This document shows, piece after piece, positions 1-64,000 of a stretch of 64,000 nucleotides of DNA. The stretch lies in NCBI RefSeq assembly GCF_030684675.1, contig NZ_JAUXXZ010000024.1:1-64000 (forward strand). Reading direction: 5' to 3'. Within the stretch, counting starts at the first letter, position 1, and each line of letters starts with the position of its first letter. The stretch comes from Daejeonella sp. GTDB taxonomy: Bacteria > Bacteroidota > Bacteroidia > Sphingobacteriales > Sphingobacteriaceae. Under the pieces are notes generated by a model that saw only the letters and a program-made list of their open reading frames with translations, was not told the DNA's origin and did no database searches. The translations under genes were made by a program, and so were the position numbers.

Positions 1-917
1 TAGGAATGACAATAGTTCACCCTGCCTTTTATTAAAACGTTATCCACAATGCTTTTAGTTTTTTAACACCCCCCGGACCCCCCATTTCAACAATAACAAT
101 AGCTAATAAATATTCTTTCATTGACCAAAGGGAATGACAAATCAAGAGTAGATGAGGGAGATTCCGGCTCGGTGGCCGGAATCGTATTCTCACTACAAGA
201 GGCATATCCGATGAGAAAGGAGTATGGCTTTTCAACAAACAATAATAGTAGCATTACTTTACCCATCTAAACCGGATCGAAGCGATAGCTTTTTGCCAAT
301 ACCTTGCGCTTTTTTACATTAATTGTCCCGGCAAAAACTAAAGCGAAGAGCCGGACTGAACTAGCCGACGTGTATAGGCCAGGCTTTCCAATAAATCAGT
401 AGAAATTTAACACGACCAAAGAATCTTTTTTAAAAGTTAAATCACTAATCAGTAGTGTCGGGTGAAAATTGAAAATGTAGGAGTAATGACCTTATTTTTA
501 ACTCATAATTATTCTCTTTTTCTTTTCCTTCAGCAGAAAAGAAACAAAATGCCGCCGCTGCACCTGATGCTATTGAAGTTAGTGCTATGGCTTGGCCTTT
601 GCGTACCGCACCATCCGCCCCGGGCGGAGGGAAAAAACGTTAACGGAGATTTTGTGCTTAGGCCAAAGCTTATGAACAATCCTGTCATTATAGGTACAAA
701 TACTGCAGGTTTGAAGTCAGTGAAAATATAAAAATTTCCCTCTGGTCGGTGTTATCACCGTACCATTTACCCCAATTCCTCTCACATCTTCACATTTTAC
801 CTCAAAGACCCATTAGCTCTTCACCCATAGGCACTTTCCTTAAAAGTAAAATTTTTGCATTTTTTTTCTTTCGGATGCAACTAATTGGTACTTCCAATCA
901 TCTTACCTTTAAAGCAT
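1..917. other. Gene-poor region with repeat fragments
   Basis: I find no convincing gene here. The open frames at 32-238 (minus) and 462-731 (plus) are low-complexity or repeat-derived. Near 530-641 another frame, entered without a start codon, reads SAEKKQNAAAAPDAIEVSA and on to GGGKKR before a stop. It has protein-like composition and could be a gene remnant, but I do not recognise it. Fragments GGAATGAC at about 3-10 and 131-138 resemble the GGAATGACA repeat found at 26905-26913. A perfect 9-bp hairpin lies at 160-183. Confidence 0.5.
160..183. repeat. Palindromic hairpin
   Basis: The arms GATTCCGGC and GCCGGAATC are perfectly complementary around a 6-nt loop. There is no T tract, so it does not look like a terminator. 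It is more likely a remnant of a dispersed palindromic repeat. Confidence 0.5.
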
Positions 918-1487
918 ATGAATTTGGACCGGACATTTACAATAGATAGTTTGCTGGATGGGTGCAAAAAGGGTGATCGAAAAGCACAGGAGAACCTTTA
1001 CAAAGCACTCGCTTCCAAAATGATGGGCGTATGTATGCGATATGCGAAAGACACTTTTGAGGCTGAGGACATTCTTCAAATGGGTTTTGTTAAAGTATTT
1101 CAAAAAGTTACTGAGTTCAGAAGTGATGGCTCATTTGAAGGATGGATCAGAAGAATTATGGTTAATACGGCTATCGAAACGTATCGTAAGAATCTGAGAA
1201 GTTTAAATGTGGTAGATATCGATGAAGTGTACGATCAGCCGCAATCAACATTTGATATGGGTAAGCTGGAATTGAATGATTTGATGAAGCTGGTTCAGCA
1301 ACTTTCAAATGGTTATCGGATTGTCTTCAATATGTATGCAATTGAAGGCTACTCGCATAAAGAAATTGCAAAGGAATTAGGAATATCTGAAGGCGCTTCG
1401 AAATCACAATTGTCGAGAGCCAGAGCAATATTAAAAGATAAAATAATTAAAATGGAGGGCTTAAATTATGCATCCCATATCGGATAA
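918..1487 (+). CDS. ECF-family RNA polymerase sigma factor
   Basis: A 189-residue sigma-70 family regulator of the extracytoplasmic function type, directing RNA polymerase to its own promoter set. Region 2 spans roughly residues 10-85, with the core-binding stretch around DTFEAEDILQMGFVKVFQK and a promoter-melting segment ending RRIMVNTAIETYRKN. Region 4 spans roughly 120-175, with the helix-turn-helix YSHKEIAKELGISEGASKSQ. The frame is open from 885, but the ATG at 918 gives the usual family start (MNLDRTF). Its last 20 bases overlap the next gene, which encodes a one-pass membrane protein. That is the common ECF/anti-sigma layout in Bacteroidota, so the pair is probably co-translated. The regulon cannot be told from the sequence. 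Confidence 0.93.
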   Translation: MNLDRTFTIDSLLDGCKKGDRKAQENLYKALASKMMGVCMRYAKDTFEAEDILQMGFVKVFQKVTEFRSDGSFEGWIRRIMVNTAIETYRKNLRSLNVVDIDEVYDQPQSTFDMGKLELNDLMKLVQQLSNGYRIVFNMYAIEGYSHKEIAKELGISEGASKSQLSRARAILKDKIIKMEGLNYASHIG

Positions 1488-2253
1488 AGAACTGGATAAA
1501 TTATTCCAACAGCGTTTTGGAGATCTTGAGATCGAGCCTTCGGCTGCAGTTTGGGAAAAAATTACCGGTACTATGGATCAGAAAAGGAGGAAAGCAGCTT
1601 TTCCTTCATTCTGGATGGCTGCTGCCAGTATTGTAGTATTGATATCTGCCGGCTTGTTGTATTTCCGACCGCAGGAAGTGATCAAACTACAGGGGAGTAC
1701 TGAAATGGCTCAGAATATTGAGGAGAATTCCTCCCGTCCTGAGTTAAATGAAGCACCCCTTACAATTGAAGCACCGCTTAATGGTCCTCAAACAGAAAAA
1801 ACGAATCTTCCCGATTTTAACATGGTAAATGCTTCCGAAGTAAAATCGAGCGAGTACTCCCTGGTTCAGAAGGTTCCTGTTGCCGGGCCGGAAGTTAAAG
1901 TACCCGCAGCCGAGCCTATTGTAATTGCATCTGAACCGGTTAAAAAGGTCAACCAGGTACAGCCAAAGAAATCAGTTAAGGTTCCGAACAGATATTCCGG
2001 AGATCAGTCGGCATTGGATGTAACACAACCGGATATGATGGCTAAAGCTGATTTTTCTGAAGATGAGATCAACCCGGAAGAATCAGAGGTCAGAGGTCAG
2101 AGGAAGATCAGAAGTATTGGTAGCCTCGTCAACTTTGTCATCGCAAAGGTTGATAAACGTGAAGATAAACTCATCGAATTCAAGGATAGCGATGAAGGAT
2201 CTGAGGTTTCAGGTATCAATTTAGGATTAGTAAAAATTAAAGGCAAAAAATAG
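1468..2253 (+). CDS. One-pass membrane protein, putative anti-sigma partner
   Basis: 261 residues. A soluble N-terminus of about 45 residues (EPSAAVWEKI) precedes one membrane helix at about 48-66 (WMAAASIVVLISAGLLYF). A long, Glu/Pro/Lys-rich, probably disordered periplasmic stretch follows, then a more ordered C-terminus ending LGLVKIKGKK. The start overlaps the upstream sigma gene by 20 bases. Position and topology suggest an anti-sigma factor or membrane sensor, but I see no recognised anti-sigma domain, so the role is inferred. At about 2086-2116 the coding sequence holds a short-period repeat, AGAGGTC-type, encoding SEVRGQRKIRS. This resembles the intergenic short-period repeats elsewhere in the window. 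Confidence 0.7.
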   Translation: MHPISDKELDKLFQQRFGDLEIEPSAAVWEKITGTMDQKRRKAAFPSFWMAAASIVVLISAGLLYFRPQEVIKLQGSTEMAQNIEENSSRPELNEAPLTIEAPLNGPQTEKTNLPDFNMVNASEVKSSEYSLVQKVPVAGPEVKVPAAEPIVIASEPVKKVNQVQPKKSVKVPNRYSGDQSALDVTQPDMMAKADFSEDEINPEESEVRGQRKIRSIGSLVNFVIAKVDKREDKLIEFKDSDEGSEVSGINLGLVKIKGKK

Positions 2254-2277
2254 ATTAACCCGTTTACAATTACAAAA

Positions 2278-3084
2278 ATGAAAAGATTATTAGTTTACTC
2301 CCTCTTGTCAATGTTTGCGGCAGGTGGATTTGCACAGGATAAAAAGGATACTGTGCTGGTTGTTACTCGTGATACTGTTAAGAGTGAAAAAAGAAGTATT
2401 ACAATTAAAATCGGTGAAAGTGATTCAAAAGATAGTACTGAAAATGACTCAAAACCGGCTTCAAAAGTCACATTCCAGTTCATTGCAGCTCGTTTTGATA
2501 TTGGTTTGAGTACCTATACCGATAAGGGAAGCTATACCCTGTCGCCTGCAAACTCTTTCCTGGAACGCGAGACCTGGAAAAGCAGCAATTTTGGTTTCGA
2601 ATTCTTCCAGATGGGCTATCGTTTCAACAGTCACTTTAAAATCTATACCGGTGCAGGTCTCGACTGGAATCACATGCGCCTGAAACAAAATATTACTTTT
2701 CAAAAGGATAAATCCAGCTTAACTTATGTCACAGATGCTGTTGACTATAAGAAGAATCGATTCTCCAGTCAGTACCTGCGTATCCCGTTATCATTTCAGT
2801 TACGTACTAATGATGATAAAAAGGGTGATAAGTTAAATTTTGTCTTCGGTCCGGAAATAGGATTCCTTCTGAATGGTAAAATAAAGCAGGTCAGTGATGC
2901 AAATGGGAAGGATAAATTTAAGGATGATTATAATTTTAATCCATTCCGTTACGGTGCATTTGCCCGAATAGGTTATGGTGGAATGGGAGTTTATGCAAAA
3001 TATTATGGTAATGATGTTTTTGCTGATGGGCAGGGACCTAAAGACTTTAAAAATCTTTCCTTCGGACTGATGTTCGGTTTCTAA
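2278..3084 (+). CDS. Outer-membrane beta-barrel protein
   Basis: 268 residues with a signal peptide (MKRLLVYSLLSMFAAGGFAQ, cleavage after about residue 20). A short Asp/Ser/Lys-rich linker precedes alternating amphipathic strands from about residue 60 to the end, closing with an aromatic C-terminal strand (NLSFGLMFGF) typical of outer-membrane proteins. It resembles the PorT/OmpA-like beta-barrel families common in Bacteroidota. It lies 24 bases after the putative anti-sigma gene and before a strong terminator at 3102-3142, so the three genes probably form one unit. The barrel may be the target or sensor of the sigma system. That is inference from order only. Confidence 0.75.
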   Translation: MKRLLVYSLLSMFAAGGFAQDKKDTVLVVTRDTVKSEKRSITIKIGESDSKDSTENDSKPASKVTFQFIAARFDIGLSTYTDKGSYTLSPANSFLERETWKSSNFGFEFFQMGYRFNSHFKIYTGAGLDWNHMRLKQNITFQKDKSSLTYVTDAVDYKKNRFSSQYLRIPLSFQLRTNDDKKGDKLNFVFGPEIGFLLNGKIKQVSDANGKDKFKDDYNFNPFRYGAFARIGYGGMGVYAKYYGNDVFADGQGPKDFKNLSFGLMFGF

Positions 3085-3101
3085 AATACTATTTTCATGA
3101 T

Positions 3102-3142
3102 GCCCCGCCTTTGTTTTTAGAACATCAGGCGGGGCTTTTTTT
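3102..3142 (+). terminator. Rho-independent terminator
   Basis: GCCCCGCCT (3102-3110) pairs with AGGCGGGGC (3127-3135) and is followed by a run of eight T. It ends the sigma/anti-sigma/barrel unit. Confidence 0.9.
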
Positions 3143-3143
3143 A

Positions 3144-3151
3144 TATATTTG
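3144..3151 (+). promoter_or_regulatory. Candidate -7 element, near-leaderless
   Basis: TATATTTG matches the Bacteroidota -7 consensus TAnnTTTG exactly and lies 5 bases before the ATG at 3157. If used, the ABC ATPase mRNA would be almost leaderless. I see no clear -33 TTG at the right distance, so this may be chance. Confidence 0.35.
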
Positions 3152-3156
3152 ATTCC

Positions 3157-4152
3157 ATGTCAAATACTCTTATTTCACTTGAAAAAGTAAGTCTGCATTA
3201 TACTGAAGATGCCAGAGCCGGTGTTAGTGAAATTGATTTCTCAATTAGGAAAGGAGATTTTGTAGCCATAGTAGGTGAAAGCGGAAGCGGTAAAAGTACT
3301 TTGCTTAAAATTATCTACGGCCTGCTTGCTCCGGATTCGGGAGAGGTATTTTTCAAGGGGCAACACCTCGAGGGGCCACATGAAAAACTAATCCCCGGCC
3401 ATGATTCAATGAAAATGCTGAGTCAGGATTTTAATCTGAATATTTATGCCAGGGTTTATGAAAATATTGAGAGCATGCTTTCTAATGAAGATTTGAAGGG
3501 TAAGAAACAAAAGGCAGCTGATATGATGAAACTTCTTGGCATTGAACATCTTGCTAATAAGAAGATTGTTGAACTGAGCGGTGGAGAGCAGCAGCGTGTG
3601 GCTCTGGCCCGTGCAATTATTACTGAACCCGAAGTACTGCTTCTGGATGAGCCTTTCAGTCAGCTTGACGCCTTGCTGAAAACCCAGTTTCGTACAGATT
3701 TGAAGCATTTATGTGATCAGTTAGGTATCACTATCATTATGGTTTCGCATGATCCTGTGGATGGACTTACCCTTGCCAATAAGATGATTATTCTGAAAGA
3801 TGGCAAACTTATTGAATCGGGGAGTCCGGAAGATATTTATGCTGATCCTGCACATATTTATACAGCAAAACTATTAGGAAACGCCTTTGTACTTCCTGCC
3901 GAAGAGGCGAGGGTTTTAGGTATACGGACTAAAATGAATACGGTGATGATCTATCCCGAATGGGTACAACTCAAAAGCGGCTGGAGCAGTAGGAGTTACC
4001 AGGTAAAAACAATCTTTTTCAAAGGTTTTTATGAGGATATCTTGCTGGAAAGGAGTGGGATTGAATTGATTGCTATTAATCAGAGACCAGGAATATATAA
4101 GAAGGGAGATAAGGTGCAGGTGCAAATAGGGCGCTATCTAGAGTTCGACTAG
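3157..4152 (+). CDS. ABC transporter ATP-binding protein with C-terminal TOBE-like domain
   Basis: 331 residues. The nucleotide-binding domain fills about 1-235: Walker A GESGSGKST (40-48), Q-loop LSQDF (88-92), signature LSGGEQQRVALARA (from 140), Walker B LLLDEP (161-166) and the switch His in MVSHDP. The remaining hundred residues look like a TOBE-type regulatory or substrate-contact domain, as in the PotA/FbpC/CysA import ATPases. No permease or binding protein is adjacent, so the substrate is unknown and the partners must be encoded elsewhere. The stop codon TAG is the first three bases of a TAGGATT repeat array. Confidence 0.88.
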   Translation: MSNTLISLEKVSLHYTEDARAGVSEIDFSIRKGDFVAIVGESGSGKSTLLKIIYGLLAPDSGEVFFKGQHLEGPHEKLIPGHDSMKMLSQDFNLNIYARVYENIESMLSNEDLKGKKQKAADMMKLLGIEHLANKKIVELSGGEQQRVALARAIITEPEVLLLDEPFSQLDALLKTQFRTDLKHLCDQLGITIIMVSHDPVDGLTLANKMIILKDGKLIESGSPEDIYADPAHIYTAKLLGNAFVLPAEEARVLGIRTKMNTVMIYPEWVQLKSGWSSRSYQVKTIFFKGFYEDILLERSGIELIAINQRPGIYKKGDKVQVQIGRYLEFD

Positions 4153-4214
4153 GATTATAGGATTGAAGGATTGTAGGATTATAGGGTTGAAGGATTAATA
4201 GGATTGTAGGATTT
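4150..4214 (+). repeat. TAGGATT short-period array, 5' of GxxExxY gene
   Basis: About seven AGGATT/AGGGTT units spaced 8-10 nt apart. The array starts inside the TAG stop codon of the ABC ATPase. The same motif occurs 3' of the GxxExxY gene in both orientations. Confidence 0.9.
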
Positions 4215-4276
4215 CTTTGTTACTGTAATTTTAGTGGAGTGGGATTATGTAAGTTTCTTTATTAAATCATTTTTAG

Positions 4277-4675
4277 ATGAAATATGGAGAACTTACTCAT
4301 GAAATAATTGCCTGTTCGATGAAAGTCCATGGAGTTCTTGGGAATGGTTTTCAGGAGGTCATTTATCAGCGGGCATTAGCCATTGAGTTGGAAAGATCAG
4401 ACCTGCGTTTTGAAAGAGAAATGGTCATTGAGATTTATTATGAAGGAATCAAACTTGGGACAAGGAGAGTTGATTTTTTTGTAGAAGAGCTTATTATGCT
4501 TGAACTGAAAGCCCTTGTAAGAATGGAAGATGTGCACCTGGCGCAGGCGATGAATTATTGTCAGGCCTATAATTTGCCTATTGGATTATTGATAAATTTT
4601 GGTGCAAAAAGCCTTGAATTTAAGCGGGTGTATAATCTTAATCATTTGGATAATAAAAATTACCAGAAGAAGTAG
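4277..4675 (+). CDS. GxxExxY family protein (PD-(D/E)XK nuclease-like fold)
   Basis: 132 residues. The signature GFQEVIY (GxxExxY) is at about 28-34. A PD-(D/E)XK-like core follows: Asp in RRVDFF, then ELKAL about ten residues later, with Glu and Lys positioned as in nuclease-superfamily active sites, and AQAMNYCQAY after it. The family is short, widespread in Bacteroidota and often multicopy, and its function is not established. Here it stands alone between TAGGATT arrays, and its own stop codon TAG is the first three bases of the downstream array. The arrangement looks like a movable cassette, but no transposase is present. The nuclease role is inferred from motifs only. Confidence 0.85.
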   Translation: MKYGELTHEIIACSMKVHGVLGNGFQEVIYQRALAIELERSDLRFEREMVIEIYYEGIKLGTRRVDFFVEELIMLELKALVRMEDVHLAQAMNYCQAYNLPIGLLINFGAKSLEFKRVYNLNHLDNKNYQKK

Positions 4676-4818
4676 GATTAATTAGGATGATAGGATTTAA
4701 GGATTAATAAGAGAGGGCAGGATTTATAAGATTGTAGGATTTAAATAATTGGTTCTTAATCTCCAATCCTTTAATCCTAAAATCCTATAATCCTAATCCT
4801 GCCATCCTATTAATCCTA
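4673..4818. repeat. TAGGATT / AATCCTA inverted arrays between GxxExxY and leuB
   Basis: From 4673 to about 4740 the motif reads TAGGATT in direct orientation; from about 4763 to 4818 it reads AATCCTA. The two arms can form a long imperfect hairpin. The left arm starts in the stop codon of the GxxExxY gene and the right arm ends in the stop codon (minus strand) of leuB. A bidirectional terminator role for these convergent genes is plausible, but there is no T tract of the usual kind. Confidence 0.85.
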
Positions 4819-5874
4819 TATGTTATTGGCTAACCAATCTCCAACCTCCGTAGTCTTGTACGCTTTATTTTTACCCGCAATATCCTCAGTCACTATTCCT
4901 TCTTCGAGTGATTTATTTACGACTTCCCTGATTAGTTCAGCCTCTTTCTTCAAGCCGAATGCATCTTCGAACATCATAGCGGCAGAAAGAACAGTAGCCA
5001 AAGGATTGGCAATATCTTTTCCTGCTGCCTGAGGATACGAACCGTGTATAGGCTCAAATAAGGACGTGTGTAAGCCCATCGATGCAGATGGCATCAATCC
5101 CATCGATCCTGAAATAACTGATGCCTCATCCGTTAGAATATCTCCGAAAAGGTTTTCAGTAATCATTACATCGTAAGAACTTGGCCACTGAACAAGGCGC
5201 ATAGCCACAGCATCTACAAATTCATAGCTTACTGTAACTTCCGGATAATCTTTTTCCATGTCCTGAACAGTTTCGCGCCATAAACGTGAACTTTCAAGTA
5301 CGTTTGCTTTATCCACGCAGCACAATTTTTTTGAACGCTTCATCGCCATCTCAAATCCCAGCTTCGCCAGGCGGATGATCTCATCGCGGGTATAAGTACA
5401 GGTATCAAAGGCAGTGTTACCATTGTCTTTTCTGCCACGCTCGCCAAAGTAAATTCCACCTGTTAACTCACGCAGAATGATCAGATCTGTTCCTTCGATA
5501 CGTTCTCTCTTTAGGGGAGAGTTATCAATTAATGAAGGAAAGGTAAAAGTTGGGCGAACGTTTGCGAACAAACCCAGTTTTTTACGCATCTTCAGCAAGC
5601 CCTGCTCCGGACGAACAGGAGCTTTCGGATCATTATCATATTTCGGATCACCGATCGCACCAAACAGAATCGCGTCAGCAGCCATACACACCTCATGCGT
5701 TGAATCAGGATAAGGTTCACCCACTGCATCAATAGCACAGGCACCTGTTAATGCAGATGTCCAATTGATTTCATGATCGAATTTCTTTGCAATGGCATTA
5801 CATACTTTTACAGCCTGATCAATTACTTCAGGTCCTATTCCATCTCCGGCTAAAAGGGCGATATTTAATTTCAT
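4816..5874 (-). CDS. leuB: 3-isopropylmalate dehydrogenase
   Basis: 352 residues. It oxidatively decarboxylates 3-isopropylmalate to 2-oxoisocaproate with NAD+, the third step specific to leucine synthesis, in the cytoplasm. Family hallmarks are the N-terminal LLAGDGIGPEV, the substrate-binding Arg/Glu stretch with LRELTGGIYFGERG, the catalytic Lys in CVDKANVLESSRLWRE, the metal-binding Asp in LFGDILTDEAS, and FEPIHGSYPQAAGK-type nucleotide contacts. Length is normal. It is the last gene of the ilv-leu operon, 123 bases after the LeuA/CimA paralogue. Its stop codon TAG lies in a TAGGATT repeat. Confidence 0.97.
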   Translation of the reverse strand: MKLNIALLAGDGIGPEVIDQAVKVCNAIAKKFDHEINWTSALTGACAIDAVGEPYPDSTHEVCMAADAILFGAIGDPKYDNDPKAPVRPEQGLLKMRKKLGLFANVRPTFTFPSLIDNSPLKRERIEGTDLIILRELTGGIYFGERGRKDNGNTAFDTCTYTRDEIIRLAKLGFEMAMKRSKKLCCVDKANVLESSRLWRETVQDMEKDYPEVTVSYEFVDAVAMRLVQWPSSYDVMITENLFGDILTDEASVISGSMGLMPSASMGLHTSLFEPIHGSYPQAAGKDIANPLATVLSAAMMFEDAFGLKKEAELIREVVNKSLEEGIVTEDIAGKNKAYKTTEVGDWLANNI

Positions 5875-5878
5875 CTTT

Positions 5879-5932
5879 TGAGTTATAAGTATTAAGTTAT
5901 AGGTTATAAGTAGTAGGTTATAAGTATGGTAA
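5879..5932. repeat. TTATAAGTA-type short-period array
   Basis: Repeats of TTATAAGTA/GGTTATAAG between leuB and the upstream paralogue gene. The same unit recurs at 9600-9690 and 12290-12372 in the same operon. Confidence 0.8.
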
Positions 5933-5965
5933 AAACTTTAAATGATGATGATTATCCTTGTTAAT

Positions 5966-6003
5966 ATCAATCTACTAACAACCAACCAACTAACCAACTA
6001 AAT
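5966..6003. repeat. CCAACTAA-type short-period array
   Basis: On the minus strand it reads TTAGTTGG repeated. The TAG stop codon of the LeuA/CimA paralogue (5998-6000) is part of the first unit. Similar CTAACCAAC motifs occur at 41165-41195. Confidence 0.75.
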
Positions 6004-7515
6004 AATGTTTAGCATTTTCTGAGTCGCTTTGATCGCACAAACGGTTTGGTCTGAATCAAGGCCACGGGTAATGAATTTTTTAGTTGGTGTTTCCCAGGTA
6101 ATGATCGTTTCGCATAAGGCATCTGAGTTACTTCCCGGTGCAATTCTTACTGCATAATCGATCAACTTAGGAAGGCAGGCATTCTTTTTCTCATAGACTT
6201 TGCCCAGAGCTTTCATAAAGGCATCAAATTGTCCATCTCCCTGAGCATTTTCTTCAAATAATTCTCCATCAAAGCGCACAGAAATCGTCGCCGATGGTCT
6301 TAATCCTTTGGAATGCGTCAAAACATAAGAATCAACAATCACCTTATCGGTAGTTGAAGGACTGTTTAAAACATCAGAAATGATATAAGGGAGGTCTTCC
6401 TTTGTTACCGTTTCTTTCATGTCTCCTAATTCGATAACACGTTGTGTTACTTTTTTCAGATCCTGATCGCTCAGTTTCAGACCCAGTTCCTGGAGATTCT
6501 TTTCAATATTAGCTTTGCCCGAGGTTTTTCCTAAGGCATAGGTGCGCTTTCTTCCAAAACGTTCCGGAAGCAGGTCATTAAAATAAAGGTTGTTCTTACT
6601 GTCTCCGTCGGCATGAATGCCAGCAGTTTGCGTGAACACATTTTCTCCGACTATGGGCTTGTTTGAAGGGATTCTGATTCCTGAAAAAGTTTCTACCAGT
6701 TTACTTACCGTGTAAATTGCCTCTTCATTGATATTGATTTCAACTTCAGGCATAAAATCGTTGATGGCAGCAACCGCACTGGCCATGGAGGCATTGCCTG
6801 CCCTTTCACCCATACCATTTACAGTTAAATGCAAACCATCGGCTCCTGCTTTGATGGCCTCGAGAATATTGGCATTTGCGAGGTCATAATCGTTATGCGC
6901 ATGAAAGTCGAAATGAATTTTCGGATATCTGGTTTTGATCTGCGAAATATATTCGAAGGTTTCAGAGGGTGTCAGCACACCAAGCGTATCGGGTAGCAGA
7001 ACTCTTTTTATCGGCTGGCATGCAAGAAAATCAAGATATTGAAAAACATATTCAGGAGAATTGCGCATGCCATTACTCCAGTCTTCAAGGTAAACATTAC
7101 TTGAAATACCGTGTTTTGTCGCCAATTTAAAGATGTCAGCAATTTCAGCAAAGTGCTGCTCGGGAGTCTTTTTCAGCTGATGTTTTAAATGGTTTAAAGA
7201 TCCTTTGGTTAAAAGGTTCTGGACTTTAACACCTGCTTTTGCCATCCATTCAATTGAAACTCCCTGGTCTACGAATGAAAGTACCTCAATCCTGTCAGTA
7301 TGTCCATGGGTATTTGCCCAATCCATAATGGCCTTCACTGAAGCAAACTCACCCTCCGATACCCTTGCGGATGCCACCTCTACACGGTCAACCCTGAGTT
7401 CCTCAAGAAGAAGCTGTGTGATGGTAAGTTTTTCCGAAATAGAAAACGAAACCCCTGAGGTTTGTTCACCATCACGGAGTGTTGTATCCATTATCTCTAT
7501 TCTCTTCTTTCCCAT
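5998..7515 (-). CDS. LeuA/CimA-family synthase (putative citramalate synthase)
   Basis: 505 residues of the DRE-TIM metallolyase family, which condenses acetyl-CoA with a 2-oxo acid. [11 protein letters not shown] is the N-terminal catalytic signature (about 11-21) and DFHAHNDYDLA carries the metal-binding HxH. VNGMGERAGNA and a C-terminal regulatory-domain-like region (about 370-505, HSKGLRPSATISVRF) follow. It is a second, diverged copy beside the true leuA at 9689-11230. With pyruvate as substrate it would make citramalate, and LeuCD and LeuB could then take it to 2-oxobutyrate for isoleucine. No ilvA (threonine deaminase) is seen in this window, which fits that idea but does not prove it. 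Specificity cannot be read from the sequence. Confidence 0.8.
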   Translation of the reverse strand: MGKKRIEIMDTTLRDGEQTSGVSFSISEKLTITQLLLEELRVDRVEVASARVSEGEFASVKAIMDWANTHGHTDRIEVLSFVDQGVSIEWMAKAGVKVQNLLTKGSLNHLKHQLKKTPEQHFAEIADIFKLATKHGISSNVYLEDWSNGMRNSPEYVFQYLDFLACQPIKRVLLPDTLGVLTPSETFEYISQIKTRYPKIHFDFHAHNDYDLANANILEAIKAGADGLHLTVNGMGERAGNASMASAVAAINDFMPEVEININEEAIYTVSKLVETFSGIRIPSNKPIVGENVFTQTAGIHADGDSKNNLYFNDLLPERFGRKRTYALGKTSGKANIEKNLQELGLKLSDQDLKKVTQRVIELGDMKETVTKEDLPYIISDVLNSPSTTDKVIVDSYVLTHSKGLRPSATISVRFDGELFEENAQGDGQFDAFMKALGKVYEKKNACLPKLIDYAVRIAPGSNSDALCETIITWETPTKKFITRGLDSDQTVCAIKATQKMLNII

Positions 7516-7529
7516 TAGTATGGTTTTGT

Positions 7530-8126
7530 TTATATCGGCAGATTGGATGCAAACTGTTGTATTTCCGGCTTGATATTTACCAGATAGTCAATGTCATCAA
7601 AGCCATTGATCATATTGCTTTTTTTGTATGAGCTGATGTCAAATGATTCTTTATCTCCTGTTGACAGAATGCAAATCGTCTGTTCCGGCAAATTCACTTC
7701 TAGTTCTGTTTTAGGATCTGCTTCAATCGCCTGAAATATTTTATCAGCAAACCCAGGACTAACCTGTACCGGTAAAACCCCAATGTTAAGGCAGTTGCCT
7801 TTGAAAATATCTGCAAAGAAGCTGGACACTACACATCTGAATCCATAATCATAAATTGCCCATGCAGCATGTTCCCTGGATGAACCAGAACCAAAGTTTT
7901 TTCCTCCAACCAGAATTTTACCACTGTAAAGCGGGTTGTTGAGTACGAATTCTGCTTTAGGACTGTCATCTGAGTTATATCTCCAGTCGCGGAAAAGGTT
8001 ATCTCCGAATCCTACACGTTCTGTAGCTTTTAAAAAGCGGGCAGGTATGATCTGATCAGTATCCACGTTTTCAATTGACAATGGAACTGCAGAACTTTTT
8101 AATATGTTGAATTTATCGTAAGCCAT
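7530..8126 (-). CDS. leuD: 3-isopropylmalate dehydratase small subunit
   Basis: 198 residues. It supplies the swivelling domain of isopropylmalate isomerase, completing the active site of LeuC. Hallmarks are NVDTDQIIPARFLK near the N-terminus, GKNFGSGSSREHAAWA with the substrate-binding Ser/Arg loop, and NCLNIGVLPV. The C-terminus, INGFDDIDYLVN, is mirrored in the chimeric gene at 11272-12285. It lies 29 bases after leuC and 14 bases before the next gene, so the genes are tightly coupled. Confidence 0.97.
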   Translation of the reverse strand: MAYDKFNILKSSAVPLSIENVDTDQIIPARFLKATERVGFGDNLFRDWRYNSDDSPKAEFVLNNPLYSGKILVGGKNFGSGSSREHAAWAIYDYGFRCVVSSFFADIFKGNCLNIGVLPVQVSPGFADKIFQAIEADPKTELEVNLPEQTICILSTGDKESFDISSYKKSNMINGFDDIDYLVNIKPEIQQFASNLPI

Positions 8127-8155
8127 TTTTATGTCTTTATGCGAAATTTCGCCTG

Positions 8156-9553
8156 TTATTGAATTAATGTTCTCGGATCAGTTACTACTCCGGTTACTGC
8201 AGCAGCTGCTGCAACCAGCGGACTTGCCAGCATGGTCCTGGAACCCGGACCCTGACGTCCTTCAAAGTTCCTGTTCGAAGTACTGACGGCATATTTTCCT
8301 GCCGGGATTTTATCATCGTTCATAGCCAGACATGCAGAACACCCTGGCTGACGCAAAGTGAAGCCAGCTTCCGTGAAAATATCCAGCAAGCCTTCTTCCT
8401 GAATTTGTTTTTCAACAATATGTGATCCGGGAACAAGCCATGCGGTAACATTATCTGCTTTCTTTCTTCCTTTTACAATGGAAGCAAAAGCTCTGAAATC
8501 TTCAATTCTGCCATTGGTACAGCTGCCAATGAATACATAATCAACCGGTTTCCCCATCATTGCCTCGCCTTCCTGGAAACCCATGTAGTTTAATGATTTG
8601 GCAAATGTTGCAGCCCCGCCTTCAACTTCTCCTGCTTTAGGAATTGCATTCGAAATGCCCATACCCATTCCAGGATTAGTACCATAGGTGATCATTGGTT
8701 CAATGGTAGAACCGTCAAATGTATATTCCTTATCAAAAACTGCATCAGCATCTGTTTTCAGGCTCTTATAATAAGCCAGTGCTCTGTCCCATGCTTCGCC
8801 TTTCGGACTGAATTCGCGGCCTTTCACGTAGTTGATGGTAGTTTCATCAGGTGCGATCATACCACCTCTTGCACCCATTTCGATGCTCAGGTTACACACC
8901 GTCATCCGGCCTTCCATGCTCATGTTTTCGAAGACTTCGCCGGCATACTCTACAAAATATCCCGTGGCACCCGAAGTACTCAATTGTGATATGATAAACA
9001 ATGCAACGTCTTTTGGTGTTACCCCTTTACCCAACTCACCATTGATGTTGATTCTCATCTTCTTTGGCTTAGGCTGCATGATACACTGAGTAGTTAGGAC
9101 CATTTCAACTTCAGAAGTGCCTATACCAAAAGCGATTGCACCGAACGCACCATGAGTTGAAGTATGTGAATCACCACAAACAATGGTTGCACCTGGTTGT
9201 GTGATACCATACTCAGGCCCCACCACATGAACGATACCATTTTTCTGATGCCCTAAACCCCAGTAACTGATTCCGTGTTCTTTTGAATTGGATTCAAGTG
9301 CCTTCAACTGATTCGCTGAAAGAGGATCTGCAACCGGTAAATGCTGATTGATGGTCGGGGTATTGTGATCTGCAGTAGCAAATGTACGTTCTGGATACAA
9401 TACCTTAAGTCCTCTGCTTTTCAGTCCAAGAAAGGCCACCGGACTAGTAACTTCATGAACCATATGACGGTCAATAAATAACACATCAGGCCCACCTTCA
9501 ATCTTACGAACCACGTGAGAATCCCACACTTTGTCAAACAATGTATTGCTCAT
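8156..9553 (-). CDS. leuC: 3-isopropylmalate dehydratase large subunit
   Basis: 465 residues of the aconitase superfamily; with LeuD it isomerises 2- to 3-isopropylmalate. The three [4Fe-4S] cysteines are visible at 345 (FIGSCTNGR), 405 and 408 ([10 protein letters not shown]). The active-site [13 protein letters not shown] is at about 126-138. Length is typical. The N-terminal 290 residues align with the non-catalytic paralogue at 11272-12285. It is preceded by a long stretch of short-period repeats (9556-9691). Confidence 0.97.
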
Positions 9554-9555
9554 AT

Positions 9556-9691
9556 ATTTTAGTATTTAGTACTCAGTACTTAGTATTTAGTACTCAGTAT
9601 TTAGTATTTAGATATTAACCGATTTATCACTTATCACTTCTTACTTACAACTTACAACCTACTACTTATAACTTATCACTTACAACTTCTA
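9556..9691. repeat. Short-period repeats between leuC and leuA
   Basis: Two adjoining arrays: TTAGTACTCAGTA-type units (9560-9612) and ACTTATAACTTATCACTTACAAC-like units (9625-9691). Read on the minus strand, the second begins at the TAG stop codon of leuA (9689-9691), followed at once by AAGTTGTAAGTG. Confidence 0.85.
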
Positions 9692-11230
9692 TACAAACTT
9701 ATTCAGTGCATCCAGATAAGCATTTGCAGATGCACGTACTATATCTGTACTGAAACCATAACCTTTGTAGGATTTACCCTCATTGATAACAAGCATATCC
9801 ACTTTACTCACATCATCACTGCCGCTGTGAATTGCATGGATATTAAACTCTTTGATGTTGAAGCTTCTTCCGATGATTTTTTCAATTGCCTTGATCGTGG
9901 CATCTACCGGTCCGTTTCCTCCTGAAGTAGCTTCATGGATACTGCCTTTGTAAAACAATTTAATAGTTGCCTCCGGACTTGCCTGATCACCACAGCTCAC
10001 CTGCAAGCTCTTTATAGAAAGACCGTCTTTGTAATTTGACTCGGCCTTATCGCCCATTAGCAGAAGAATATCATCATCCCTGATTTCCTTTTTGCCATCA
10101 GCCATAGTCAGGAATTTATCATAGACCTGATCAAGATCTATGCGTTCAATAGTATATCCCAAGCGTTCAAGATGATGATTCAGGGCATGCCTTCCGCTGC
10201 GCGCGGTAAGGATGATTTCAGACTGGTCAATGCCTACATCTTCAGGATTGATGATCTCATAAGTTTCACGGTGTTTTAATACACCGTCCTGATGAATACC
10301 TGAACTATGTGCAAATGCATTCTTACCAACAATGGCTTTGTTTGGCTGAACAGGCATGCGCATCATGCGGCTCACCATCCCACTAAGCTCGTATAAGTGC
10401 TTGCTATTTACCTGATGAGTAAAATGAAGACTTTTGTGAGTCTTTAGAATCATCACAATTTCTTCCAGTGCCGTATTCCCGGCACGCTCACCAATTCCAT
10501 TGATCGTACATTCTACCTGGCGCGCTCCGTTCTGAATACCCGCAATACTGTTGGCAGTAGCTAATCCCAAATCATTATGACAATGAACTGAAATGATAGC
10601 ATGGTCAATATTTTTTACATTCTCTTTCAGGAAACGGATCTTTTCACCGTATTGTTCCGGCAGGCAATATCCGTTTGTGTCGGGGATATTTACTACTGTG
10701 GCTCCTGCTGCAATAACAGCTTCGACCATTTGCGCCAGAAATACGTTATCCGCTCTTCCTGCATCTTCTGCATAGAACTCGATATCTTCAACAAAACTCT
10801 TGGCATACTTCACAGCCTCAATGGCACGCTCAAGAATTGCTTCCCTTGTACTATTGAATTTATATTTAATGTGGTTATCCGATGAACCGATACCTGTATG
10901 AATCCTTGGTCGCTTAGCAAACTTTAGGGCTTCAGCAGCCGAATCAATATCTCCTTTATTTGCACGGGTTAATGCACAAATTACCGGCTCACGAACAGCT
11001 TTCGAGAGTTCAACCACGCTTTGAAAATCACCGGGACTTGAAATCGGAAAGCCGGCTTCAATGATATCTACTCCGAGTTTTTCAAGGGCTTTGCCTATTT
11101 CGATCTTTTCAACGGTAGATAACTGACATCCGGGTACCTGCTCTCCATCCCTTAAGGTGGTGTCAAAAATATAGATGCGGTTTGGGTCGTGTAACATACT
11201 TTTTTTCTTTAACAAAGCATTTTGCTCCAT
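9689..11230 (-). CDS. leuA: 2-isopropylmalate synthase
   Basis: 513 residues. It condenses acetyl-CoA and 2-oxoisovalerate, the committed step to leucine. The catalytic domain carries [16 protein letters not shown] near residues 19-34, the metal-binding HxH in [11 protein letters not shown], and [15 protein letters not shown]. The C-terminal regulatory domain (about 375-513), which binds leucine in the family, is present ([16 protein letters not shown]). An internal ATG at 11197 (MLHDPNRIY) is an equally plausible start and gives the more common N-terminus. It sits between the LeuC/LeuD chimera and leuC. Confidence 0.96.
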
Positions 11231-11271
11231 TTTTTGCCTGAATTCAGCGGCTCTGATCTTAAATATGGGGA

Positions 11272-12285
11272 TTATGCCCCGTCGTAAACTTTATATATCG
11301 TTGTGCTTTCGAAATTTTCAATACTATCCAGATGGTTTAACAGATAATCAGTATCGTTATAACCTGCAATTATTGCCGCACCATTAGGAGTAATCATTTC
11401 TGACCGTTCATTTGCCGGTTTAGACTGGATTAGCCTGGAAAGACCAATACCATAATTCCCCGGACCAATATCTTCTGCATCGAACTCAAGAACTTCGTCA
11501 AAAACCGAAGCCTCATCAGAATACAGACTTTGCCAGAATGAAAGAGTTTCTTCTGCACTTTCACTTTCTTGCATAATTTCATTGCTTCGCAGGTATTCAA
11601 AAGTGGTATCATCCGGTGCTATTATACCGCCAATAGCCCCAATTTCCCTGCTCATATTACAGATAGCCATCCGGCCTTCCATATCCAGATCAAGGATGGT
11701 ATCTCCTGCATATTCAATAAAATAACCATTTGCCTCTGCTGCGGATATTTCTGAAAGCAGGAAATGATTAATATCTTTTGCCCCAAGTCCTTTAGCCAAT
11801 CTCCCATTCACTTCTACCTTCATTCGCTTAGGCTTGTTTATCAGCAAGCATTGTGTTGCCAATACCTGTTCTACTAATAATTCATTGATATTGATAGATA
11901 AAACCCCAAAAGCACCTAAATCATCTGTATGATTTTGATCAAAAACCAGAGTTTGTCCCGGAAATGCAATCAAAATATCGGTCTGATCAACAAGATTCTG
12001 TTCAAACTTTTCCAATCCGAAATCAAGACAATTCCTGTTAAAGAGGTCAAGCTGAAATCGCGACAGGTCTGATGCTGGCAGATGCTGGCTATAAGCCGGA
12101 TCCTTCAGAACCAGGGTTTGAGCAGGTCTGAAAACCGGTATATTTCGTTTCCGTAAACCCTCAAAAGCTCTTACACTCGTTATCTTATTGATGAGATGAA
12201 CATCAATGTATAAGGTATCCGGAAATCCCGCATTTCTGCTGACAACATGTTTGTTCCAGATCTTATCAAACAGGGTATGTGCCAT
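11272..12285 (-). CDS. Non-catalytic LeuC-like/LeuD-tail chimera
   Basis: About 337 residues from the ATG at 12285; the frame stays open to 12327, but those extra codons lie in repeat DNA. The N-terminal 290 residues align with LeuC of the same operon: [15 protein letters not shown] against Leu[16 protein letters not shown], then [23 protein letters not shown] and [10 protein letters not shown]. The Fe-S cysteine region (LeuC 345-408) is absent, and the active-site [11 protein letters not shown] reads [11 protein letters not shown]. The final 40 residues ([21 protein letters not shown]) resemble the LeuD C-terminus (INGFDDIDYLVN). It therefore cannot work as an isomerase. It may be a regulatory or assembly partner of LeuCD, or a relic. 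The long intact frame argues against a simple pseudogene. Confidence 0.8.
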
Positions 12286-12287
12286 AG

Positions 12288-12372
12288 TTTGTAGGTTATA
12301 AGTTGTAAATTTTAAGTTTATGCGCAACGGCTGTTAACTTAAAACCCACAACTTAGTACTTATAACTTATTA
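12288..12372. repeat. Inverted short-period repeat between ilvC and chimera gene
   Basis: GGTTATAAGTTGTAAATTTTAAG on one side and CTTAAAA..CAACTTA..ACTTATAAC on the other flank a 13-nt spacer, so the transcript can fold into an imperfect hairpin. On the minus strand the array starts in the TAA stop codon of ilvC. Confidence 0.75.
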
Positions 12373-13425
12373 CTTCTCAGGTTGATTTTCAGGGCGTAAA
12401 CTTCTAACTGCCTGACCTGCCTGCCAGATCTCACTGTCGTGAAGTGTTTTAAGCTCTGCTTCAAGTTTAACGCGGTAATCAGGTTGACTATTCAATTTAA
12501 TTGTACGCTCAGCTTCTTTACCAGATGCTACACTCTCATATAATTCATCAAATACAGGCTGGGTAGCATCACGGAAACGTCCTTTCCAGTCTAATGCACC
12601 ACGTTGTGCTGTAGTTGAGCAGTTCGCATACATCCAGTCCATACCGTTTTCTGCTACCAATGGCATCAGACTCTGAGTAAGTTCTTCAACAGTTTCGTTG
12701 AACGCTTCAGAAGGAGAGTGTCCGTTTCTGCGAAGGGTATTGTACTGTGCTTCGAAGATACCTGCGATTGCGCCCATCAAAGTTCCGCGCTCACCAGTTA
12801 AGTCAGAGTAAACTTCTTTACGGAAATCAGTTTCGAACAGATATCCTGATCCAACACCAATTCCTAATGCAATTGCACGTGTTCTGCCTTTTCCTGTAGC
12901 ATCCTGGTGGATAGCGAATGAAGAATTCAAACCTTTACCAGCTAAAAACAGACGGCGTAATGATGTACCTGATCCTTTTGGAGCAACCAGGATCACGTCT
13001 ACATCAGCAGGAGGGATAATACCGGTTTGCTCTTTGTAAGTGATACCAAATCCATGCGAAAAATAAAGTGCTTTTCCAGGAGTAAGGTATTTTTTTATCG
13101 TTGGCCAAAGTGCAATCTGTCCGGCATCTGATAACAGATATTGAATGATTGTACCTTTTTCGGCAGCTTCTTCAATTTCGAACAAAGTTTCGCCAGGAAC
13201 CCATCCGTCAGCAATCGCTTTATCCCAGGTTTTTGAATCTTTACGCTGTCCGATAATCACTCTGATGCCATTGTCGCGTAGGTTTAATGCTTGTCCGGGA
13301 CCCTGAACACCATAACCGATAATTGCTACAGTTTCATCCTTCAGAACTTCACGAGCCTTGTCTAGGGGGAATTCTTCGCGGGTTACTACCTCTTCTGTAA
13401 CTCCACCGAAATTGATCTTTGCCAT
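12370..13425 (-). CDS. ilvC: Ketol-acid reductoisomerase
   Basis: 351 residues. It converts acetolactate or acetohydroxybutyrate to the dihydroxy acid, using NAD(P)H and Mg2+. The Rossmann motif GYGVQGPGQALNLRDNG is at about 38-54, the phosphate-binding IIGQRKDSKTW follows, then the catalytic region APKGSGTSLRRLF, and the metal-binding Asp/Glu residues in YSDLTGERGTLMGAIAGIFEAQ. The length fits a class I enzyme. It is the fourth gene of the ilv-leu operon, and its stop codon lies in a short-period repeat. Confidence 0.97.
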   Translation of the reverse strand: MAKINFGGVTEEVVTREEFPLDKAREVLKDETVAIIGYGVQGPGQALNLRDNGIRVIIGQRKDSKTWDKAIADGWVPGETLFEIEEAAEKGTIIQYLLSDAGQIALWPTIKKYLTPGKALYFSHGFGITYKEQTGIIPPADVDVILVAPKGSGTSLRRLFLAGKGLNSSFAIHQDATGKGRTRAIALGIGVGSGYLFETDFRKEVYSDLTGERGTLMGAIAGIFEAQYNTLRRNGHSPSEAFNETVEELTQSLMPLVAENGMDWMYANCSTTAQRGALDWKGRFRDATQPVFDELYESVASGKEAERTIKLNSQPDYRVKLEAELKTLHDSEIWQAGQAVRSLRPENQPEK

Positions 13426-13492
13426 ATTGTTTTGTTTTTACTATTTGTTTTTTATTTAATGATTTTGATTATTAATTGTCTCTTTATTGAGC

Positions 13493-14167
13493 TTACATGG
13501 TGAATATCCGCTGACCTTTATTCAGGTATTCATTTTCATTAACATCTTCACCAGGTTCTGCTTTTTCAAATTCACGTAGTTTTCGGTTAAAGCCATCACT
13601 GTTCTTGATAATGGCTACACGTGCGCTGCGTACAAACTCAATGAGTCCAAATGGTTGAAGTATCCTGATCAGGGCATCGGTTTCTTCGCGATGGCCTGTA
13701 GTTTCAAACACTGTATAATCCTTGCGGATCACAACTGCTCTGGCGCCATTTTCACGAAGTAAGCGCTCCACACTTGCTTTTTCTGCAATAATATCTGTAG
13801 GCACTTTATAAAGAGCCATTTCCTGCCAGATAATATCATCGTTGGTATTGAAATACACCTTTAGAACTTCAACCTGCTTTTCAATTTGCCTGGAAAGTTT
13901 TCTGACCACATCTTCTGTTTCCTGAACCACAATATTAAAGCGATGAATACTCTCGATCTCAGAAGGCGAGGTATTCAGACTATGAATATTTATTTTGCGA
14001 CGGGTGAAGATGATCGCAATCCGGTTAAGAAGCCCAATCTGGTTCTCAGTATAGACAGTTATGGTGAATTCCTGTTTAGCCTCATCCCGGCCCCCGTCCG
14101 TACCGGCACGGGCGGGCTCTCCTGAGGAGAGGGAGGCTGGTGCGATATTAATTTTATTTGAATCCAT
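13493..14167 (-). CDS. ilvN: Acetolactate synthase small (regulatory) subunit
   Basis: 224 residues. The N-terminal ACT domain (from about residue 32, QEFTITVYTENQIGLLNRI) confers feedback control and stimulates IlvB. The C-terminal ALS-regulatory domain (about 110-190, ALYKVPTDIIAEKASVERLL) follows. Residues about 9-31 (PASLSSGEPARAGTDGGRDE) are not part of the family: they are encoded by a palindromic repeat at 14080-14139 inserted in frame. The start ATG at 14167 lies upstream of the repeat. A start downstream of it would need a non-ATG codon, so the tail is probably translated. Confidence 0.93.
   Translation of the reverse strand: MDSNKINIAPASLSSGEPARAGTDGGRDEAKQEFTITVYTENQIGLLNRIAIIFTRRKINIHSLNTSPSEIESIHRFNIVVQETEDVVRKLSRQIEKQVEVLKVYFNTNDDIIWQEMALYKVPTDIIAEKASVERLLRENGARAVVIRKDYTVFETTGHREETDALIRILQPFGLIEFVRSARVAIIKNSDGFNRKLREFEKAEPGEDVNENEYLNKGQRIFTM
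14080..14139. repeat. Palindromic repeat inserted in frame in ilvN
   Basis: An outer element (GCCTCATCCCGG at one end, CCTCTCC.. and GGGAGGC at the other) is split by an inner imperfect palindrome, CCCGTCCGTACCGGCACGGG (14093-14112 plus CGGG). Beside it is the perfect palindrome CTCTCCTGAGGAGAG (14117-14131). GC content is far above the surroundings. It keeps the ilvN frame open. Confidence 0.8.
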
Positions 14168-14180
14168 ATAATTTTCTTTA

Positions 14181-14210
14181 TCCTCCTCTTTGGGGAGGTT
14201 GGTGGGGCTT
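14181..14210. repeat. CCTCCTCTTTGGGGAGG repeat
   Basis: CCTCCTCTTTGGGGAGG followed by TTGGTGGGG lies between ilvN and ilvB. It has the look of a dispersed palindromic repeat of this genome. Confidence 0.6.
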
Positions 14211-14211
14211 A

Positions 14212-15948
14212 TTATTTCAATCTGATCTCGCTAACACTACATCCCTGTGGTACCATCGGGAATACATTATTCTCTTTGGTAACCATTACTTCAAGCAGGA
14301 AAGAACCTTTGTGTTCAAGCATTTCTTTTAAAGAAGAGGAAATCTCCCCACGCTCTGAAATACTCTTTCCCTTAATTCTGTAGGCAGCGGCAAGTGCAAC
14401 AAAATCAGGACTTTCTATATCAACGAAGGAATAACGGTGCTGATTAAAAAGTTCCTGCCATTGCCTTACCATTCCCAGGAATCTGTTGTTTAGAATCAGG
14501 ATCTTCACGTCGATGTTACTCTGCATAATTGTTCCCAATTCCTGAAGGGTCATCTGAAAGCCGCCGTCGCCGATAACAGCAACAACTGTACGTTCGGGTG
14601 CTCCAAATTTTGCTCCTATGGCTGCGGGTAATGCAAATCCCATGGTTCCAAGTCCGCCGCTGGTTACATTACTTCTGGTTTTGTTAAGTTTTGCATACCT
14701 GCAGGCTACCATCTGGTGCTGGCCTACGTCGGTAACGATGATTGCCTCACCATGAGTTAATTCATTTAAGTGACTTATCACTTCACCCATAGTCAGTTCA
14801 CCAGAAGCCGGATGTAGTTCATCATTGATTACAGCTTCGATTTCTTTCTGATCGAAATCTCTGAATTTCTTTAGCCATTCAGGATAGGTCTTCTGCTGAA
14901 TAAGCGCTGTTAAGGCCGGTAAGGTCTCCTTACAATCGCCCCACACCGGAACAGTAGTCTGTACGTTTTTATCTATTTCTGAAGGGTCGATATCCAGGTG
15001 GATGATCTTTGCCTGTTTGGCATACTTATCAAGGCGGCCGGTTACACGGTCGTCAAATCTCATTCCAATAGCAATCATTACATCGCATTCATTGGTCAGA
15101 ACGTTAGGTCCGTAATTCCCATGCATACCCAGCATTCCCACATTTAATGGGTGATCTGTTGGGATAGCCCCGGCTCCCAGAATGGTCCATGCTGAAGGGA
15201 TTCCGCTCTTTTCTACGAAAGCTTTGAATTCTTTCTCTGCCTCTCCAAGAATTACTCCCTGTCCCCACAATACAAAAGGCTTTTTTGCCTGATTGATCAA
15301 GGCAGCTGCCTGTTCTATATATTCATTGCGGATGAGCGGCTTAGGACGATAGCTACGGATATGATTGCAGGGGGTATAACCACTATAATCGAATTTCTGT
15401 ATCTGAGCATTCTTTGTAATATCAATCAAAACAGGTCCGGGTCTTCCACTTCTCGCGATGTAGAAAGCCTTGCTGAGTACTTCCGGAATTTCTGTAGCAT
15501 CAGTGACCTGATAATTCCATTTTGTGACAGGAGTGGTTATATTGATTACATCTGTCTCCTGAAATGCGTCAGTACCCAAAAGATGTGCAAATACCTGGCC
15601 GGTGATACAAACCAGAGGTGTGCTGTCGATCATAGCATCAGCTAATCCGGTAACCAGGTTGGTAGCACCGGGGCCGCTGGTTGCAAATACCACACCGACC
15701 TTGCCCGAAGTTCTGGCAAAACCCTGGCCGGCGTGAATACCACCCTGCTCATGTCTTACCAAAATATGGTTTAATTTTTCTTTGTAATCGTACAATGCAT
15801 CATAGATCGGCATAATTGCCCCGCCAGGGTACCCGAATATTACTTCTGTGCCTTCGGCGATCAATGCTTCGAGAAGGGCTACAGAACCCGAAATTTCAAT
15901 CGTTTCAACTCCTGTAGGGTTACTCAATGCCTGCTGCTCAATTTCCAT
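14212..15948 (-). CDS. ilvB: Acetolactate synthase large (catalytic) subunit
   Basis: 578 residues. A ThDP-, FAD- and Mg2+-dependent enzyme that condenses pyruvate with pyruvate or 2-oxobutyrate, the first common step to Val/Leu/Ile. The N-terminal ThDP-PYR domain carries the catalytic Glu in LVRHEQGGIHAGQGFAR, the central domain holds FAD contacts (GMLGMHGNYGPN), and the C-terminal PP domain carries the ThDP motif IGDGGFQMTLQELGTIMQ with NNRFLGMVRQWQ. Length is normal. ilvN follows directly downstream as its regulatory subunit. Confidence 0.98.
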   Translation of the reverse strand: MEIEQQALSNPTGVETIEISGSVALLEALIAEGTEVIFGYPGGAIMPIYDALYDYKEKLNHILVRHEQGGIHAGQGFARTSGKVGVVFATSGPGATNLVTGLADAMIDSTPLVCITGQVFAHLLGTDAFQETDVINITTPVTKWNYQVTDATEIPEVLSKAFYIARSGRPGPVLIDITKNAQIQKFDYSGYTPCNHIRSYRPKPLIRNEYIEQAAALINQAKKPFVLWGQGVILGEAEKEFKAFVEKSGIPSAWTILGAGAIPTDHPLNVGMLGMHGNYGPNVLTNECDVMIAIGMRFDDRVTGRLDKYAKQAKIIHLDIDPSEIDKNVQTTVPVWGDCKETLPALTALIQQKTYPEWLKKFRDFDQKEIEAVINDELHPASGELTMGEVISHLNELTHGEAIIVTDVGQHQMVACRYAKLNKTRSNVTSGGLGTMGFALPAAIGAKFGAPERTVVAVIGDGGFQMTLQELGTIMQSNIDVKILILNNRFLGMVRQWQELFNQHRYSFVDIESPDFVALAAAYRIKGKSISERGEISSSLKEMLEHKGSFLLEVMVTKENNVFPMVPQGCSVSEIRLK

Positions 15949-16008
15949 AATTATTTATTTATGTGTTTGTATCAATAATCAAATGAATCAATTCACCCGA
16001 TCATTTCA

Positions 16009-17688
16009 TTATTCTTCGTCAGTTACGCAACCTTCGCTGGCGTTCTTTACCTGTTTAAAATATTTAAATAACACTCCGTTCTTAACAGGAGGTGCCGGCT
16101 GCTGCCATAGTTTTCTTCTGTGTTCCATTTCTTCGGCTGTGATCATTACATCGATGGAGTTTTTGTTCGCGTCAATCTGAATGATATCATCATCCTTCAC
16201 AAGACCAATATTTCCGCCTTCAAAAGCTTCCGGTGTAATATGCCCAACCACAAAACCATGTGTTCCTCCTGAAAAGCGTCCATCTGTAATAAGCGCAACT
16301 GAAGCACCTAAGCCGGCTCCGAAGATCGCAGATGTTGGTTTAAGCATTTCGGGCATGCCCGGTGCACCTTTAGGCCCAACATTCCTGATTACAACAACAT
16401 CGCCTGCTTTCACCTTCCCGCTACTGATACCATGGATCAATTCAAACTCACCGTCAAATACACGCGCCGGACCAGTGAATGATTCGCCTTCCTTTCCACT
16501 TATTTTAGCAACAGAACCCTGAGGTGCAAGGTTGCCGTAAAGCATTTGTAAATGCCCGGTTTTCTTTATCGGATTTTCGTAAGGATAGATTACATCCTGA
16601 TTTTCAAAATTAAGATCAGCAGCTTCGGCCACATTTTCTGCCAGTGTTCTTCCTGTAACGGTCAGGCAATCACCATGCAGCAATCCTTTTTGTAACAGAT
16701 ATTTTAAAACTGAGGGTAATCCGCCAATCGCATGAACGTCTTCCATCATGTATTTTCCGCTAGGTTTAAGATCAGCAATAACTGAAGTCTCATCACTAAT
16801 CCTCTGGAAATATTCAAGGTCAAGCTTAATTCCAACCGATTTAGCCATGGCAATCAAATGCAGAACTGCATTAGTTGAACCACCAAGAACCATTACCGTT
16901 ATTATGGCATTATGAAATGCCTTTTCTGTCATGATATCTCTTGGTTTGATATCTTTCTCAAGTAGTATCCTGATGTATTTACCAGCATCAAGACATTCCT
17001 GCTTCTTCTCTTCACTCAATGCCAGATAGGTTGAGCTGTAAGGTAAACTCATTCCCATTGCTTCAATTGCTGAAGCCATTGTATTTGCAGTATACATGCC
17101 ACCACAGGCACCTGCACCCGGACAAGCGTGTTCTATAACTCCCTGAAAATCTTCTTCTGCAAGGTTGCCAGCCATTTTCTGACCTAATGCTTCAAATGCC
17201 GAAACAATATTCAGCGATTGCCCTTTATAATTCCCGGAATGGATACTTCCACCATAAACCATGATTGCCGGTCTGTTCAAGCGGCCCATCGCCATGATAG
17301 CTCCCGGCATATTCTTATCACAACCCGGTAATGCAATAAGTCCGTCGTAGTAATGTCCGCCGCAGACAGTTTCGATAGAATCGGCGATCAAATCTCTGGA
17401 AACCAGAGAATAACGCATTCCTTCTGTACCATTTGTTATACCATCACTGATACCAATGGTATGAAACATTAAACCAACCAAATCATTGTTCCAGACACCT
17501 TTCTTGACCACTGCGGCAAGTTCATTCAGGTGCATATTGCAGGTATTACCATCATAGCCCATACTTACAATGCCTACCTGTGCCTTGGCCAGATCTTCTC
17601 TGGTTAATCCAATCCCATACAGCATGGCCTGTGAGGCTGGTTGCGTTGGATCCTGGGTGATTGTTTTGCTGTATTTATTAAGTTCCAT
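16009..17688 (-). CDS. ilvD: Dihydroxy-acid dehydratase
   Basis: 559 residues. An Fe-S enzyme converting dihydroxyisovalerate or dihydroxymethylvalerate to the 2-oxo acids. Cluster and active-site motifs are [36 protein letters not shown] and, near the C-terminus, [16 protein letters not shown]. It is the first structural gene of the operon, and its ATG lies 50 bases after the attenuator hairpin. Confidence 0.98.
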
Positions 17689-17737
17689 TGTTCAGATTCT
17701 TGTATCTTAATTTCTATTTTTTAACTATATTTTATCT

Positions 17738-17767
17738 AAAAAAAAAGCCTTTCTATTAAAGGAAGGC
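17738..17767 (-). terminator. Attenuator terminator before ilvD
   Basis: On the minus strand GCCTTCC (17767-17761) pairs with GAAAGGC (17753-17747; one G-T pair) and is followed by nine T (17746-17738). It sits between the leader ORF stop (17798) and ilvD. The segment AGCGCC (17770-17765) overlaps its 5' arm and is exactly complementary to GGCGCT in leader codons 13-14, giving a candidate competing structure. Confidence 0.8.
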
Positions 17768-17797
17768 GCTGGTCTTTTTATTTGATTTTAAAAGATT

Positions 17798-17923
17798 TTA
17801 CACCTTAAGAGCAGGGACGAGCAGAATATAAATGAGGGAAAGGATACCCGGAATAGTCAGTTTATTAAAATTAAGATTCAAAGCGCCATTCATTATACAA
17901 ACGTTTATAATTTCCTGTTTCAT
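17798..17923 (-). CDS. ilv-leu operon leader peptide (41 residues)
   Basis: ATG at 17923 and TAA at 17800-17798. The peptide starts MKQEIINVCIMNGALNLN and ends SLIYILLVPALKV. Seven Ile, eight Leu and three Val make 18 of 41 residues (44%), concentrated at the end (IYILLVPALKV). The stop codon lies 30 bases before a terminator hairpin with a nine-T tract, which is followed by ilvD. This is the standard architecture of translation-coupled attenuation: ribosome stalling at scarce charged Ile-, Leu- or Val-tRNA would favour an alternative fold that lets transcription proceed. The function is inferred from composition and layout, not from similarity to a known leader. Confidence 0.8.
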   Translation of the reverse strand: MKQEIINVCIMNGALNLNFNKLTIPGILSLIYILLVPALKV

Positions 17924-18012
17924 TTAAATCTCAATTTAAGGCCTTCGGATTTAAGTATCAATAGGCAATGCATTTTTTTTAAATTAGAATAAAATATTAA
18001 AAATTTTTAAAA

Positions 18013-18057
18013 ATCAATATTAAATTCTGATATGATAAAAAATATCAATATTAAATT
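18013..18057. promoter_or_regulatory. Paired 14-bp direct repeat upstream of ilv leader
   Basis: ATCAATATTAAATT occurs at 18013-18026 and again at 18044-18057, 31 bp apart start to start (about three helical turns), in an AT-rich stretch upstream of the leader. The spacing suits a dimeric regulator on one DNA face. No exact TAnnTTTG promoter was found nearby; TATATTTA (minus, 18070-18063) is one mismatch off. Confidence 0.4.
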
Positions 18058-18176
18058 TTGCGTAAATATACCAAAACGGTTTTGGGTTTTCGGTTCATGA
18101 AATTTTCGTTCAGATCAAACCGTCTGATTTCTGCCTGAAATCCTGAAAGAGTCCGAAAAAAATCAAAATTAAGTGC

Positions 18177-18222
18177 ATAAAAAAAGCCCCTCGATCTGTT
18201 GATCAGAGGGGCTTCTTTTTTT
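18177..18222. terminator. Bidirectional terminator between atpC and ilv leader
   Basis: AGCCCCTC (18185-18192) pairs with GAGGGGCT (18206-18213), with an A run on one side and a T run on the other. It can end atpDC transcription on the minus strand and isolates the ilv promoter region. Confidence 0.88.
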
Positions 18223-18230
18223 AATGTGGC

Positions 18231-18479
18231 TCAGGAATTCTGTGTTCCTTCAGCAAGTACCATAATATTATTATCAAGTACTTCAATGACACCGCCTTTG
18301 ATAAAAATAGTTTCTTCATCCTTATCAGTACGGATGATTACTTTGCCATCTTCCAAAGTTGAAATTACAGGTGCGTGATCTTTAAGTACTTCGAAAGATC
18401 CCATGGTACCCGGTACGGTCACAGACCTTACTTCGCCTTCAAAGACTTTTTTATCAGGAGTTAATATTTCTAGTTTCAT
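18231..18479 (-). CDS. atpC: F1 ATP synthase epsilon subunit
   Basis: 82 residues, the short form with only the N-terminal beta-sandwich domain (LEILTPDKKVFEGEVRSVTVPGT); the C-terminal helical hairpin that inhibits ATP hydrolysis in longer forms is absent. Part of the central stalk of the F1Fo synthase on the cytoplasmic membrane face. It follows atpD after a gap that holds GAGTATT repeats reaching to 3 bases from its start. The other atp genes are not in this window, as is usual for Bacteroidota with split atp operons. Confidence 0.95.
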   Translation of the reverse strand: MKLEILTPDKKVFEGEVRSVTVPGTMGSFEVLKDHAPVISTLEDGKVIIRTDKDEETIFIKGGVIEVLDNNIMVLAEGTQNS

Positions 18480-18482
18480 AGT

Positions 18483-18545
18483 TGAGTATTGAGTATTGAG
18501 TATTGAGTATTGAGTATCGGATCACAATACTCAATACTAATATCT
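18483..18545. repeat. GAGTATT array with inverted partner
   Basis: Five tandem GAGTATT/GAGTATC units (18483-18518) and then AATACTCAATACT (18526-18538) in the opposite sense, which allows a hairpin between atpD and atpC. The same unit occurs at 55135-55180 and 62420-62470. Confidence 0.9.
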
Positions 18546-18555
18546 CTGTACTAAT

Positions 18556-20076
<1,521 letters not shown>

Positions 20077-20124
20077 TTATTAAATCAACAATTTAAGCCC
20101 GTTTAAGGGGCATTTTTTGGTCTG

Positions 20125-20154
20125 CAAAAATACTCTTTATCCCCGTAAATCAAA
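20125..20154 (-). promoter_or_regulatory. Promoter of atpDC
   Basis: On the minus strand TTTG (20154-20151), an 18-nt spacer and TATTTTTG (20132-20125) match the Bacteroidota -33 TTTG / -7 TAnnTTTG pattern. The start site would be near 20118, about 57 bases before the atpD ATG. Confidence 0.7.
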
Positions 20155-20190
20155 TACTTAATTGAAGTTTTTTTATAATATTTAGTAAAT

Positions 20191-20320
20191 AGTATTGAGT
20201 AGTGAGAGCCAAGAACCAAGAGCCAGGAACCAAGACAGGGTGAAGATTTTCAAGGTACTCAGGAATCTTGTTTCCAACTCTCCATTCTCCACTATCAACT
20301 CTCCATTATCAATTGAATCA
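20191..20320. repeat. Composite short-period repeat module (copy A)
   Basis: In order: AGTATTGAG, a GAACCAAGA-type array, CAAGACA, 18 other bases, TACTCA, then CTATCAACT/ATCAATTGA units. The same elements in the same order, with the same 18-base spacing between CAAGACA and TACTCA, recur at 62420-62566. Confidence 0.75.
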
Positions 20321-20363
20321 CATTTTTTTCCTTTCTTTGAAAAATTACTGTTTTATTTGGGCG

Positions 20364-21281
20364 ATGAAAAGAATTCTTGTAACCGGCAGTAATGGCCTAT
20401 TGGGTCAGAAATTAACGGACCTTTGTCTGCACGATCCCGAAATAGTTTTAATTGCAAGCTCAAAGGGTCCTAACCGGCATCCGGTAAAAGATGGATACAT
20501 CTATGAGGATATGGATATACTCGATCCGCTGCAAATTCAGAGGGTCGTAGAAAAATATAATCCCGATACGATTATTAATACTGCAGCCATGACCAATGTA
20601 GATGCCTGCGAAAGTGATAAAGAAAATTGTTATGCACTTAATGTAGGTTCGGTTGAAAGCCTGATCGGACTTTCTGAGCAACACAACATTCAATTAATAC
20701 AGCTGTCTACCGATTTTATATTCGACGGAGAAAGCGGTCCGTATACCGAAGATGATCAGCCTAATCCACTGAGTTATTATGGGCAAACAAAGCTTGAAGC
20801 GGAGCAACTTCTGCAGCAATCATCCTGCAGATGGGTTATTTTGCGAACCATCATTGTTTATGGTATCGTAAATGACATGAGCCGGAGCAACATCATTCTT
20901 TGGGCAAAGGGAGCACTCGAAAAGGGTAGTCCGATCAATGTGGTAGATGATCAATGGCGCATGCCAACCCTTGCCGAAGATCTTGCCGAATGCTGCCTGC
21001 TTGCCGCAAAGAAAAATGCTGAAGGGATTTTCAATGCTTCAGGGAAGGATATGCTGAGTATACTGGAACTGGTGAAGAAAGTTGCTGAATACTGGAAGCT
21101 GGATCAGGCCCTCATCAAACCCATCCCTGCCGAAAGTTTAAATCAGGCTGCAAAGCGCCCTAAACGAACCGGGTTTATTCTGGATAAGGCGAAAAATGTG
21201 CTGGGCTACAATCCCAAATCCATTGAAGAGGGAATTGCCTTTGTGGATGCTCAGCTCAAAGCGATTTCTGAGTCGAAATAG
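20364..21281 (+). CDS. NAD(P)-dependent SDR, dTDP-4-dehydrorhamnose reductase (RmlD)-like
   Basis: 305 residues from the ATG at 20364. The frame is open from 20268, but the upstream codons are repeat DNA and the Rossmann start MKRILVTGSNGLLGQKL fits this ATG. NAD(P)-binding GxxGxxG is at about 8-14, the active-site Tyr/Lys pair is in YYGQTKLEAE, and the RmlD-type STDFIFDGESGPY precedes it. No rhamnose or other sugar-nucleotide genes are near, so the true substrate is open; an extended-SDR sugar epimerase or reductase is the safe call. It is followed 75 bases later by a peroxiredoxin gene. Confidence 0.85.
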   Translation: MKRILVTGSNGLLGQKLTDLCLHDPEIVLIASSKGPNRHPVKDGYIYEDMDILDPLQIQRVVEKYNPDTIINTAAMTNVDACESDKENCYALNVGSVESLIGLSEQHNIQLIQLSTDFIFDGESGPYTEDDQPNPLSYYGQTKLEAEQLLQQSSCRWVILRTIIVYGIVNDMSRSNIILWAKGALEKGSPINVVDDQWRMPTLAEDLAECCLLAAKKNAEGIFNASGKDMLSILELVKKVAEYWKLDQALIKPIPAESLNQAAKRPKRTGFILDKAKNVLGYNPKSIEEGIAFVDAQLKAISESK

Positions 21282-21356
21282 CAAAGTATGTGTGCAGAAT
21301 ATCCTGAAATTATTTATAATATTACCTTTGACCGAAATATAAATAAATTAAAAAAT

Positions 21357-21818
21357 ATGGCATTATCACAAGGTCAAAAAGCACCTGATTTCAAATTGTA
21401 CAGTTCAGAACTTAAGGAAATTTCATTAAGTGATTTTAAAGGCAAAAAAGTTGTGATCCATTTCTTTCCAATGGCATTTACAGGAGTTTGTACCACTCAA
21501 CTATGTACCATGCGCGATACTTTCGGCTATTATGATGGGCTTGGTGCAGCGATTTTGGCAATTTCTGTTGATTCCCCTTTTACACTAGCAAAATTTAAAG
21601 AGTTAAACAACTATCAGTTTCCGCTTTTGTCGGATTTTAACAAAGAGGTTTCAAAAGCATACGGAGCATATTATGATGAATTTGTATTCAATCTGAAGGG
21701 AGTGGCAAAAAGAGCTGCCTTTGTTCTGGATGAGGATCATCAGATCGTTTACGCACAGGTACTGGAATCTGCGGGTGATTTGCCTGATTTTGATGCGATA
21801 CGTGAAGTGCTGAACTAA
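21357..21818 (+). CDS. Peroxiredoxin (AhpC/TSA, AhpE-like)
   Basis: 153 residues from the ATG at 21357 (MALSQGQKAPDFKL); the open frame begins at 21288, but the family starts here. A thiol peroxidase reducing hydrogen peroxide or organic hydroperoxides in the cytoplasm. FFPMAFTGVCTTQLC holds the peroxidatic Cys45 and a second Cys50 five residues later, as in several AhpE/BCP-type proteins. The Arg of the active site is in GVAKRAAFVLD. No signal peptide. The reductant partner is unknown. Confidence 0.93.
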   Translation: MALSQGQKAPDFKLYSSELKEISLSDFKGKKVVIHFFPMAFTGVCTTQLCTMRDTFGYYDGLGAAILAISVDSPFTLAKFKELNNYQFPLLSDFNKEVSKAYGAYYDEFVFNLKGVAKRAAFVLDEDHQIVYAQVLESAGDLPDFDAIREVLN

Positions 21819-21910
21819 AAACAACATTAGGGTCCGGAAGAATTTTAAGGCCTGATTTTTAACCGATTGGCTTTTTTTCAAAAAAACTATGTTAGTTTGA
21901 AAAGAAAGCA

Positions 21911-21918
21911 TATTTTTG
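21911..21918 (+). promoter_or_regulatory. -7 element of tRNA-Arg
   Basis: TATTTTTG is an exact TAnnTTTG match 17 bases before the tRNA. The -33 region is not clear. Confidence 0.5.
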
Positions 21919-21934
21919 CAGTCCGTTAAAAAAG

Positions 21935-22008
21935 GCACCTGTAGCTTAATTGGATAGAGCACCTGACTACGGATCAGGAGGTTAGGGGTTCGACTCCCTT
22001 CAGGTGCA
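21935..22008 (+). tRNA. tRNA-Arg (anticodon ACG)
   Basis: A 74-nt cloverleaf. The acceptor stem is GCACCTG / CAGGTGC with discriminator A, the D arm is in TAGCTTAATTGGATAGAGC, the anticodon arm is CCTGA-CTACGGA-TCAGG, and the T arm contains GGTTCGACTCC. Anticodon ACG reads CGN codons after A34-to-I editing. CCA is not encoded. It is followed by its own terminator. Confidence 0.97.
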
Positions 22009-22023
22009 CAACGCACATCATTG

Positions 22024-22059
22024 AAAGCCTTTTCGTAATTAAGTCGAAAAGGCTTTTAA
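22024..22059 (+). terminator. Terminator after tRNA-Arg
   Basis: AAAGCCTTTTCG (22024-22035) pairs perfectly with CGAAAAGGCTTT (22045-22056), followed by a short T-rich tail. Confidence 0.8.
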
Positions 22060-22122
22060 TATTTTATTAGGTATTTCTGTTTCAAACGAATTAATTTGAA
22101 ATAGAAAATAATTTACATTCGA

Positions 22123-22695
22123 ATGCTGAACTTAGTATTGTTTGGCCCTCCGGGAGCTGGTAAAGGAACACAATCCGAAAAATTAATTGAAAAGTATCAA
22201 TTAGTCCATTTGTCTACAGGTGACATTCTGAGATCCGAAATTTCTAACGGGACTGAATTAGGTCTTGAGGCTAAAAAGCTGATGGATCAGGGTGTTTTAG
22301 TTCCGGATGAAGTTGTTATTGGAATGATAAGCAATAAGCTGGATTCAAATAAAGACGCCGGAGGTTTTATTTTTGACGGATTTCCCCGCACAGTAACGCA
22401 GGCAGAGGCTCTAGATAAGTTATTAGCGACCAAATCATCAGCTATATCCGGAATGGTAGCGCTGGTGGTAGAACCTGAAGAACTTGAAAAGCGACTTTTA
22501 TTAAGAGGTAAAGATTCGGGTCGTCCGGATGATGCTAATCCTGAGATCATCCGCAAGCGCATTGTTGAATATAACTCTAAAACTGCTCCGGTAGCAAATT
22601 ACTATAAAGAGCAGAATAAACTGACCAGTATTAATGGTGTCGGAACTATTGATCAGATCTTTGATTCGATCTGTTCAGTGGTAAATACTTATTAA
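22123..22695 (+). CDS. adk: Adenylate kinase
   Basis: 190 residues. It interconverts ATP + AMP and 2 ADP. P-loop GPPGAGKGT at 7-15, AMP-binding HLSTGDILRSE, FIFDGFPRTVTQAEAL, and the lid Arg residues in RGKDSGRPDDANPEIIRKRI. The lid is the short form without the zinc-binding cysteines, as in Bacteroidota. It starts 64 bases after the tRNA terminator and probably shares a transcript with obg, 78 bases downstream. Confidence 0.97.
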   Translation: MLNLVLFGPPGAGKGTQSEKLIEKYQLVHLSTGDILRSEISNGTELGLEAKKLMDQGVLVPDEVVIGMISNKLDSNKDAGGFIFDGFPRTVTQAEALDKLLATKSSAISGMVALVVEPEELEKRLLLRGKDSGRPDDANPEIIRKRIVEYNSKTAPVANYYKEQNKLTSINGVGTIDQIFDSICSVVNTY

Positions 22696-22773
22696 TGCTG
22701 ATATATTCTTCAATAAATCTTTCTGAGATCAATCAATTTTCTGCCCGGATTTTGTTCTCTGTAAATTAAAATT

Positions 22774-23790
22774 ATGTCTCAGAGCTCAAATTTTGTTGAT
22801 TACGTAAAAATATGCTGTCGTTCAGGACATGGTGGAGCGGGTTCATCCCATTTACACCGTGATATTCTGACCTCCAAAGGAGGCCCTGATGGGGGAGATG
22901 GCGGGCGTGGTGGGCATATCATACTTAAAGGTAGGAGCCAGCTCTGGACATTACTTCACCTGAAATACAGGAAACATATCATTGCCGAGAATGGATTTCC
23001 CGGATCCAGCGGACAGAAATCAGGCCGTACAGGTAAGGATGAGATACTGGAAGTTCCTTTGGGAACCATCGCAAGAGATGCCGAAACAGGTGAAATTCTG
23101 TTCGAAATCACAAAAGATGGAGAAACAAAGATTTTAACTCCGGGTGGTCGTGGCGGTTTGGGAAACTGGCATTTCAAAACTTCAACAAAACAAACCCCTC
23201 GTTTTTCTCAACCGGGTGAAGCTGGTAAGGAAGAGTGGATGGTGCTTGAACTGAAGATCCTTGCAGATGTTGGTTTGGTAGGTTTTCCAAATGCCGGTAA
23301 ATCAACCTTGCTATCTGTAGTTTCTGCAGCAAAGCCCGAGATTGCAGATTATGCTTTCACTACCCTTGTTCCAAATTTGGGTATAGTTTCTTACCGCGAT
23401 AACCGCTCGTTTATTATGGCTGATATCCCGGGAATTATCGAGGGAGCTTCTAAAGGAAAGGGACTTGGCATTCGTTTCCTCAGACATATTGAACGTAATT
23501 CTGTTTTGTTATTTTTAGTCCCGGCAGATACCGCAAGGACAATAAAACAGGAATATGAAATCCTGCTGAATGAGCTTGAAGATTATAATCCTGAACTGAT
23601 GCATAAACCCCGCATCCTGGCTATCAGTAAATCTGATCTGCTCGATGAGGAGCTGATGAACGAAATGAAACAGGATTTACCTGCCATTCCTTTTGTCTTT
23701 ATCTCATCAGTTGCTCAGAAAGGGCTGCTTGAACTGAAAGATATGCTTTGGAAGGTTATCAATACAGGAATTGATAACCAGTCTGTATAA
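22774..23790 (+). CDS. obg: GTPase Obg
   Basis: 338 residues. A ribosome-associated GTPase involved in 50S assembly and growth control. The N-terminal glycine-rich Obg fold (about 1-160; [25 protein letters not shown]) precedes the G domain with G1 [11 protein letters not shown]3 [10 protein letters not shown] and G4 SKSD. The variable C-terminal domain of some homologues is absent. It is followed by the three-copy hairpin repeats at 23813-24173. Confidence 0.96.
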
Positions 23791-23812
23791 AATTTCAGGA
23801 CGAGACAATCCA

Positions 23813-23938
23813 CCGACTTACGAAATCACATAGGCGTTTAGAAAGTTGATTTCGTCACCAGATAGCTATCGGGTCGCCAAAAAAATACAGTGACTGACGA
23901 ATTTATCTTGCATGATGCTCAGGTAAATTCGTAAGTCT
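23813..23938. repeat. Double-hairpin repeat, unit 1 (126 bp)
   Basis: First unit of three. It starts CCGACTTACGAAATCA and ends AAATTCGTAAGTCT. It is 16 bases longer than the others because a small palindrome (AGATAGCTATCGGG, core GATAGCTATC) interrupts the right arm of the first hairpin. Confidence 0.9.
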
Positions 23939-23945
23939 TAACGAT

Positions 23946-24055
23946 CCGACTTGCGAAATCACCTGACCGAGCGGAAAGTCGATTTCGCCAGTCGCAAATC
24001 AAATGAGTGACTGACGAATTTATCTTGTATGACGCCTAAGTAAATTCGTAAGTCT
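23946..24055. repeat. Double-hairpin repeat, unit 2 (110 bp)
   Basis: Hairpin 1: CGACTTGCGAAATC with GATTTCGCCAGTCG (13 of 14 pairs). Hairpin 2: GACTGACGAATTTA with TAAATTCGTAAGTC (13 of 14 pairs). The linker is CAAATCAAATGAGT. It differs from unit 3 at four positions. Confidence 0.92.
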
Positions 24056-24063
24056 GAACTTCT

Positions 24064-24173
24064 CCGACTTGCGAAATCACCTGACCGAGCGGAAAGTCGA
24101 TTTCGCTAGTCGCAAATCAAATGAGTGACTGACGAATTTATCTTGCATGATGCTTAAGTAAATTCGTAAGTCT
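24064..24173. repeat. Double-hairpin repeat, unit 3 (110 bp)
   Basis: The same structure as unit 2. Three of the four differences from unit 2 lie in the loop of hairpin 2; the stems are preserved. Unit starts are 118 bp apart. Confidence 0.92.
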
Positions 24174-24216
24174 TTTCCTGACTGAAATTTTACAAGCTCT
24201 TTTTAATTCATTTGAA

Positions 24217-24224
24217 TAACTTTG
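24217..24224 (+). promoter_or_regulatory. -7 element of gap
   Basis: TAACTTTG matches TAnnTTTG exactly, 16 bases before the gap ATG, so the 5' leader would be about ten bases. No good -33 TTG at the usual spacing. Confidence 0.5.
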
Positions 24225-24240
24225 GACATTATCTGTATAT

Positions 24241-25239
24241 ATGAAACTTGCAATTAACGGATTTGGCCGTATCGGAAGGATTACTCTGAGAGCCCTGCTA
24301 CAAAGACCAGGACTCGAAATTGTTGCGATAAATGATCTTTCTGATACAAAAACCCTTGCTCATCTGTTTAAATACGACTCTGTTCACAGAGGATTTGAGG
24401 GGGAAGTATCCGCTGAAAATGGTCATTTAGTAATAAATGGCCAAAAGATCCGGGTTTTTGCTGAAAAGGATCCGTCGAAACTTCCGTGGAAGGAAATGAA
24501 TGTTGAGCTGGTCATTGAGTCTAGCGGAAAATTTACTGATAAAGCCGGCGCCGGTTTACATTTGCAGGCAGGAGCCAGGCAGGTTATTATTTCTGCTCCC
24601 TCATCCGACAGGGAAATTGCTACTGTAGTTTTGGGTGTGAACGACCATCTGGTTGATCTACATGCATCAATTCTTTCAAACGCCTCCTGTACAACCAATA
24701 ATGTTGCGCCTATGGTTAAAGTATTGGATGACCAGTGGGGTATTGTAGATGGTTACATTACGACAGTGCACTCCATGACCGGTGACCAGAATCTGCATGA
24801 TGCTCCTCATAAAGATCTTAGGAGAGCCAGAGCAGCTTCAGCATCCATTATTCCAACCACTACTGGTGCAGCAAAAGCGATCACTACGATCTTTCCGCAC
24901 CTCGAAGGGAAATTGGGAGGTGCGGGTATTCGTGTTCCGGTTTTGAATGGATCACTTACAGACTTTACTTGCACACTTAAAAAGAAGGTGAGTACTAAGG
25001 AGATTAATGAGGCTTTTTTAATAGCCTCACAAGGATATTTAAAAGGGATTCTCGAATATACCTCGGATCCAATTGTATCGGTTGATATTTTGGATAATCC
25101 CCATTCCTGCATTTTTGACTCTGAACTTAGTTCAGTGGTTGGTGAGTTGGTCAAAGTTGTTGGATGGTATGATAATGAGTCAGGTTATTCGAACCGTCTG
25201 GCTGATCTGGTGATTAAAATTGCTGCTCTTAGAAAATAA
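24241..25239 (+). CDS. gap: Glyceraldehyde-3-phosphate dehydrogenase
   Basis: 332 residues. NAD-dependent glycolytic enzyme. The Rossmann motif INGFGRIGR is at 5-13, catalytic Cys150 is in ASCTTNN, the active-site His is in TTVHSMTGDQ, and WYDNESGYSNRL is near the C-terminus. It precedes a GNAT gene and pgk, so the two glycolytic genes may be co-transcribed from the -7 element at 24217. Confidence 0.97.
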   Translation: MKLAINGFGRIGRITLRALLQRPGLEIVAINDLSDTKTLAHLFKYDSVHRGFEGEVSAENGHLVINGQKIRVFAEKDPSKLPWKEMNVELVIESSGKFTDKAGAGLHLQAGARQVIISAPSSDREIATVVLGVNDHLVDLHASILSNASCTTNNVAPMVKVLDDQWGIVDGYITTVHSMTGDQNLHDAPHKDLRRARAASASIIPTTTGAAKAITTIFPHLEGKLGGAGIRVPVLNGSLTDFTCTLKKKVSTKEINEAFLIASQGYLKGILEYTSDPIVSVDILDNPHSCIFDSELSSVVGELVKVVGWYDNESGYSNRLADLVIKIAALRK

Positions 25240-25249
25240 TCTCCCTGTT

Positions 25250-25681
25250 ATGATCAGATTTATCAGCACAAAAGATGCATTGGCTCTGCGAAGCCCTGTC
25301 TTAAGAGAGGGATTAGCTCCTGAACTTTGCCGTTTTGATGGAGATGATGACGAAAATACATTTCACCTGGGCTATTTTAAGGACGATGAACTGATCTGCA
25401 TCGGAAGTTTTCACAAGCAGGGTAAAAATGGTTATGCGGGTGAGGGATATCAATTGAGAGGAATGGCCACAAGGGTAGATTATCAGGGAAAGGGAATTGG
25501 CAATCAGTTGCTCAATTTTGCGATAGTTTACCTCCGGGGCCGAAAAGTAAATTATATCTGGTGTAATGCCAGAAAAAATGCCTGCAGATTTTATCTGGGC
25601 ATAGGATTTGAAATCATTTCTGATGAATTCGAAATTATGGGTGTTGGTCCTCACAGGGTAATGTACCTGAAGATCCAGTAA
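25250..25681 (+). CDS. GNAT-family N-acetyltransferase
   Basis: 143 residues from the ATG at 25250 (MIRFISTKDALALRS); the open frame from 25220 overlaps gap and is less likely. The acetyl-CoA-binding motif A is visible: LRGMATRVDYQGKGIGNQLL, including the Q/RxxGxG/A loop. The C-terminal RFYLGIGFEI is typical. It is wedged between gap and pgk; the substrate is unknown. Confidence 0.88.
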   Translation: MIRFISTKDALALRSPVLREGLAPELCRFDGDDDENTFHLGYFKDDELICIGSFHKQGKNGYAGEGYQLRGMATRVDYQGKGIGNQLLNFAIVYLRGRKVNYIWCNARKNACRFYLGIGFEIISDEFEIMGVGPHRVMYLKIQ

Positions 25682-25705
25682 TAAATAAGCCTAACAAATG
25701 ATTAT

Positions 25706-26911
25706 ATGAATACGATAGATTTTTTAAATTTTTCTGGTAAGAAAGCACTTATACGCGTCGATTTTAATGTCCCGCTTGATGATAAGTTCAATATTACAGA
25801 CGATAACCGCATGGTTGGGGCTGTTCCAACTATTGAGAAGATATTGAATGACGGTGGTTCGGTTATTTTGATGTCACATTTGGGAAGGCCTAAAGACGGG
25901 CCTGCAGAGAAGTATTCCTTAAGGCACCTGGTCAGGCATCTCGCCATCTTATTAAACAGGGATGTTCAGTTTGCTGACGATTGCATAGGTGAGAGTGCTG
26001 TTTCGAAAGCGAAGGAGTTAAAATCTGGTGAAGTCTTATTACTTGAAAACCTCCGTTTTTATAAAGAAGAAGAAAAAGGTGATGAAGCATTTGCAGAAAA
26101 GCTGGCTGCTCTGGGCGATGTATATGTAAATGATGCTTTTGGTACAGCTCACCGTGCGCATGCCTCTACTGCGATCATTGCTAAATTCTTTCCGGCTGCT
26201 AAATATTTCGGTTACCTGATGGCCGGTGAACTGGCTAATGCCGAGAAAATATTGAATCATGCCGAAAAGCCGTTTACTGCAATTATGGGTGGTGCAAAAG
26301 TGTCTGATAAGATTCTTTTGATAGAACAATTATTGGAAAAGGTTGATAACCTGATTGTTGGGGGTGGAATGGCATATACTTTTGCGAAGGCGCAGGGAGG
26401 GCAGATTGGTAATTCATTGGTCGAAGATGATAAACTAGATCTTGCAATTGAATTGTTGAAAAAGGCGAAAGCTAAAAACGTTAATTTGCTTCTTCCAGTT
26501 GATTCAGTGGTAGCAGATGCCTTTGCCGCTGATGCCAATACTGCAATTGCTCAAAATGATGCTATACCTACTGGCTGGATGGGACTTGATATTGGCCCGG
26601 AGTCAGTTAAAAGTTTCAGTTCTGTTGTTAAGAGTTCCAAAACTATCCTTTGGAATGGCCCGATGGGTGTTTTTGAGATGGAAAAATTTGAAACAGGGAC
26701 CAAATCAGTTGCTGAAGCAGTAGTAGAGGCTACAAAAAATGGTGCATTCTCATTGATAGGTGGAGGAGACTCTGCCGCTGCGGTGGCTAAATTCGGTTTT
26801 GAGGATGAAGTAAGCTATGTATCTACCGGCGGTGGAGCGCTGCTGGAATACATGGAAGGCAAGGAATTGCCAGGGGTGAAGGCGATTTCTTCCGGGTCAA
26901 GCCCGGAATGA
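25706..26911 (+). CDS. pgk: Phosphoglycerate kinase
   Basis: 401 residues. It transfers phosphate from 1,3-bisphosphoglycerate to ADP. The N-terminal signature [13 protein letters not shown], the hinge-region [10 protein letters not shown] and the C-terminal nucleotide loop [15 protein letters not shown] are present. The family normally ends near KELPGVKAI. Here seven residues (SSGSSPE) and the TGA stop are supplied by a palindromic repeat, TCCGGGTCAAGCCCGGAATG (26891-26910). The tail should be harmless, but its origin is notable. Confidence 0.97.
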
Positions 26912-26913
26912 CA
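26891..26913. repeat. TCCGGGTCARRCCCGGAATGACA repeat, copy in pgk 3' end
   Basis: TCCGGGTCAAGCCCGGAATG plus ACA. It encodes the last Pgk residues and the TGA stop. An inverted copy ends the convergent gene at 27055-27077, and shorter copies lie at 26941-26960 and 27041-27050. Confidence 0.88.
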
Positions 26914-26964
26914 GAAGGATAGTAATATCATAGGCGATTTGTCATTTCGGGCTTGACCCCAATT

Positions 26965-27036
26965 TCATTATTTAAGAGACTGTTTGGTTTCATGGTTTTA
27001 AAATGTCTGTGGAACCTCCCGACTCTTAAATAATGA
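26965..27036. mobile_element. 72-bp element with 14-bp perfect terminal inverted repeats
   Basis: TCATTATTTAAGAG (26965-26978) and CTCTTAAATAATGA (27023-27036) are exact inverted repeats around 44 bp of unrelated sequence. It sits inside the GGGCTTGACC repeat cluster between pgk and the NTF2-like gene. It looks like a miniature inverted-repeat element, but no target duplication is clear. Confidence 0.55.
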
Positions 27037-27054
27037 CATTGGGCTTGACCTGTT

Positions 27055-27077
27055 TGTCATTCCGGGTCTGACCCGGA
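27055..27077. repeat. TCCGGGTCARRCCCGGAATGACA repeat, copy in 27057-27533 3' end
   Basis: On the minus strand TCCGGGTCAGACCCGGAATG plus ACA. It supplies the last codons (SGSDPE) and the TGA stop of the NTF2-like gene, in the same reading phase as the copy in pgk. Confidence 0.88.
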
Positions 27078-27533
27078 ACCGGAACAGCCCTCGGGTTCAA
27101 TTGTATAGGCAGCAGTAGCTATTTTCCAGCCTTCAATCGTTTTAAGCATAGTAAATAGATCTACTCCGCAATGTGAGAATTTGCCGCTGATATTCAGGGT
27201 ATAAGGTACCCAGGCCATCGCAATCCGATTGTGAATTTTTACTTCTGAAGAAAGCATTCTTTCCTGAATAACCCTTGCCGGATTTATCAAAGTTTTCATG
27301 AAATCACTAAACTGCCGCATAGAATATTTTGCTGCATTTTCTTTTTCAGAGATCGCCCAGACTTGTCCATTTGTTAGTAATATAGATTTAAACAGTACCG
27401 TGTCCTGTTTTTCGAGTGCATCAAAAAACTGCTGAACTTTCAACAGAATTTCTTTTTCTTCAGGGTTTTGCTTCTTCTGAGCAAAAGAATTAATGCTGAT
27501 TAACAGCAGAATCAAAAGGAAAAATCTATTCAT
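27057..27533 (-). CDS. Secreted NTF2/SnoaL-like protein
   Basis: 158 residues with a signal peptide (MNRFFLLILLLISINSFAQ). The mature part has the cone-shaped alpha+beta pattern of NTF2-like (DUF4440/SnoaL) proteins: an N-terminal helix (KVQQFFDALEKQDTVLFKSIL), then strands ending in FTMLKTIEGWKIATAAYTIE. Function is unknown; the fold binds small ligands or acts as an enzyme in diverse settings. Its C-terminal SGSGSDPE and stop come from a repeat. It lies 9 bases after the membrane-protein gene at 27543-28262. Confidence 0.75.
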   Translation of the reverse strand: MNRFFLLILLLISINSFAQKKQNPEEKEILLKVQQFFDALEKQDTVLFKSILLTNGQVWAISEKENAAKYSMRQFSDFMKTLINPARVIQERMLSSEVKIHNRIAMAWVPYTLNISGKFSHCGVDLFTMLKTIEGWKIATAAYTIEPEGCSGSGSDPE

Positions 27534-27542
27534 GGTTTATTT

Positions 27543-28262
27543 TTAAATTTTCATCAGGGCAAATGCATCCATTATTTTAATCCAGAATTCCCATTGTGAA
27601 ACAAAATTCATGAGTAAATGTTGAAGTATGAACAGAACCAAAGCTAACAGGTATGGCAGGTGTATCATTCCTGTCCGTTTATCATCCAGCAACAATAATA
27701 CAAGTACAGTTTCGATAATGATATAGCTGATATTAAGTGATTTATCAAAATTATTAATAATGGGGAATTGAAAAAGAAGACGTGTCAGAGCTGGTATTAA
27801 AGGCCCTAGTACTGTACAAGCAATATAACGTGCGTGAAGCTGAATTTCTTTACGCTTATAAATTGCCAGGATGTAGAATAACAGAAACTGAATTAATGTT
27901 ACGAAATCTATGAATGCTAACTGATACGGGACAAACGGAGGAAAGGAATCTTTCCTGATCAGCATGATTTGCACCATGTTCAGCGCACTTAGAATGATCA
28001 GCGGGACTAATAAAAAAGATAATTTACCAATTCTTCTATGCCATTTAAGGTTGCCGGTTTTATATAGAAATGGCTGTATGATCAGCAGGACTAACCACAA
28101 AGTAGCTGTGATGCCATGAAAGTGATGAGCATTATCCGTACTTGTTAAACGATTGAAATAGGATGGGAAGAAAGCGAAAATGGTAAGCACTGCCGCCAGG
28201 ATAAAATACAGATATGCATTTCCGTAAAAGAGCTTTCTGTTTGGGTTAGAGTCCATCATCAT
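27543..28262 (-). CDS. Integral membrane protein of unknown function
   Basis: About 239 residues, starting at one of three adjacent ATG codons (28262, 28259 or 28256). I count about seven hydrophobic helices, beginning AYLYFILAAVLTIFAFFP and including ATLWLVLLIIQPFLY and FLLFYILAIY. Conserved-looking His residues (NAHHFHGITATLW, LKWHRRIGKLSF) suggest a haem- or metal-binding or DUF2306-like membrane family, but I cannot name it with certainty. It precedes and probably shares a transcript with the NTF2-like gene. Confidence 0.7.
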   Translation of the reverse strand: MMMDSNPNRKLFYGNAYLYFILAAVLTIFAFFPSYFNRLTSTDNAHHFHGITATLWLVLLIIQPFLYKTGNLKWHRRIGKLSFLLVPLIILSALNMVQIMLIRKDSFPPFVPYQLAFIDFVTLIQFLLFYILAIYKRKEIQLHARYIACTVLGPLIPALTRLLFQFPIINNFDKSLNISYIIIETVLVLLLLDDKRTGMIHLPYLLALVLFILQHLLMNFVSQWEFWIKIMDAFALMKI

Positions 28263-28326
28263 CTTTAAAAATTTAAATTACATTTCAGTAATTTTCATTT
28301 TATGAATAAGCAATACAAAATCCTGG

Positions 28327-29925
28327 CTACTTCAGTTTTGGAAGGGTCAGGTTATTCAATGCGCTCTTTTGTGCCAAAGTAGCTTCAACCTCTTCCAGCT
28401 TTCGCGGTGCAGCGACTGATAAGTTTTCATTCCCGGATTTGCCGATTAGCAGATCGTCTTCAATCCGAACGGCAATGTCCCACCATTTAGGATCACAAGG
28501 GCTGCCTTTAGGAATGTAAATACCAGGCTCAACCGTAATCACCATATTCTCTTTTAACACTGGTGTGATGTTTTTATCATGAACATCGAGTCCAAGGTGG
28601 TGTGAAACACCATGAATATAGTATCGCGAGACATCTTTTTTCTCTTTGATGATACCAAGTTCCAGCAGCCCTTGTGCAAGCACTTCAGTAGTTTTTACAT
28701 TCAGATCCCGGAATGGTGTTCCTTCTTTTACAATTTTAAAGACCTCTTCCTGAGCTTTGTAAACCAACTGATAGATCGCTTTCTGCTCAGGACTGAATTT
28801 TCCGTTTGCAGGAACCGTCCGGGTGATATCGGCCGAATAACCATGATACTCAGATCCTACATCCATCAAAACCAGCTGATTATCAACTTTTGTGGCATTA
28901 TTCTCAATATAATGAAGTATACAGCCATTGCCACCAGCACCCACAATTGGAGGGTAACCCTCATCCATTGCACCATAGCGTTTATGAACATAATGAAATA
29001 TTCCTGTTAGCTCTGATTCAGACATGGCAGGTGTGATAGCCTTCATTACTTCTTTATGGGCAATGGCCGAAAGCTGAATAGATTTTCTTAGTAAAACCAG
29101 TTCTTCAGGAGTTTTAATCTCCCTTAGAGAAGAAATCAGTTTGTTATATTCCTGGGAAGGGGACGGATTTTCTTTAATCTTTTTCTGTACCATGGCCAGA
29201 GTAGCTTCATCAGGATTTTGAATGATCTGGTTTAAAAGCGGATCATTCCGGTAATCAGCATCTTCCGTATTGGCCATGCTTGCTTTGATCCGGCTTACTC
29301 TGTTAGCCAGATTTGAAGGAGAAGTAGAATTGGCGAGCAGATTATGTGCCTGAATCACGTATTTATTCTCTCGTTTTTTTATCTGTGCTTTTTCAGAGAA
29401 TGTGTTGATCATTGATTGCAATGTCCCTGAACCGGCATCATCCGGGAATATATCATATTGTATACTTTTAAAGCCGTTGAAGTCAATTTCAAATGTTTTA
29501 AACTGTTCTGTGGTAAATGCATAAGCAAAACCTAAATCTTTTTTTGCACCATCTGCGCCAAGCCGCCGACCTGTCCATTGTTCCAGTAAAGGATTACGAC
29601 TCCGGACAAAAATCACTTCATTGTATGATCGATCGCCATTTTTTTGCATCTCCTTAAAGATGATCAGCATACCATCAGGTTCTTTATAACCACTCAGGTA
29701 ATACAGGTCAGGATTAGGGTGGTAGCTGTAGGTAACGTCATTAGAAAATACCCGCTCAGGGAAGGAAAAAATTACAGCGACTGAATTTTCGGGCATCTTC
29801 TGGCGATAGGCTTCTCTTCTACCAGCATGAAATTCTTTACTAAGGAAGTCGCCTGGAAGATTATGCTGGGCATTTGCATTAAACGATAGTACAAATAGCC
29901 AAAGGCCGATGATGTATTTATTCAT
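28327..29925 (-). CDS. Xaa-Pro aminopeptidase (M24B), secreted
   Basis: 532 residues. A signal peptide (MNKYIIGLWLFVLSFNANA) is followed by an N-terminal aminopeptidase-P domain (about 30-160; YSYHPNPDLYYLSGYKEPDG) and the C-terminal pita-bread catalytic domain. The metal ligands are visible: Asp in LVLMDVGSEYHGYSADITRT, His in GVSHHLGLDVHD, Glu in VITVEPGIYIP and Glu in AVRIEDDLLI. It removes N-terminal residues before proline, here probably in the periplasm. A -7 candidate lies at 29972-29979. Confidence 0.93.
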   Translation of the reverse strand: MNKYIIGLWLFVLSFNANAQHNLPGDFLSKEFHAGRREAYRQKMPENSVAVIFSFPERVFSNDVTYSYHPNPDLYYLSGYKEPDGMLIIFKEMQKNGDRSYNEVIFVRSRNPLLEQWTGRRLGADGAKKDLGFAYAFTTEQFKTFEIDFNGFKSIQYDIFPDDAGSGTLQSMINTFSEKAQIKKRENKYVIQAHNLLANSTSPSNLANRVSRIKASMANTEDADYRNDPLLNQIIQNPDEATLAMVQKKIKENPSPSQEYNKLISSLREIKTPEELVLLRKSIQLSAIAHKEVMKAITPAMSESELTGIFHYVHKRYGAMDEGYPPIVGAGGNGCILHYIENNATKVDNQLVLMDVGSEYHGYSADITRTVPANGKFSPEQKAIYQLVYKAQEEVFKIVKEGTPFRDLNVKTTEVLAQGLLELGIIKEKKDVSRYYIHGVSHHLGLDVHDKNITPVLKENMVITVEPGIYIPKGSPCDPKWWDIAVRIEDDLLIGKSGNENLSVAAPRKLEEVEATLAQKSALNNLTLPKLK

Positions 29926-29971
29926 GAATTTGTTTCAAACTGGTTAGTTAAAAGAATATTTTTTAGCTATT

Positions 29972-29979
29972 CAAAGCTA
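29972..29979 (-). promoter_or_regulatory. -7 element candidate, Xaa-Pro aminopeptidase
   Basis: On the minus strand TAGCTTTG matches TAnnTTTG exactly, 46 bases before the ATG at 29925. No clear -33 TTG. Confidence 0.4.
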
Positions 29980-30045
29980 AACTATAATGGAAAGTAGAAA
30001 TAAAAATTGATTTTTCATAATCAGCTGATTATCTAATCGTTCTGA

Positions 30046-30906
30046 CTATTTGCTACGCTCTTTTAAAGGATACAATAATCTGAAAGCATTAAAAATGGCC
30101 TGATGTGTGATCGTTGCATGGTCCTCATCCGGAAGGTAATCGAAATGTACCTGCACTGTTTTACTTTTGCCGGCTTTTAATTTTTCAGCCAGTAAATTGG
30201 CATCCATTTCCATTACATGGGGTGTATTTCCGGGACTTAACCCTTCTTTCCCAACCCCGATATAAATGCCGGTGCTTTGAGAGAAACCCTCAGAAAGCAG
30301 GCTGGAATTTTGTTTGAGCAAGGAGCCGTTGTCCCACCATAAAGAGGGGCTGATGATGATATATTTATTAAAGAGCTCAGGTTTTTTCATTAAGATTTCG
30401 GTAGCCAGTAAGCCTCCTAGAGATTGACCGATAATCATTTTTGAATCATTTACATTGTATTCCTTCTCAATAAAGGGTTGTAGTTCTTTTTCAATAAAAG
30501 CGATGAACTTGTCGGAATGCCCTGTGCCTGGGAATTGTTTTTTATCCTCCTCAATACTGCTGGGATAGGTAAAATCCCGTTTGCGATTGATATTAGCTAT
30601 ACCCACTACAATGGATTCAGGAAGGCGGTTAATCCAGGGGAAATTATTGAATTGTACCAATCCGGCAACATGTATAAAATCTTCATCTGCAGAACCATCG
30701 AGCAAATAGATTACCGGGTATCGGGAACTGTCAGCCCTGCTGTAACCAGCTGGCAGGTAAATGTTCAGGGTTCTTTTCTCAGCTAATTCTAAAGAGTTTA
30801 TCTCAAGGATCTCACCTAGTATAAAAGGCTTGCTCTGGCTTCTGGCCTGGCTTAACAATGTGCCTGAGCAGAGACAAAAGCAGAAAAGTAAAATGATTTT
30901 TCTCAT
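30046..30906 (-). CDS. Secreted alpha/beta-hydrolase, putative esterase family
   Basis: 286 residues with a signal peptide (MRKIILLFCFCLCSGTLLSQ). Esterase family fold (PF00756-like): KRTLNIYLPAGY, YPVIYLLDGS, nucleophile elbow GQSLGG (about residue 165) and ISPSLWWD. The catalytic His is in DEDHATITHQ. Related to ferri-siderophore and other trilactone esterases, but no siderophore genes are nearby, so the substrate is open. It is probably periplasmic. It lies about 110 bases after a GNAT gene on the same strand. Confidence 0.85.
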   Translation of the reverse strand: MRKIILLFCFCLCSGTLLSQARSQSKPFILGEILEINSLELAEKRTLNIYLPAGYSRADSSRYPVIYLLDGSADEDFIHVAGLVQFNNFPWINRLPESIVVGIANINRKRDFTYPSSIEEDKKQFPGTGHSDKFIAFIEKELQPFIEKEYNVNDSKMIIGQSLGGLLATEILMKKPELFNKYIIISPSLWWDNGSLLKQNSSLLSEGFSQSTGIYIGVGKEGLSPGNTPHVMEMDANLLAEKLKAGKSKTVQVHFDYLPDEDHATITHQAIFNAFRLLYPLKERSK

Positions 30907-31018
30907 CGGGTATATGCCTTGGATTAGGGTTAAATTTTCTCAAGATAGTTATCTTCGGATTAGTAACAAACAGATGTGAAGAGCTAATTAATCCCCTTTA
31001 ACAGATTTCTGAAACATC

Positions 31019-31426
31019 CTATCTTAAATCATTGATATTGTCGAGTATAAAGCATTGATCCCATTTAGTCATGCCAATTTTAGGATAGTAGTTCACTGCT
31101 TTTGGAGCTGAAAGTAAAATTAGTTTCGCCCTGGGTGTAGTTATTTTGGTTTGTCTGACTAATTCTTTGCCAATTCCCATTTTCTGATACTTTTTGTCAA
31201 CAGCCAAATCTGACAGGTAGGTGCAAAATACAAAGTCAGTCAGAGATCGGGCAATGCCAACGAGTTTGCCATTATCTCTCGCAGTTATTATTAAATTGCC
31301 GTGTTTGAGCATTTCAGACAATCTTTCAGGTTCCCCAATTGGTCTTCTTTCTCCTAAAGTTGAATTCAGCAATACGCTTTTGAATTCGTCAACACTCAGG
31401 TTTTCTTCTTGTTGATAATTTATCAT
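31019..31426 (-). CDS. GNAT-family N-acetyltransferase
   Basis: 135 residues. Acetyl-CoA-binding motif: LSDLAVDKKYQKMGIGKELV (Q/RxxGxG/A is QKMGIG), preceded by GKLVGIARSLTDFVFCTYL and followed by VNYYPKIGMTKWDQCF. The substrate is unknown. A stand-alone minus-strand gene with a 348-base non-coding gap on its 5' side. Confidence 0.88.
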   Translation of the reverse strand: MINYQQEENLSVDEFKSVLLNSTLGERRPIGEPERLSEMLKHGNLIITARDNGKLVGIARSLTDFVFCTYLSDLAVDKKYQKMGIGKELVRQTKITTPRAKLILLSAPKAVNYYPKIGMTKWDQCFILDNINDLR

Positions 31427-31774
31427 CTATTCCTTTTTAACTGGTTAAAAATTCTTTTCTGTTTCAGCGTTAATACCCTCTCAGGCAGGAAGCATTTTTA
31501 ATACTCAGGTCTGTTTAATTGGCCGTCCTTTGCGTTTGAATTAATATTTTTTCAAAAAGCAACAACATAAAATAGTCACTAAAGGCGTTATATAATAATT
31601 GGTATTTAAGGTAAAGTGTGAATTTTATAATTCTCTATAGAAATCATGTAAGTTAAAACCCTGGTTCATTATTAGATTTGTGTTGAAAATACTAATTAAG
31701 GGATGAAATATAGCAAAGGTCAATTTTTGAATCAAAAATATCATTCACTGTAATAGTCTGTTAAAAAGAAATTC
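31427..31774. other. Non-coding gap between divergent genes
   Basis: 348 bases between the divergent GNAT and hydrolase genes. It is AT-rich with no open frame of note; the only element I can name is the -7 candidate at 31673-31680. Confidence 0.6.
31673..31680 (+). promoter_or_regulatory. -7 element candidate, alpha/beta-hydrolase
   Basis: TAGATTTG matches TAnnTTTG exactly, 94 bases before the ATG at 31775. The -33 element is not clear. Confidence 0.4.
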
Positions 31775-32590
31775 ATGGAAAGAGTAGCTAAGGGATATAA
31801 TTTACTGAGCAGGGTGAATAACTTCGATTTATCTTATGATGATCTTGGAGAAGGGATTGTTCCAATTATTTTTTTGCATGGGTTTCCCTTCAGTAAGCAA
31901 ATGTGGCAGGCTCAGCTTGATTTTTTAAAGTCTTCAAATCGTGTGATTGCCTGTGACATAAGAGGATTTGGAAATTCCAAAGACGAGGAATCAGTCCTGA
32001 GCATTGATTTGTTTGGAGATGATCTAATACAGTTTATGGATAGGTTGAACATTGATAAAGCTGTTGTTTGCGGATTATCGATGGGTGGTTACATTGCGCT
32101 TAATGCACATAAACGATACTCTGATCGTTTTGAGGCCTTGATTTTATGTGATACGCAATGTATCGCCGACACTCCTGAAGGAAAGGCAAAGCGCTATAAG
32201 CTGATCGATGAAATAGCTTTGAACGGAACTGAAAACTTCACTGAAGGATTTGTAAAAAATGTTTTCCATAAGGATTCATTGACTGAAAAAAAGAAAATTG
32301 TTGAGGAACTTCGAAATATTATCCTTTCAAATTCTAAGCATGTAATCATAATGGGTCTAAGAGCATTAGCTGAGCGTTCTGAAACGTGTTCTTCACTAAG
32401 TGAGGTGAATATTCCAACATTGATTATTTGCGGTAGAGAAGATCAGGTAACGCCCCTTGCTCAGTCTGAATTTATGAATAAAAGTATCAAAGGGTCAATA
32501 CTTCGCATTGTTAATCATGCTGGCCATGTTTCTAATCTTGAACAAGCTCATGAATTCAACAAACATCTTCAAGATTTTTTAAAACAATAG
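31775..32590 (+). CDS. Alpha/beta-fold hydrolase
   Basis: 271 residues, cytoplasmic (no signal). Oxyanion-hole motif FLHGFPFSKQMW, nucleophile elbow GLSMGG (about 105-110), acid CGREDQVTP and catalytic His in NHAGHVSNLEQ. It resembles the broad 3-oxoadipate enol-lactonase/haloperoxidase group, but there is no pathway context to narrow the substrate. It is transcribed alone before ppc. Confidence 0.88.
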   Translation: MERVAKGYNLLSRVNNFDLSYDDLGEGIVPIIFLHGFPFSKQMWQAQLDFLKSSNRVIACDIRGFGNSKDEESVLSIDLFGDDLIQFMDRLNIDKAVVCGLSMGGYIALNAHKRYSDRFEALILCDTQCIADTPEGKAKRYKLIDEIALNGTENFTEGFVKNVFHKDSLTEKKKIVEELRNIILSNSKHVIIMGLRALAERSETCSSLSEVNIPTLIICGREDQVTPLAQSEFMNKSIKGSILRIVNHAGHVSNLEQAHEFNKHLQDFLKQ

Positions 32591-32740
32591 ATGCTGCTGG
32601 CGTTCAGAATTGAGTGAAAATAATCCGCATTCATCAGATTTTGAATACCTCTCTGAAACAGAATAGCATATTTTTATTACCCTGTTTTTGATTTCGCTCC
32701 ATTTTGATGTAATTTCAGCCCTGATGCAGTTTTTGCGCTG

Positions 32741-32748
32741 TACCTTTG
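32741..32748 (+). promoter_or_regulatory. -7 element candidate, ppc
   Basis: TACCTTTG matches TAnnTTTG exactly, 18 bases before the ppc ATG. No clear -33. Confidence 0.45.
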
Positions 32749-32766
32749 CATTTAGATTGAATTATT

Positions 32767-35319
32767 ATGAGTAATACCCTGGCTGAATTTAAGAATCTTG
32801 TTGGAACAAAGTTTGAGATGTATAACAGTTTGTTTACTTCTCTGCCATTTCATAAGGTTGAAAAAACAGGAATTTTACTTTCTTTATTTTTGCTGCATTG
32901 TGAAGAAGGCTTTCGAAATAATCAGAGCCCGGCGGAAATTATAGATTCATTTTTTCGCCAGTACACCAACTATGTCAGTAGTAAAGAGCAGATAGATCTT
33001 TTATTCAGATTTATTCAATATTCTGAAAGACAGGTCGTATTATTTGATGCATTGGAAGATGCAGCATTTAGTGCCACTCATGATATGGATGGCTCAGGTA
33101 CTCTAAAGCAGCTTCAAACCGAAGTTGTTCAGACAAATTCCCAGCAGCAACTGGCAGAGAAGCTCAAAGATTTTTCTGTTCGCCTGGTACTAACCGCTCA
33201 TCCCAATCAGTTTTACCCGAGTGCAGTTCTGGGTATTATCCATGATCTTGGGAAAGCGCTTCAAAAGGATGATACGGTTTTGGTGAATACCTACCTGCAG
33301 CAATTAGGAAAAACACCATTCTTTAAAAAGGAAAAACCAACACCATACGATGAAGCAGTTAACCTGATATGGTTTTTAGAGAATGTTTTTTATCATTCAG
33401 CAGGACATATTTTATCTTTTCTGAACAGTGAATTTCCTGATGCGGTAACAGAAGAAAATCAATTGATCAGGATGGGATTCTGGCCGGGAGGCGATCGTGA
33501 CGGAAATCCTTTTGTAAAAGCAGATACTACCTTAAAAGTCGCAGAAGCTTTGAGGCAAAGTATCATTAAATGCTACTACATGGAGGTGCGCTTACTTAAA
33601 GGCAGACTGACATTCCAGGGTGTTGATACCTTGTTGGCTTCTCTGGAAGACCGGCTTTATAAGAATCTGTTTATTCCAGGATATAATGCGTACCTCTCAA
33701 AGGATGAAATAAGTGCTACTTTGATAGAAATTAGGGACATACTCATTGAAAAACATAATAGCCTGTTTCTAAACAAGGTAAACAATTTACTCGATAAGGT
33801 TAACTTATTTGGTTTGTTCTTTGCCTCATTGGATGTTAGACAGGATAGTTCGGTTCATAAGGAGCTGGTAGAACTTGTTTCAGAAAAAACCAGCGTTCTT
33901 CCCAAAAATTATAAAAATCTTTCAGAAGAATCAAAAATTCAGCTTTTGCAGAATATTGATTCATTGGTAGTTGATACAGATCTTGATAAGGATACCTTTG
34001 ATACCATTCTTTCCACCAGAACCATTCAACGATTTAACGGACCTGAAGGCTGTCACCGATATATTATTAGTCATACTACCAGTGCGCTGAATGTCATGGA
34101 GGTTTATGGTTTATGTCTAATGGCCGGATGGAAAAAGGAGGAATTAAAAATTGATTTTGTTCCCTTATTTGAAACCATTGGTGACCTCAGGAGCGCAGCC
34201 AAAGTGATGACGATCCTGTACCAGAATGAAATTTATCGGAAGCATTTAAAACGCAGAAAAAATGCCCAGACGATCATGCTCGGATTCTCAGATGGCACCA
34301 AGGATGGCGGATATCTGATGGCTAACTGGAGTATATACAAAGCGAAAGAAGAATTAACCCGAATTTCAAAAGAATATGGCATTGAAGTAGTGTTTTTTGA
34401 TGGAAGGGGAGGCCCGCCGGCAAGGGGCGGTGGTAAAACCCATCAATTTTATGCTTCGATGGGTAAAAATATTGCCAATAAAGAGATACAATTGACCATT
34501 CAGGGTCAGACAATCAGTTCTAATTTTGGTACCAGGGCTTCGGCAAGATTCAATATGGAGCAATTAATGCATTCAGGAATCAGTAATGCGCTGTTTTCAT
34601 TAAGAAGTTCCACAATGAGCAGCTCTGAAGAAGAATTACTTCAGGAATTAGCTGAAGAAAGTTATCAGGCATTTAGCATTCTGAAGAACAATCCTGATTT
34701 TCTTGAGTACCTGAATTTTGCAAGTCCACTACGTTATTATGCAGAAGCCAATATTGGCAGCAGACCGTCTAAGCGTAAAGCAGGAAAATTAAATCTGAAT
34801 GATCTCAGAGCTGTACCTTATGTTGGTGCCTGGAGCCAGCTAAAGCAAAATATTCCGGGTTATTATGGTGTAGGACTTGCTTTTGAGAAACTGGAAGCGG
34901 AAGGTAAATGGGGAGATATTAAAAATCTTTATAAGCACTCCCTTTATTTCAGAACGCTTATGGGTAATTGTGAAATGGCAATGAGTAAATGCTTTTTCCC
35001 ATTGACTTCCTATTTATCGAAACATCCAAAATATGGGGTTCTGTGGAATTTATTTTATGAAGAATTTGAGCGAACAAAAAAATACATTTTCCTGTTGACG
35101 GGTAAATCTGAGTTAATGGCTGACAGGGAAACCGATCAGCTTTCAATCCGGATGAGGCAGCGCATTGAATTGCCACTAATTACCATTCAGCAATACGCCC
35201 TAACCATGATCAGAGAAAAGGGTACTAAATCTTCAGATTCACACGAGGTTAAAGTATTTGAGAAACTTGTTATGCGCTGTTCTTTTGGGATTATCAATGC
35301 AGAACGGAATTCTGCCTGA
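32767..35319 (+). CDS. ppc: Phosphoenolpyruvate carboxylase
   Basis: 850 residues. It carboxylates PEP to oxaloacetate to refill the TCA cycle. Catalytic His loop LTAHPNQFYP (His at about 145; family usually TAHPT), the PEP-binding GFWPGGDRDGNPFVKADTT, and the glycine-rich loop FFDGRGGPPARGGGKTH, where most enzymes read FHGRGGSIGRGGGP. The usual C-terminal QNTG is replaced by ERNSA. Length is slightly short for the family. These differences fit a diverged Bacteroidota subgroup and may alter allosteric control. It meets the DUF3267 gene tail to tail with a 3-base gap. Confidence 0.93.
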   Translation: MSNTLAEFKNLVGTKFEMYNSLFTSLPFHKVEKTGILLSLFLLHCEEGFRNNQSPAEIIDSFFRQYTNYVSSKEQIDLLFRFIQYSERQVVLFDALEDAAFSATHDMDGSGTLKQLQTEVVQTNSQQQLAEKLKDFSVRLVLTAHPNQFYPSAVLGIIHDLGKALQKDDTVLVNTYLQQLGKTPFFKKEKPTPYDEAVNLIWFLENVFYHSAGHILSFLNSEFPDAVTEENQLIRMGFWPGGDRDGNPFVKADTTLKVAEALRQSIIKCYYMEVRLLKGRLTFQGVDTLLASLEDRLYKNLFIPGYNAYLSKDEISATLIEIRDILIEKHNSLFLNKVNNLLDKVNLFGLFFASLDVRQDSSVHKELVELVSEKTSVLPKNYKNLSEESKIQLLQNIDSLVVDTDLDKDTFDTILSTRTIQRFNGPEGCHRYIISHTTSALNVMEVYGLCLMAGWKKEELKIDFVPLFETIGDLRSAAKVMTILYQNEIYRKHLKRRKNAQTIMLGFSDGTKDGGYLMANWSIYKAKEELTRISKEYGIEVVFFDGRGGPPARGGGKTHQFYASMGKNIANKEIQLTIQGQTISSNFGTRASARFNMEQLMHSGISNALFSLRSSTMSSSEEELLQELAEESYQAFSILKNNPDFLEYLNFASPLRYYAEANIGSRPSKRKAGKLNLNDLRAVPYVGAWSQLKQNIPGYYGVGLAFEKLEAEGKWGDIKNLYKHSLYFRTLMGNCEMAMSKCFFPLTSYLSKHPKYGVLWNLFYEEFERTKKYIFLLTGKSELMADRETDQLSIRMRQRIELPLITIQQYALTMIREKGTKSSDSHEVKVFEKLVMRCSFGIINAERNSA

Positions 35320-35322
35320 TTA

Positions 35323-35949
35323 TTAACGTTTTAGCCGACCATAGAAGCAGGAAATATTGTTCCCGACTTCATCGTAGGTTACAACATCTTTATCCTGGTG
35401 ATAGTCAAAATAGCTCAGCAGTCCGAAATCACCGGAACACATTGCAGTATGTGCTAATAAGGTAGCTACACAGGTTAAGGTCCAGTTTTGATCTGCAATG
35501 AAGATAAAGCCAATCAGAATGCTGCTGATTATCAGGAAAGGGGCAAGTGCAACGATCTGGAATTCCCTTTTGTTCGCAACAAATTTATCGGCAAGTGCCA
35601 TAAAATAAAACTTCCTGAGATTAGCATCATATGACGTATTTGCAGCACCATTCATTTTATAAGCAAGTACGTGGATATATTCATGCAAAGGTAACAAGAG
35701 TAGAGCTAGAGCCAATCCATAGCTGAAACTGGTAAATTTTGCCGCGAAACTGTAAGTCTCAGAATTAAAATCTGAGACTAATAAATAGCCCGTCAGTCCG
35801 AAGATTAGAAAGTTGCAGATATAATAAATAACAGAGAATTTGGTTCGTTTCTTCATGTAAGTCTGGATAAAGGGAACCAATTCTTTATGACCTAACTGGT
35901 CAAGCAAAATGTATCCGTTTTCTGGTAATTCTTCTGGTCTTAGTTTCAT
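35323..35949 (-). CDS. DUF3267-type membrane zincin-like protein
   Basis: 208 residues with about four membrane helices (VIYYICNFLIFGLTGYLLV, LALALLLLPLHEYIHVLAY, FQIVALAPFLIISSILIGFIF, and one near the C-terminus). The HEYIH in the second helix is an HExxH zinc-protease motif in a membrane setting, as in site-2-protease-like families. Catalysis is unproven for this family. It converges with ppc. Confidence 0.75.
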   Translation of the reverse strand: MKLRPEELPENGYILLDQLGHKELVPFIQTYMKKRTKFSVIYYICNFLIFGLTGYLLVSDFNSETYSFAAKFTSFSYGLALALLLLPLHEYIHVLAYKMNGAANTSYDANLRKFYFMALADKFVANKREFQIVALAPFLIISSILIGFIFIADQNWTLTCVATLLAHTAMCSGDFGLLSYFDYHQDKDVVTYDEVGNNISCFYGRLKR

Positions 35950-35996
35950 ATTCTAAAACAAATTTATAAGCTTAAATAACTCTGGAAGCTATAGGA

Positions 35997-36566
35997 TTAA
36001 ATCTTTAGGGAACCACGGAATCCTCTGGCAGCATAATAAGATTCAGCCCCATTATGATAAACAAACACATTACCATAGCGAAAATCAGCGAAGATACCGC
36101 CTCCCATTTCCCTGATCTTTTCTGGTGTTTTGATCCAGCTTGAGGTTTTTGTATCAAAATGCCCAAGTTTTTGCAAGTCACGGTATTCCTCTTCCGATAA
36201 AATCTGAATGCCCATATCTTTAGCCATGCCAACCGCACTATTTTTAGGTTTATGCTCTTTTCTTGATTCCAGTGCATCCTCATCGTAACAAATGCTTCTG
36301 CGGTCTTTCGGACTCTCAGCAGAGCAATCATAAAAAATGTATTCACCAGTTTTTTGATCCTGTGCAACAACATCCGGTTCACCACCTGTTTTTTCCATTT
36401 CATTGAGTGACCATAATTTTTCGGCATTGCTCCCGGAACTTAGTTTTGCTTCTACATCAGTCCAGTCGATGCCAATATGCCTGTTCATGTTTTTTTCGAA
36501 CCGGGATTTTAATATGATGAACAGTTCTTCGGCTTCTTCCGGGGATAAGTACCTGTTATTTTCCAT
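35997..36566 (-). CDS. DUF4256-type protein
   Basis: 189 residues from the ATG at 36566 (MENNRYLSPEEAEELF); the frame extends to 36611, but this start fits the family length. Soluble, with no signal. Conserved-looking stretches are WSLNEMEKTGGEPDVV, ECSAESPKDRRSICYDE-like (here DCSAESPKDRRSICYD) and GGIFADFRYGNVFVYHNGA. Function is unknown. It neighbours other small accessory genes on the minus strand. Confidence 0.75.
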   Translation of the reverse strand: MENNRYLSPEEAEELFIILKSRFEKNMNRHIGIDWTDVEAKLSSGSNAEKLWSLNEMEKTGGEPDVVAQDQKTGEYIFYDCSAESPKDRRSICYDEDALESRKEHKPKNSAVGMAKDMGIQILSEEEYRDLQKLGHFDTKTSSWIKTPEKIREMGGGIFADFRYGNVFVYHNGAESYYAARGFRGSLKI

Positions 36567-36717
36567 TAGAATATATTTTGAATGGTATTTAGTACCACAT
36601 GAAACTGCCACTTAGTCTCTTCAGGAAGCTCATTTATTTGTTCCTAAATCAAAACCTTGATAATCATTCTGTTCTATTTTCTAAAATACCTTGTTTTTAA
36701 ATTGATAGTAAAATTAA

Positions 36718-37401
36718 TTATGCCTTCTTGTCATAATTTGACAATTGTCTGATTGCTGCCAGGTGAGAAAGTAAAACTAAAGGTACCACACAGCAGGGTA
36801 GCCAGATAAAAGGGAAATATAAAATTGCAATATTGGGCTGTTCAAAGGCAAATTGCTGAAAAGGAAATGGGGCAGAAAGAATAGCATTGCTTACAATATT
36901 TATAAGAAGTCCAAGGCAGATCACATTCCAAATTAAAAGAACTTTCCGGTCGAATTGTTTTCTTATAAATGCAAAGTAGAAAATTACAGGAGCGGTAATT
37001 CCCGATAAAATATCGAAGTTTCTTCCTTCAAGGGTCATCAGTTCAGGAACGGCTTTATAAATGAACAGGAAGAAGAGCACAATTTCAACCGGAATTCGAA
37101 TAGTATGTAATATCGTAAGCCTCTTTAAGTCCAAACTATCGATAAATTTTCTGCCTTTTGGACTCATAAAAAGTCCGGTGATGCCAAGAAATGGTGGCAA
37201 AACCAATAATAAAAATCTTGGTGGCAAAGTATCTGTCACAGTATAAAAACCTGAGCTTGCAATGAAAGCCTGAACTGCCAGCCAGATCAGTATAATCAAG
37301 AGGACTGGTTTTGAATTGCCGGCAGCTTTATAAAATAGGTAGGCTGTCAGAATTGTTGTTAGTCCGAATAGTACGCTGATATAGGCCGGTAAATTTTCCA
37401 T
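36718..37401 (-). CDS. Seven-helix membrane protein, unknown
   Basis: 227 residues with seven predicted membrane helices evenly spaced, among them VLLIILIWLAVQAFIASSGFY, RFLLLVLPPFLGITGLF and ILYFPFIWLPCCVVPLVLL. I do not recognise a family motif. It lies between DUF4256 and the YdeI-like gene, all on the minus strand with gaps of 50-150 bases. Confidence 0.7.
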   Translation of the reverse strand: MENLPAYISVLFGLTTILTAYLFYKAAGNSKPVLLIILIWLAVQAFIASSGFYTVTDTLPPRFLLLVLPPFLGITGLFMSPKGRKFIDSLDLKRLTILHTIRIPVEIVLFFLFIYKAVPELMTLEGRNFDILSGITAPVIFYFAFIRKQFDRKVLLIWNVICLGLLINIVSNAILSAPFPFQQFAFEQPNIAILYFPFIWLPCCVVPLVLLSHLAAIRQLSNYDKKA

Positions 37402-37451
37402 TGTTTAAAAGCTTTCTCAGATATTTATAAGGTCCTATGGGTTCAAAAGGT

Positions 37452-37940
37452 TTATTTAATATTCTTCAGTTTCTCTCGTTTTACCAGTTTGTTTAATGTT
37501 TCTGCAATTCGTTCAACTTTTGTGCTCTCGGTTTTTGCAGAATAAATCCAGTCAATAAATTCTTTTTTTTGCCCATCAGTATAAGATGAAAATATTTCAA
37601 AGGCAACGGGGTCAGTTTTAAGGCAATCTAAGAATTCCTCGGGTATTTCAATTGGATTTGTATCAGCATACAATGTTATAATAACCCAATCGCCTTCCTT
37701 CTTAGCTATCTTTTTTCTGATTTCCGCTTTAACAGGTAAAAAAAGCTTGCCATTACCCATTGGCATCAGTTTGTAATTCTTAATCTCAAAATCATCAATC
37801 CAACCTCTGACTTTTACCCAGCCGAAAGGAAATGTTTTCTCCTGCAAAACTTCGGGGATGGCAGCATAGGTCCAGCCGCCTTTCCCGGGATATTTTTCCA
37901 GCAGATATTTCCTGTTGACTAAAGGTTTTTCTGTTTCCAA
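37452..37940 (-). CDS. YdeI/OmpD-associated family protein (DUF1905-like)
   Basis: 162 residues. The N-terminal part (about 12-95; GGWTYAAIPEV, FGWVKVRGWIDDFE, LMPMGNGKLFLPVKAEIRKK) matches the DUF1905 beta-barrel pattern. The C-terminal helical part (about 115-160; DGQKKEFIDWIYSAKTESTK) matches the YdeI/OmpD-associated, bacteriocin-protection-like domain. Cytoplasmic; molecular role unknown. It is followed 18 bases upstream by the oxidoreductase gene and probably co-transcribed with it. Confidence 0.8.
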   Translation of the reverse strand: METEKPLVNRKYLLEKYPGKGGWTYAAIPEVLQEKTFPFGWVKVRGWIDDFEIKNYKLMPMGNGKLFLPVKAEIRKKIAKKEGDWVIITLYADTNPIEIPEEFLDCLKTDPVAFEIFSSYTDGQKKEFIDWIYSAKTESTKVERIAETLNKLVKREKLKNIK

Positions 37941-37958
37941 TTTTCTTTTTTAGATATT

Positions 37959-38921
37959 TTAATCTTCTTCCAGACCCTCCCAAACCATTGCTACTTTTCC
38001 TTTGGTACGCATGGCTTCAATATAGCCAATAGCTTCCGGTATATTTTTATAGGGAAAGGTCTTTTCTATATGAACTTTAATTTTCTCATTTTGTATTAAA
38101 GAGGCCAGAATCTCAAGATCTTTAATATTTGCTTCTGCCGTAAATTGTGCGAGAGGAAATTTACTAAATACACTTTTTAAAAGTACCGACATCATATGTC
38201 CCATGTTTGTGAAACCTACCAATACCCCCCGTCTCCCCATGCGTACAAAGTCTTCATGATTAAGATTACCATTGGTATCAATAATAAGGTCGTATTTTTC
38301 TTTGTGCTGATGTATATTTTCTTTATCGTATGGAATCACCTCGTCAGCACCTAAATTTTTTACAAAGTCAAGATTTTTGTCTGAACATACAGCACTTACC
38401 CTGGCGCCCCAAGCCTTTGCAATTTGAACAGCGAAATGACCCACACCTCCCGAAGAGCCATTGATTAAAACTGTTTCACCTGCTTTGAGTTTGCCATGGG
38501 TAATCAGGGCCTGCAATGCCGTTACCCCGGCGATAGGTATACTTGCCATTACTTTGGAATCTATTCCGTCTGGTATGATGGCACAAACGTTTGCCGGCGC
38601 ACAGATATATTCTGCAAAAGCACCCCCTTTAAGAGTTTCTCCAAATACCCTATCTCCAGGCTTGAATTGCTTTACATTGTTTCCCACTTCCTCAACGATG
38701 CCAGCAAAGTCAGCTCCCGGAATTTTATCCTTTGGTTTGAATAATCCAAACGTAAATCGTGCGAAAAAGGGTTTGCCTCTCAGAATATGCCAGTCGGCGG
38801 GATTCGCGGAGTTCGCTTCAACTTTAACCAGGATATGATCATCTTGTATCTTTGGCTTCTCAACTTCTTCTAATTGAAGTACTTCAGGACCACCATATTT
38901 ATTTTTTGTAAAAGCTTTCAT
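37959..38921 (-). CDS. Zinc-independent MDR-family NAD(P)-dependent oxidoreductase
   Basis: 320 residues of the quinone-oxidoreductase branch of the medium-chain dehydrogenase/reductase family. The N-terminal GroES-like domain (MKAFTKNKYGGPEVLQLEEV, ADFAGIVEEVG, KPGDRVFGE) precedes the Rossmann domain with VLINGSSGGVGHFAVQIAKA. The catalytic zinc ligands of alcohol dehydrogenases are missing. The substrate is unknown. It diverges from the mraZ operon across a 362-base gap. Confidence 0.9.
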   Translation of the reverse strand: MKAFTKNKYGGPEVLQLEEVEKPKIQDDHILVKVEANSANPADWHILRGKPFFARFTFGLFKPKDKIPGADFAGIVEEVGNNVKQFKPGDRVFGETLKGGAFAEYICAPANVCAIIPDGIDSKVMASIPIAGVTALQALITHGKLKAGETVLINGSSGGVGHFAVQIAKAWGARVSAVCSDKNLDFVKNLGADEVIPYDKENIHQHKEKYDLIIDTNGNLNHEDFVRMGRRGVLVGFTNMGHMMSVLLKSVFSKFPLAQFTAEANIKDLEILASLIQNEKIKVHIEKTFPYKNIPEAIGYIEAMRTKGKVAMVWEGLEED

Positions 38922-39283
38922 TTTTGATGAGTTCTTTAAAGATCCGGATTGATTGCTAATCTGAGCGTCTGGGATTTGTTATTTATTTGATGATCATTAT
39001 TGTTTTTAGTTACACTAGCAGCAAATGCAGCTTTCCTGAATATCAATTGGGTTTCAAGATTTTCTTTTTATCGTCATATTGGTTTGAATGAATCTTGCCC
39101 ACATTCAATGATCACTTCTTACGCCTAGTCTGATCAGATTTCCCAAAAGCCAAGTGCCTGATTCTCCGCTGTGTGAGAGATTTTTATCTCCAAAAACTGT
39201 GGAAAACTTTTTTTGTGGGAGATAGTGGTAAAAAGTGGTAAGTTATTTACTTTTACAATTGAATAAATATGTAAATACCCATA
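38922..39283. other. Divergent intergenic region upstream of the dcw cluster
   Basis: 362 bases between the oxidoreductase and mraZ. It holds the three GTGG repeats at 39215-39239 and no open frame of note. Confidence 0.6.
39215..39239 (+). promoter_or_regulatory. Candidate MraZ operator (three GTGG repeats)
   Basis: GTGGG, GTGGT and GTGGT begin at 39215, 39225 and 39235, exactly 10 bp apart, 45 bases before the mraZ start. MraZ of other bacteria binds direct TGGGN repeats with 10-bp periodicity in its own promoter. A fourth GTGG lies at 39199 off phase. Confidence 0.65.
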
Positions 39284-39748
39284 ATGTCCCATTTCTTAGG
39301 AGAATTTGATTGTAAACTTGATGCTAAAGGCCGGATGATGATACCATCCAGCCTGAAGAAACAGCTTCCCGAAGCTGAGCGTGAAGGACTTGTGATCAAC
39401 CGTGGCTTTGAAAAACATCTGGTTATTTACACTAAAAAGGAGTGGGATAGCATCACCGAAGAACTGAGTAAGCTCAATGCTTACGAAAAGAAAAGCCGTG
39501 ATTTTATCCGTTATTTCACCCGGGGGGCTACCGAGCTTGCTTTGGATTCTGCAAACCGTATCCTTTTTCCTAAAGCTTTAATGGAATATGCCGGTATCAG
39601 CGGGGAGGTTGTCCTTTCATGCGTACTGAATAAAATAGAGGTATGGGCAAAAGATGCTTACGACTCTCAGATGGATAATGAGCCTGAAAACTTCGCCAAT
39701 CTGGCCGAAGAGGTAATGGGCAGTATGGGAAGGAGGGCGCATGACTGA
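39284..39748 (+). CDS. mraZ: Transcriptional regulator MraZ
   Basis: 154 residues with two MraZ/SpoVT-AbrB-like half domains: FLGEFDCKLDAKGRMMIPSS near the start and the second around RGATELALDSANRILFPKAL. A ring-forming DNA-binding protein that controls the dcw operon. It is the first gene of the cluster and overlaps rsmH by 8 bases. Candidate operator repeats sit upstream. Confidence 0.95.
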   Translation: MSHFLGEFDCKLDAKGRMMIPSSLKKQLPEAEREGLVINRGFEKHLVIYTKKEWDSITEELSKLNAYEKKSRDFIRYFTRGATELALDSANRILFPKALMEYAGISGEVVLSCVLNKIEVWAKDAYDSQMDNEPENFANLAEEVMGSMGRRAHD

Positions 39749-40643
39749 TTATCATAATCCGGTGATGCTGCAGGAATGTATGGAAGGACTGAACATTAAG
39801 CCGGATGGGATTTATGTTGACGTAACATTCGGGGGTGGTGGCCATTCCCGCGAAATATTAAAGCACCTGGGTCCTAAAGGTCGTTTGCTTGCATTTGACC
39901 AGGATGCCGATGCCCAGAAGAATTTACCAAAAGATGATCGATTAACCTTTATTGATCAGAACTTCCGCTACCTCAAAAATAATTGCCGTTTGCAGGGCGC
40001 CATTCCTGCGGATGGTATTCTGGCTGATCTGGGTGTCTCTTCTCACCAATTTGATCAGCCAGAACGGGGGTTCTCCATTCGCTTTGATGCCGATCTGGAT
40101 ATGCGTATGGATCAGGGGAGTTCACTTACGGCTAAACAGATAGTCAATGCCTATAGTGAGGAACAACTGCACCGCATTTTCGGAATCTATGGAGAGATCA
40201 AAAATGCTAAAACGCTGGCTCAGACACTGGTAACACAGCGACTGAACAAGCCTATTGATACCGTTGATGAGCTAAAAACAGCCATTTCAAAACTAATTCC
40301 GAAAGGGAAAGAAAATAAATATCTGGCTCAGGTTTTTCAAGCTCTCCGTATTGAGGTGAACCAGGAACTGGAGGCTTTGAAAGAGTTCCTGGAACAAACT
40401 GTTGATGTGCTTAAAACGCAGGGTCGCCTCGTAGTGATGTCTTATCATTCACTTGAAGACAGGCTGGTCAAGAATTTTATTGCCAAGGGTAAGTTTCAGG
40501 GTGAAGTGGAGAAGGATTTTTTCGGAAACCAGATCAAGCCCCTGGAAAGCATCACGCGGAAAGCGATTGTTGCTTCTGAAGAGGAAATTAAACTGAATAA
40601 CAGGGCACGGAGTGCCAAACTGAGAATAGCAGTAAAAAGTTAA
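39741..40643 (+). CDS. rsmH: 16S rRNA (cytosine1402-N4)-methyltransferase
   Basis: 300 residues. AdoMet-dependent methylation of C1402 in the 30S P site. YHNPVMLQECMEGL at the N-terminus, the AdoMet loop VDVTFGGGGHSREIL, ILADLGVSSHQFDQPERGFS and a C-terminal SYHSLEDRLVKNF are all family hallmarks. Overlaps mraZ by 8 bases, as is common in dcw clusters. Confidence 0.97.
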   Translation: MTDYHNPVMLQECMEGLNIKPDGIYVDVTFGGGGHSREILKHLGPKGRLLAFDQDADAQKNLPKDDRLTFIDQNFRYLKNNCRLQGAIPADGILADLGVSSHQFDQPERGFSIRFDADLDMRMDQGSSLTAKQIVNAYSEEQLHRIFGIYGEIKNAKTLAQTLVTQRLNKPIDTVDELKTAISKLIPKGKENKYLAQVFQALRIEVNQELEALKEFLEQTVDVLKTQGRLVVMSYHSLEDRLVKNFIAKGKFQGEVEKDFFGNQIKPLESITRKAIVASEEEIKLNNRARSAKLRIAVKS

Positions 40644-40662
40644 GCTGATAAAGGCTTGAAGA

Positions 40663-41076
40663 ATGAATAACCAATTTAAACAGGACAAAACGGAAGAGGA
40701 ATTGGATCAGGAAGCTGAACCTATGACTGAGCAATCAGAAAAGGCTGAGCTTCCAAAGAATTTCTTTACCCTGATGTTTACTGAGGGAGTAATCTCTAAG
40801 GAGTCGGCTACTCATTTGCTGCCATTTATTGTGTTTGTCGCTTTTTTGGCAATGATCTATATCGGTAACCGGCATTTTGCCGAGAATAATATCCGGGATA
40901 TCGACAAGCTAAGCAAAGAAGTGAAAGAACTGAGCTGGGATTTTAAAACATTAAAAGCTGATCTGATGCTGAAAAGCACCCAGACAGAAGTAGCTAAAGA
41001 GGTGGATACACTTGGTTTGATTGAACCGAATGAACCACCAAAGAAGATTGTGATACGTGAGAATGAATTTGATTGA
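40663..41076 (+). CDS. ftsL: FtsL-like cell division protein
   Basis: 137 residues. A charged cytoplasmic N-terminus of about 45 residues, one membrane helix (LLPFIVFVAFLAMIYIGNRHF, about 49-69) and a periplasmic coiled-coil segment (NNIRDIDKLSKEVKELSWDF). Position between rsmH and the PBP gene and this topology identify the Bacteroidota FtsL counterpart, which bridges FtsQ, FtsB-like proteins and the FtsWI synthase. Sequence similarity to proteobacterial FtsL is low. Confidence 0.85.
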   Translation: MNNQFKQDKTEEELDQEAEPMTEQSEKAELPKNFFTLMFTEGVISKESATHLLPFIVFVAFLAMIYIGNRHFAENNIRDIDKLSKEVKELSWDFKTLKADLMLKSTQTEVAKEVDTLGLIEPNEPPKKIVIRENEFD

Positions 41077-41094
41077 ATATTGATATTAATTGGA

Positions 41095-41200
41095 TGAGGT
41101 CCCTCCTGCGTCGGGATGACAGTTAATTGAGAGTAGAAAATGATAGTTGACAATGAAGTAGAATTTACTAACCAACTAACAACTAACAACCAACAACAAA
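41095..41200. repeat. Short-period and palindrome-like repeats between ftsL and ftsI
   Basis: GTCGGGATGACAG (41113-41125) resembles the CCCGGAATGACA family. After it come TAGTTGACAAT and an ACTAACAACCAAC array (about 41170-41195). They run to within 2 bases of the ftsI start. Confidence 0.7.
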
Positions 41201-41201
41201 C

Positions 41202-43304
41202 ATGAATATAAGAACCGACATATTGCTCCGTGTGTACATCGCCTTTGGGATGATCGTATTACTGGCTTTTGCGGTGCTTTATAAGCTTGTGGATGTTCAG
41301 ATTGTGGAAGGAAAGAAATGGAGATCCATGGCGGATAGTCTTTCTACCCGTTTTGCAAATGTAGAAGCGGCAAGGGGGAATATCTATTCGATGGATGGCA
41401 GTTTATTGGCTACTTCGGTACCCGAATATGAGGTCCGAATGGATATGCTGGCCGGTGGCATCGAAAGGGATGAGGTTTTTTATGAAAAGGTAGATTCACT
41501 AGCTGCTAAAATGTCTTCATTTTTTGGCGATAAGTCAAAAAAACAATATTCACGTATGCTTCGTGAAGCCCGGACTGATCGTGCACGTTATCTGCTTCTG
41601 AAGCGAAACGTAACTCATACTGAGTTAAAGGAGATCCGAAAGTTCCCGATTTTTAATATGGGTCGTTATAAAGGCGGACTCATCTCCGTTCATCAGAATA
41701 AGCGAATTCTGCCATTTCAGACTCTTGCAGCCAGAACTATTGGTTATAAGAACAAAAACGTACAGCCGGTTGGCCTTGAGGGTGCATACAGTGCCTATAT
41801 AGACGGAGAAAGCGGTAAGCGTCTTATGCAGCGTATTGCAGGTGGCGTTTGGATGCCTGTTAACCAGGATATTGAAATTGCACCAAAAGAAGGTGCTGAT
41901 ATCATTTCGACTATTGATATCAATATGCAGGATGTGGCGCAAAGGGCATTGAAAAAGCAATTGATTACCAGTGATGCGGATCATGGTTGCGTTATTCTGA
42001 TGGAAGTGGCCACAGGTGAAATCAGGGCAGTTGCCAATTTCAGTAAGGTAAGTGAAGGTGAATATAAAGAGCAGTTCAATTATGCAATTGCTGCAAGTCA
42101 GGATCCAGGTTCTACCTTTAAGCTGGCTTCCTACATGGCCCTGCTTGAGGATAAAAAGGTTGATACCAGTACTTTAGTAGCTACCGAAGACGGAACTTAC
42201 CGTATTCCAGGACATACTATCCGCGACTCGCATGGAGGTATAGGAACCGTTTCTGTTAAACGTGCTTTTGAAGAATCATCAAACGTAGCCATCGCAAAAT
42301 TGATCAATGCCGCTTATCAGAATGATCAGGAAAAATTCCCTGCTCATTTATATGATTGGGGGTTGAATAAGAAATTAGAACTCCAGATTCCGGGTGAAGG
42401 CCAGCCGGTTATTAAAAATCCAAAGAACAGAAGTTGGAATAAAAAACAAACCCTTCCTCAGATGGCCTATGGCTATGAGATGCAGATCACTCCATTGCAG
42501 ATGCTGGCTTTTTATAATGCGGTAGCGAATGATGGAAGATATATTGCTCCGATTTTTGTCCGCGAGATCAGACGTCTGGGAAATACCGTGGAGCAGTTCA
42601 AGGCAAGGGTAATCAATGAGAAAATTGTTTCGGATGAGACCATCAAAAAAGCACAGGAACTTTTGGAAGCTGTTGTTTTAAATGGGACAGCAAAGTCACT
42701 GGCCTCTCCGCTCTATAAAATTGCCGGAAAAACCGGAACTGCTCAGGTTGCCGATGCCAATAAGGGTTATCGTGTGGATAAGAAGTATCAGGCTTCATTC
42801 TGTGGCTACTTCCCGGCAGATAATCCAAAATATTCGCTGATTGTGGTGGTCAACAACCCGCGTAAAGGCACCTATTATGCAGCATCTGTGGCCGGTCCGG
42901 TTTTCAGAGAGATTGCCGACAGGGTTTTCGCAAGCGATATCAATATGTTTGATCCACTTAAGGAGCAAAAATTTACAGGAAGCCTTAAGCTGCCTGAGGC
43001 AAAGGCCGGAGAACGTAAAGCAACTCAGGCTGTCTATAAAGCATTCGGTATCAAGGCATTGTTTGCCTCCAATTCCGATTATATAAGTCTGGATACCAAT
43101 AAGGGTGTTGTTTCTCAGGAAGTAAAGATCACTGAAGGTTTGGTGCCTGATGTGAGCGGAATGGGATTGAAGGATGCTCTCTATGTTGCAGGAAATTCGG
43201 GATTGAAAGTACTGGTTCGCGGAAGCGGAAAGGTGGTTAGGCAATCGCTTGCAGCCGGTACAAGTGTTCAAAAGGGTCTTCCAATTGTTTTAGAACTCGA
43301 ATGA
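41202..43304 (+). CDS. ftsI: Division-specific penicillin-binding protein (class B, PASTA)
   Basis: 700 residues. Septal transpeptidase. N-terminal membrane anchor (about 8-28), dimerisation domain, then the transpeptidase with SxxK STFK (catalytic Ser304), SxN SSN in EESSNVAIA and KTGT in AGKTGTAQVA. The C-terminal 50 residues (LVPDVSGMGLKDALYVAG) form one PASTA domain. Longer than the E. coli protein because of the PASTA domain and inserts. Its stop overlaps murE by 4 bases. Confidence 0.96.
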   Translation: MNIRTDILLRVYIAFGMIVLLAFAVLYKLVDVQIVEGKKWRSMADSLSTRFANVEAARGNIYSMDGSLLATSVPEYEVRMDMLAGGIERDEVFYEKVDSLAAKMSSFFGDKSKKQYSRMLREARTDRARYLLLKRNVTHTELKEIRKFPIFNMGRYKGGLISVHQNKRILPFQTLAARTIGYKNKNVQPVGLEGAYSAYIDGESGKRLMQRIAGGVWMPVNQDIEIAPKEGADIISTIDINMQDVAQRALKKQLITSDADHGCVILMEVATGEIRAVANFSKVSEGEYKEQFNYAIAASQDPGSTFKLASYMALLEDKKVDTSTLVATEDGTYRIPGHTIRDSHGGIGTVSVKRAFEESSNVAIAKLINAAYQNDQEKFPAHLYDWGLNKKLELQIPGEGQPVIKNPKNRSWNKKQTLPQMAYGYEMQITPLQMLAFYNAVANDGRYIAPIFVREIRRLGNTVEQFKARVINEKIVSDETIKKAQELLEAVVLNGTAKSLASPLYKIAGKTGTAQVADANKGYRVDKKYQASFCGYFPADNPKYSLIVVVNNPRKGTYYAASVAGPVFREIADRVFASDINMFDPLKEQKFTGSLKLPEAKAGERKATQAVYKAFGIKALFASNSDYISLDTNKGVVSQEVKITEGLVPDVSGMGLKDALYVAGNSGLKVLVRGSGKVVRQSLAAGTSVQKGLPIVLELE

Positions 43305-44764
43305 TGAAGAAGCTCAAGGATATATTATACGGAGTATCACTCAGGCAGGTCTCGGGTTCAACCAACGGGAAAGTGTCGGGTATATGCTTCGACTCGCGAA
43401 AAGCGGCTCCCGGAGTTTTATTTGTGGCAGTACGTGGAACTGAATCTGATGGACATGCTTTTATGGAACGTGCTATTGATCAGGGCGCCATAGCTGTGCT
43501 TTGTGAAGAATTTCCCGCTGAATTTAGGGAAAAGGTAAGCTATTTTCTGGTTGAGAACTCAGCTAAGGCACTCGGAATAACTGCATCCAATTTTTATGAT
43601 AATCCCTCTTCAAAACTAAAGCTGGTTGGTGTTACAGGTACGAATGGCAAAACAACGATTGCTACCTTACTCTTTCAATTATTTCAGGATCTGGGATATA
43701 AAACAGGTTTGCTTTCTACCGTTCAAAATCAGATCAATGACCTTGTAGTTCCGGCTACTCATACAACGCCTGATCCGGTAGTATTGAACAGTCTGCTGAA
43801 TGATATGGTCGAAAGCGGCTGTGATTATTGCTTTATGGAGGTTAGTTCGCATGCAATGACTCAGTACAGAACCGAAGGGCTGAGTTTTTCGGGTGGGATA
43901 TTTACTAACCTAACCCATGATCACCTCGATTTTCATAAGACATTTGATGCCTACCTGAGAGCTAAGAAGAGCTTTTTTGACGGTTTGACCAGCCAGGCTT
44001 TTGCGCTCACCAATATTGATGATAAGAACGGGATTGTGATGCTTCAGAATACCGGAGCCCACAGAAAGACTTACGGACTTAAGAATATAGCTGATTTTAA
44101 AGCCAGAATTATTGAAAATCATTTCAGTGGCTTATTGCTGAATATCGACGGGCAAGAAGTTTGGTTTAAGATGGTAGGAAGCTTCAATGCCTACAATCTG
44201 CTTGCAGTTTATGCTACAGCATTATTGCTTGAGCAGGATCGTACCAGGGTATTGACTTCCCTCAGCCGGTTAAGCGGTGCCGAAGGCCGTTTTGATTATA
44301 TTATTTCGCCCTCAGGTATTATTGGCATTGTAGATTATGCCCATACTCCCGATGCGGTGCAGAATGTACTGAGCACCATTCAGGATATTCGCAAAGGAAC
44401 CGAACAGGTAATCACTGTTATCGGATGCGGAGGTGACAGGGATAAAGCCAAGCGTCCGGTGATGGCCAAAGTAGCATGCGACTGGAGTACAAAGGTTGTC
44501 CTGACCTCTGATAATCCACGTTCTGAAGTTCCGGAGCAGATTATTAAGGAGATGGAAGAAGGGGTGATGCCAAGCAATAAGAAGAAGACACTTTCAATTA
44601 CTGATAGAAAAGAAGCAATCCGTACAGCCTGTCATTTGGCAAAGCCCGGTGATATTATCCTGGTTGCCGGAAAAGGTCATGAAAAATATCAGGATATCGC
44701 TGGGGTGAAACTCCCTTTTGATGATAAGGAGATTTTAACTGAATTTTTAAATCTGATGAGCTAA
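43301..44764 (+). CDS. murE: UDP-MurNAc-tripeptide ligase, meso-DAP adding
   Basis: 487 residues. It adds the third residue of the peptidoglycan stem. ATP-binding VTGTNGKTT (111-119), the carbamylated-Lys region, and DNPR at 404-407 in [17 protein letters not shown] marks meso-diaminopimelate specificity, consistent with dapA at 57250. Either of two adjacent ATG codons may be used. Overlaps ftsI by 4 bases and mraY by one (TAATG). Confidence 0.97.
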
Positions 44765-46005
44765 TGCTATACTATCTGTTCACATGGCTGGATAAGCAAT
44801 ATGATATTCCCGGAGCAGGATTGTTCCAGTTTATCTCGTTTCGTACTGCAATGGCTGTCATCTTATCCCTGATTCTGACCACGGTTTATGGCAGCCGTCT
44901 CATTAGATTACTTAGAGCAAAACAGGTTGGTGAATCGGTCAGGAATCTGGGCCTTGAAGGCCAGATGCAAAAGCAGGGTACTCCAACCATGGGAGGATTG
45001 ATCATTCTTCTTGGAATTCTGTTGCCGACCATACTTTTTGCCAAAATTGATAACATCTATATTATTCTCATGCTGGTAACCACGGTCTGGATGGGTTTGA
45101 TTGGTTTTGTTGATGATTATATCAAGGTGTTTAAAAAGGATAAAGAAGGTCTGGCAGGTCGTTTTAAGATTATGGGTCAGGTGGGTCTTGCATTGATTAT
45201 TGGCTGGACCATGTATTTCCACCCCGATATTGTGGTCAGGGAACAGGTCACGCTGCCCGCAAAGGTTAGTGCACCATTGGATGTACATAAACGTGGTGAT
45301 CAGTTTTACTATACTCAGGACCTGAAATCGACCATCACCAATGTCCCTTTTTACAAGGATAATGAATTTGATTATGCCAAGGTGCTAACCGTCTTTGGAG
45401 ATGGATATGAAAAGTATTCACTGGTTGTCTTTTTATTGTTTGTGATTGTAATCGTAACAGCGGTTTCGAACGGAGCCAATCTTACTGATGGTATTGACGG
45501 ATTGGCCACAGGGACATCAGCCATTATCGGCATCACGCTTGCTATTCTAGCTTATGTTTCGGGTAACACCATTTTTGCCGATTACCTGAATATCATGTAT
45601 ATCCCAAATTCAGGAGAACTTGTAATTTTTGCCGGTGCATTTGTTGGGGCATGCGTTGGTTTTTTATGGTATAATTCATATCCTGCCCAGGTTTTTATGG
45701 GAGACACAGGCAGCCTGGCTATAGGTGGAATTATTGCCGCTTTCGCGATCATGATCCGTAAAGAATTATTGATTCCTGCACTATGCGGAGTATTCCTTGT
45801 CGAAAATCTTTCCGTGATTATGCAGGTCTCCTATTTTAAGTATACGAAGCGGAAGTTTGGCGAAGGAAGACGAATCTTTTTAATGTCGCCATTGCATCAT
45901 CACTATCAGAAGAAGGGATATCATGAGGCCAAAATCGTTACACGATTCTGGATTGTTGGAATTTTACTGGCAATTATAACTATTGTGACTTTAAAACTGC
46001 GTTAA
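44764..46005 (+). CDS. mraY: Phospho-MurNAc-pentapeptide transferase
   Basis: 413 residues, about ten membrane helices. It transfers phospho-MurNAc-pentapeptide to undecaprenyl phosphate to give lipid I at the inner membrane. Catalytic Asp motifs FVDDYIKV and [12 protein letters not shown], and [15 protein letters not shown] near the C-terminus. About 50 residues longer than E. coli MraY, due to an insertion at roughly 160-215 ([19 protein letters not shown]), a feature common in Bacteroidota. Linked by TAATG overlaps on both sides. Confidence 0.96.
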
Positions 46006-47357
46006 TGGGGGCTGAGAAATATATCGTTGTTTTAGGTGCCGGTGAAAGCGGGACAGGTGCAGCATTATTGGCTCAGAAGGAGGGATTTGCCGTATTTGTT
46101 TCAGATTTCGGGCCTATTGCTGATCAGTATAAGAAAGAACTGGAGCAGGCAGGAATCCCTTTTGAAGAGAATCAGCATACCGAAGATCGTATTCTTACTG
46201 CTACCGAGGTGATTAAGAGCCCGGGAATTCCAGAAAAAGCTCCAATTATCAAAAAATTGATTGAAAGAAATATTTCAATCATCTCTGAAATTGAATTTGC
46301 GGCGAGATACACCAATGCAAAGCTGATATGCATCACCGGCTCAAACGGCAAGACTACCACAACCATGCTTACCTATTATATCCTGCAAAATGCAGGTCTT
46401 AATGTGGGTCTCGCAGGTAATATTGGTAAGAGCTTTGCGAAGCAGGTCGCCTTCGATGATTTTGAATGTTATGTTTTGGAGATCAGCAGCTTTATGCTCG
46501 ATAATATGTACAGCTTTAAAGCCGATATCGCTGTCTTACTAAACATCACACCTGATCATCTTGACAGGTATGATTACAAAATGGAAAACTATTCGGATTC
46601 CAAGTTCAGAATCACTCAGAATCAACAACAGGACGATGTGTTCATCTATTGTGCTGATGATGAGGAAATTAAAAAGGGTCTGGCAAAGCGCCGGATAAAC
46701 TCAAAAGCCTACCCTTTCTCCATTGAGAAAACCCTTGAAACAGGTGCTTTTCTTCAGGGAGAGCAAATCATAATTAACCTACACCACACAAACCAAGAAT
46801 CACTGACTATGTCACTTAACGATTTAGCTCTGCAGGGCAAGCACAACATTTATAATTCTATGGCTTCGGGCATAGTTGCAAAGGTGCTTGAATTAAGAAA
46901 CGAGACCATTCGCGAAAGCATGGGAAGTTTTACCAATATTGAACATCGCCTTGAGCATGTGGCCAAAATTTCGGGAATCGATTTTATCAATGATTCTAAA
47001 GCAACGAATGTGAATTCAACCTGGTATGCCCTCGAAAGTATGCCGGGAGATGTTGTACTTATCCTTGGTGGGGTGGATAAGGGCAATGATTATGGCATGC
47101 TTAAAGATCTGGTTAAGTCTAAAGTAAAATCAATCGTTTGTTTGGGTAAGGATAATAAAAGGATACATGAGGCTTTTGAGAATGATGTGGAGGTAATAGT
47201 AAATACGTTTTCGGCAAATGAGGCGGTTCAGATTGCATATTACCTCGCAAAAAAGGGGGATACCGTACTCTTATCACCTGCATGCGCAAGCTTTGACCTG
47301 TTTAAGAATTATGAGGATAGAGGGAATCAGTTTAAGAAGGCGGTTAAAGAATTATAA
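46005..47357 (+). CDS. murD: UDP-MurNAc-L-alanine:D-glutamate ligase
   Basis: 450 residues. It adds D-Glu to UDP-MurNAc-Ala. N-terminal Rossmann VLGAGESGTGAALLA, ATP loop CITGSNGKTTTTML (about 107-120), LLNITPDHLDRY and C-terminal FINDSKATNVNSTWYAL. Starts in a one-base overlap with mraY. Its TAA stop is followed at once by CAATTGACAATTGA repeats. Confidence 0.97.
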   Translation: MGAEKYIVVLGAGESGTGAALLAQKEGFAVFVSDFGPIADQYKKELEQAGIPFEENQHTEDRILTATEVIKSPGIPEKAPIIKKLIERNISIISEIEFAARYTNAKLICITGSNGKTTTTMLTYYILQNAGLNVGLAGNIGKSFAKQVAFDDFECYVLEISSFMLDNMYSFKADIAVLLNITPDHLDRYDYKMENYSDSKFRITQNQQQDDVFIYCADDEEIKKGLAKRRINSKAYPFSIEKTLETGAFLQGEQIIINLHHTNQESLTMSLNDLALQGKHNIYNSMASGIVAKVLELRNETIRESMGSFTNIEHRLEHVAKISGIDFINDSKATNVNSTWYALESMPGDVVLILGGVDKGNDYGMLKDLVKSKVKSIVCLGKDNKRIHEAFENDVEVIVNTFSANEAVQIAYYLAKKGDTVLLSPACASFDLFKNYEDRGNQFKKAVKEL

Positions 47358-47492
47358 CAATTGACAATTGATAGTTGACAATTGAGAGTGGAGAGTGGAG
47401 AGTGGGAAGATGGCAATTAAGATATTGAAATCTTGTTTACAATGAACCAATAAACTACTGACAACAGACTACTGATAACAGATAACTAACAA
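47355..47492. repeat. Short-period repeats between murD and ftsW
   Basis: CAATTGACAATTGATAGTTG and GAGAGTGGAGAGTGG units, then CTGACAACAGACTACTGATA-type units up to the ftsW start. It is partly the inverse of the CAACTATCAATT module at 20280-20316. It interrupts an otherwise tight operon. Confidence 0.85.
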
Positions 47493-48656
47493 ATGGAAAG
47501 ACTAATAAGCAAAACAAAAGGTGACCGCTGGATCTGGCTGATCGTGATCTTACTTTCAGTATGGTCGCTGCTGGCTGTTTACAGTGCAACCGGAACGCTT
47601 GCTTACAAGAAGGGTGTTGGTTCTGAGCAGTTTTTGATCAAGCACCTGGTCATGATCGTTGGTGGTATTGCCTTAATGTATTTTTCACATTTACTTGATT
47701 ACCGGTATTATGCCGGGATTTCCAAAGTATTGATGGTTATTACGATTCCATTGCTGGCATATACGCTGCTCTTTGGAGCCAGTGTGAATGAAGCCAGTCG
47801 CTGGGTAACTATTCCGATTATCAATCAGACATTCCAGACTTCCGATTTGGCAAAACTGGCTCTGATTACATTTCTGGCACGTACTCTGAGTAAGAAACAG
47901 GAAAATATCAAGGATGTTAAGAAGGCATTTTTGCCAATTATGGCTGCAGTATGTGCTGTTTTTGTACTGATTGCACTTGCAAATCTTTCAACTGCCTTGA
48001 TGTTATTTGGTGTTAGTATTCTCTTGTTGATCATGGGTAGAATCAGCATCAAGCAGATTTCTATTGTATGTCTTGCAGGTGTGGTACTACTGGGTGCAGT
48101 AATGATGCTGGGTCCAAGAAGGAAGACCTATATTTCGCGGATAGATACTTTTATTCATCCCGAAAAGGCTGATCCTGATAAGGCATTTCAAGCTAACCAG
48201 GCTAAAATTGCGATTGCAACAGGTGGAATCTTTGGCAAAGGACCAGGTAACAGTACCCAGCGTAATTTCCTGCCACACCCTTATTCAGATTTTGTATTTG
48301 CCTTGATCATTGAGGAGTACGGTATGGTTGGGGGAGTCGGATTGGTACTGCTATACCTGCTTTTTCTGTATCGCTGTGTGTTGATTGTGACCGACAGCCC
48401 CAAGGCATTTGGGGCACTGCTGGCGGCTGGTTTAAGTTTCAGCCTGACCATTCAGGCATTTGCAAACATGGCCGTCGCAGTTGGGCTGGGTCCGGTGACC
48501 GGAGTTCCGTTGCCGCTGGTTAGTATGGGCGGAACATCCATTCTGTTTACGAGTGTAGCTTTCGGAATTATACTGAGTGTGAGCAGGGATATTGAGGAAA
48601 AGAAAAATAAGAGTAAGGAAAAAGTAATTATTGGTGAAATACCGGCAATGGGATAA
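47493..48656 (+). CDS. ftsW: Lipid II flippase/glycosyltransferase FtsW (SEDS)
   Basis: 387 residues, about ten membrane helices. SEDS-family septal peptidoglycan polymerase working with the PBP encoded upstream. Family motifs: SLLAVYSATGTLAYK near the N-terminus, FQANQAKIAIATGGIFGKGPG, LPHPYSDFVFALIIEEYG, and VTGVPLPLVSMGGTSILFT near the C-terminus. Length is normal. Confidence 0.96.
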   Translation: MERLISKTKGDRWIWLIVILLSVWSLLAVYSATGTLAYKKGVGSEQFLIKHLVMIVGGIALMYFSHLLDYRYYAGISKVLMVITIPLLAYTLLFGASVNEASRWVTIPIINQTFQTSDLAKLALITFLARTLSKKQENIKDVKKAFLPIMAAVCAVFVLIALANLSTALMLFGVSILLLIMGRISIKQISIVCLAGVVLLGAVMMLGPRRKTYISRIDTFIHPEKADPDKAFQANQAKIAIATGGIFGKGPGNSTQRNFLPHPYSDFVFALIIEEYGMVGGVGLVLLYLLFLYRCVLIVTDSPKAFGALLAAGLSFSLTIQAFANMAVAVGLGPVTGVPLPLVSMGGTSILFTSVAFGIILSVSRDIEEKKNKSKEKVIIGEIPAMG

Positions 48657-48703
48657 TTGATGAATCTTTTAAGATTTTAAAGCTGATTCAAAGAAAATAA
48701 GAA

Positions 48704-49804
48704 ATGGGGAAAAGGGTGATCATAAGCGGTGGCGGAACAGGCGGACATATATTTCCGGCTGTAGCAATAGCGAATGCGCTCAAAAAAATTGATCCCGGCA
48801 CGGAGATTCTCTTTGTTGGGGCCAACGGACGTATGGAGATGGAGAAAGTCCCTGCTGCCGGATACAAAATTATCGGATTGGATATTCAGGGATTTCAGCG
48901 AAGCTCTATCCTTAAAAATATTTTACTGCCTTATAAGCTATTGAAAAGTGTGATGAAGGCAAGATCAATAATTAAAAATTTTAAACCTGATGCTGCTGTA
49001 GGGGTAGGAGGTTATGCCTCGGGACCATTGTTGTATGCAGCCTCACAGCTGAAAATACCTTATCTGATTCAGGAGCAGAATTCCTTTGCGGGAATAACCA
49101 ATAAGATTTTGGGAAAAGACGCAGAACTTATTTGCGTCGCCTTTAAGGGAATGGAAAAATTCTTTCCTGCAGAGAAAATCAGAATCACCGGAAATCCAAT
49201 CAGGAAGGAAGCAGTTGATATTGAGAATAAGCGCTTTGCAGCATCAGAATTATTGAGTCTTTCACCACATAAAAAGACCATTCTCCTTACAGGAGGTAGT
49301 TTGGGTTCGGGTACTTTGAATAAAAGTATGATTTCGGGACTTAATAAGATTTTAGCAGCAGATGTGCAATTGATCTGGCAGACCGGTAAATATTATTACC
49401 AATCGGTAATGGAGCAAATGAAAGGAAAAGAGCATCCAAATATTAAGGTGCTTGAATTTCTTCACCGGATGGATCTGGCCTATGCTGCCGCCGACCTGGT
49501 AATATCCAGGGCAGGAGCGGGCACCATAGCCGAATTGTGCGCTGTAAAAAAACCGGTGATCCTGGTTCCTTCGCCTAATGTGGCTGAAGATCATCAGACA
49601 AAGAATGCAATCGCTTTGGTAGAAAATGATGCAGCAATAATGGTTGGGGATGCGATGGCTGAACTCGAACTGATTGATATTGCCTTATTGCTAATCAACA
49701 ATAAGGATAAATGTAAAGCGCTTGCTGATAACATTGGTAAAATGGCTTTGCCTGATGCGGATGAAGTGATTGCAAGAGAGGTATTAAGAATTGCAAAAGA
49801 TTAG
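48704..49804 (+). CDS. murG: UDP-GlcNAc:lipid I transferase
   Basis: 366 residues, GT28 family, GT-B fold. Converts lipid I to lipid II on the cytoplasmic membrane face. N-terminal glycine loop ISGGGTGGHIFPAVAIA, second loop VGVGGYASGPLLYAA, and the UDP-binding DLVISRAGAGTIAELCAVKKP with LVPSPNVAEDHQTKNA. Sits between ftsW and murC. Confidence 0.97.
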   Translation: MGKRVIISGGGTGGHIFPAVAIANALKKIDPGTEILFVGANGRMEMEKVPAAGYKIIGLDIQGFQRSSILKNILLPYKLLKSVMKARSIIKNFKPDAAVGVGGYASGPLLYAASQLKIPYLIQEQNSFAGITNKILGKDAELICVAFKGMEKFFPAEKIRITGNPIRKEAVDIENKRFAASELLSLSPHKKTILLTGGSLGSGTLNKSMISGLNKILAADVQLIWQTGKYYYQSVMEQMKGKEHPNIKVLEFLHRMDLAYAAADLVISRAGAGTIAELCAVKKPVILVPSPNVAEDHQTKNAIALVENDAAIMVGDAMAELELIDIALLLINNKDKCKALADNIGKMALPDADEVIAREVLRIAKD

Positions 49805-49827
49805 CGGAGTATTTTTTATACAACAAT

Positions 49828-51183
49828 ATGGAATTAGAAAATATTAAACGGGTTTATTTAATTGGTATCGGAGGCATCGGTATGAGCGGCCTTGCCCGTT
49901 ATTTTAAAAAGCGTGGATGTGTGGTCTGTGGTTATGATAAAACCATAACTCCACTTACCTCTGCAATGAGAAATGAGGGTATTTCGGTTGTTTATCAGGA
50001 TGAGGAAGATAATCTGAAAGTTAGTTTCCTTGAAAATGATCCCGAAACTTTGATCATTTATACTCCGGCAATTCCAAAGGATTCTAAAATATTGAATTAT
50101 TTCAGGTCGGGAGGCTTTTCGCTCAAAAAGCGTTCTGAAGTATTGGGTATCATCAGCAAAGGAATGTACACCATTGCTGTGGCCGGTACTCATGGCAAGA
50201 CTACAACCTCCAGCATCATTGCCCATGTTCTTAAGGATAGTGGATACGATTGTTCTGCATTTCTGGGTGGAATCGCAACTAATTATGATTCAAATGTGCT
50301 GTTTGGTGATAATAATACCATGGTGGTAGAAGCTGATGAGTTTGATCGTTCTTTCCTCACCCTTTATCCCGATTTTGCTATCGTCACTTCAATGGATGCC
50401 GATCATCTTGATATCTATGGAGACCGTTCACATCTTGTTGAATCATTCAGGCAATTTGTTTCCCAGATCAAAGAAAGTGGCAGACTGATTTTTAAAAAGG
50501 GGCTCGACCTTAGCGGAGGTAAAACCTATTCAGCAAATGTGCTGGCAGATATTCAGGCAGTCAACGTGAAAGTGAAGGAAGGAAGCTTCTATTTTGATTT
50601 TAAGAATGAGAATATCGTGATTGAAAATGTTCAGCTCGGTTTACCGGGTCTTCATAATATTGAAAATGCTGTTGCTGCGATCGAAGTTGCATTACACCTG
50701 GGTATCGATCCTGAAAAAATAAAAAAGGCATTGGCAAGTTTTCTCGGTGTGAAAAGGCGCTTTGAGTATATCCTTAAAGACCAGAGGCATATTTATATCG
50801 ATGATTATGCACATCATCCGGAAGAATTAAGGGCTTGCATTCAGGCGGTAAAAACACTTTACCCGGATAAAAAACTGACTACAATCTTCCAGCCACATCT
50901 TTTTACACGGACCAGGGATTTCGCTGAGGGTTTTTCAGAGGTCTTAAGTATGACGGATGAGCTTATCATGCTGGATATTTATCCGGCCAGAGAATTGCCT
51001 ATTGAAGGGGTTAGCTCAGACATGATTCTGGATAAAGTAAGTATAGAGACAAAACAGATATTATCAAAAGAGCAAACACTGGATTATATCAGGGCGCAAA
51101 AACCTGAATTACTATTAACAGTAGGAGCCGGTGATATCGACACTCTGATTATACCATTGAAAGAAATTTTAACAAATGTTTAA
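49828..51183 (+). CDS. murC: UDP-MurNAc:L-alanine ligase
   Basis: 451 residues. First amino-acid-adding ligase. N-terminal YLIGIGGIGMSGLARYF, ATP loop AVAGTHGKTTTSSIIAH (about 116-132), EADEFDRSFL, and the C-terminal IDDYAHHPEELRACI. It overlaps ftsQ by 8 bases, suggesting coupled translation. Confidence 0.97.
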   Translation: MELENIKRVYLIGIGGIGMSGLARYFKKRGCVVCGYDKTITPLTSAMRNEGISVVYQDEEDNLKVSFLENDPETLIIYTPAIPKDSKILNYFRSGGFSLKKRSEVLGIISKGMYTIAVAGTHGKTTTSSIIAHVLKDSGYDCSAFLGGIATNYDSNVLFGDNNTMVVEADEFDRSFLTLYPDFAIVTSMDADHLDIYGDRSHLVESFRQFVSQIKESGRLIFKKGLDLSGGKTYSANVLADIQAVNVKVKEGSFYFDFKNENIVIENVQLGLPGLHNIENAVAAIEVALHLGIDPEKIKKALASFLGVKRRFEYILKDQRHIYIDDYAHHPEELRACIQAVKTLYPDKKLTTIFQPHLFTRTRDFAEGFSEVLSMTDELIMLDIYPARELPIEGVSSDMILDKVSIETKQILSKEQTLDYIRAQKPELLLTVGAGDIDTLIIPLKEILTNV

Positions 51184-52024
51184 AAAAATTAATTGGCGAG
51201 CAATTTTATTTGGTTTCCTCTGGCTAATCAGCCTGAGCGGACTGATTACGCTGATGAGTTTTATAGAGATAAAAAAGAGCGCTTTAAAGTGCAAGGATGT
51301 GAAAGTATTACTTCCGGGGCAGTTTAATTTCATTGAAAGGGATGAGGTGGACAAGATCCTGATGGAAAATGGCGGGGCTATGCTTGGAAAGGATCTGAAT
51401 GATATCAATATTCATAAGCTTGAGAATGCCCTGAAGGCTAATCCTTTCATCGAATTTGCCAAGGTATACGCTGATATGACCGGAGTTATCCATGTTCAGA
51501 TCAGACAAAGGGAGCCGGTGCTGAGAGTTGTGAATATGGCAAACCTGCATTTTTATATCGATGGCAATGGAAATAAAATACCGCTTTCAGATAATTATAC
51601 AGCAAAGGTGCTGGTTGCAAGTGGTCTGATAGAGGAGGATTTCAGCGGTCGGGTTGATACGCTCAAAACAAAGATGGCCAGGGATCTTTTCCGTACAGCG
51701 CTTTATATCAGAAGTGATACTTTATGGGATAATCAGATCGAACAGTTGTTTGTTGATCTGAAGGGGGATATTGAAATGGTTCCGCGAGTTGGAGGCCATA
51801 AGATTATTTTAGGTAGCGCCGATTCACTACAGATCAAATTCAGAAACCTGCTTGTATTTTATAAGAAGGCAATTCCTAAGGTAGGTTGGGATACCTATAA
51901 AACAATCAATCTGAAATACGCCAATCAGATTGTTTGCGAAAAGAACATTATTGATAGCAGTAAGACCACGATCGACATCAATAAACAGATTGCCGATAGT
52001 ACTATAACAGAAACTCAGAACTAA
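51176..52024 (+). CDS. ftsQ: Cell division protein FtsQ/DivIB
   Basis: 282 residues. A short cytoplasmic N-terminus, one membrane helix (ILFGFLWLISLSGLITLMSF, about 10-29), then a POTRA-like segment (about 40-115; FIERDEVDKILMENGG, ALKANPFIEFAKVY) and the beta domain. Connects early and late division proteins in the periplasm. Low sequence conservation is normal; position between murC and ftsA supports the call. Confidence 0.9.
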   Translation: MFKKINWRAILFGFLWLISLSGLITLMSFIEIKKSALKCKDVKVLLPGQFNFIERDEVDKILMENGGAMLGKDLNDINIHKLENALKANPFIEFAKVYADMTGVIHVQIRQREPVLRVVNMANLHFYIDGNGNKIPLSDNYTAKVLVASGLIEEDFSGRVDTLKTKMARDLFRTALYIRSDTLWDNQIEQLFVDLKGDIEMVPRVGGHKIILGSADSLQIKFRNLLVFYKKAIPKVGWDTYKTINLKYANQIVCEKNIIDSSKTTIDINKQIADSTITETQN

Positions 52025-52045
52025 TAAATTTTTAATACAAAGAAT

Positions 52046-53398
52046 ATGGATCAAATTAACTCAGCTTCAGCCAAAAATTCACCAATAGTTGTTGGTTTGG
52101 ACATCGGTACAACTAAGATTTGTGTTACCGTTGGTCGCAGGAGCGAACATGGTAAAATCGAAGTTTTGGGTATGGGTAAAGCCGAATCTGCGGGAGTTAC
52201 CCGTGGAGTAGTTTCCAATATTCAGAAAACCGTACAGGCAATCATACTTGCGGTTGAAGAAGCCAGTGCCCAATCAAATGTGGATGTTAAGATCGTCAAT
52301 GTTGGGATTGCCGGGCAGCATATTAAGAGTCTTCAGCACCGCGGTATCCTGACCCGTAAAGAATTGAATACCGAAATCCAGCGTAAGGATATCGACAAGC
52401 TGATTGAGGACATGTACAAACTGGTGATGCCTCCGGGAGAGGAGATTATTCATGTATTGCCTCAGGAATTCACAGTAGATAATGAACCGGGGATAAAAGA
52501 CCCTATCGGCATGGCAGGCGTTCGTCTGGAAGCTAATTTTCACATCATTTCAGGTCATGTTAGCGCGGTTAAGAATATTTTGAAATGTGTTGGGAATGCC
52601 GGGCTTGAAACGCAGGAACTGATACTTGAACCACTAGCATCATCTGAGTCGGTGCTGAGCGATGAGGAAAAAGAAGCGGGAGTGGTTCTGGTAGATATCG
52701 GTGGTGGTACTACCGACCTGGCTATATTCCATGAAGGAATTATCCGTCATACAGCGGTAATTCCATTCGGGGGCAATAGTGTTACAGAAGATATCCGCGA
52801 GGGCTGTTCGGTAATGCGTAATCAGGCTGAGTTATTGAAAACCCGTTTTGGCTCAGCTCTTGCTGAGGAAAACAAGGAGAATGAAATTATCTGTGTTCCG
52901 GGCCTTCGCGGCAGGGAGCCTAAAGAGATATCTGTAAAAAATCTTGCTTATGTGATTCAGGCGAGAATGGAAGAGATTATTGAACATGTTTATTATGAGA
53001 TCAAATCCTCAGGATATGAGAAGAAGCTGATTGCCGGAATCGTGATTACAGGTGGTGGGGCTCAATTGAAGCATTTACCTCAACTGGTTGAATTTGTAAC
53101 CGGTCTTGATAGCCGCATCGGATATCCTAACGAACATTTGGCGAAGAATGATGTGCTTCCTAAAAATGTTTATGATGAACTAAAAAGTCCAATGTATGCA
53201 ACAGGTATTGGTCTGCTGATCAAGGGGATACAGAAGGCTGAACTGGTCGAAGAATCAGTAGTGTCGGTTGATGCTCCTGTTGAAAAAGCCAAGGCAATTC
53301 AGAAACCGAAAAAAGGACAGGGAATGTTTGAATGGATATTGCAGTCGAGCACCAAATTCATCAAGGATGATATCAAGGATGAGGATTATACAAATTAA
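52046..53398 (+). CDS. ftsA: Cell division protein FtsA
   Basis: 450 residues, actin/Hsp70-fold ATPase that tethers FtsZ to the membrane. VVGLDIGTTKICVTVGR (phosphate 1), the 1C SHS2 domain (about 85-165), VVLVDIGGGTTDLAIFHEG (phosphate 2) and IVITGGGAQLKHL (adenosine). The C-terminal amphipathic helix is QGMFEWILQSSTKFIKDD. It precedes ftsZ by 125 bases. Confidence 0.97.
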   Translation: MDQINSASAKNSPIVVGLDIGTTKICVTVGRRSEHGKIEVLGMGKAESAGVTRGVVSNIQKTVQAIILAVEEASAQSNVDVKIVNVGIAGQHIKSLQHRGILTRKELNTEIQRKDIDKLIEDMYKLVMPPGEEIIHVLPQEFTVDNEPGIKDPIGMAGVRLEANFHIISGHVSAVKNILKCVGNAGLETQELILEPLASSESVLSDEEKEAGVVLVDIGGGTTDLAIFHEGIIRHTAVIPFGGNSVTEDIREGCSVMRNQAELLKTRFGSALAEENKENEIICVPGLRGREPKEISVKNLAYVIQARMEEIIEHVYYEIKSSGYEKKLIAGIVITGGGAQLKHLPQLVEFVTGLDSRIGYPNEHLAKNDVLPKNVYDELKSPMYATGIGLLIKGIQKAELVEESVVSVDAPVEKAKAIQKPKKGQGMFEWILQSSTKFIKDDIKDEDYTN

Positions 53399-53523
53399 TT
53401 TTCCACAATAGCGGAGTTTCCCACAATCGCATGATTAAGGAAAAGCACCGTTGAAATTTGGCTAGTTTTACAGTGTAAACTGTCTAAGAATGAACAAGAT
53501 TTACCCAACTGATAATTAAGAAT

Positions 53524-55137
53524 ATGCAGTTTGAAATGTTAAAAGAAAAGTCATCGATCATCAAAGTAATTGGTGTTGGTGGCGGCGGCGGTAATGCTGT
53601 AAACCATATGTACCGCCAGGGAATCACAGGTGTTGATTTCATAATTTGTAATACTGATGCGCAGGCTCTTGAACTCAGTCCTATACCCAATAAAGTTCAG
53701 TTAGGCGCAAGCTTAACAGAAGGAATGGGTGCAGGATCAATCCCTGAGGTTGGAAAGAACTCTGCCATTGAAAATATTGATGATATTAAGCGGATGCTTG
53801 GTACCAATACCAAAATGCTCTTCATTACTGCCGGAATGGGCGGTGGTACTGGAACCGGGGCAAGCCCGATCATTGCCAAGGCAGCCAAAGAAATGGACAT
53901 TCTAACCGTAGGTATCATTACTACCCCATTCTCATTTGAAGGAAAGCGCAGAAAGAATCAGGCAGAGGAAGGTTTAGAAGAGTTTAAAAAGTATGTAGAT
54001 TCTTATCTGGTTATTTCAAACGATCGTTTGCGTGAAATCTTTGGGAATCTTACTCTGGGCTCTGCATTTGCACAGGCTGATAATATTTTAACAACTGCTG
54101 CCAAGGGTATAGCCGAGATCATCACTATTCCCGGATATATAAACGTTGACTTTAAAGATGTGCGCACCGTAATGAAAGAGAGCGGTGTGGCCATCATGGG
54201 AAGTTATGCTGCTGAAGGTGAGAACCGCGCATTGAGAGCAGTGGAAGGTGCTTTGGCATCTCCATTACTTAAGGACAATGAAATTGAAGGTGCCCGTTAT
54301 ATCCTTTTGAATATCAGCTCAGGAGATAAGGAGGTGACTATGGATGAAGTGAGTATCATTACTGATTTCATACAGCAGGAAGCCGGACTTGCAGCAGATC
54401 TGATCTGGGGTAACTGTACAGATGAAGGTCTTGGTGAAAAAATTTCGGTGACTATTATTGCCACAGGATTTCAAACAAGGGAAGAGCGTGAGGTTGAAAA
54501 GAGCCAGGTGCGTAAAGTATCCCTTCTGACTCCCGAGCAGGCACCATTGGTGAAGCCTGTACAGGAAAACACCTTCCTGGAAGTTAAAAATGAAGAATTA
54601 AATGTTCCTGTACTTAAAACCAGGGAAGAAAGTCAGGTTGATCTTTTTGCTGGCTACTTTCAAAGTGCTCCAAAAGTAGAGGAGGAGCGGGTAGAGGATA
54701 CTGATCTTATTCGCCATACTTTGAGTGATGAAGTTCCAGTTACTCAGGAAACAGCTCCGGTTGAACCATCCTATGAATTTGAGATCAGAACCGAGGAGAT
54801 CAGGGTAGAAGTTGAACCGATTGCTGAAATTGAGGAAGAAGAAATCCCTGAGTTGATGTTCAATCCTGATGAAAATAAGACAGATGAATCGATAGAAGAA
54901 CAATTGCGTAAGTCGAAAGAAAGAATTCTTCGCTTGAAAGACCTGAGTATGAAATTGCGTACAACCAATGGATTGCAGGAGCTTGAGAACGAACCGGCTT
55001 ATAAGCGTAAGCAAATGTCCCTTCCTGATGTTCCTCATTCTTCAGAGTCTCAGGTATCCCGTTTTACGCTGAGCGTGGAGGAGGGAATTACGGAGATCAG
55101 GCCTAATAATTCATTTTTACACGATAACGTTGATTGA
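53524..55137 (+). CDS. ftsZ: Cell division GTPase FtsZ
   Basis: 537 residues. Tubulin homologue forming the Z ring. VIGVGGGGGNAVNHM near the N-terminus, tubulin signature GGGTGTG at 106-112, and GTPase core to about 325. A long acidic, variable tail of about 200 residues ends with PNNSFLHDNVD, in place of the short conserved peptide of E. coli. The 125-base 5' gap contains a perfect ACAGT-GTAA-ACTGT palindrome at 53471-53484. The TGA stop is part of the first TTGAGTATTGAG repeat unit. Confidence 0.98.
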   Translation: MQFEMLKEKSSIIKVIGVGGGGGNAVNHMYRQGITGVDFIICNTDAQALELSPIPNKVQLGASLTEGMGAGSIPEVGKNSAIENIDDIKRMLGTNTKMLFITAGMGGGTGTGASPIIAKAAKEMDILTVGIITTPFSFEGKRRKNQAEEGLEEFKKYVDSYLVISNDRLREIFGNLTLGSAFAQADNILTTAAKGIAEIITIPGYINVDFKDVRTVMKESGVAIMGSYAAEGENRALRAVEGALASPLLKDNEIEGARYILLNISSGDKEVTMDEVSIITDFIQQEAGLAADLIWGNCTDEGLGEKISVTIIATGFQTREEREVEKSQVRKVSLLTPEQAPLVKPVQENTFLEVKNEELNVPVLKTREESQVDLFAGYFQSAPKVEEERVEDTDLIRHTLSDEVPVTQETAPVEPSYEFEIRTEEIRVEVEPIAEIEEEEIPELMFNPDENKTDESIEEQLRKSKERILRLKDLSMKLRTTNGLQELENEPAYKRKQMSLPDVPHSSESQVSRFTLSVEEGITEIRPNNSFLHDNVD

Positions 55138-55190
55138 GTATTGAGTATTGAGTATTGAGTATTGAGTATTGAGTATTGAGTATTCAGACG
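55135..55190. repeat. GAGTATT array after ftsZ
   Basis: Seven tandem GAGTATT units begin in the TGA stop codon of ftsZ, followed by ATTCAGACG. Same unit as at 18483 and 62420. Confidence 0.92.
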
Positions 55191-55395
55191 TGAGGGTAAT
55201 ACTTCATTTCATATTTAGTACTATTTACAGAGAACTGATAACAGTTAACAGATAACCAACACAAAAGACAGGCCAATTCCTGTCTTTTTCTATTAAATCC
55301 GGGACCAGGTTGAACCTGAATCAGGAAGTAGAATCCTGTTCTATTATCTCAGATCTCAGATCTCAGATCTCAGATTTCATATCTCTCATCTAATA
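55191..55395. repeat. Mixed short-period repeats downstream of ftsZ
   Basis: Contains an ACTGATAACAGTTAACAGATAACC segment (about 55232-55258), a small AGACAGG..CCTGTCTTTTTC hairpin (55267-55291) that may terminate the dcw transcript, and four AGATCTC units (55345-55376). No gene is seen in the 323-base gap. Confidence 0.6.
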
Positions 55396-55426
55396 TTGTG
55401 AATCAGCTTGCTAAATATTAACTTTG
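55396..55426 (+). promoter_or_regulatory. Promoter of the alpha-oxoamine synthase gene
   Basis: TTG (55396-55398), a 20-nt spacer and TAACTTTG (55419-55426) match the Bacteroidota consensus. The start site would be near 55432, 29 bases before the start codon. Confidence 0.7.
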
Positions 55427-55460
55427 CCCCAAATAGACGCTAACAATAAAATTATACCAA

Positions 55461-56702
55461 TTGGATTTATTTGATAAAATTTCGAAAAATATGGGACCTC
55501 TGGGCCAGCACCAGAAAATGGCCCATGGTTATTTCTCCTTCCCTAAACTAGAAGGTGAGATAGGTTCGCATATGATGTTTAGAGGTAAAGAGCACCTGAT
55601 TTGGAGTTTGAATAATTACCTTGGACTTGCCAATCATCCGGAAGTTCGTAAAGCCGACACAGACGCAACTGCAGAGTACGGACTTGCTTACCCGATGGGT
55701 GCGCGTATGATGTCAGGTAATTCTAATCATCATGAAGCACTTGAAAGAGAACTTGCAGAATTTGTAGGAAAGCAGGATTCATTCTTATTGAATTATGGCT
55801 ACCAGGGAATCATGTCGGCAATTGATGCTTTGATCGACAGACATGATGTTATCGTTTATGATGCCGAATCGCATGCATGTATTATTGATGGGGTTCGTCT
55901 TCATCAGGGGAAACGTTTTGTTTATACCCATAATGATATGGAAAGCCTTGAAAAGCAGCTTGAAAGAGCAACCAGATGGGTTGCAAATACAGGTGGTGCT
56001 ATCCTGGTGATTACAGAAGGAGTTTTCGGTATGTCGGGTGCACAGGGAAAACTGAAAGATATAGTAGATCTGAAATCGAAATTCAATTTCCGTCTTTTAA
56101 TTGATGATGCACATGGTTTTGGAACAATGGGTCCAACCGGTGCCGGAACTCATGAAGAGCAGGGTTGTATTGAAGGGGTGGATATATATTTCGGAACCTT
56201 TGCGAAGTCGATGGCGGGAATAGGTGCATTCATCGCATCAACAGAAGAGATCACTAATTTCCTTCGTTACAACATGCGTTCGCAGACTTTTGCGAAGTCA
56301 TTACCAATGCCAATGGTAATCGGTTTAAGGAAAAGACTTGAATTGTTGAAGAGCAAACCCGAGTTGAGAGAGAAATTATGGTTCATTGCTACCAGCCTGC
56401 AAAATGGTCTCAAGCAAAGAGGATTTAATATTGGAGTCACTAATACCATGGTAACTCCTGTTTTCCTTCAGGGCGAGCTTCAGGAAGCTACAGCCATCAC
56501 TATGGACCTGAGAGAGAACTATGGTATCTTCTGTTCAATTGTTATGTATCCGGTTATACCAAAGGGTTTGATTATGTTGCGTCTTATTCCAACAGCATTG
56601 CATACTATTGAAGATGTGAACCGTACACTTGATGCTTATAGTGAACTTGCTGAAAAATTGAAAAAGGGACATTATAAAGAGAAGAGCACTGTCGGAGCAT
56701 AA
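55461..56702 (+). CDS. Alpha-oxoamine synthase family enzyme (SPT/KBL/BioF-like)
   Basis: 413 residues beginning at a TTG codon (55461), the best start because similarity-like sequence (MDLFDKISKNMGPLGQ) begins there. A PLP-dependent enzyme condensing an amino acid with an acyl-CoA. NYLGLANHPEV and GARMMSGN near the N-terminus, Asp in LLIDDAHGFG (215-216) and the PLP Lys249 in FGTFAKSMAGIGAF. Serine palmitoyltransferase for Bacteroidota sphingolipids is the attractive reading, but glycine C-acetyltransferase or 8-amino-7-oxononanoate synthase cannot be excluded by eye. It is transcribed alone. Confidence 0.85.
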   Translation: MDLFDKISKNMGPLGQHQKMAHGYFSFPKLEGEIGSHMMFRGKEHLIWSLNNYLGLANHPEVRKADTDATAEYGLAYPMGARMMSGNSNHHEALERELAEFVGKQDSFLLNYGYQGIMSAIDALIDRHDVIVYDAESHACIIDGVRLHQGKRFVYTHNDMESLEKQLERATRWVANTGGAILVITEGVFGMSGAQGKLKDIVDLKSKFNFRLLIDDAHGFGTMGPTGAGTHEEQGCIEGVDIYFGTFAKSMAGIGAFIASTEEITNFLRYNMRSQTFAKSLPMPMVIGLRKRLELLKSKPELREKLWFIATSLQNGLKQRGFNIGVTNTMVTPVFLQGELQEATAITMDLRENYGIFCSIVMYPVIPKGLIMLRLIPTALHTIEDVNRTLDAYSELAEKLKKGHYKEKSTVGA

Positions 56703-56742
56703 TCTCTACCCCGGCTTTGAGCTACCTTGGTTTCCAATAATA

Positions 56743-56777
56743 AAAAATGCCCTTAGATAGCTTCTAAGGGCATTTTT
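56743..56777. terminator. Bidirectional terminator
   Basis: AAAAATGCCCTTAGA (56743-56757) and TCTAAGGGCATTTTT (56763-56777) are perfect 15-bp inverted repeats around a 5-nt loop, A-rich before and T-rich after. Confidence 0.93.
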
Positions 56778-56980
56778 ATTTCAAATTGATTTGTAAACGA
56801 TTGAATAATAAGGAATTAATATTTCAAAATGTGTAAATATTGTGCATAACTGCTTAAAATGTGGAAAAAAACGCTGGAAACGCATGGTTTTATTTATTTT
56901 AACTGTTCTTTATATGAAAAAAACATTTTACATTAGCTTATAGTAAACAACACTAACCTCAAAACTAAAGGAGTAAAAAC

Positions 56981-57181
56981 ATGAAAAAATTCACTGAAGC
57001 AAAAAATTTATTCGAATCCCTGGAAGCGGATGCTGAGAAGTTCTACAGTAAGGCTAACAGCGCTGCTGGTACTCGCGTAAGAAAAGGAATGCAAGATTTA
57101 AAGAACCTGGCTCAGGCTATTCGTCTTGAGGTTCAGACTATGAAGAACAAGGAAGCGGCAAAATCTGCTAAGAAAAAATAA
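56981..57181 (+). CDS. Histone H1-like DNA-binding protein
   Basis: 66 residues, Lys/Ala-rich and basic (MKKFTEAKNLFESLEADAEK, then QTMKNKEAAKSAKKK at the end). Matches the small Hc1/H1-like proteins common in Bacteroidota, which are thought to condense DNA. A clear AAAGGAG lies 7 bases before the ATG; this Shine-Dalgarno match is unusual in this window and suggests high or special translation. Followed by a likely terminator at 57201-57232. Confidence 0.85.
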   Translation: MKKFTEAKNLFESLEADAEKFYSKANSAAGTRVRKGMQDLKNLAQAIRLEVQTMKNKEAAKSAKKK

Positions 57182-57200
57182 TTTTGCAATTCAAACAAAA

Positions 57201-57232
57201 AAGGCCATGCTATTAAAAGCAGGGCTTTTTTT
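57201..57232 (+). terminator. Probable terminator after the histone-like gene
   Basis: AAGGCCATGC and GCAGGGCTT form an imperfect stem followed by seven T. Confidence 0.55.
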
Positions 57233-57249
57233 GTTAAATATGATTTGAC

Positions 57250-58134
57250 CTAAAGCAGGTTTAATAACTCCAGTTGGGCTTTGATTTGGTTCTCAGTTGC
57301 TTCACTTATTTTAACCAAAGGCAGTCTCATGTGATCCTCGCAAATTCCCATCATATTCATTGCTGATTTTACACCTCCAGGGTTACCTTCGGTAAAGCAT
57401 AAGGATGTAAATTCAGTCAGACTGTGATGCAAGGGTTGTGCTTCAATAAATTTTCCATCCAGGCACATCCGAACCATGGTAGAAAATATGCCCGGCAAAG
57501 CATTCCCAATCACAGAAATAACACCGACTGCTCCCATAGAGATCAATGGTAAAGCAATGGCATCATCTCCCGATATGAAAAGGAAGTCCTCAGGCTTATC
57601 CTTGATGATTTTATTAAACTGATCAAAACTGCCGGAGGCCTCTTTCATTGCGATGATATTTTTGCAATCATGAGCAAGCCTGAGGGTGGTTTCTGCACTC
57701 ATATTCACCCCGGTTCTTCCCGGAACATTATAGAGAATAATTGGCAGCAGGCTTTCTTCAGCAATTGCTTTATAATGCTGATAGATCCCTTCCTGCGTAG
57801 GTTTATTATAATATGGACAAACAGAAAGAATCGCGTCAAATCCCTTTGCGTCAAATTTCTTAAGATCATTCAATACTTCAGAGGTATTATTACCTCCAAT
57901 CCCGGCTACCAGTGGTACCCTTCCGTTCACATGTGAGATCGTGGTATCCCAAACCGCCCGTTTCTCTTCACTGTTAAGTGTTGCTGATTCACCGGTTGTT
58001 CCCAATGAAACAATGTACTCGACACCACCATTTATCATATGGTCGATCACAGTTTTGAGAGCGGCATGGTCAACAGACCGATCTGCCTTAAATGGAGTAA
58101 TAATGGCTACTCCTGTTCCATGAAATTTGTTCAT
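57250..58134 (-). CDS. dapA: 4-hydroxy-tetrahydrodipicolinate synthase
   Basis: 294 residues, TIM barrel. Condenses pyruvate with aspartate semialdehyde, the first step to DAP and lysine. GTGVAIITPF at the N-terminus, SLGTTGESATLN, ILYNVPGRTG and the Schiff-base Lys in IIAMKEASGSFDQ. Feeds meso-DAP to MurE of the dcw cluster. It lies 93 bases after ligA on the same strand. Confidence 0.97.
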   Translation of the reverse strand: MNKFHGTGVAIITPFKADRSVDHAALKTVIDHMINGGVEYIVSLGTTGESATLNSEEKRAVWDTTISHVNGRVPLVAGIGGNNTSEVLNDLKKFDAKGFDAILSVCPYYNKPTQEGIYQHYKAIAEESLLPIILYNVPGRTGVNMSAETTLRLAHDCKNIIAMKEASGSFDQFNKIIKDKPEDFLFISGDDAIALPLISMGAVGVISVIGNALPGIFSTMVRMCLDGKFIEAQPLHHSLTEFTSLCFTEGNPGGVKSAMNMMGICEDHMRLPLVKISEATENQIKAQLELLNLL

Positions 58135-58227
58135 TATACTATATTTATCCGATAGAAACTCCGCTAATTTAAGCGGAATGGCTCAATATTAAAACGATTT
58201 TGCGAATATTAGGCTATTATCGCAAAA

Positions 58228-60300
<2,073 letters not shown>

Positions 60301-60382
60301 AATCTGCCATCCTGTCATTTCCAAAAACCCTGTTTTTGCAGCCTTGGAGAATATAATACTGTCAATTCGGGTTATAGATCAT

Positions 60383-60398
60383 TTGGCACAAGGCTTGA
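60383..60398 (+). promoter_or_regulatory. Sigma-54-like promoter of dnaK
   Basis: TTGGCACAAGGCTTGA matches the -24/-12 consensus TTGGCACRNNNNTTGC at every fixed position but the last (A for C). It lies 42 bases before the dnaK ATG, in the right orientation. No CIRCE-like inverted repeat is seen. Confidence 0.55.
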
Positions 60399-60440
60399 TA
60401 ATTAGACATTAATAAACTGTAACAAATTAAGATTTAATAT

Positions 60441-62354
60441 ATGGCAAAGATAATTGGTATAGACTTAGGAACTACAAATTCATGCGTATCAGTAATGGAG
60501 GGTAATGAGCCTGTAGTTATTCCAAACAGTGAAGGTAAGCGTACTACCCCTTCAATTGTAGCATTCATAGATAATGGAGAGCGTAAGGTAGGGGATCCGG
60601 CAAAACGCCAGGCGATAACAAACCCAACAAAAACCATTTCTTCGATCAAACGATTTATGGGTAATAGCTTTGGTGAGGTAACAAATGAAATTACAAGAGT
60701 ACCATATCAGGTAGTAAAGGGTGATAATAATACACCACGTGTAAAAATTGACGATCGTTTATACACTCCACAGGAGATATCAGCGATGATTCTTCAAAAA
60801 ATGAAGAAAACTGCTGAAGACTTTTTGGGTCATGAGGTAAATGAAGCGGTAATTACTGTTCCTGCATATTTTAATGATGCTCAGCGTCAGGCAACCAAGG
60901 AAGCCGGAGAGATTGCGGGATTAAAAGTATCCCGTATCATTAACGAGCCTACTGCAGCAGCACTGGCTTATGGTCTGGATAAGGCTCATAAGGATATGAA
61001 GATTGCTGTATTCGATTGCGGTGGTGGTACACATGACGTTTCTATCCTTGAATTGGGTGATGGTGTATTCGAAGTAAAATCTACCGATGGTGATACTCAC
61101 CTGGGTGGTGATGACTTTGATGCAGTGATTATCGACTGGATGGCGGATGAATTTAAGAGTGATGAAGGTATAGATCTGCGTAAAGATCCTATGGCTTTAC
61201 AACGTTTGAAAGAAGCTGCAGAGAAAGCTAAAATTGAATTATCAAGTGCTACGCAGACAGAGATAAATCTGCCGTACATTTCGGCTGGTGATGGTATGCC
61301 TAAGCACCTTGTTAAGTCATTAACCCGTGCAAAATTCGAACAACTGGCTGACAGCCTGATCAAGCGTACGATAGATCCTTGTAAAAAAGCACTTAAGAAC
61401 GCTGGTTTAAGCACATCAGATATTGATGAAATCATATTGGTTGGTGGTTCCACCCGTATTCCTGCGATTCAGGAAGCAGTAAAAGCCTTCTTTGGAAAAG
61501 AGCCTTCAAAAGGTGTCAATCCGGATGAGGTCGTTGCAATCGGTGCTGCAATACAAGGTGGTGTTTTGACCGGAGAGGTTAAAGATGTATTGCTGCTTGA
61601 CGTAACCCCGCTTTCATTAGGTATCGAAACTATGGGTGGTGTAATGACCAAACTGATCGAAGCAAATACAACTATCCCTTCGAAAAAATCTGAAGTGTTC
61701 TCTACAGCTTCTGATAATCAGCCTTCTGTTGAGATTCATATCCTGCAGGGTGAACGCCCAATGGCTAATCAGAACAGAACGATCGGACGTTTCCACCTGG
61801 ATGGTATTCCACCTTCACCACGTGGTATTCCACAGATCGAGGTAACTTTTGATATTGATGCTAACGGTATCTTACACGTAGCCGCAAAAGATAAAGCAAC
61901 CAATAAAGAGCAGAAAATCCGTATTGAGGCTTCTTCAGGTTTGACCGATGAAGAGATCAAGAAAATGAAAGATGAGGCAGAAGCTAATGCTGAGTCAGAT
62001 AAGAAAGCACGCGAAGAAGTCGATAAACTGAATGCTGCTGATGCATTGATCTTCTCTACAGAGAAACAACTCAAAGAGTATGGGGATAAATTAGCGGATG
62101 ATAAAAAAGCCCCCATTGAAGAAGGTTTGAAAAAATTGAAGGATGCACATGCTGCTAAAGATTTCGCATCGATTGATACTGCTCAGGCAGAACTTCAAAC
62201 AGCATGGAATGCTGCATCAGAAGAGATGTACAAAGCTTCTCAGGAAGCCGGTGCAGGTCAGGATGCTCCTCAGGGTGATGCTTCAGCTCAGGATGCAGGT
62301 GATCATGTCACTGATGTAGACTTTGAAGAAGTAAAAGAAGACGATAAGAAGTAA
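60441..62354 (+). CDS. dnaK: Molecular chaperone DnaK (Hsp70)
   Basis: 637 residues. ATPase domain with [53 protein letters not shown] (usually FDLGGGTFDVS; here Cys and His replace Leu and Phe) and [13 protein letters not shown]. Substrate-binding domain from about 395 ([13 protein letters not shown]) and a C-terminus ending [13 protein letters not shown]. No dnaJ or grpE adjoins. A sigma-54-like promoter lies upstream. Confidence 0.98.
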
Positions 62355-62375
62355 GATAATTTCTTCTGAAATACA

Positions 62376-62407
62376 AAGGCTGTTTCCGTATGGAGGCAGC
62401 CTTTTTT
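62376..62407 (+). terminator. Terminator after dnaK
   Basis: AAGGCTG (62376-62382) pairs with CAGCCTT (62397-62403), extended by TCC/GGA, followed by a T run. Confidence 0.85.
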
Positions 62408-62408
62408 A

Positions 62409-62566
62409 GTATAGGGTATGAGTATAGAGTATAGAGTATAGAGTATAGAGTATTGAGTATAGAGTATTGAGAATCAAGAACCAGAAATCAAGACAAGACG
62501 GAAAATTATTCGCTACTCAACAATTTTAATTGTCAACTATCAATTATCAACTATCAATTGAACAAA
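62409..62566. repeat. Composite short-period repeat module (copy B)
   Basis: GTATAGAGTATAGAGTATTG array, AATCAAGAACCAGAAATCAA, CAAGACA, 18 bases, TACTCA, then CAACTATCAATTATCAAC units. Same order and spacing as copy A at 20191-20320. Confidence 0.85.
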
Positions 62567-62598
62567 CAACATTTTCAATCCCAATTCGTTCATTTAAA

Positions 62599-63699
62599 GT
62601 GAAAAACCACCCGGCATTTTTAGTCATCCTGCTGCTTGTAAGTATGTTGTTTACTTCCTTAGCCGGTTTTGCCCAGCCCGGACAGATACAGCTTAAGACT
62701 GAGAAAGTTTTAAATGGGAATTGGGATTATTATATCGCTAATGTAATAGATGCCCGTCCCCCGGGACAGGTATTTGCCACTTTATGGTATAAAGATGGAA
62801 GCGGGAAGATGAAAAGCTATCCTTCAGATATTATTGGGGGTAATAAGAATGCCCTTTCTAATTTTCTGATCAATGGATTGCCCCGGAATACCGAAGGAGT
62901 GCCGATTAATATCCGCATTCTTGATTGCTTAGTCAGGGAAAACAATGATGGTACTCATGTTTCAGGCCAGGTGACATTAAAAGTTCAGTTTGAACTGGAA
63001 AAAGACTGGGGAACCCAGCCACTGACCACCTACAGTATGAACTTGAAATATACCCGTTCAATTCATAATTTGGAATATATTGAACCGGCATTACGAAAGG
63101 TTCTTGGAAATAATTTGAAGTATATCCATAACTGGATGAAGAAGGAGTCGGCGACAAATATTTTACTTGCCAAAGGACTGAAACTTTCATTTCGAAATTA
63201 TAGTGAGCAGGATGCGGATACTGTTTATTATCAAAAAGCCAAATCATTGAGCTTTAATGACTTTCAGGCAAAGCCTCCTCAGAATACCAGATTTCAGGCG
63301 GCTATTTTTCCATCTTTCGGCTATGATATGCAGCGTGAACTTAAAGGTGGACTCATTCAGGTTCAGATAGTTCTTAAAGTTTATATGATTAGAAGTGCTT
63401 CATGGGCATTTCCTATGATAAAGAGTACTTATAGTCTTAATCATGAACAGCGACATTTCGATCTGGTTAAAATAATTTCGGAGCGGTTTAAGGCGAAGCT
63501 GCTTTCAGAAAAGCTAAATCCTGATAATTATGAGGGAATCATCAACTTTGAATATCTTGAATCCTACCGCGAGATGAACCGCTTACAGCAGAAGTATGAT
63601 CAGGAAACCAATCACGGAATTAACAAGGCTAAGCAGGATGAATGGAGCCGCTGGATTGATGCACAGCTTAATGCAAGGCTTATTGCCGGGACGGATTGA
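62599..63699 (+). CDS. Secreted protein of unknown function
   Basis: About 366 residues if started at GTG 62599, which gives a clean signal peptide (VKNHPAFLVILLLVSMLFTS, then LAGFAQ). The frame is open from 62530, but the upstream codons are repeat DNA. No transmembrane segment in the mature part. Notable stretches are SKARSIHN-like (here KYTRSIHNLEYIEPALRKVL), NYSEQDADTVYYQKAKSLSF and, near the C-terminus, YSLNHEQRHFDLVKIISERF. HEQRHF carries an HExxH-like spacing (H-E-Q-R-H), suggesting a possible metallopeptidase of the kind annotated as DUF922-like; this is tentative. Confidence 0.7.
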   Translation: MKNHPAFLVILLLVSMLFTSLAGFAQPGQIQLKTEKVLNGNWDYYIANVIDARPPGQVFATLWYKDGSGKMKSYPSDIIGGNKNALSNFLINGLPRNTEGVPINIRILDCLVRENNDGTHVSGQVTLKVQFELEKDWGTQPLTTYSMNLKYTRSIHNLEYIEPALRKVLGNNLKYIHNWMKKESATNILLAKGLKLSFRNYSEQDADTVYYQKAKSLSFNDFQAKPPQNTRFQAAIFPSFGYDMQRELKGGLIQVQIVLKVYMIRSASWAFPMIKSTYSLNHEQRHFDLVKIISERFKAKLLSEKLNPDNYEGIINFEYLESYREMNRLQQKYDQETNHGINKAKQDEWSRWIDAQLNARLIAGTD

Positions 63700-63794
63700 T
63701 TAGGAAATCCCTGAATGATATGGACATTTTGTAAATTCAATCCGGGAGTTTAAGCTGAATTTTAAATGCTTATCTTTAGTATACAATTGGTTCT

Positions 63795-64000
63795 ATGAAT
63801 AATTCAAGCCTCTTTTTTCGAGATTTAAGCGTTTTGCTGACCCTTATTATTGCTATTGGATGCCTCAGTTTTACTTCGTCCACCACATCATTCTCTATTA
63901 AGGACGAATATTCCTGCACCCCCTGCGGCCAGTCTTGTGATAAGGAAGTTTACTCTGCACATGGCATCTGTTCACATTGCAAAATGCCCCTGGTGAAAAA
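63795..64000 (+). CDS. Small Cys-rich exported protein, truncated by window end
   Basis: Starts MNNSSLFFRDLSVLLTLIIA, a signal peptide or anchor, followed by CLSFTSSTTSFSIKDEYSCT and PCGQSCDKEVYSAHGICSHC, then KMPLV at the edge. The CxxC..CxxC spacing looks like a zinc-ribbon or heavy-metal-binding motif. The rest of the gene is outside the window. Confidence 0.6.
   Translation, partial: MNNSSLFFRDLSVLLTLIIAIGCLSFTSSTTSFSIKDEYSCTPCGQSCDKEVYSAHGICSHCKMPLVK

Follow-up and report, generated by a model that had tools for sequence, protein, structure and literature searches.

The ilv-leu operon in the window (the whole stretch of 64,000 nucleotides of a Daejeonella sp. contig that was analysed) is most likely controlled by a ribosome-mediated transcription attenuator of the leader-peptide type. 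The sequence shows a leader ORF, its control codons, an intrinsic terminator, mutually exclusive pairings and their conservation; promoter, translation, stalling and switching are inferred. In the direction of transcription, the leader comprises the following elements:

17932–17961, minus strand: predicted promoter (TTG 17961–17959, 20-nt spacer, TAAATTG box 17938–17932), from a conserved block and its likeness to flavobacterial −7 boxes
17894–17923, minus strand: upstream in-frame extension of a 41-codon version of the ORF, probably untranslated (frame closed in L004–L007; at the predicted transcription start)
17798–17893, minus strand: probable leader ORF of 31 codons, MNGALNLNFNKLTIPGILSLIYILLVPALKV, with 14 of 31 residues I/L/V; start kept in nine of ten aligned rows
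17882–17887, minus strand: GGCGCT near the ORF start (codons 3–4 of 31), an alternative pairing partner by complementarity
17816–17845, minus strand: control codons 17–26 (ILSLIYILLV), 8 of 10 I/L/V by the codon table
17800–17806, minus strand: putative antiterminator 5' arm AAGGTGT, spanning the final two sense codons and the first stop-codon base, from folding and alignment pairing
17773–17795, minus strand: inner antiterminator stem, TCTTTT (17795–17790) with AAAAGA (17778–17773), from folding
17763–17769, minus strand: putative antiterminator 3' arm GCGCCTT, overlapping the terminator 5' arm, from folding and alignment pairing
17738–17767, minus strand: intrinsic terminator, stem-loop 17767–17747 and nine T (17746–17738); −7.2 kcal/mol, 94.2% of cells paired in the alignment

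In the proposed mechanism, RNA polymerase would start near 17925 and transcribe a leader containing the 31-codon ORF with its cluster of Ile, Leu and Val codons. When the charged tRNAs for these amino acids are plentiful, the leading ribosome would keep up with RNA polymerase as far as the stop codon and cover AAGGUGU; GCGCCUU, left free, would then form the terminator's 5' arm, ending transcription at the U-run before ilvD. When Ile, Leu or Val is scarce, the ribosome would stall at about codons 17–24; AAGGUGU would then stay free and pair with GCGCCUU once the latter is made, and the operon would be transcribed.

The operon behind the leader makes the very amino acids of the control codons, as its Pfam domains (ilvD, ilvB, ilvN, ilvC, leuA, leuC and leuD) indicate. 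On the minus strand the genes follow one another in this order:

16009–17688, minus strand: ilvD, the first structural gene (Pfam ILVD_EDD_N and ILV_EDD_C)
14212–15948, minus strand: ilvB, acetolactate synthase large subunit (TPP enzyme domains; name inferred from context)
13493–14167, minus strand: ilvN, acetolactate synthase small subunit (Pfam domain)
12370–13425, minus strand: ilvC, ketol-acid reductoisomerase (Pfam domain)
11272–12327, minus strand: truncated LeuC-like aconitase paralogue (Aconitase profile positions 1–289 of 463)
9689–11230, minus strand: leuA (HMGL-like and LeuA_dimer)
8156–9553, minus strand: leuC (Aconitase, full profile; name inferred from context)
7530–8126, minus strand: leuD (Aconitase_C; name inferred from context)

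Behind leuD lie a gene that we take to be similar to citramalate-synthase-type enzymes and then one that is presumably leuB-like. The LeuC-like gene between ilvC and leuA lacks the C-terminal part of the Aconitase profile. Matches of similar length (61–94% identity) occur in nine other genomes of the genus, five of these rows listing internal stops, and split copies were found in G009 and G018. Its product is possibly a non-catalytic partner.

The leader had been read in an earlier note as an ORF of 41 codons (17923–17798, minus strand) with 18 I/L/V residues, and that ORF is present exactly as described, in coordinates and letters. Its start, however, was rejected here. ATG 17923 sits only 7 bases past the block TTAAATTGA (17939–17931), which is unchanged in 10 of 10 aligned genus rows and was found in 14 of the 15 genus regions in which ilvD comes first. 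The block resembles the flavobacterial −7 boxes TAnnTTTG/TAnnTTGY (PMC9723704). Since it is both conserved and similar to a −7 box, transcription is predicted to start near 17925, coinciding with ATG 17923. Above the internal start, a TGA two codons upstream closes the frame in L004, L005, L006 and L007; in L008 a TAA does so, with no start codon in between. The internal ATG 17893 is retained in nine of the ten aligned rows and is replaced by GTG in L007. Given the position of ATG 17923 at the predicted start of transcription and the closed frame in relatives, the translated ORF probably runs from 17893 to 17798, with 31 codons instead of 41.

Seven homologous leaders of equal length (L002–L006, L008 and L012, of which L002 and L003 are nearly alike) carry I, L or V in all seven sequences at positions 5, 18, 20, 21, 23, 24, 27, 28 and 29. 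Eight positions within codons 18–29 are thus constantly Ile/Leu/Val, most of them with more than one codon in use. The window leader is 12 nt shorter than these homologues, with a gap in the alignment that keeps the frame. Third codon positions were the most divergent in 15 of the 21 homologue pairs and tied in 2. Among the 18 regions from the genus, ilvD comes first in 15, and in three (L014–L016) it is directly preceded by a gene that is presumably ilvE-like. An intact branched-chain amino acid (BCAA) leader was present in nine of the 15 (L001–L006, L008, L012 and L013). Of the remaining six, L007 keeps the ORF without the BCAA cluster, L009 and L018 have a five-codon ORF before an intact terminator, L011 is broken by an in-frame stop, and L017 has a different BCAA-rich ORF with no terminator detected; in L010, neither leader ORF nor hairpin was found upstream of ilvD. 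In L007, L009, L010, L011 and L018 the leader appears to have decayed within the genus.

The survey of ilvD upstream regions across the phylum comprised 149 sequences: 18 from the genus, 71 from named genomes and 60 from a phylum-wide sample. A region was scored positive if it held an ORF of 12–65 codons with at least eight I/L/V within 12 codons and a terminator within 150 nt. This rule was satisfied by 97 of the 149 regions, compared with 11 of the 149 reverse complements and 1 of 298 dinucleotide shuffles. After removal of spurious hits, a leader-terminator unit preceded ilvD, or the gene in front of it, in 95 of 149 regions (genus 8/18, named genomes 60/71, phylum sample 27/60), a count that omits seven spurious peptides, units whose terminator lies over 60 nt past the stop and, among the regions of the phylum sample, weak terminators. 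The spurious hits, one each in L121, L122, L165, L001, L017, L092 and L097, were judged from context; among the misses, L005 and L015 have ORFs that pass and hairpins that fail the terminator rule. The named set consists of the 80 best matches to this ilvD minus nine from the genus and is biased towards relatives for that reason. The phylum sample is limited to genomes with a close IlvD (64 of 158) and covers the upstream DNA of 60 of the 65 listed matches, without G000 and G005 (already covered), G112, G077 and the second copy in G068. Long Ile/Val runs are unmistakable in the leaders of Chitinophagaceae and in those of Pedobacter upstream of the ilvE-like gene. Two complete BCAA leader and terminator units stand in tandem upstream of ilvD in L131, L135 and L160.

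On both strands of the 463,418 bases of the window genome the same rule fired 21 times, the present leader included, with 12 of the hits inside long ORFs. The window alone is therefore only suggestive, and it is conservation that decides: the leader-terminator observation is real, and the BCAA leader and attenuator that the earlier note had proposed for the ilv-leu operon gains support from it. No Rfam leader, T-box or riboswitch matched at gathering thresholds; the matches in the window were one tRNA and Flavo-1, both elsewhere. The Flavo-1 RNA match, above its gathering score, lies at 265–361 on the plus strand.

These results also bear on the possibility that the hairpin is an ordinary terminator of the upstream atp transcript, or belongs to a stand-alone short RNA, with the ORF arising by chance. 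The gene upstream in the same direction (18556–20061) reads, we presume, as atpD, and AT-rich DNA yields I/L/V-rich ORFs by chance, as the 21 hits illustrate. However, another terminator-like hairpin is already found between this gene and the leader at about 18215–18179, the leader ORF is conserved in codons and frame, and cognate leaders recur before BCAA genes throughout the sample, which makes this explanation very improbable. A chance ORF was rejected on this conservation and on survey counts far above the controls. Just as improbable is an action of the leader peptide or its translation by other routes, either in trans or by translational coupling to ilvD. The peptide peTrpL reportedly acts in trans. 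Reinitiation from short leader genes near structural genes has been proposed to raise translation, with a distance peak in Bacteroidetes as well (PMC4833913). Here, however, 109 nt including the terminator separate the leader stop from ilvD, and peptide sequences vary between groups while the I/L/V cluster, the ORF-end pairing and the terminator persist.

For the attenuator itself, the arrangement downstream of the ORF is as the earlier note had laid it out: the stop codon (17800–17798) is followed after 30 bases by the terminator stem (17767–17747), the nine T and the ilvD start at 17688. The fold of the whole 188-nt leader was not more stable than shuffles (z 0.57). Locally, the hairpin formed by the ORF end (17810–17763) reaches −9.4 kcal/mol (z −3.48), compared with −7.2 kcal/mol for the terminator. 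In the genus alignment, its helix AAGGTGT:GCGCCTT was paired in 85.7% of cells against 37.1–54.3% when slid; none of its pairs showed a change on both sides, and it did not exceed shuffles. A further complementarity named in the earlier note, CCTTTC (from 17843) with GAAAGG (from 17753), exists in the letters and was dismissed as a conserved pairing, with 75.0% of cells paired against 74.7% in shuffles.

The partner that the earlier note had favoured, GGCGCT (17887–17882) with AGCGCC (17770–17765), is complementary as described and could serve as the antiterminator with or instead of the ORF-end arm. It is the strongest single 10-nt complement to the terminator arm in the window (−12.0 kcal/mol), and the 142-nt fold of the unoccupied leader uses it. 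In the genus alignment it was paired in 76.7% of cells (35.0–60.0% when slid); both sides had changed in three pairs, and 2 of 500 shuffles reached its covariation score. On the other hand, the alignment has ten related genus rows only, slid versions of the GGCGCT helix give up to two both-side changes as well, L012 and L013 have no such helix, and across the phylum a preference of the ORF start for its own terminator arm was seen in just 24 of 68 leaders (see below). GGCGCT would also be free with a ribosome at the stop codon and hence cannot report stalling alone. While this helix may contribute in the genus, it is unlikely to be the antiterminator. Most likely, to judge from the wider set of leaders, the antiterminator uses the ORF end, AAGGTGT (17806–17800) with GCGCCTT (17769–17763). 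The first reading was probably mis-started and in part mis-paired.

The ORF-end pairing was followed in 68 non-redundant leaders, a set cleared of spurious hits, of units whose terminator lies over 60 nt past the stop and of near-duplicates (likeness above 85%). In 64 of them, the 10-nt segment that best complements the 5' arm of the terminator was centred within −25 to +15 nt of the ORF end. Four depart from this: the window (L001), L004, L006 and one unit of the tandem pair in L131. For the first three, the best single complement sits near the ORF start instead, and in L006 the ORF-end pairing is nearly missing (−1.5 kcal/mol). The ORF end favoured its own terminator arm over unlike arms in 62 of 68 leaders (mean −12.7 vs −8.3 kcal/mol), the ORF middle in 34. 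Arm letters vary by group with complementarity kept, as in AAGGCGCT with AGCGCC in Pedobacter and GGAGGTGG with CCGCCTCC in Chitinophagaceae. A protector (1:2) hairpin left no sign in the segments tested (−105 to −75 and −60 to −30), where the own ORF end was preferred in 33 of 68 leaders, and was rejected as a general feature within that scope; an uncontrolled position profile dips slightly at about −75 to −56. L067, L070, L081, L099 and further Chitinophagaceae-type leaders carry GGAGG, a core similar to Shine-Dalgarno sequences, in the ORF-end arm and CCTCC in the terminator arm. Translation starts in this phylum rely on other signals (PMC9723704), and perhaps GGAGG is tolerated in the arm for that reason.

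The median distance is 11 nt from the last clustered BCAA codon to the ORF-end arm and 25 nt from the stop to the terminator, a geometry that fits a ribosome sparing the arm when stalled and covering it at the stop. Masked folding, with a ribosome footprint from general knowledge and 10 nt beyond the A-site codon assumed covered, favoured the terminator in 68 of 68 leaders with the ribosome at the stop. When the ribosome was stalled at the last clustered codon instead, 56 of 68 leaders had the arm sequestered before synthesis of the terminator 3' half. The equilibrium fold nevertheless kept the terminator (probability above 0.5) in 54 of 68 stalled leaders, a clear switch being confined to a minority. 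The window belongs to that minority: its terminator probability fell from 0.93 (ribosome at the stop) to 0.01 (stall at the last clustered BCAA codon). Sequestration of its arm, prior to synthesis of the terminator 3' half, reached only 0.47 on that stall and 0.59 with the stall two codons before it. In L006 there was no switch at the last codon (0.86 in both states). In silico, a mutually exclusive antiterminator would accordingly be released by the position of the ribosome.

Elsewhere in the same genome, a Thr-rich leader precedes thrA, a Phe/Tyr-rich leader a prephenate dehydratase gene and a Trp-Trp leader a trpE-like gene (L108, L112 and L114, respectively), each followed by a terminator 20–22 nt past its stop; the best complement to that terminator's 5' arm is centred 17 to 28 nt upstream of the ORF end. 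Their plan appears similar to that of the ilv leader. A His-rich ORF lies before hisG (L107), where no terminator was detected, and no such leader was seen by eye upstream of two other aspartokinase loci (L109 and L110).

The attenuators of the enterobacterial ilvGMEDA and leuABCD operons, with the leaders ilvL and leuL of E. coli, share with the present case a BCAA-rich leader ORF, an intrinsic terminator before the first gene, an exclusive antiterminator and a BCAA operon. In Daejeonella, unlike the enterobacterial type, the ORF end would itself serve as the antiterminator arm, and the segments tested gave no sign of a protector hairpin; the enterobacterial logic invoked in the earlier note is right only in part. 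A comparative survey of attenuation in bacteria by Lopatovskaya, Seliverstov and Lyubetsky in 2010 is said to exist and may already include Bacteroidetes cases. Our literature search, which covered few subscription journals, brought up no account of an ilv leader from Sphingobacteriales or Chitinophagales, nor of the ORF-end layout in Bacteroidota. For Flavobacterium psychrophilum, of the same phylum, strong clues for leader-peptide attenuation, with structured 5' regions upstream of amino-acid operons, have been reported; the conserved elements named there include pheA and hisG (PMC9723704). The attenuator is thus of a known kind, and the earlier remark that such leaders are little described in the phylum is fair within the literature searched, although the mechanism had already been suggested for Flavobacterium. 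Short ORFs recalling leader peptides are mentioned for Bacteroides thetaiotaomicron (PMC7366714). Actinobacterial ilvB leaders likewise combine terminators before ilv genes with short ORFs in which Ile, Val and Leu codons occur in runs, but these ORFs overlap the terminator hairpins, whereas a 30-nt spacer lies between the two in Daejeonella; in Streptomyces coelicolor, replacement of leader codons was without effect on ilvB (PMC1262725).

The wider pattern in the phylum is more interesting than the single locus. It seems reasonably likely that Bacteroidota share one compact attenuator plan for amino-acid operons, in this genome those for ilv, thr, phe, trp and perhaps his, in which the antiterminator arm would lie in the last codons and the stop of the leader ORF and a single ribosome would mask it directly, with no protector hairpin. 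The C-terminus of the peptide (KV, KAL or GGG) would then be dictated by RNA pairing, not by what the peptide does, and some lineages would stack two units in tandem. Our searches suggest that few studies address how Bacteroidota control amino-acid synthesis. Should the plan hold, a simple rule would predict many unannotated leaders, and with its compact layout the attenuator would test how little RNA structure ribosome-mediated attenuation needs.
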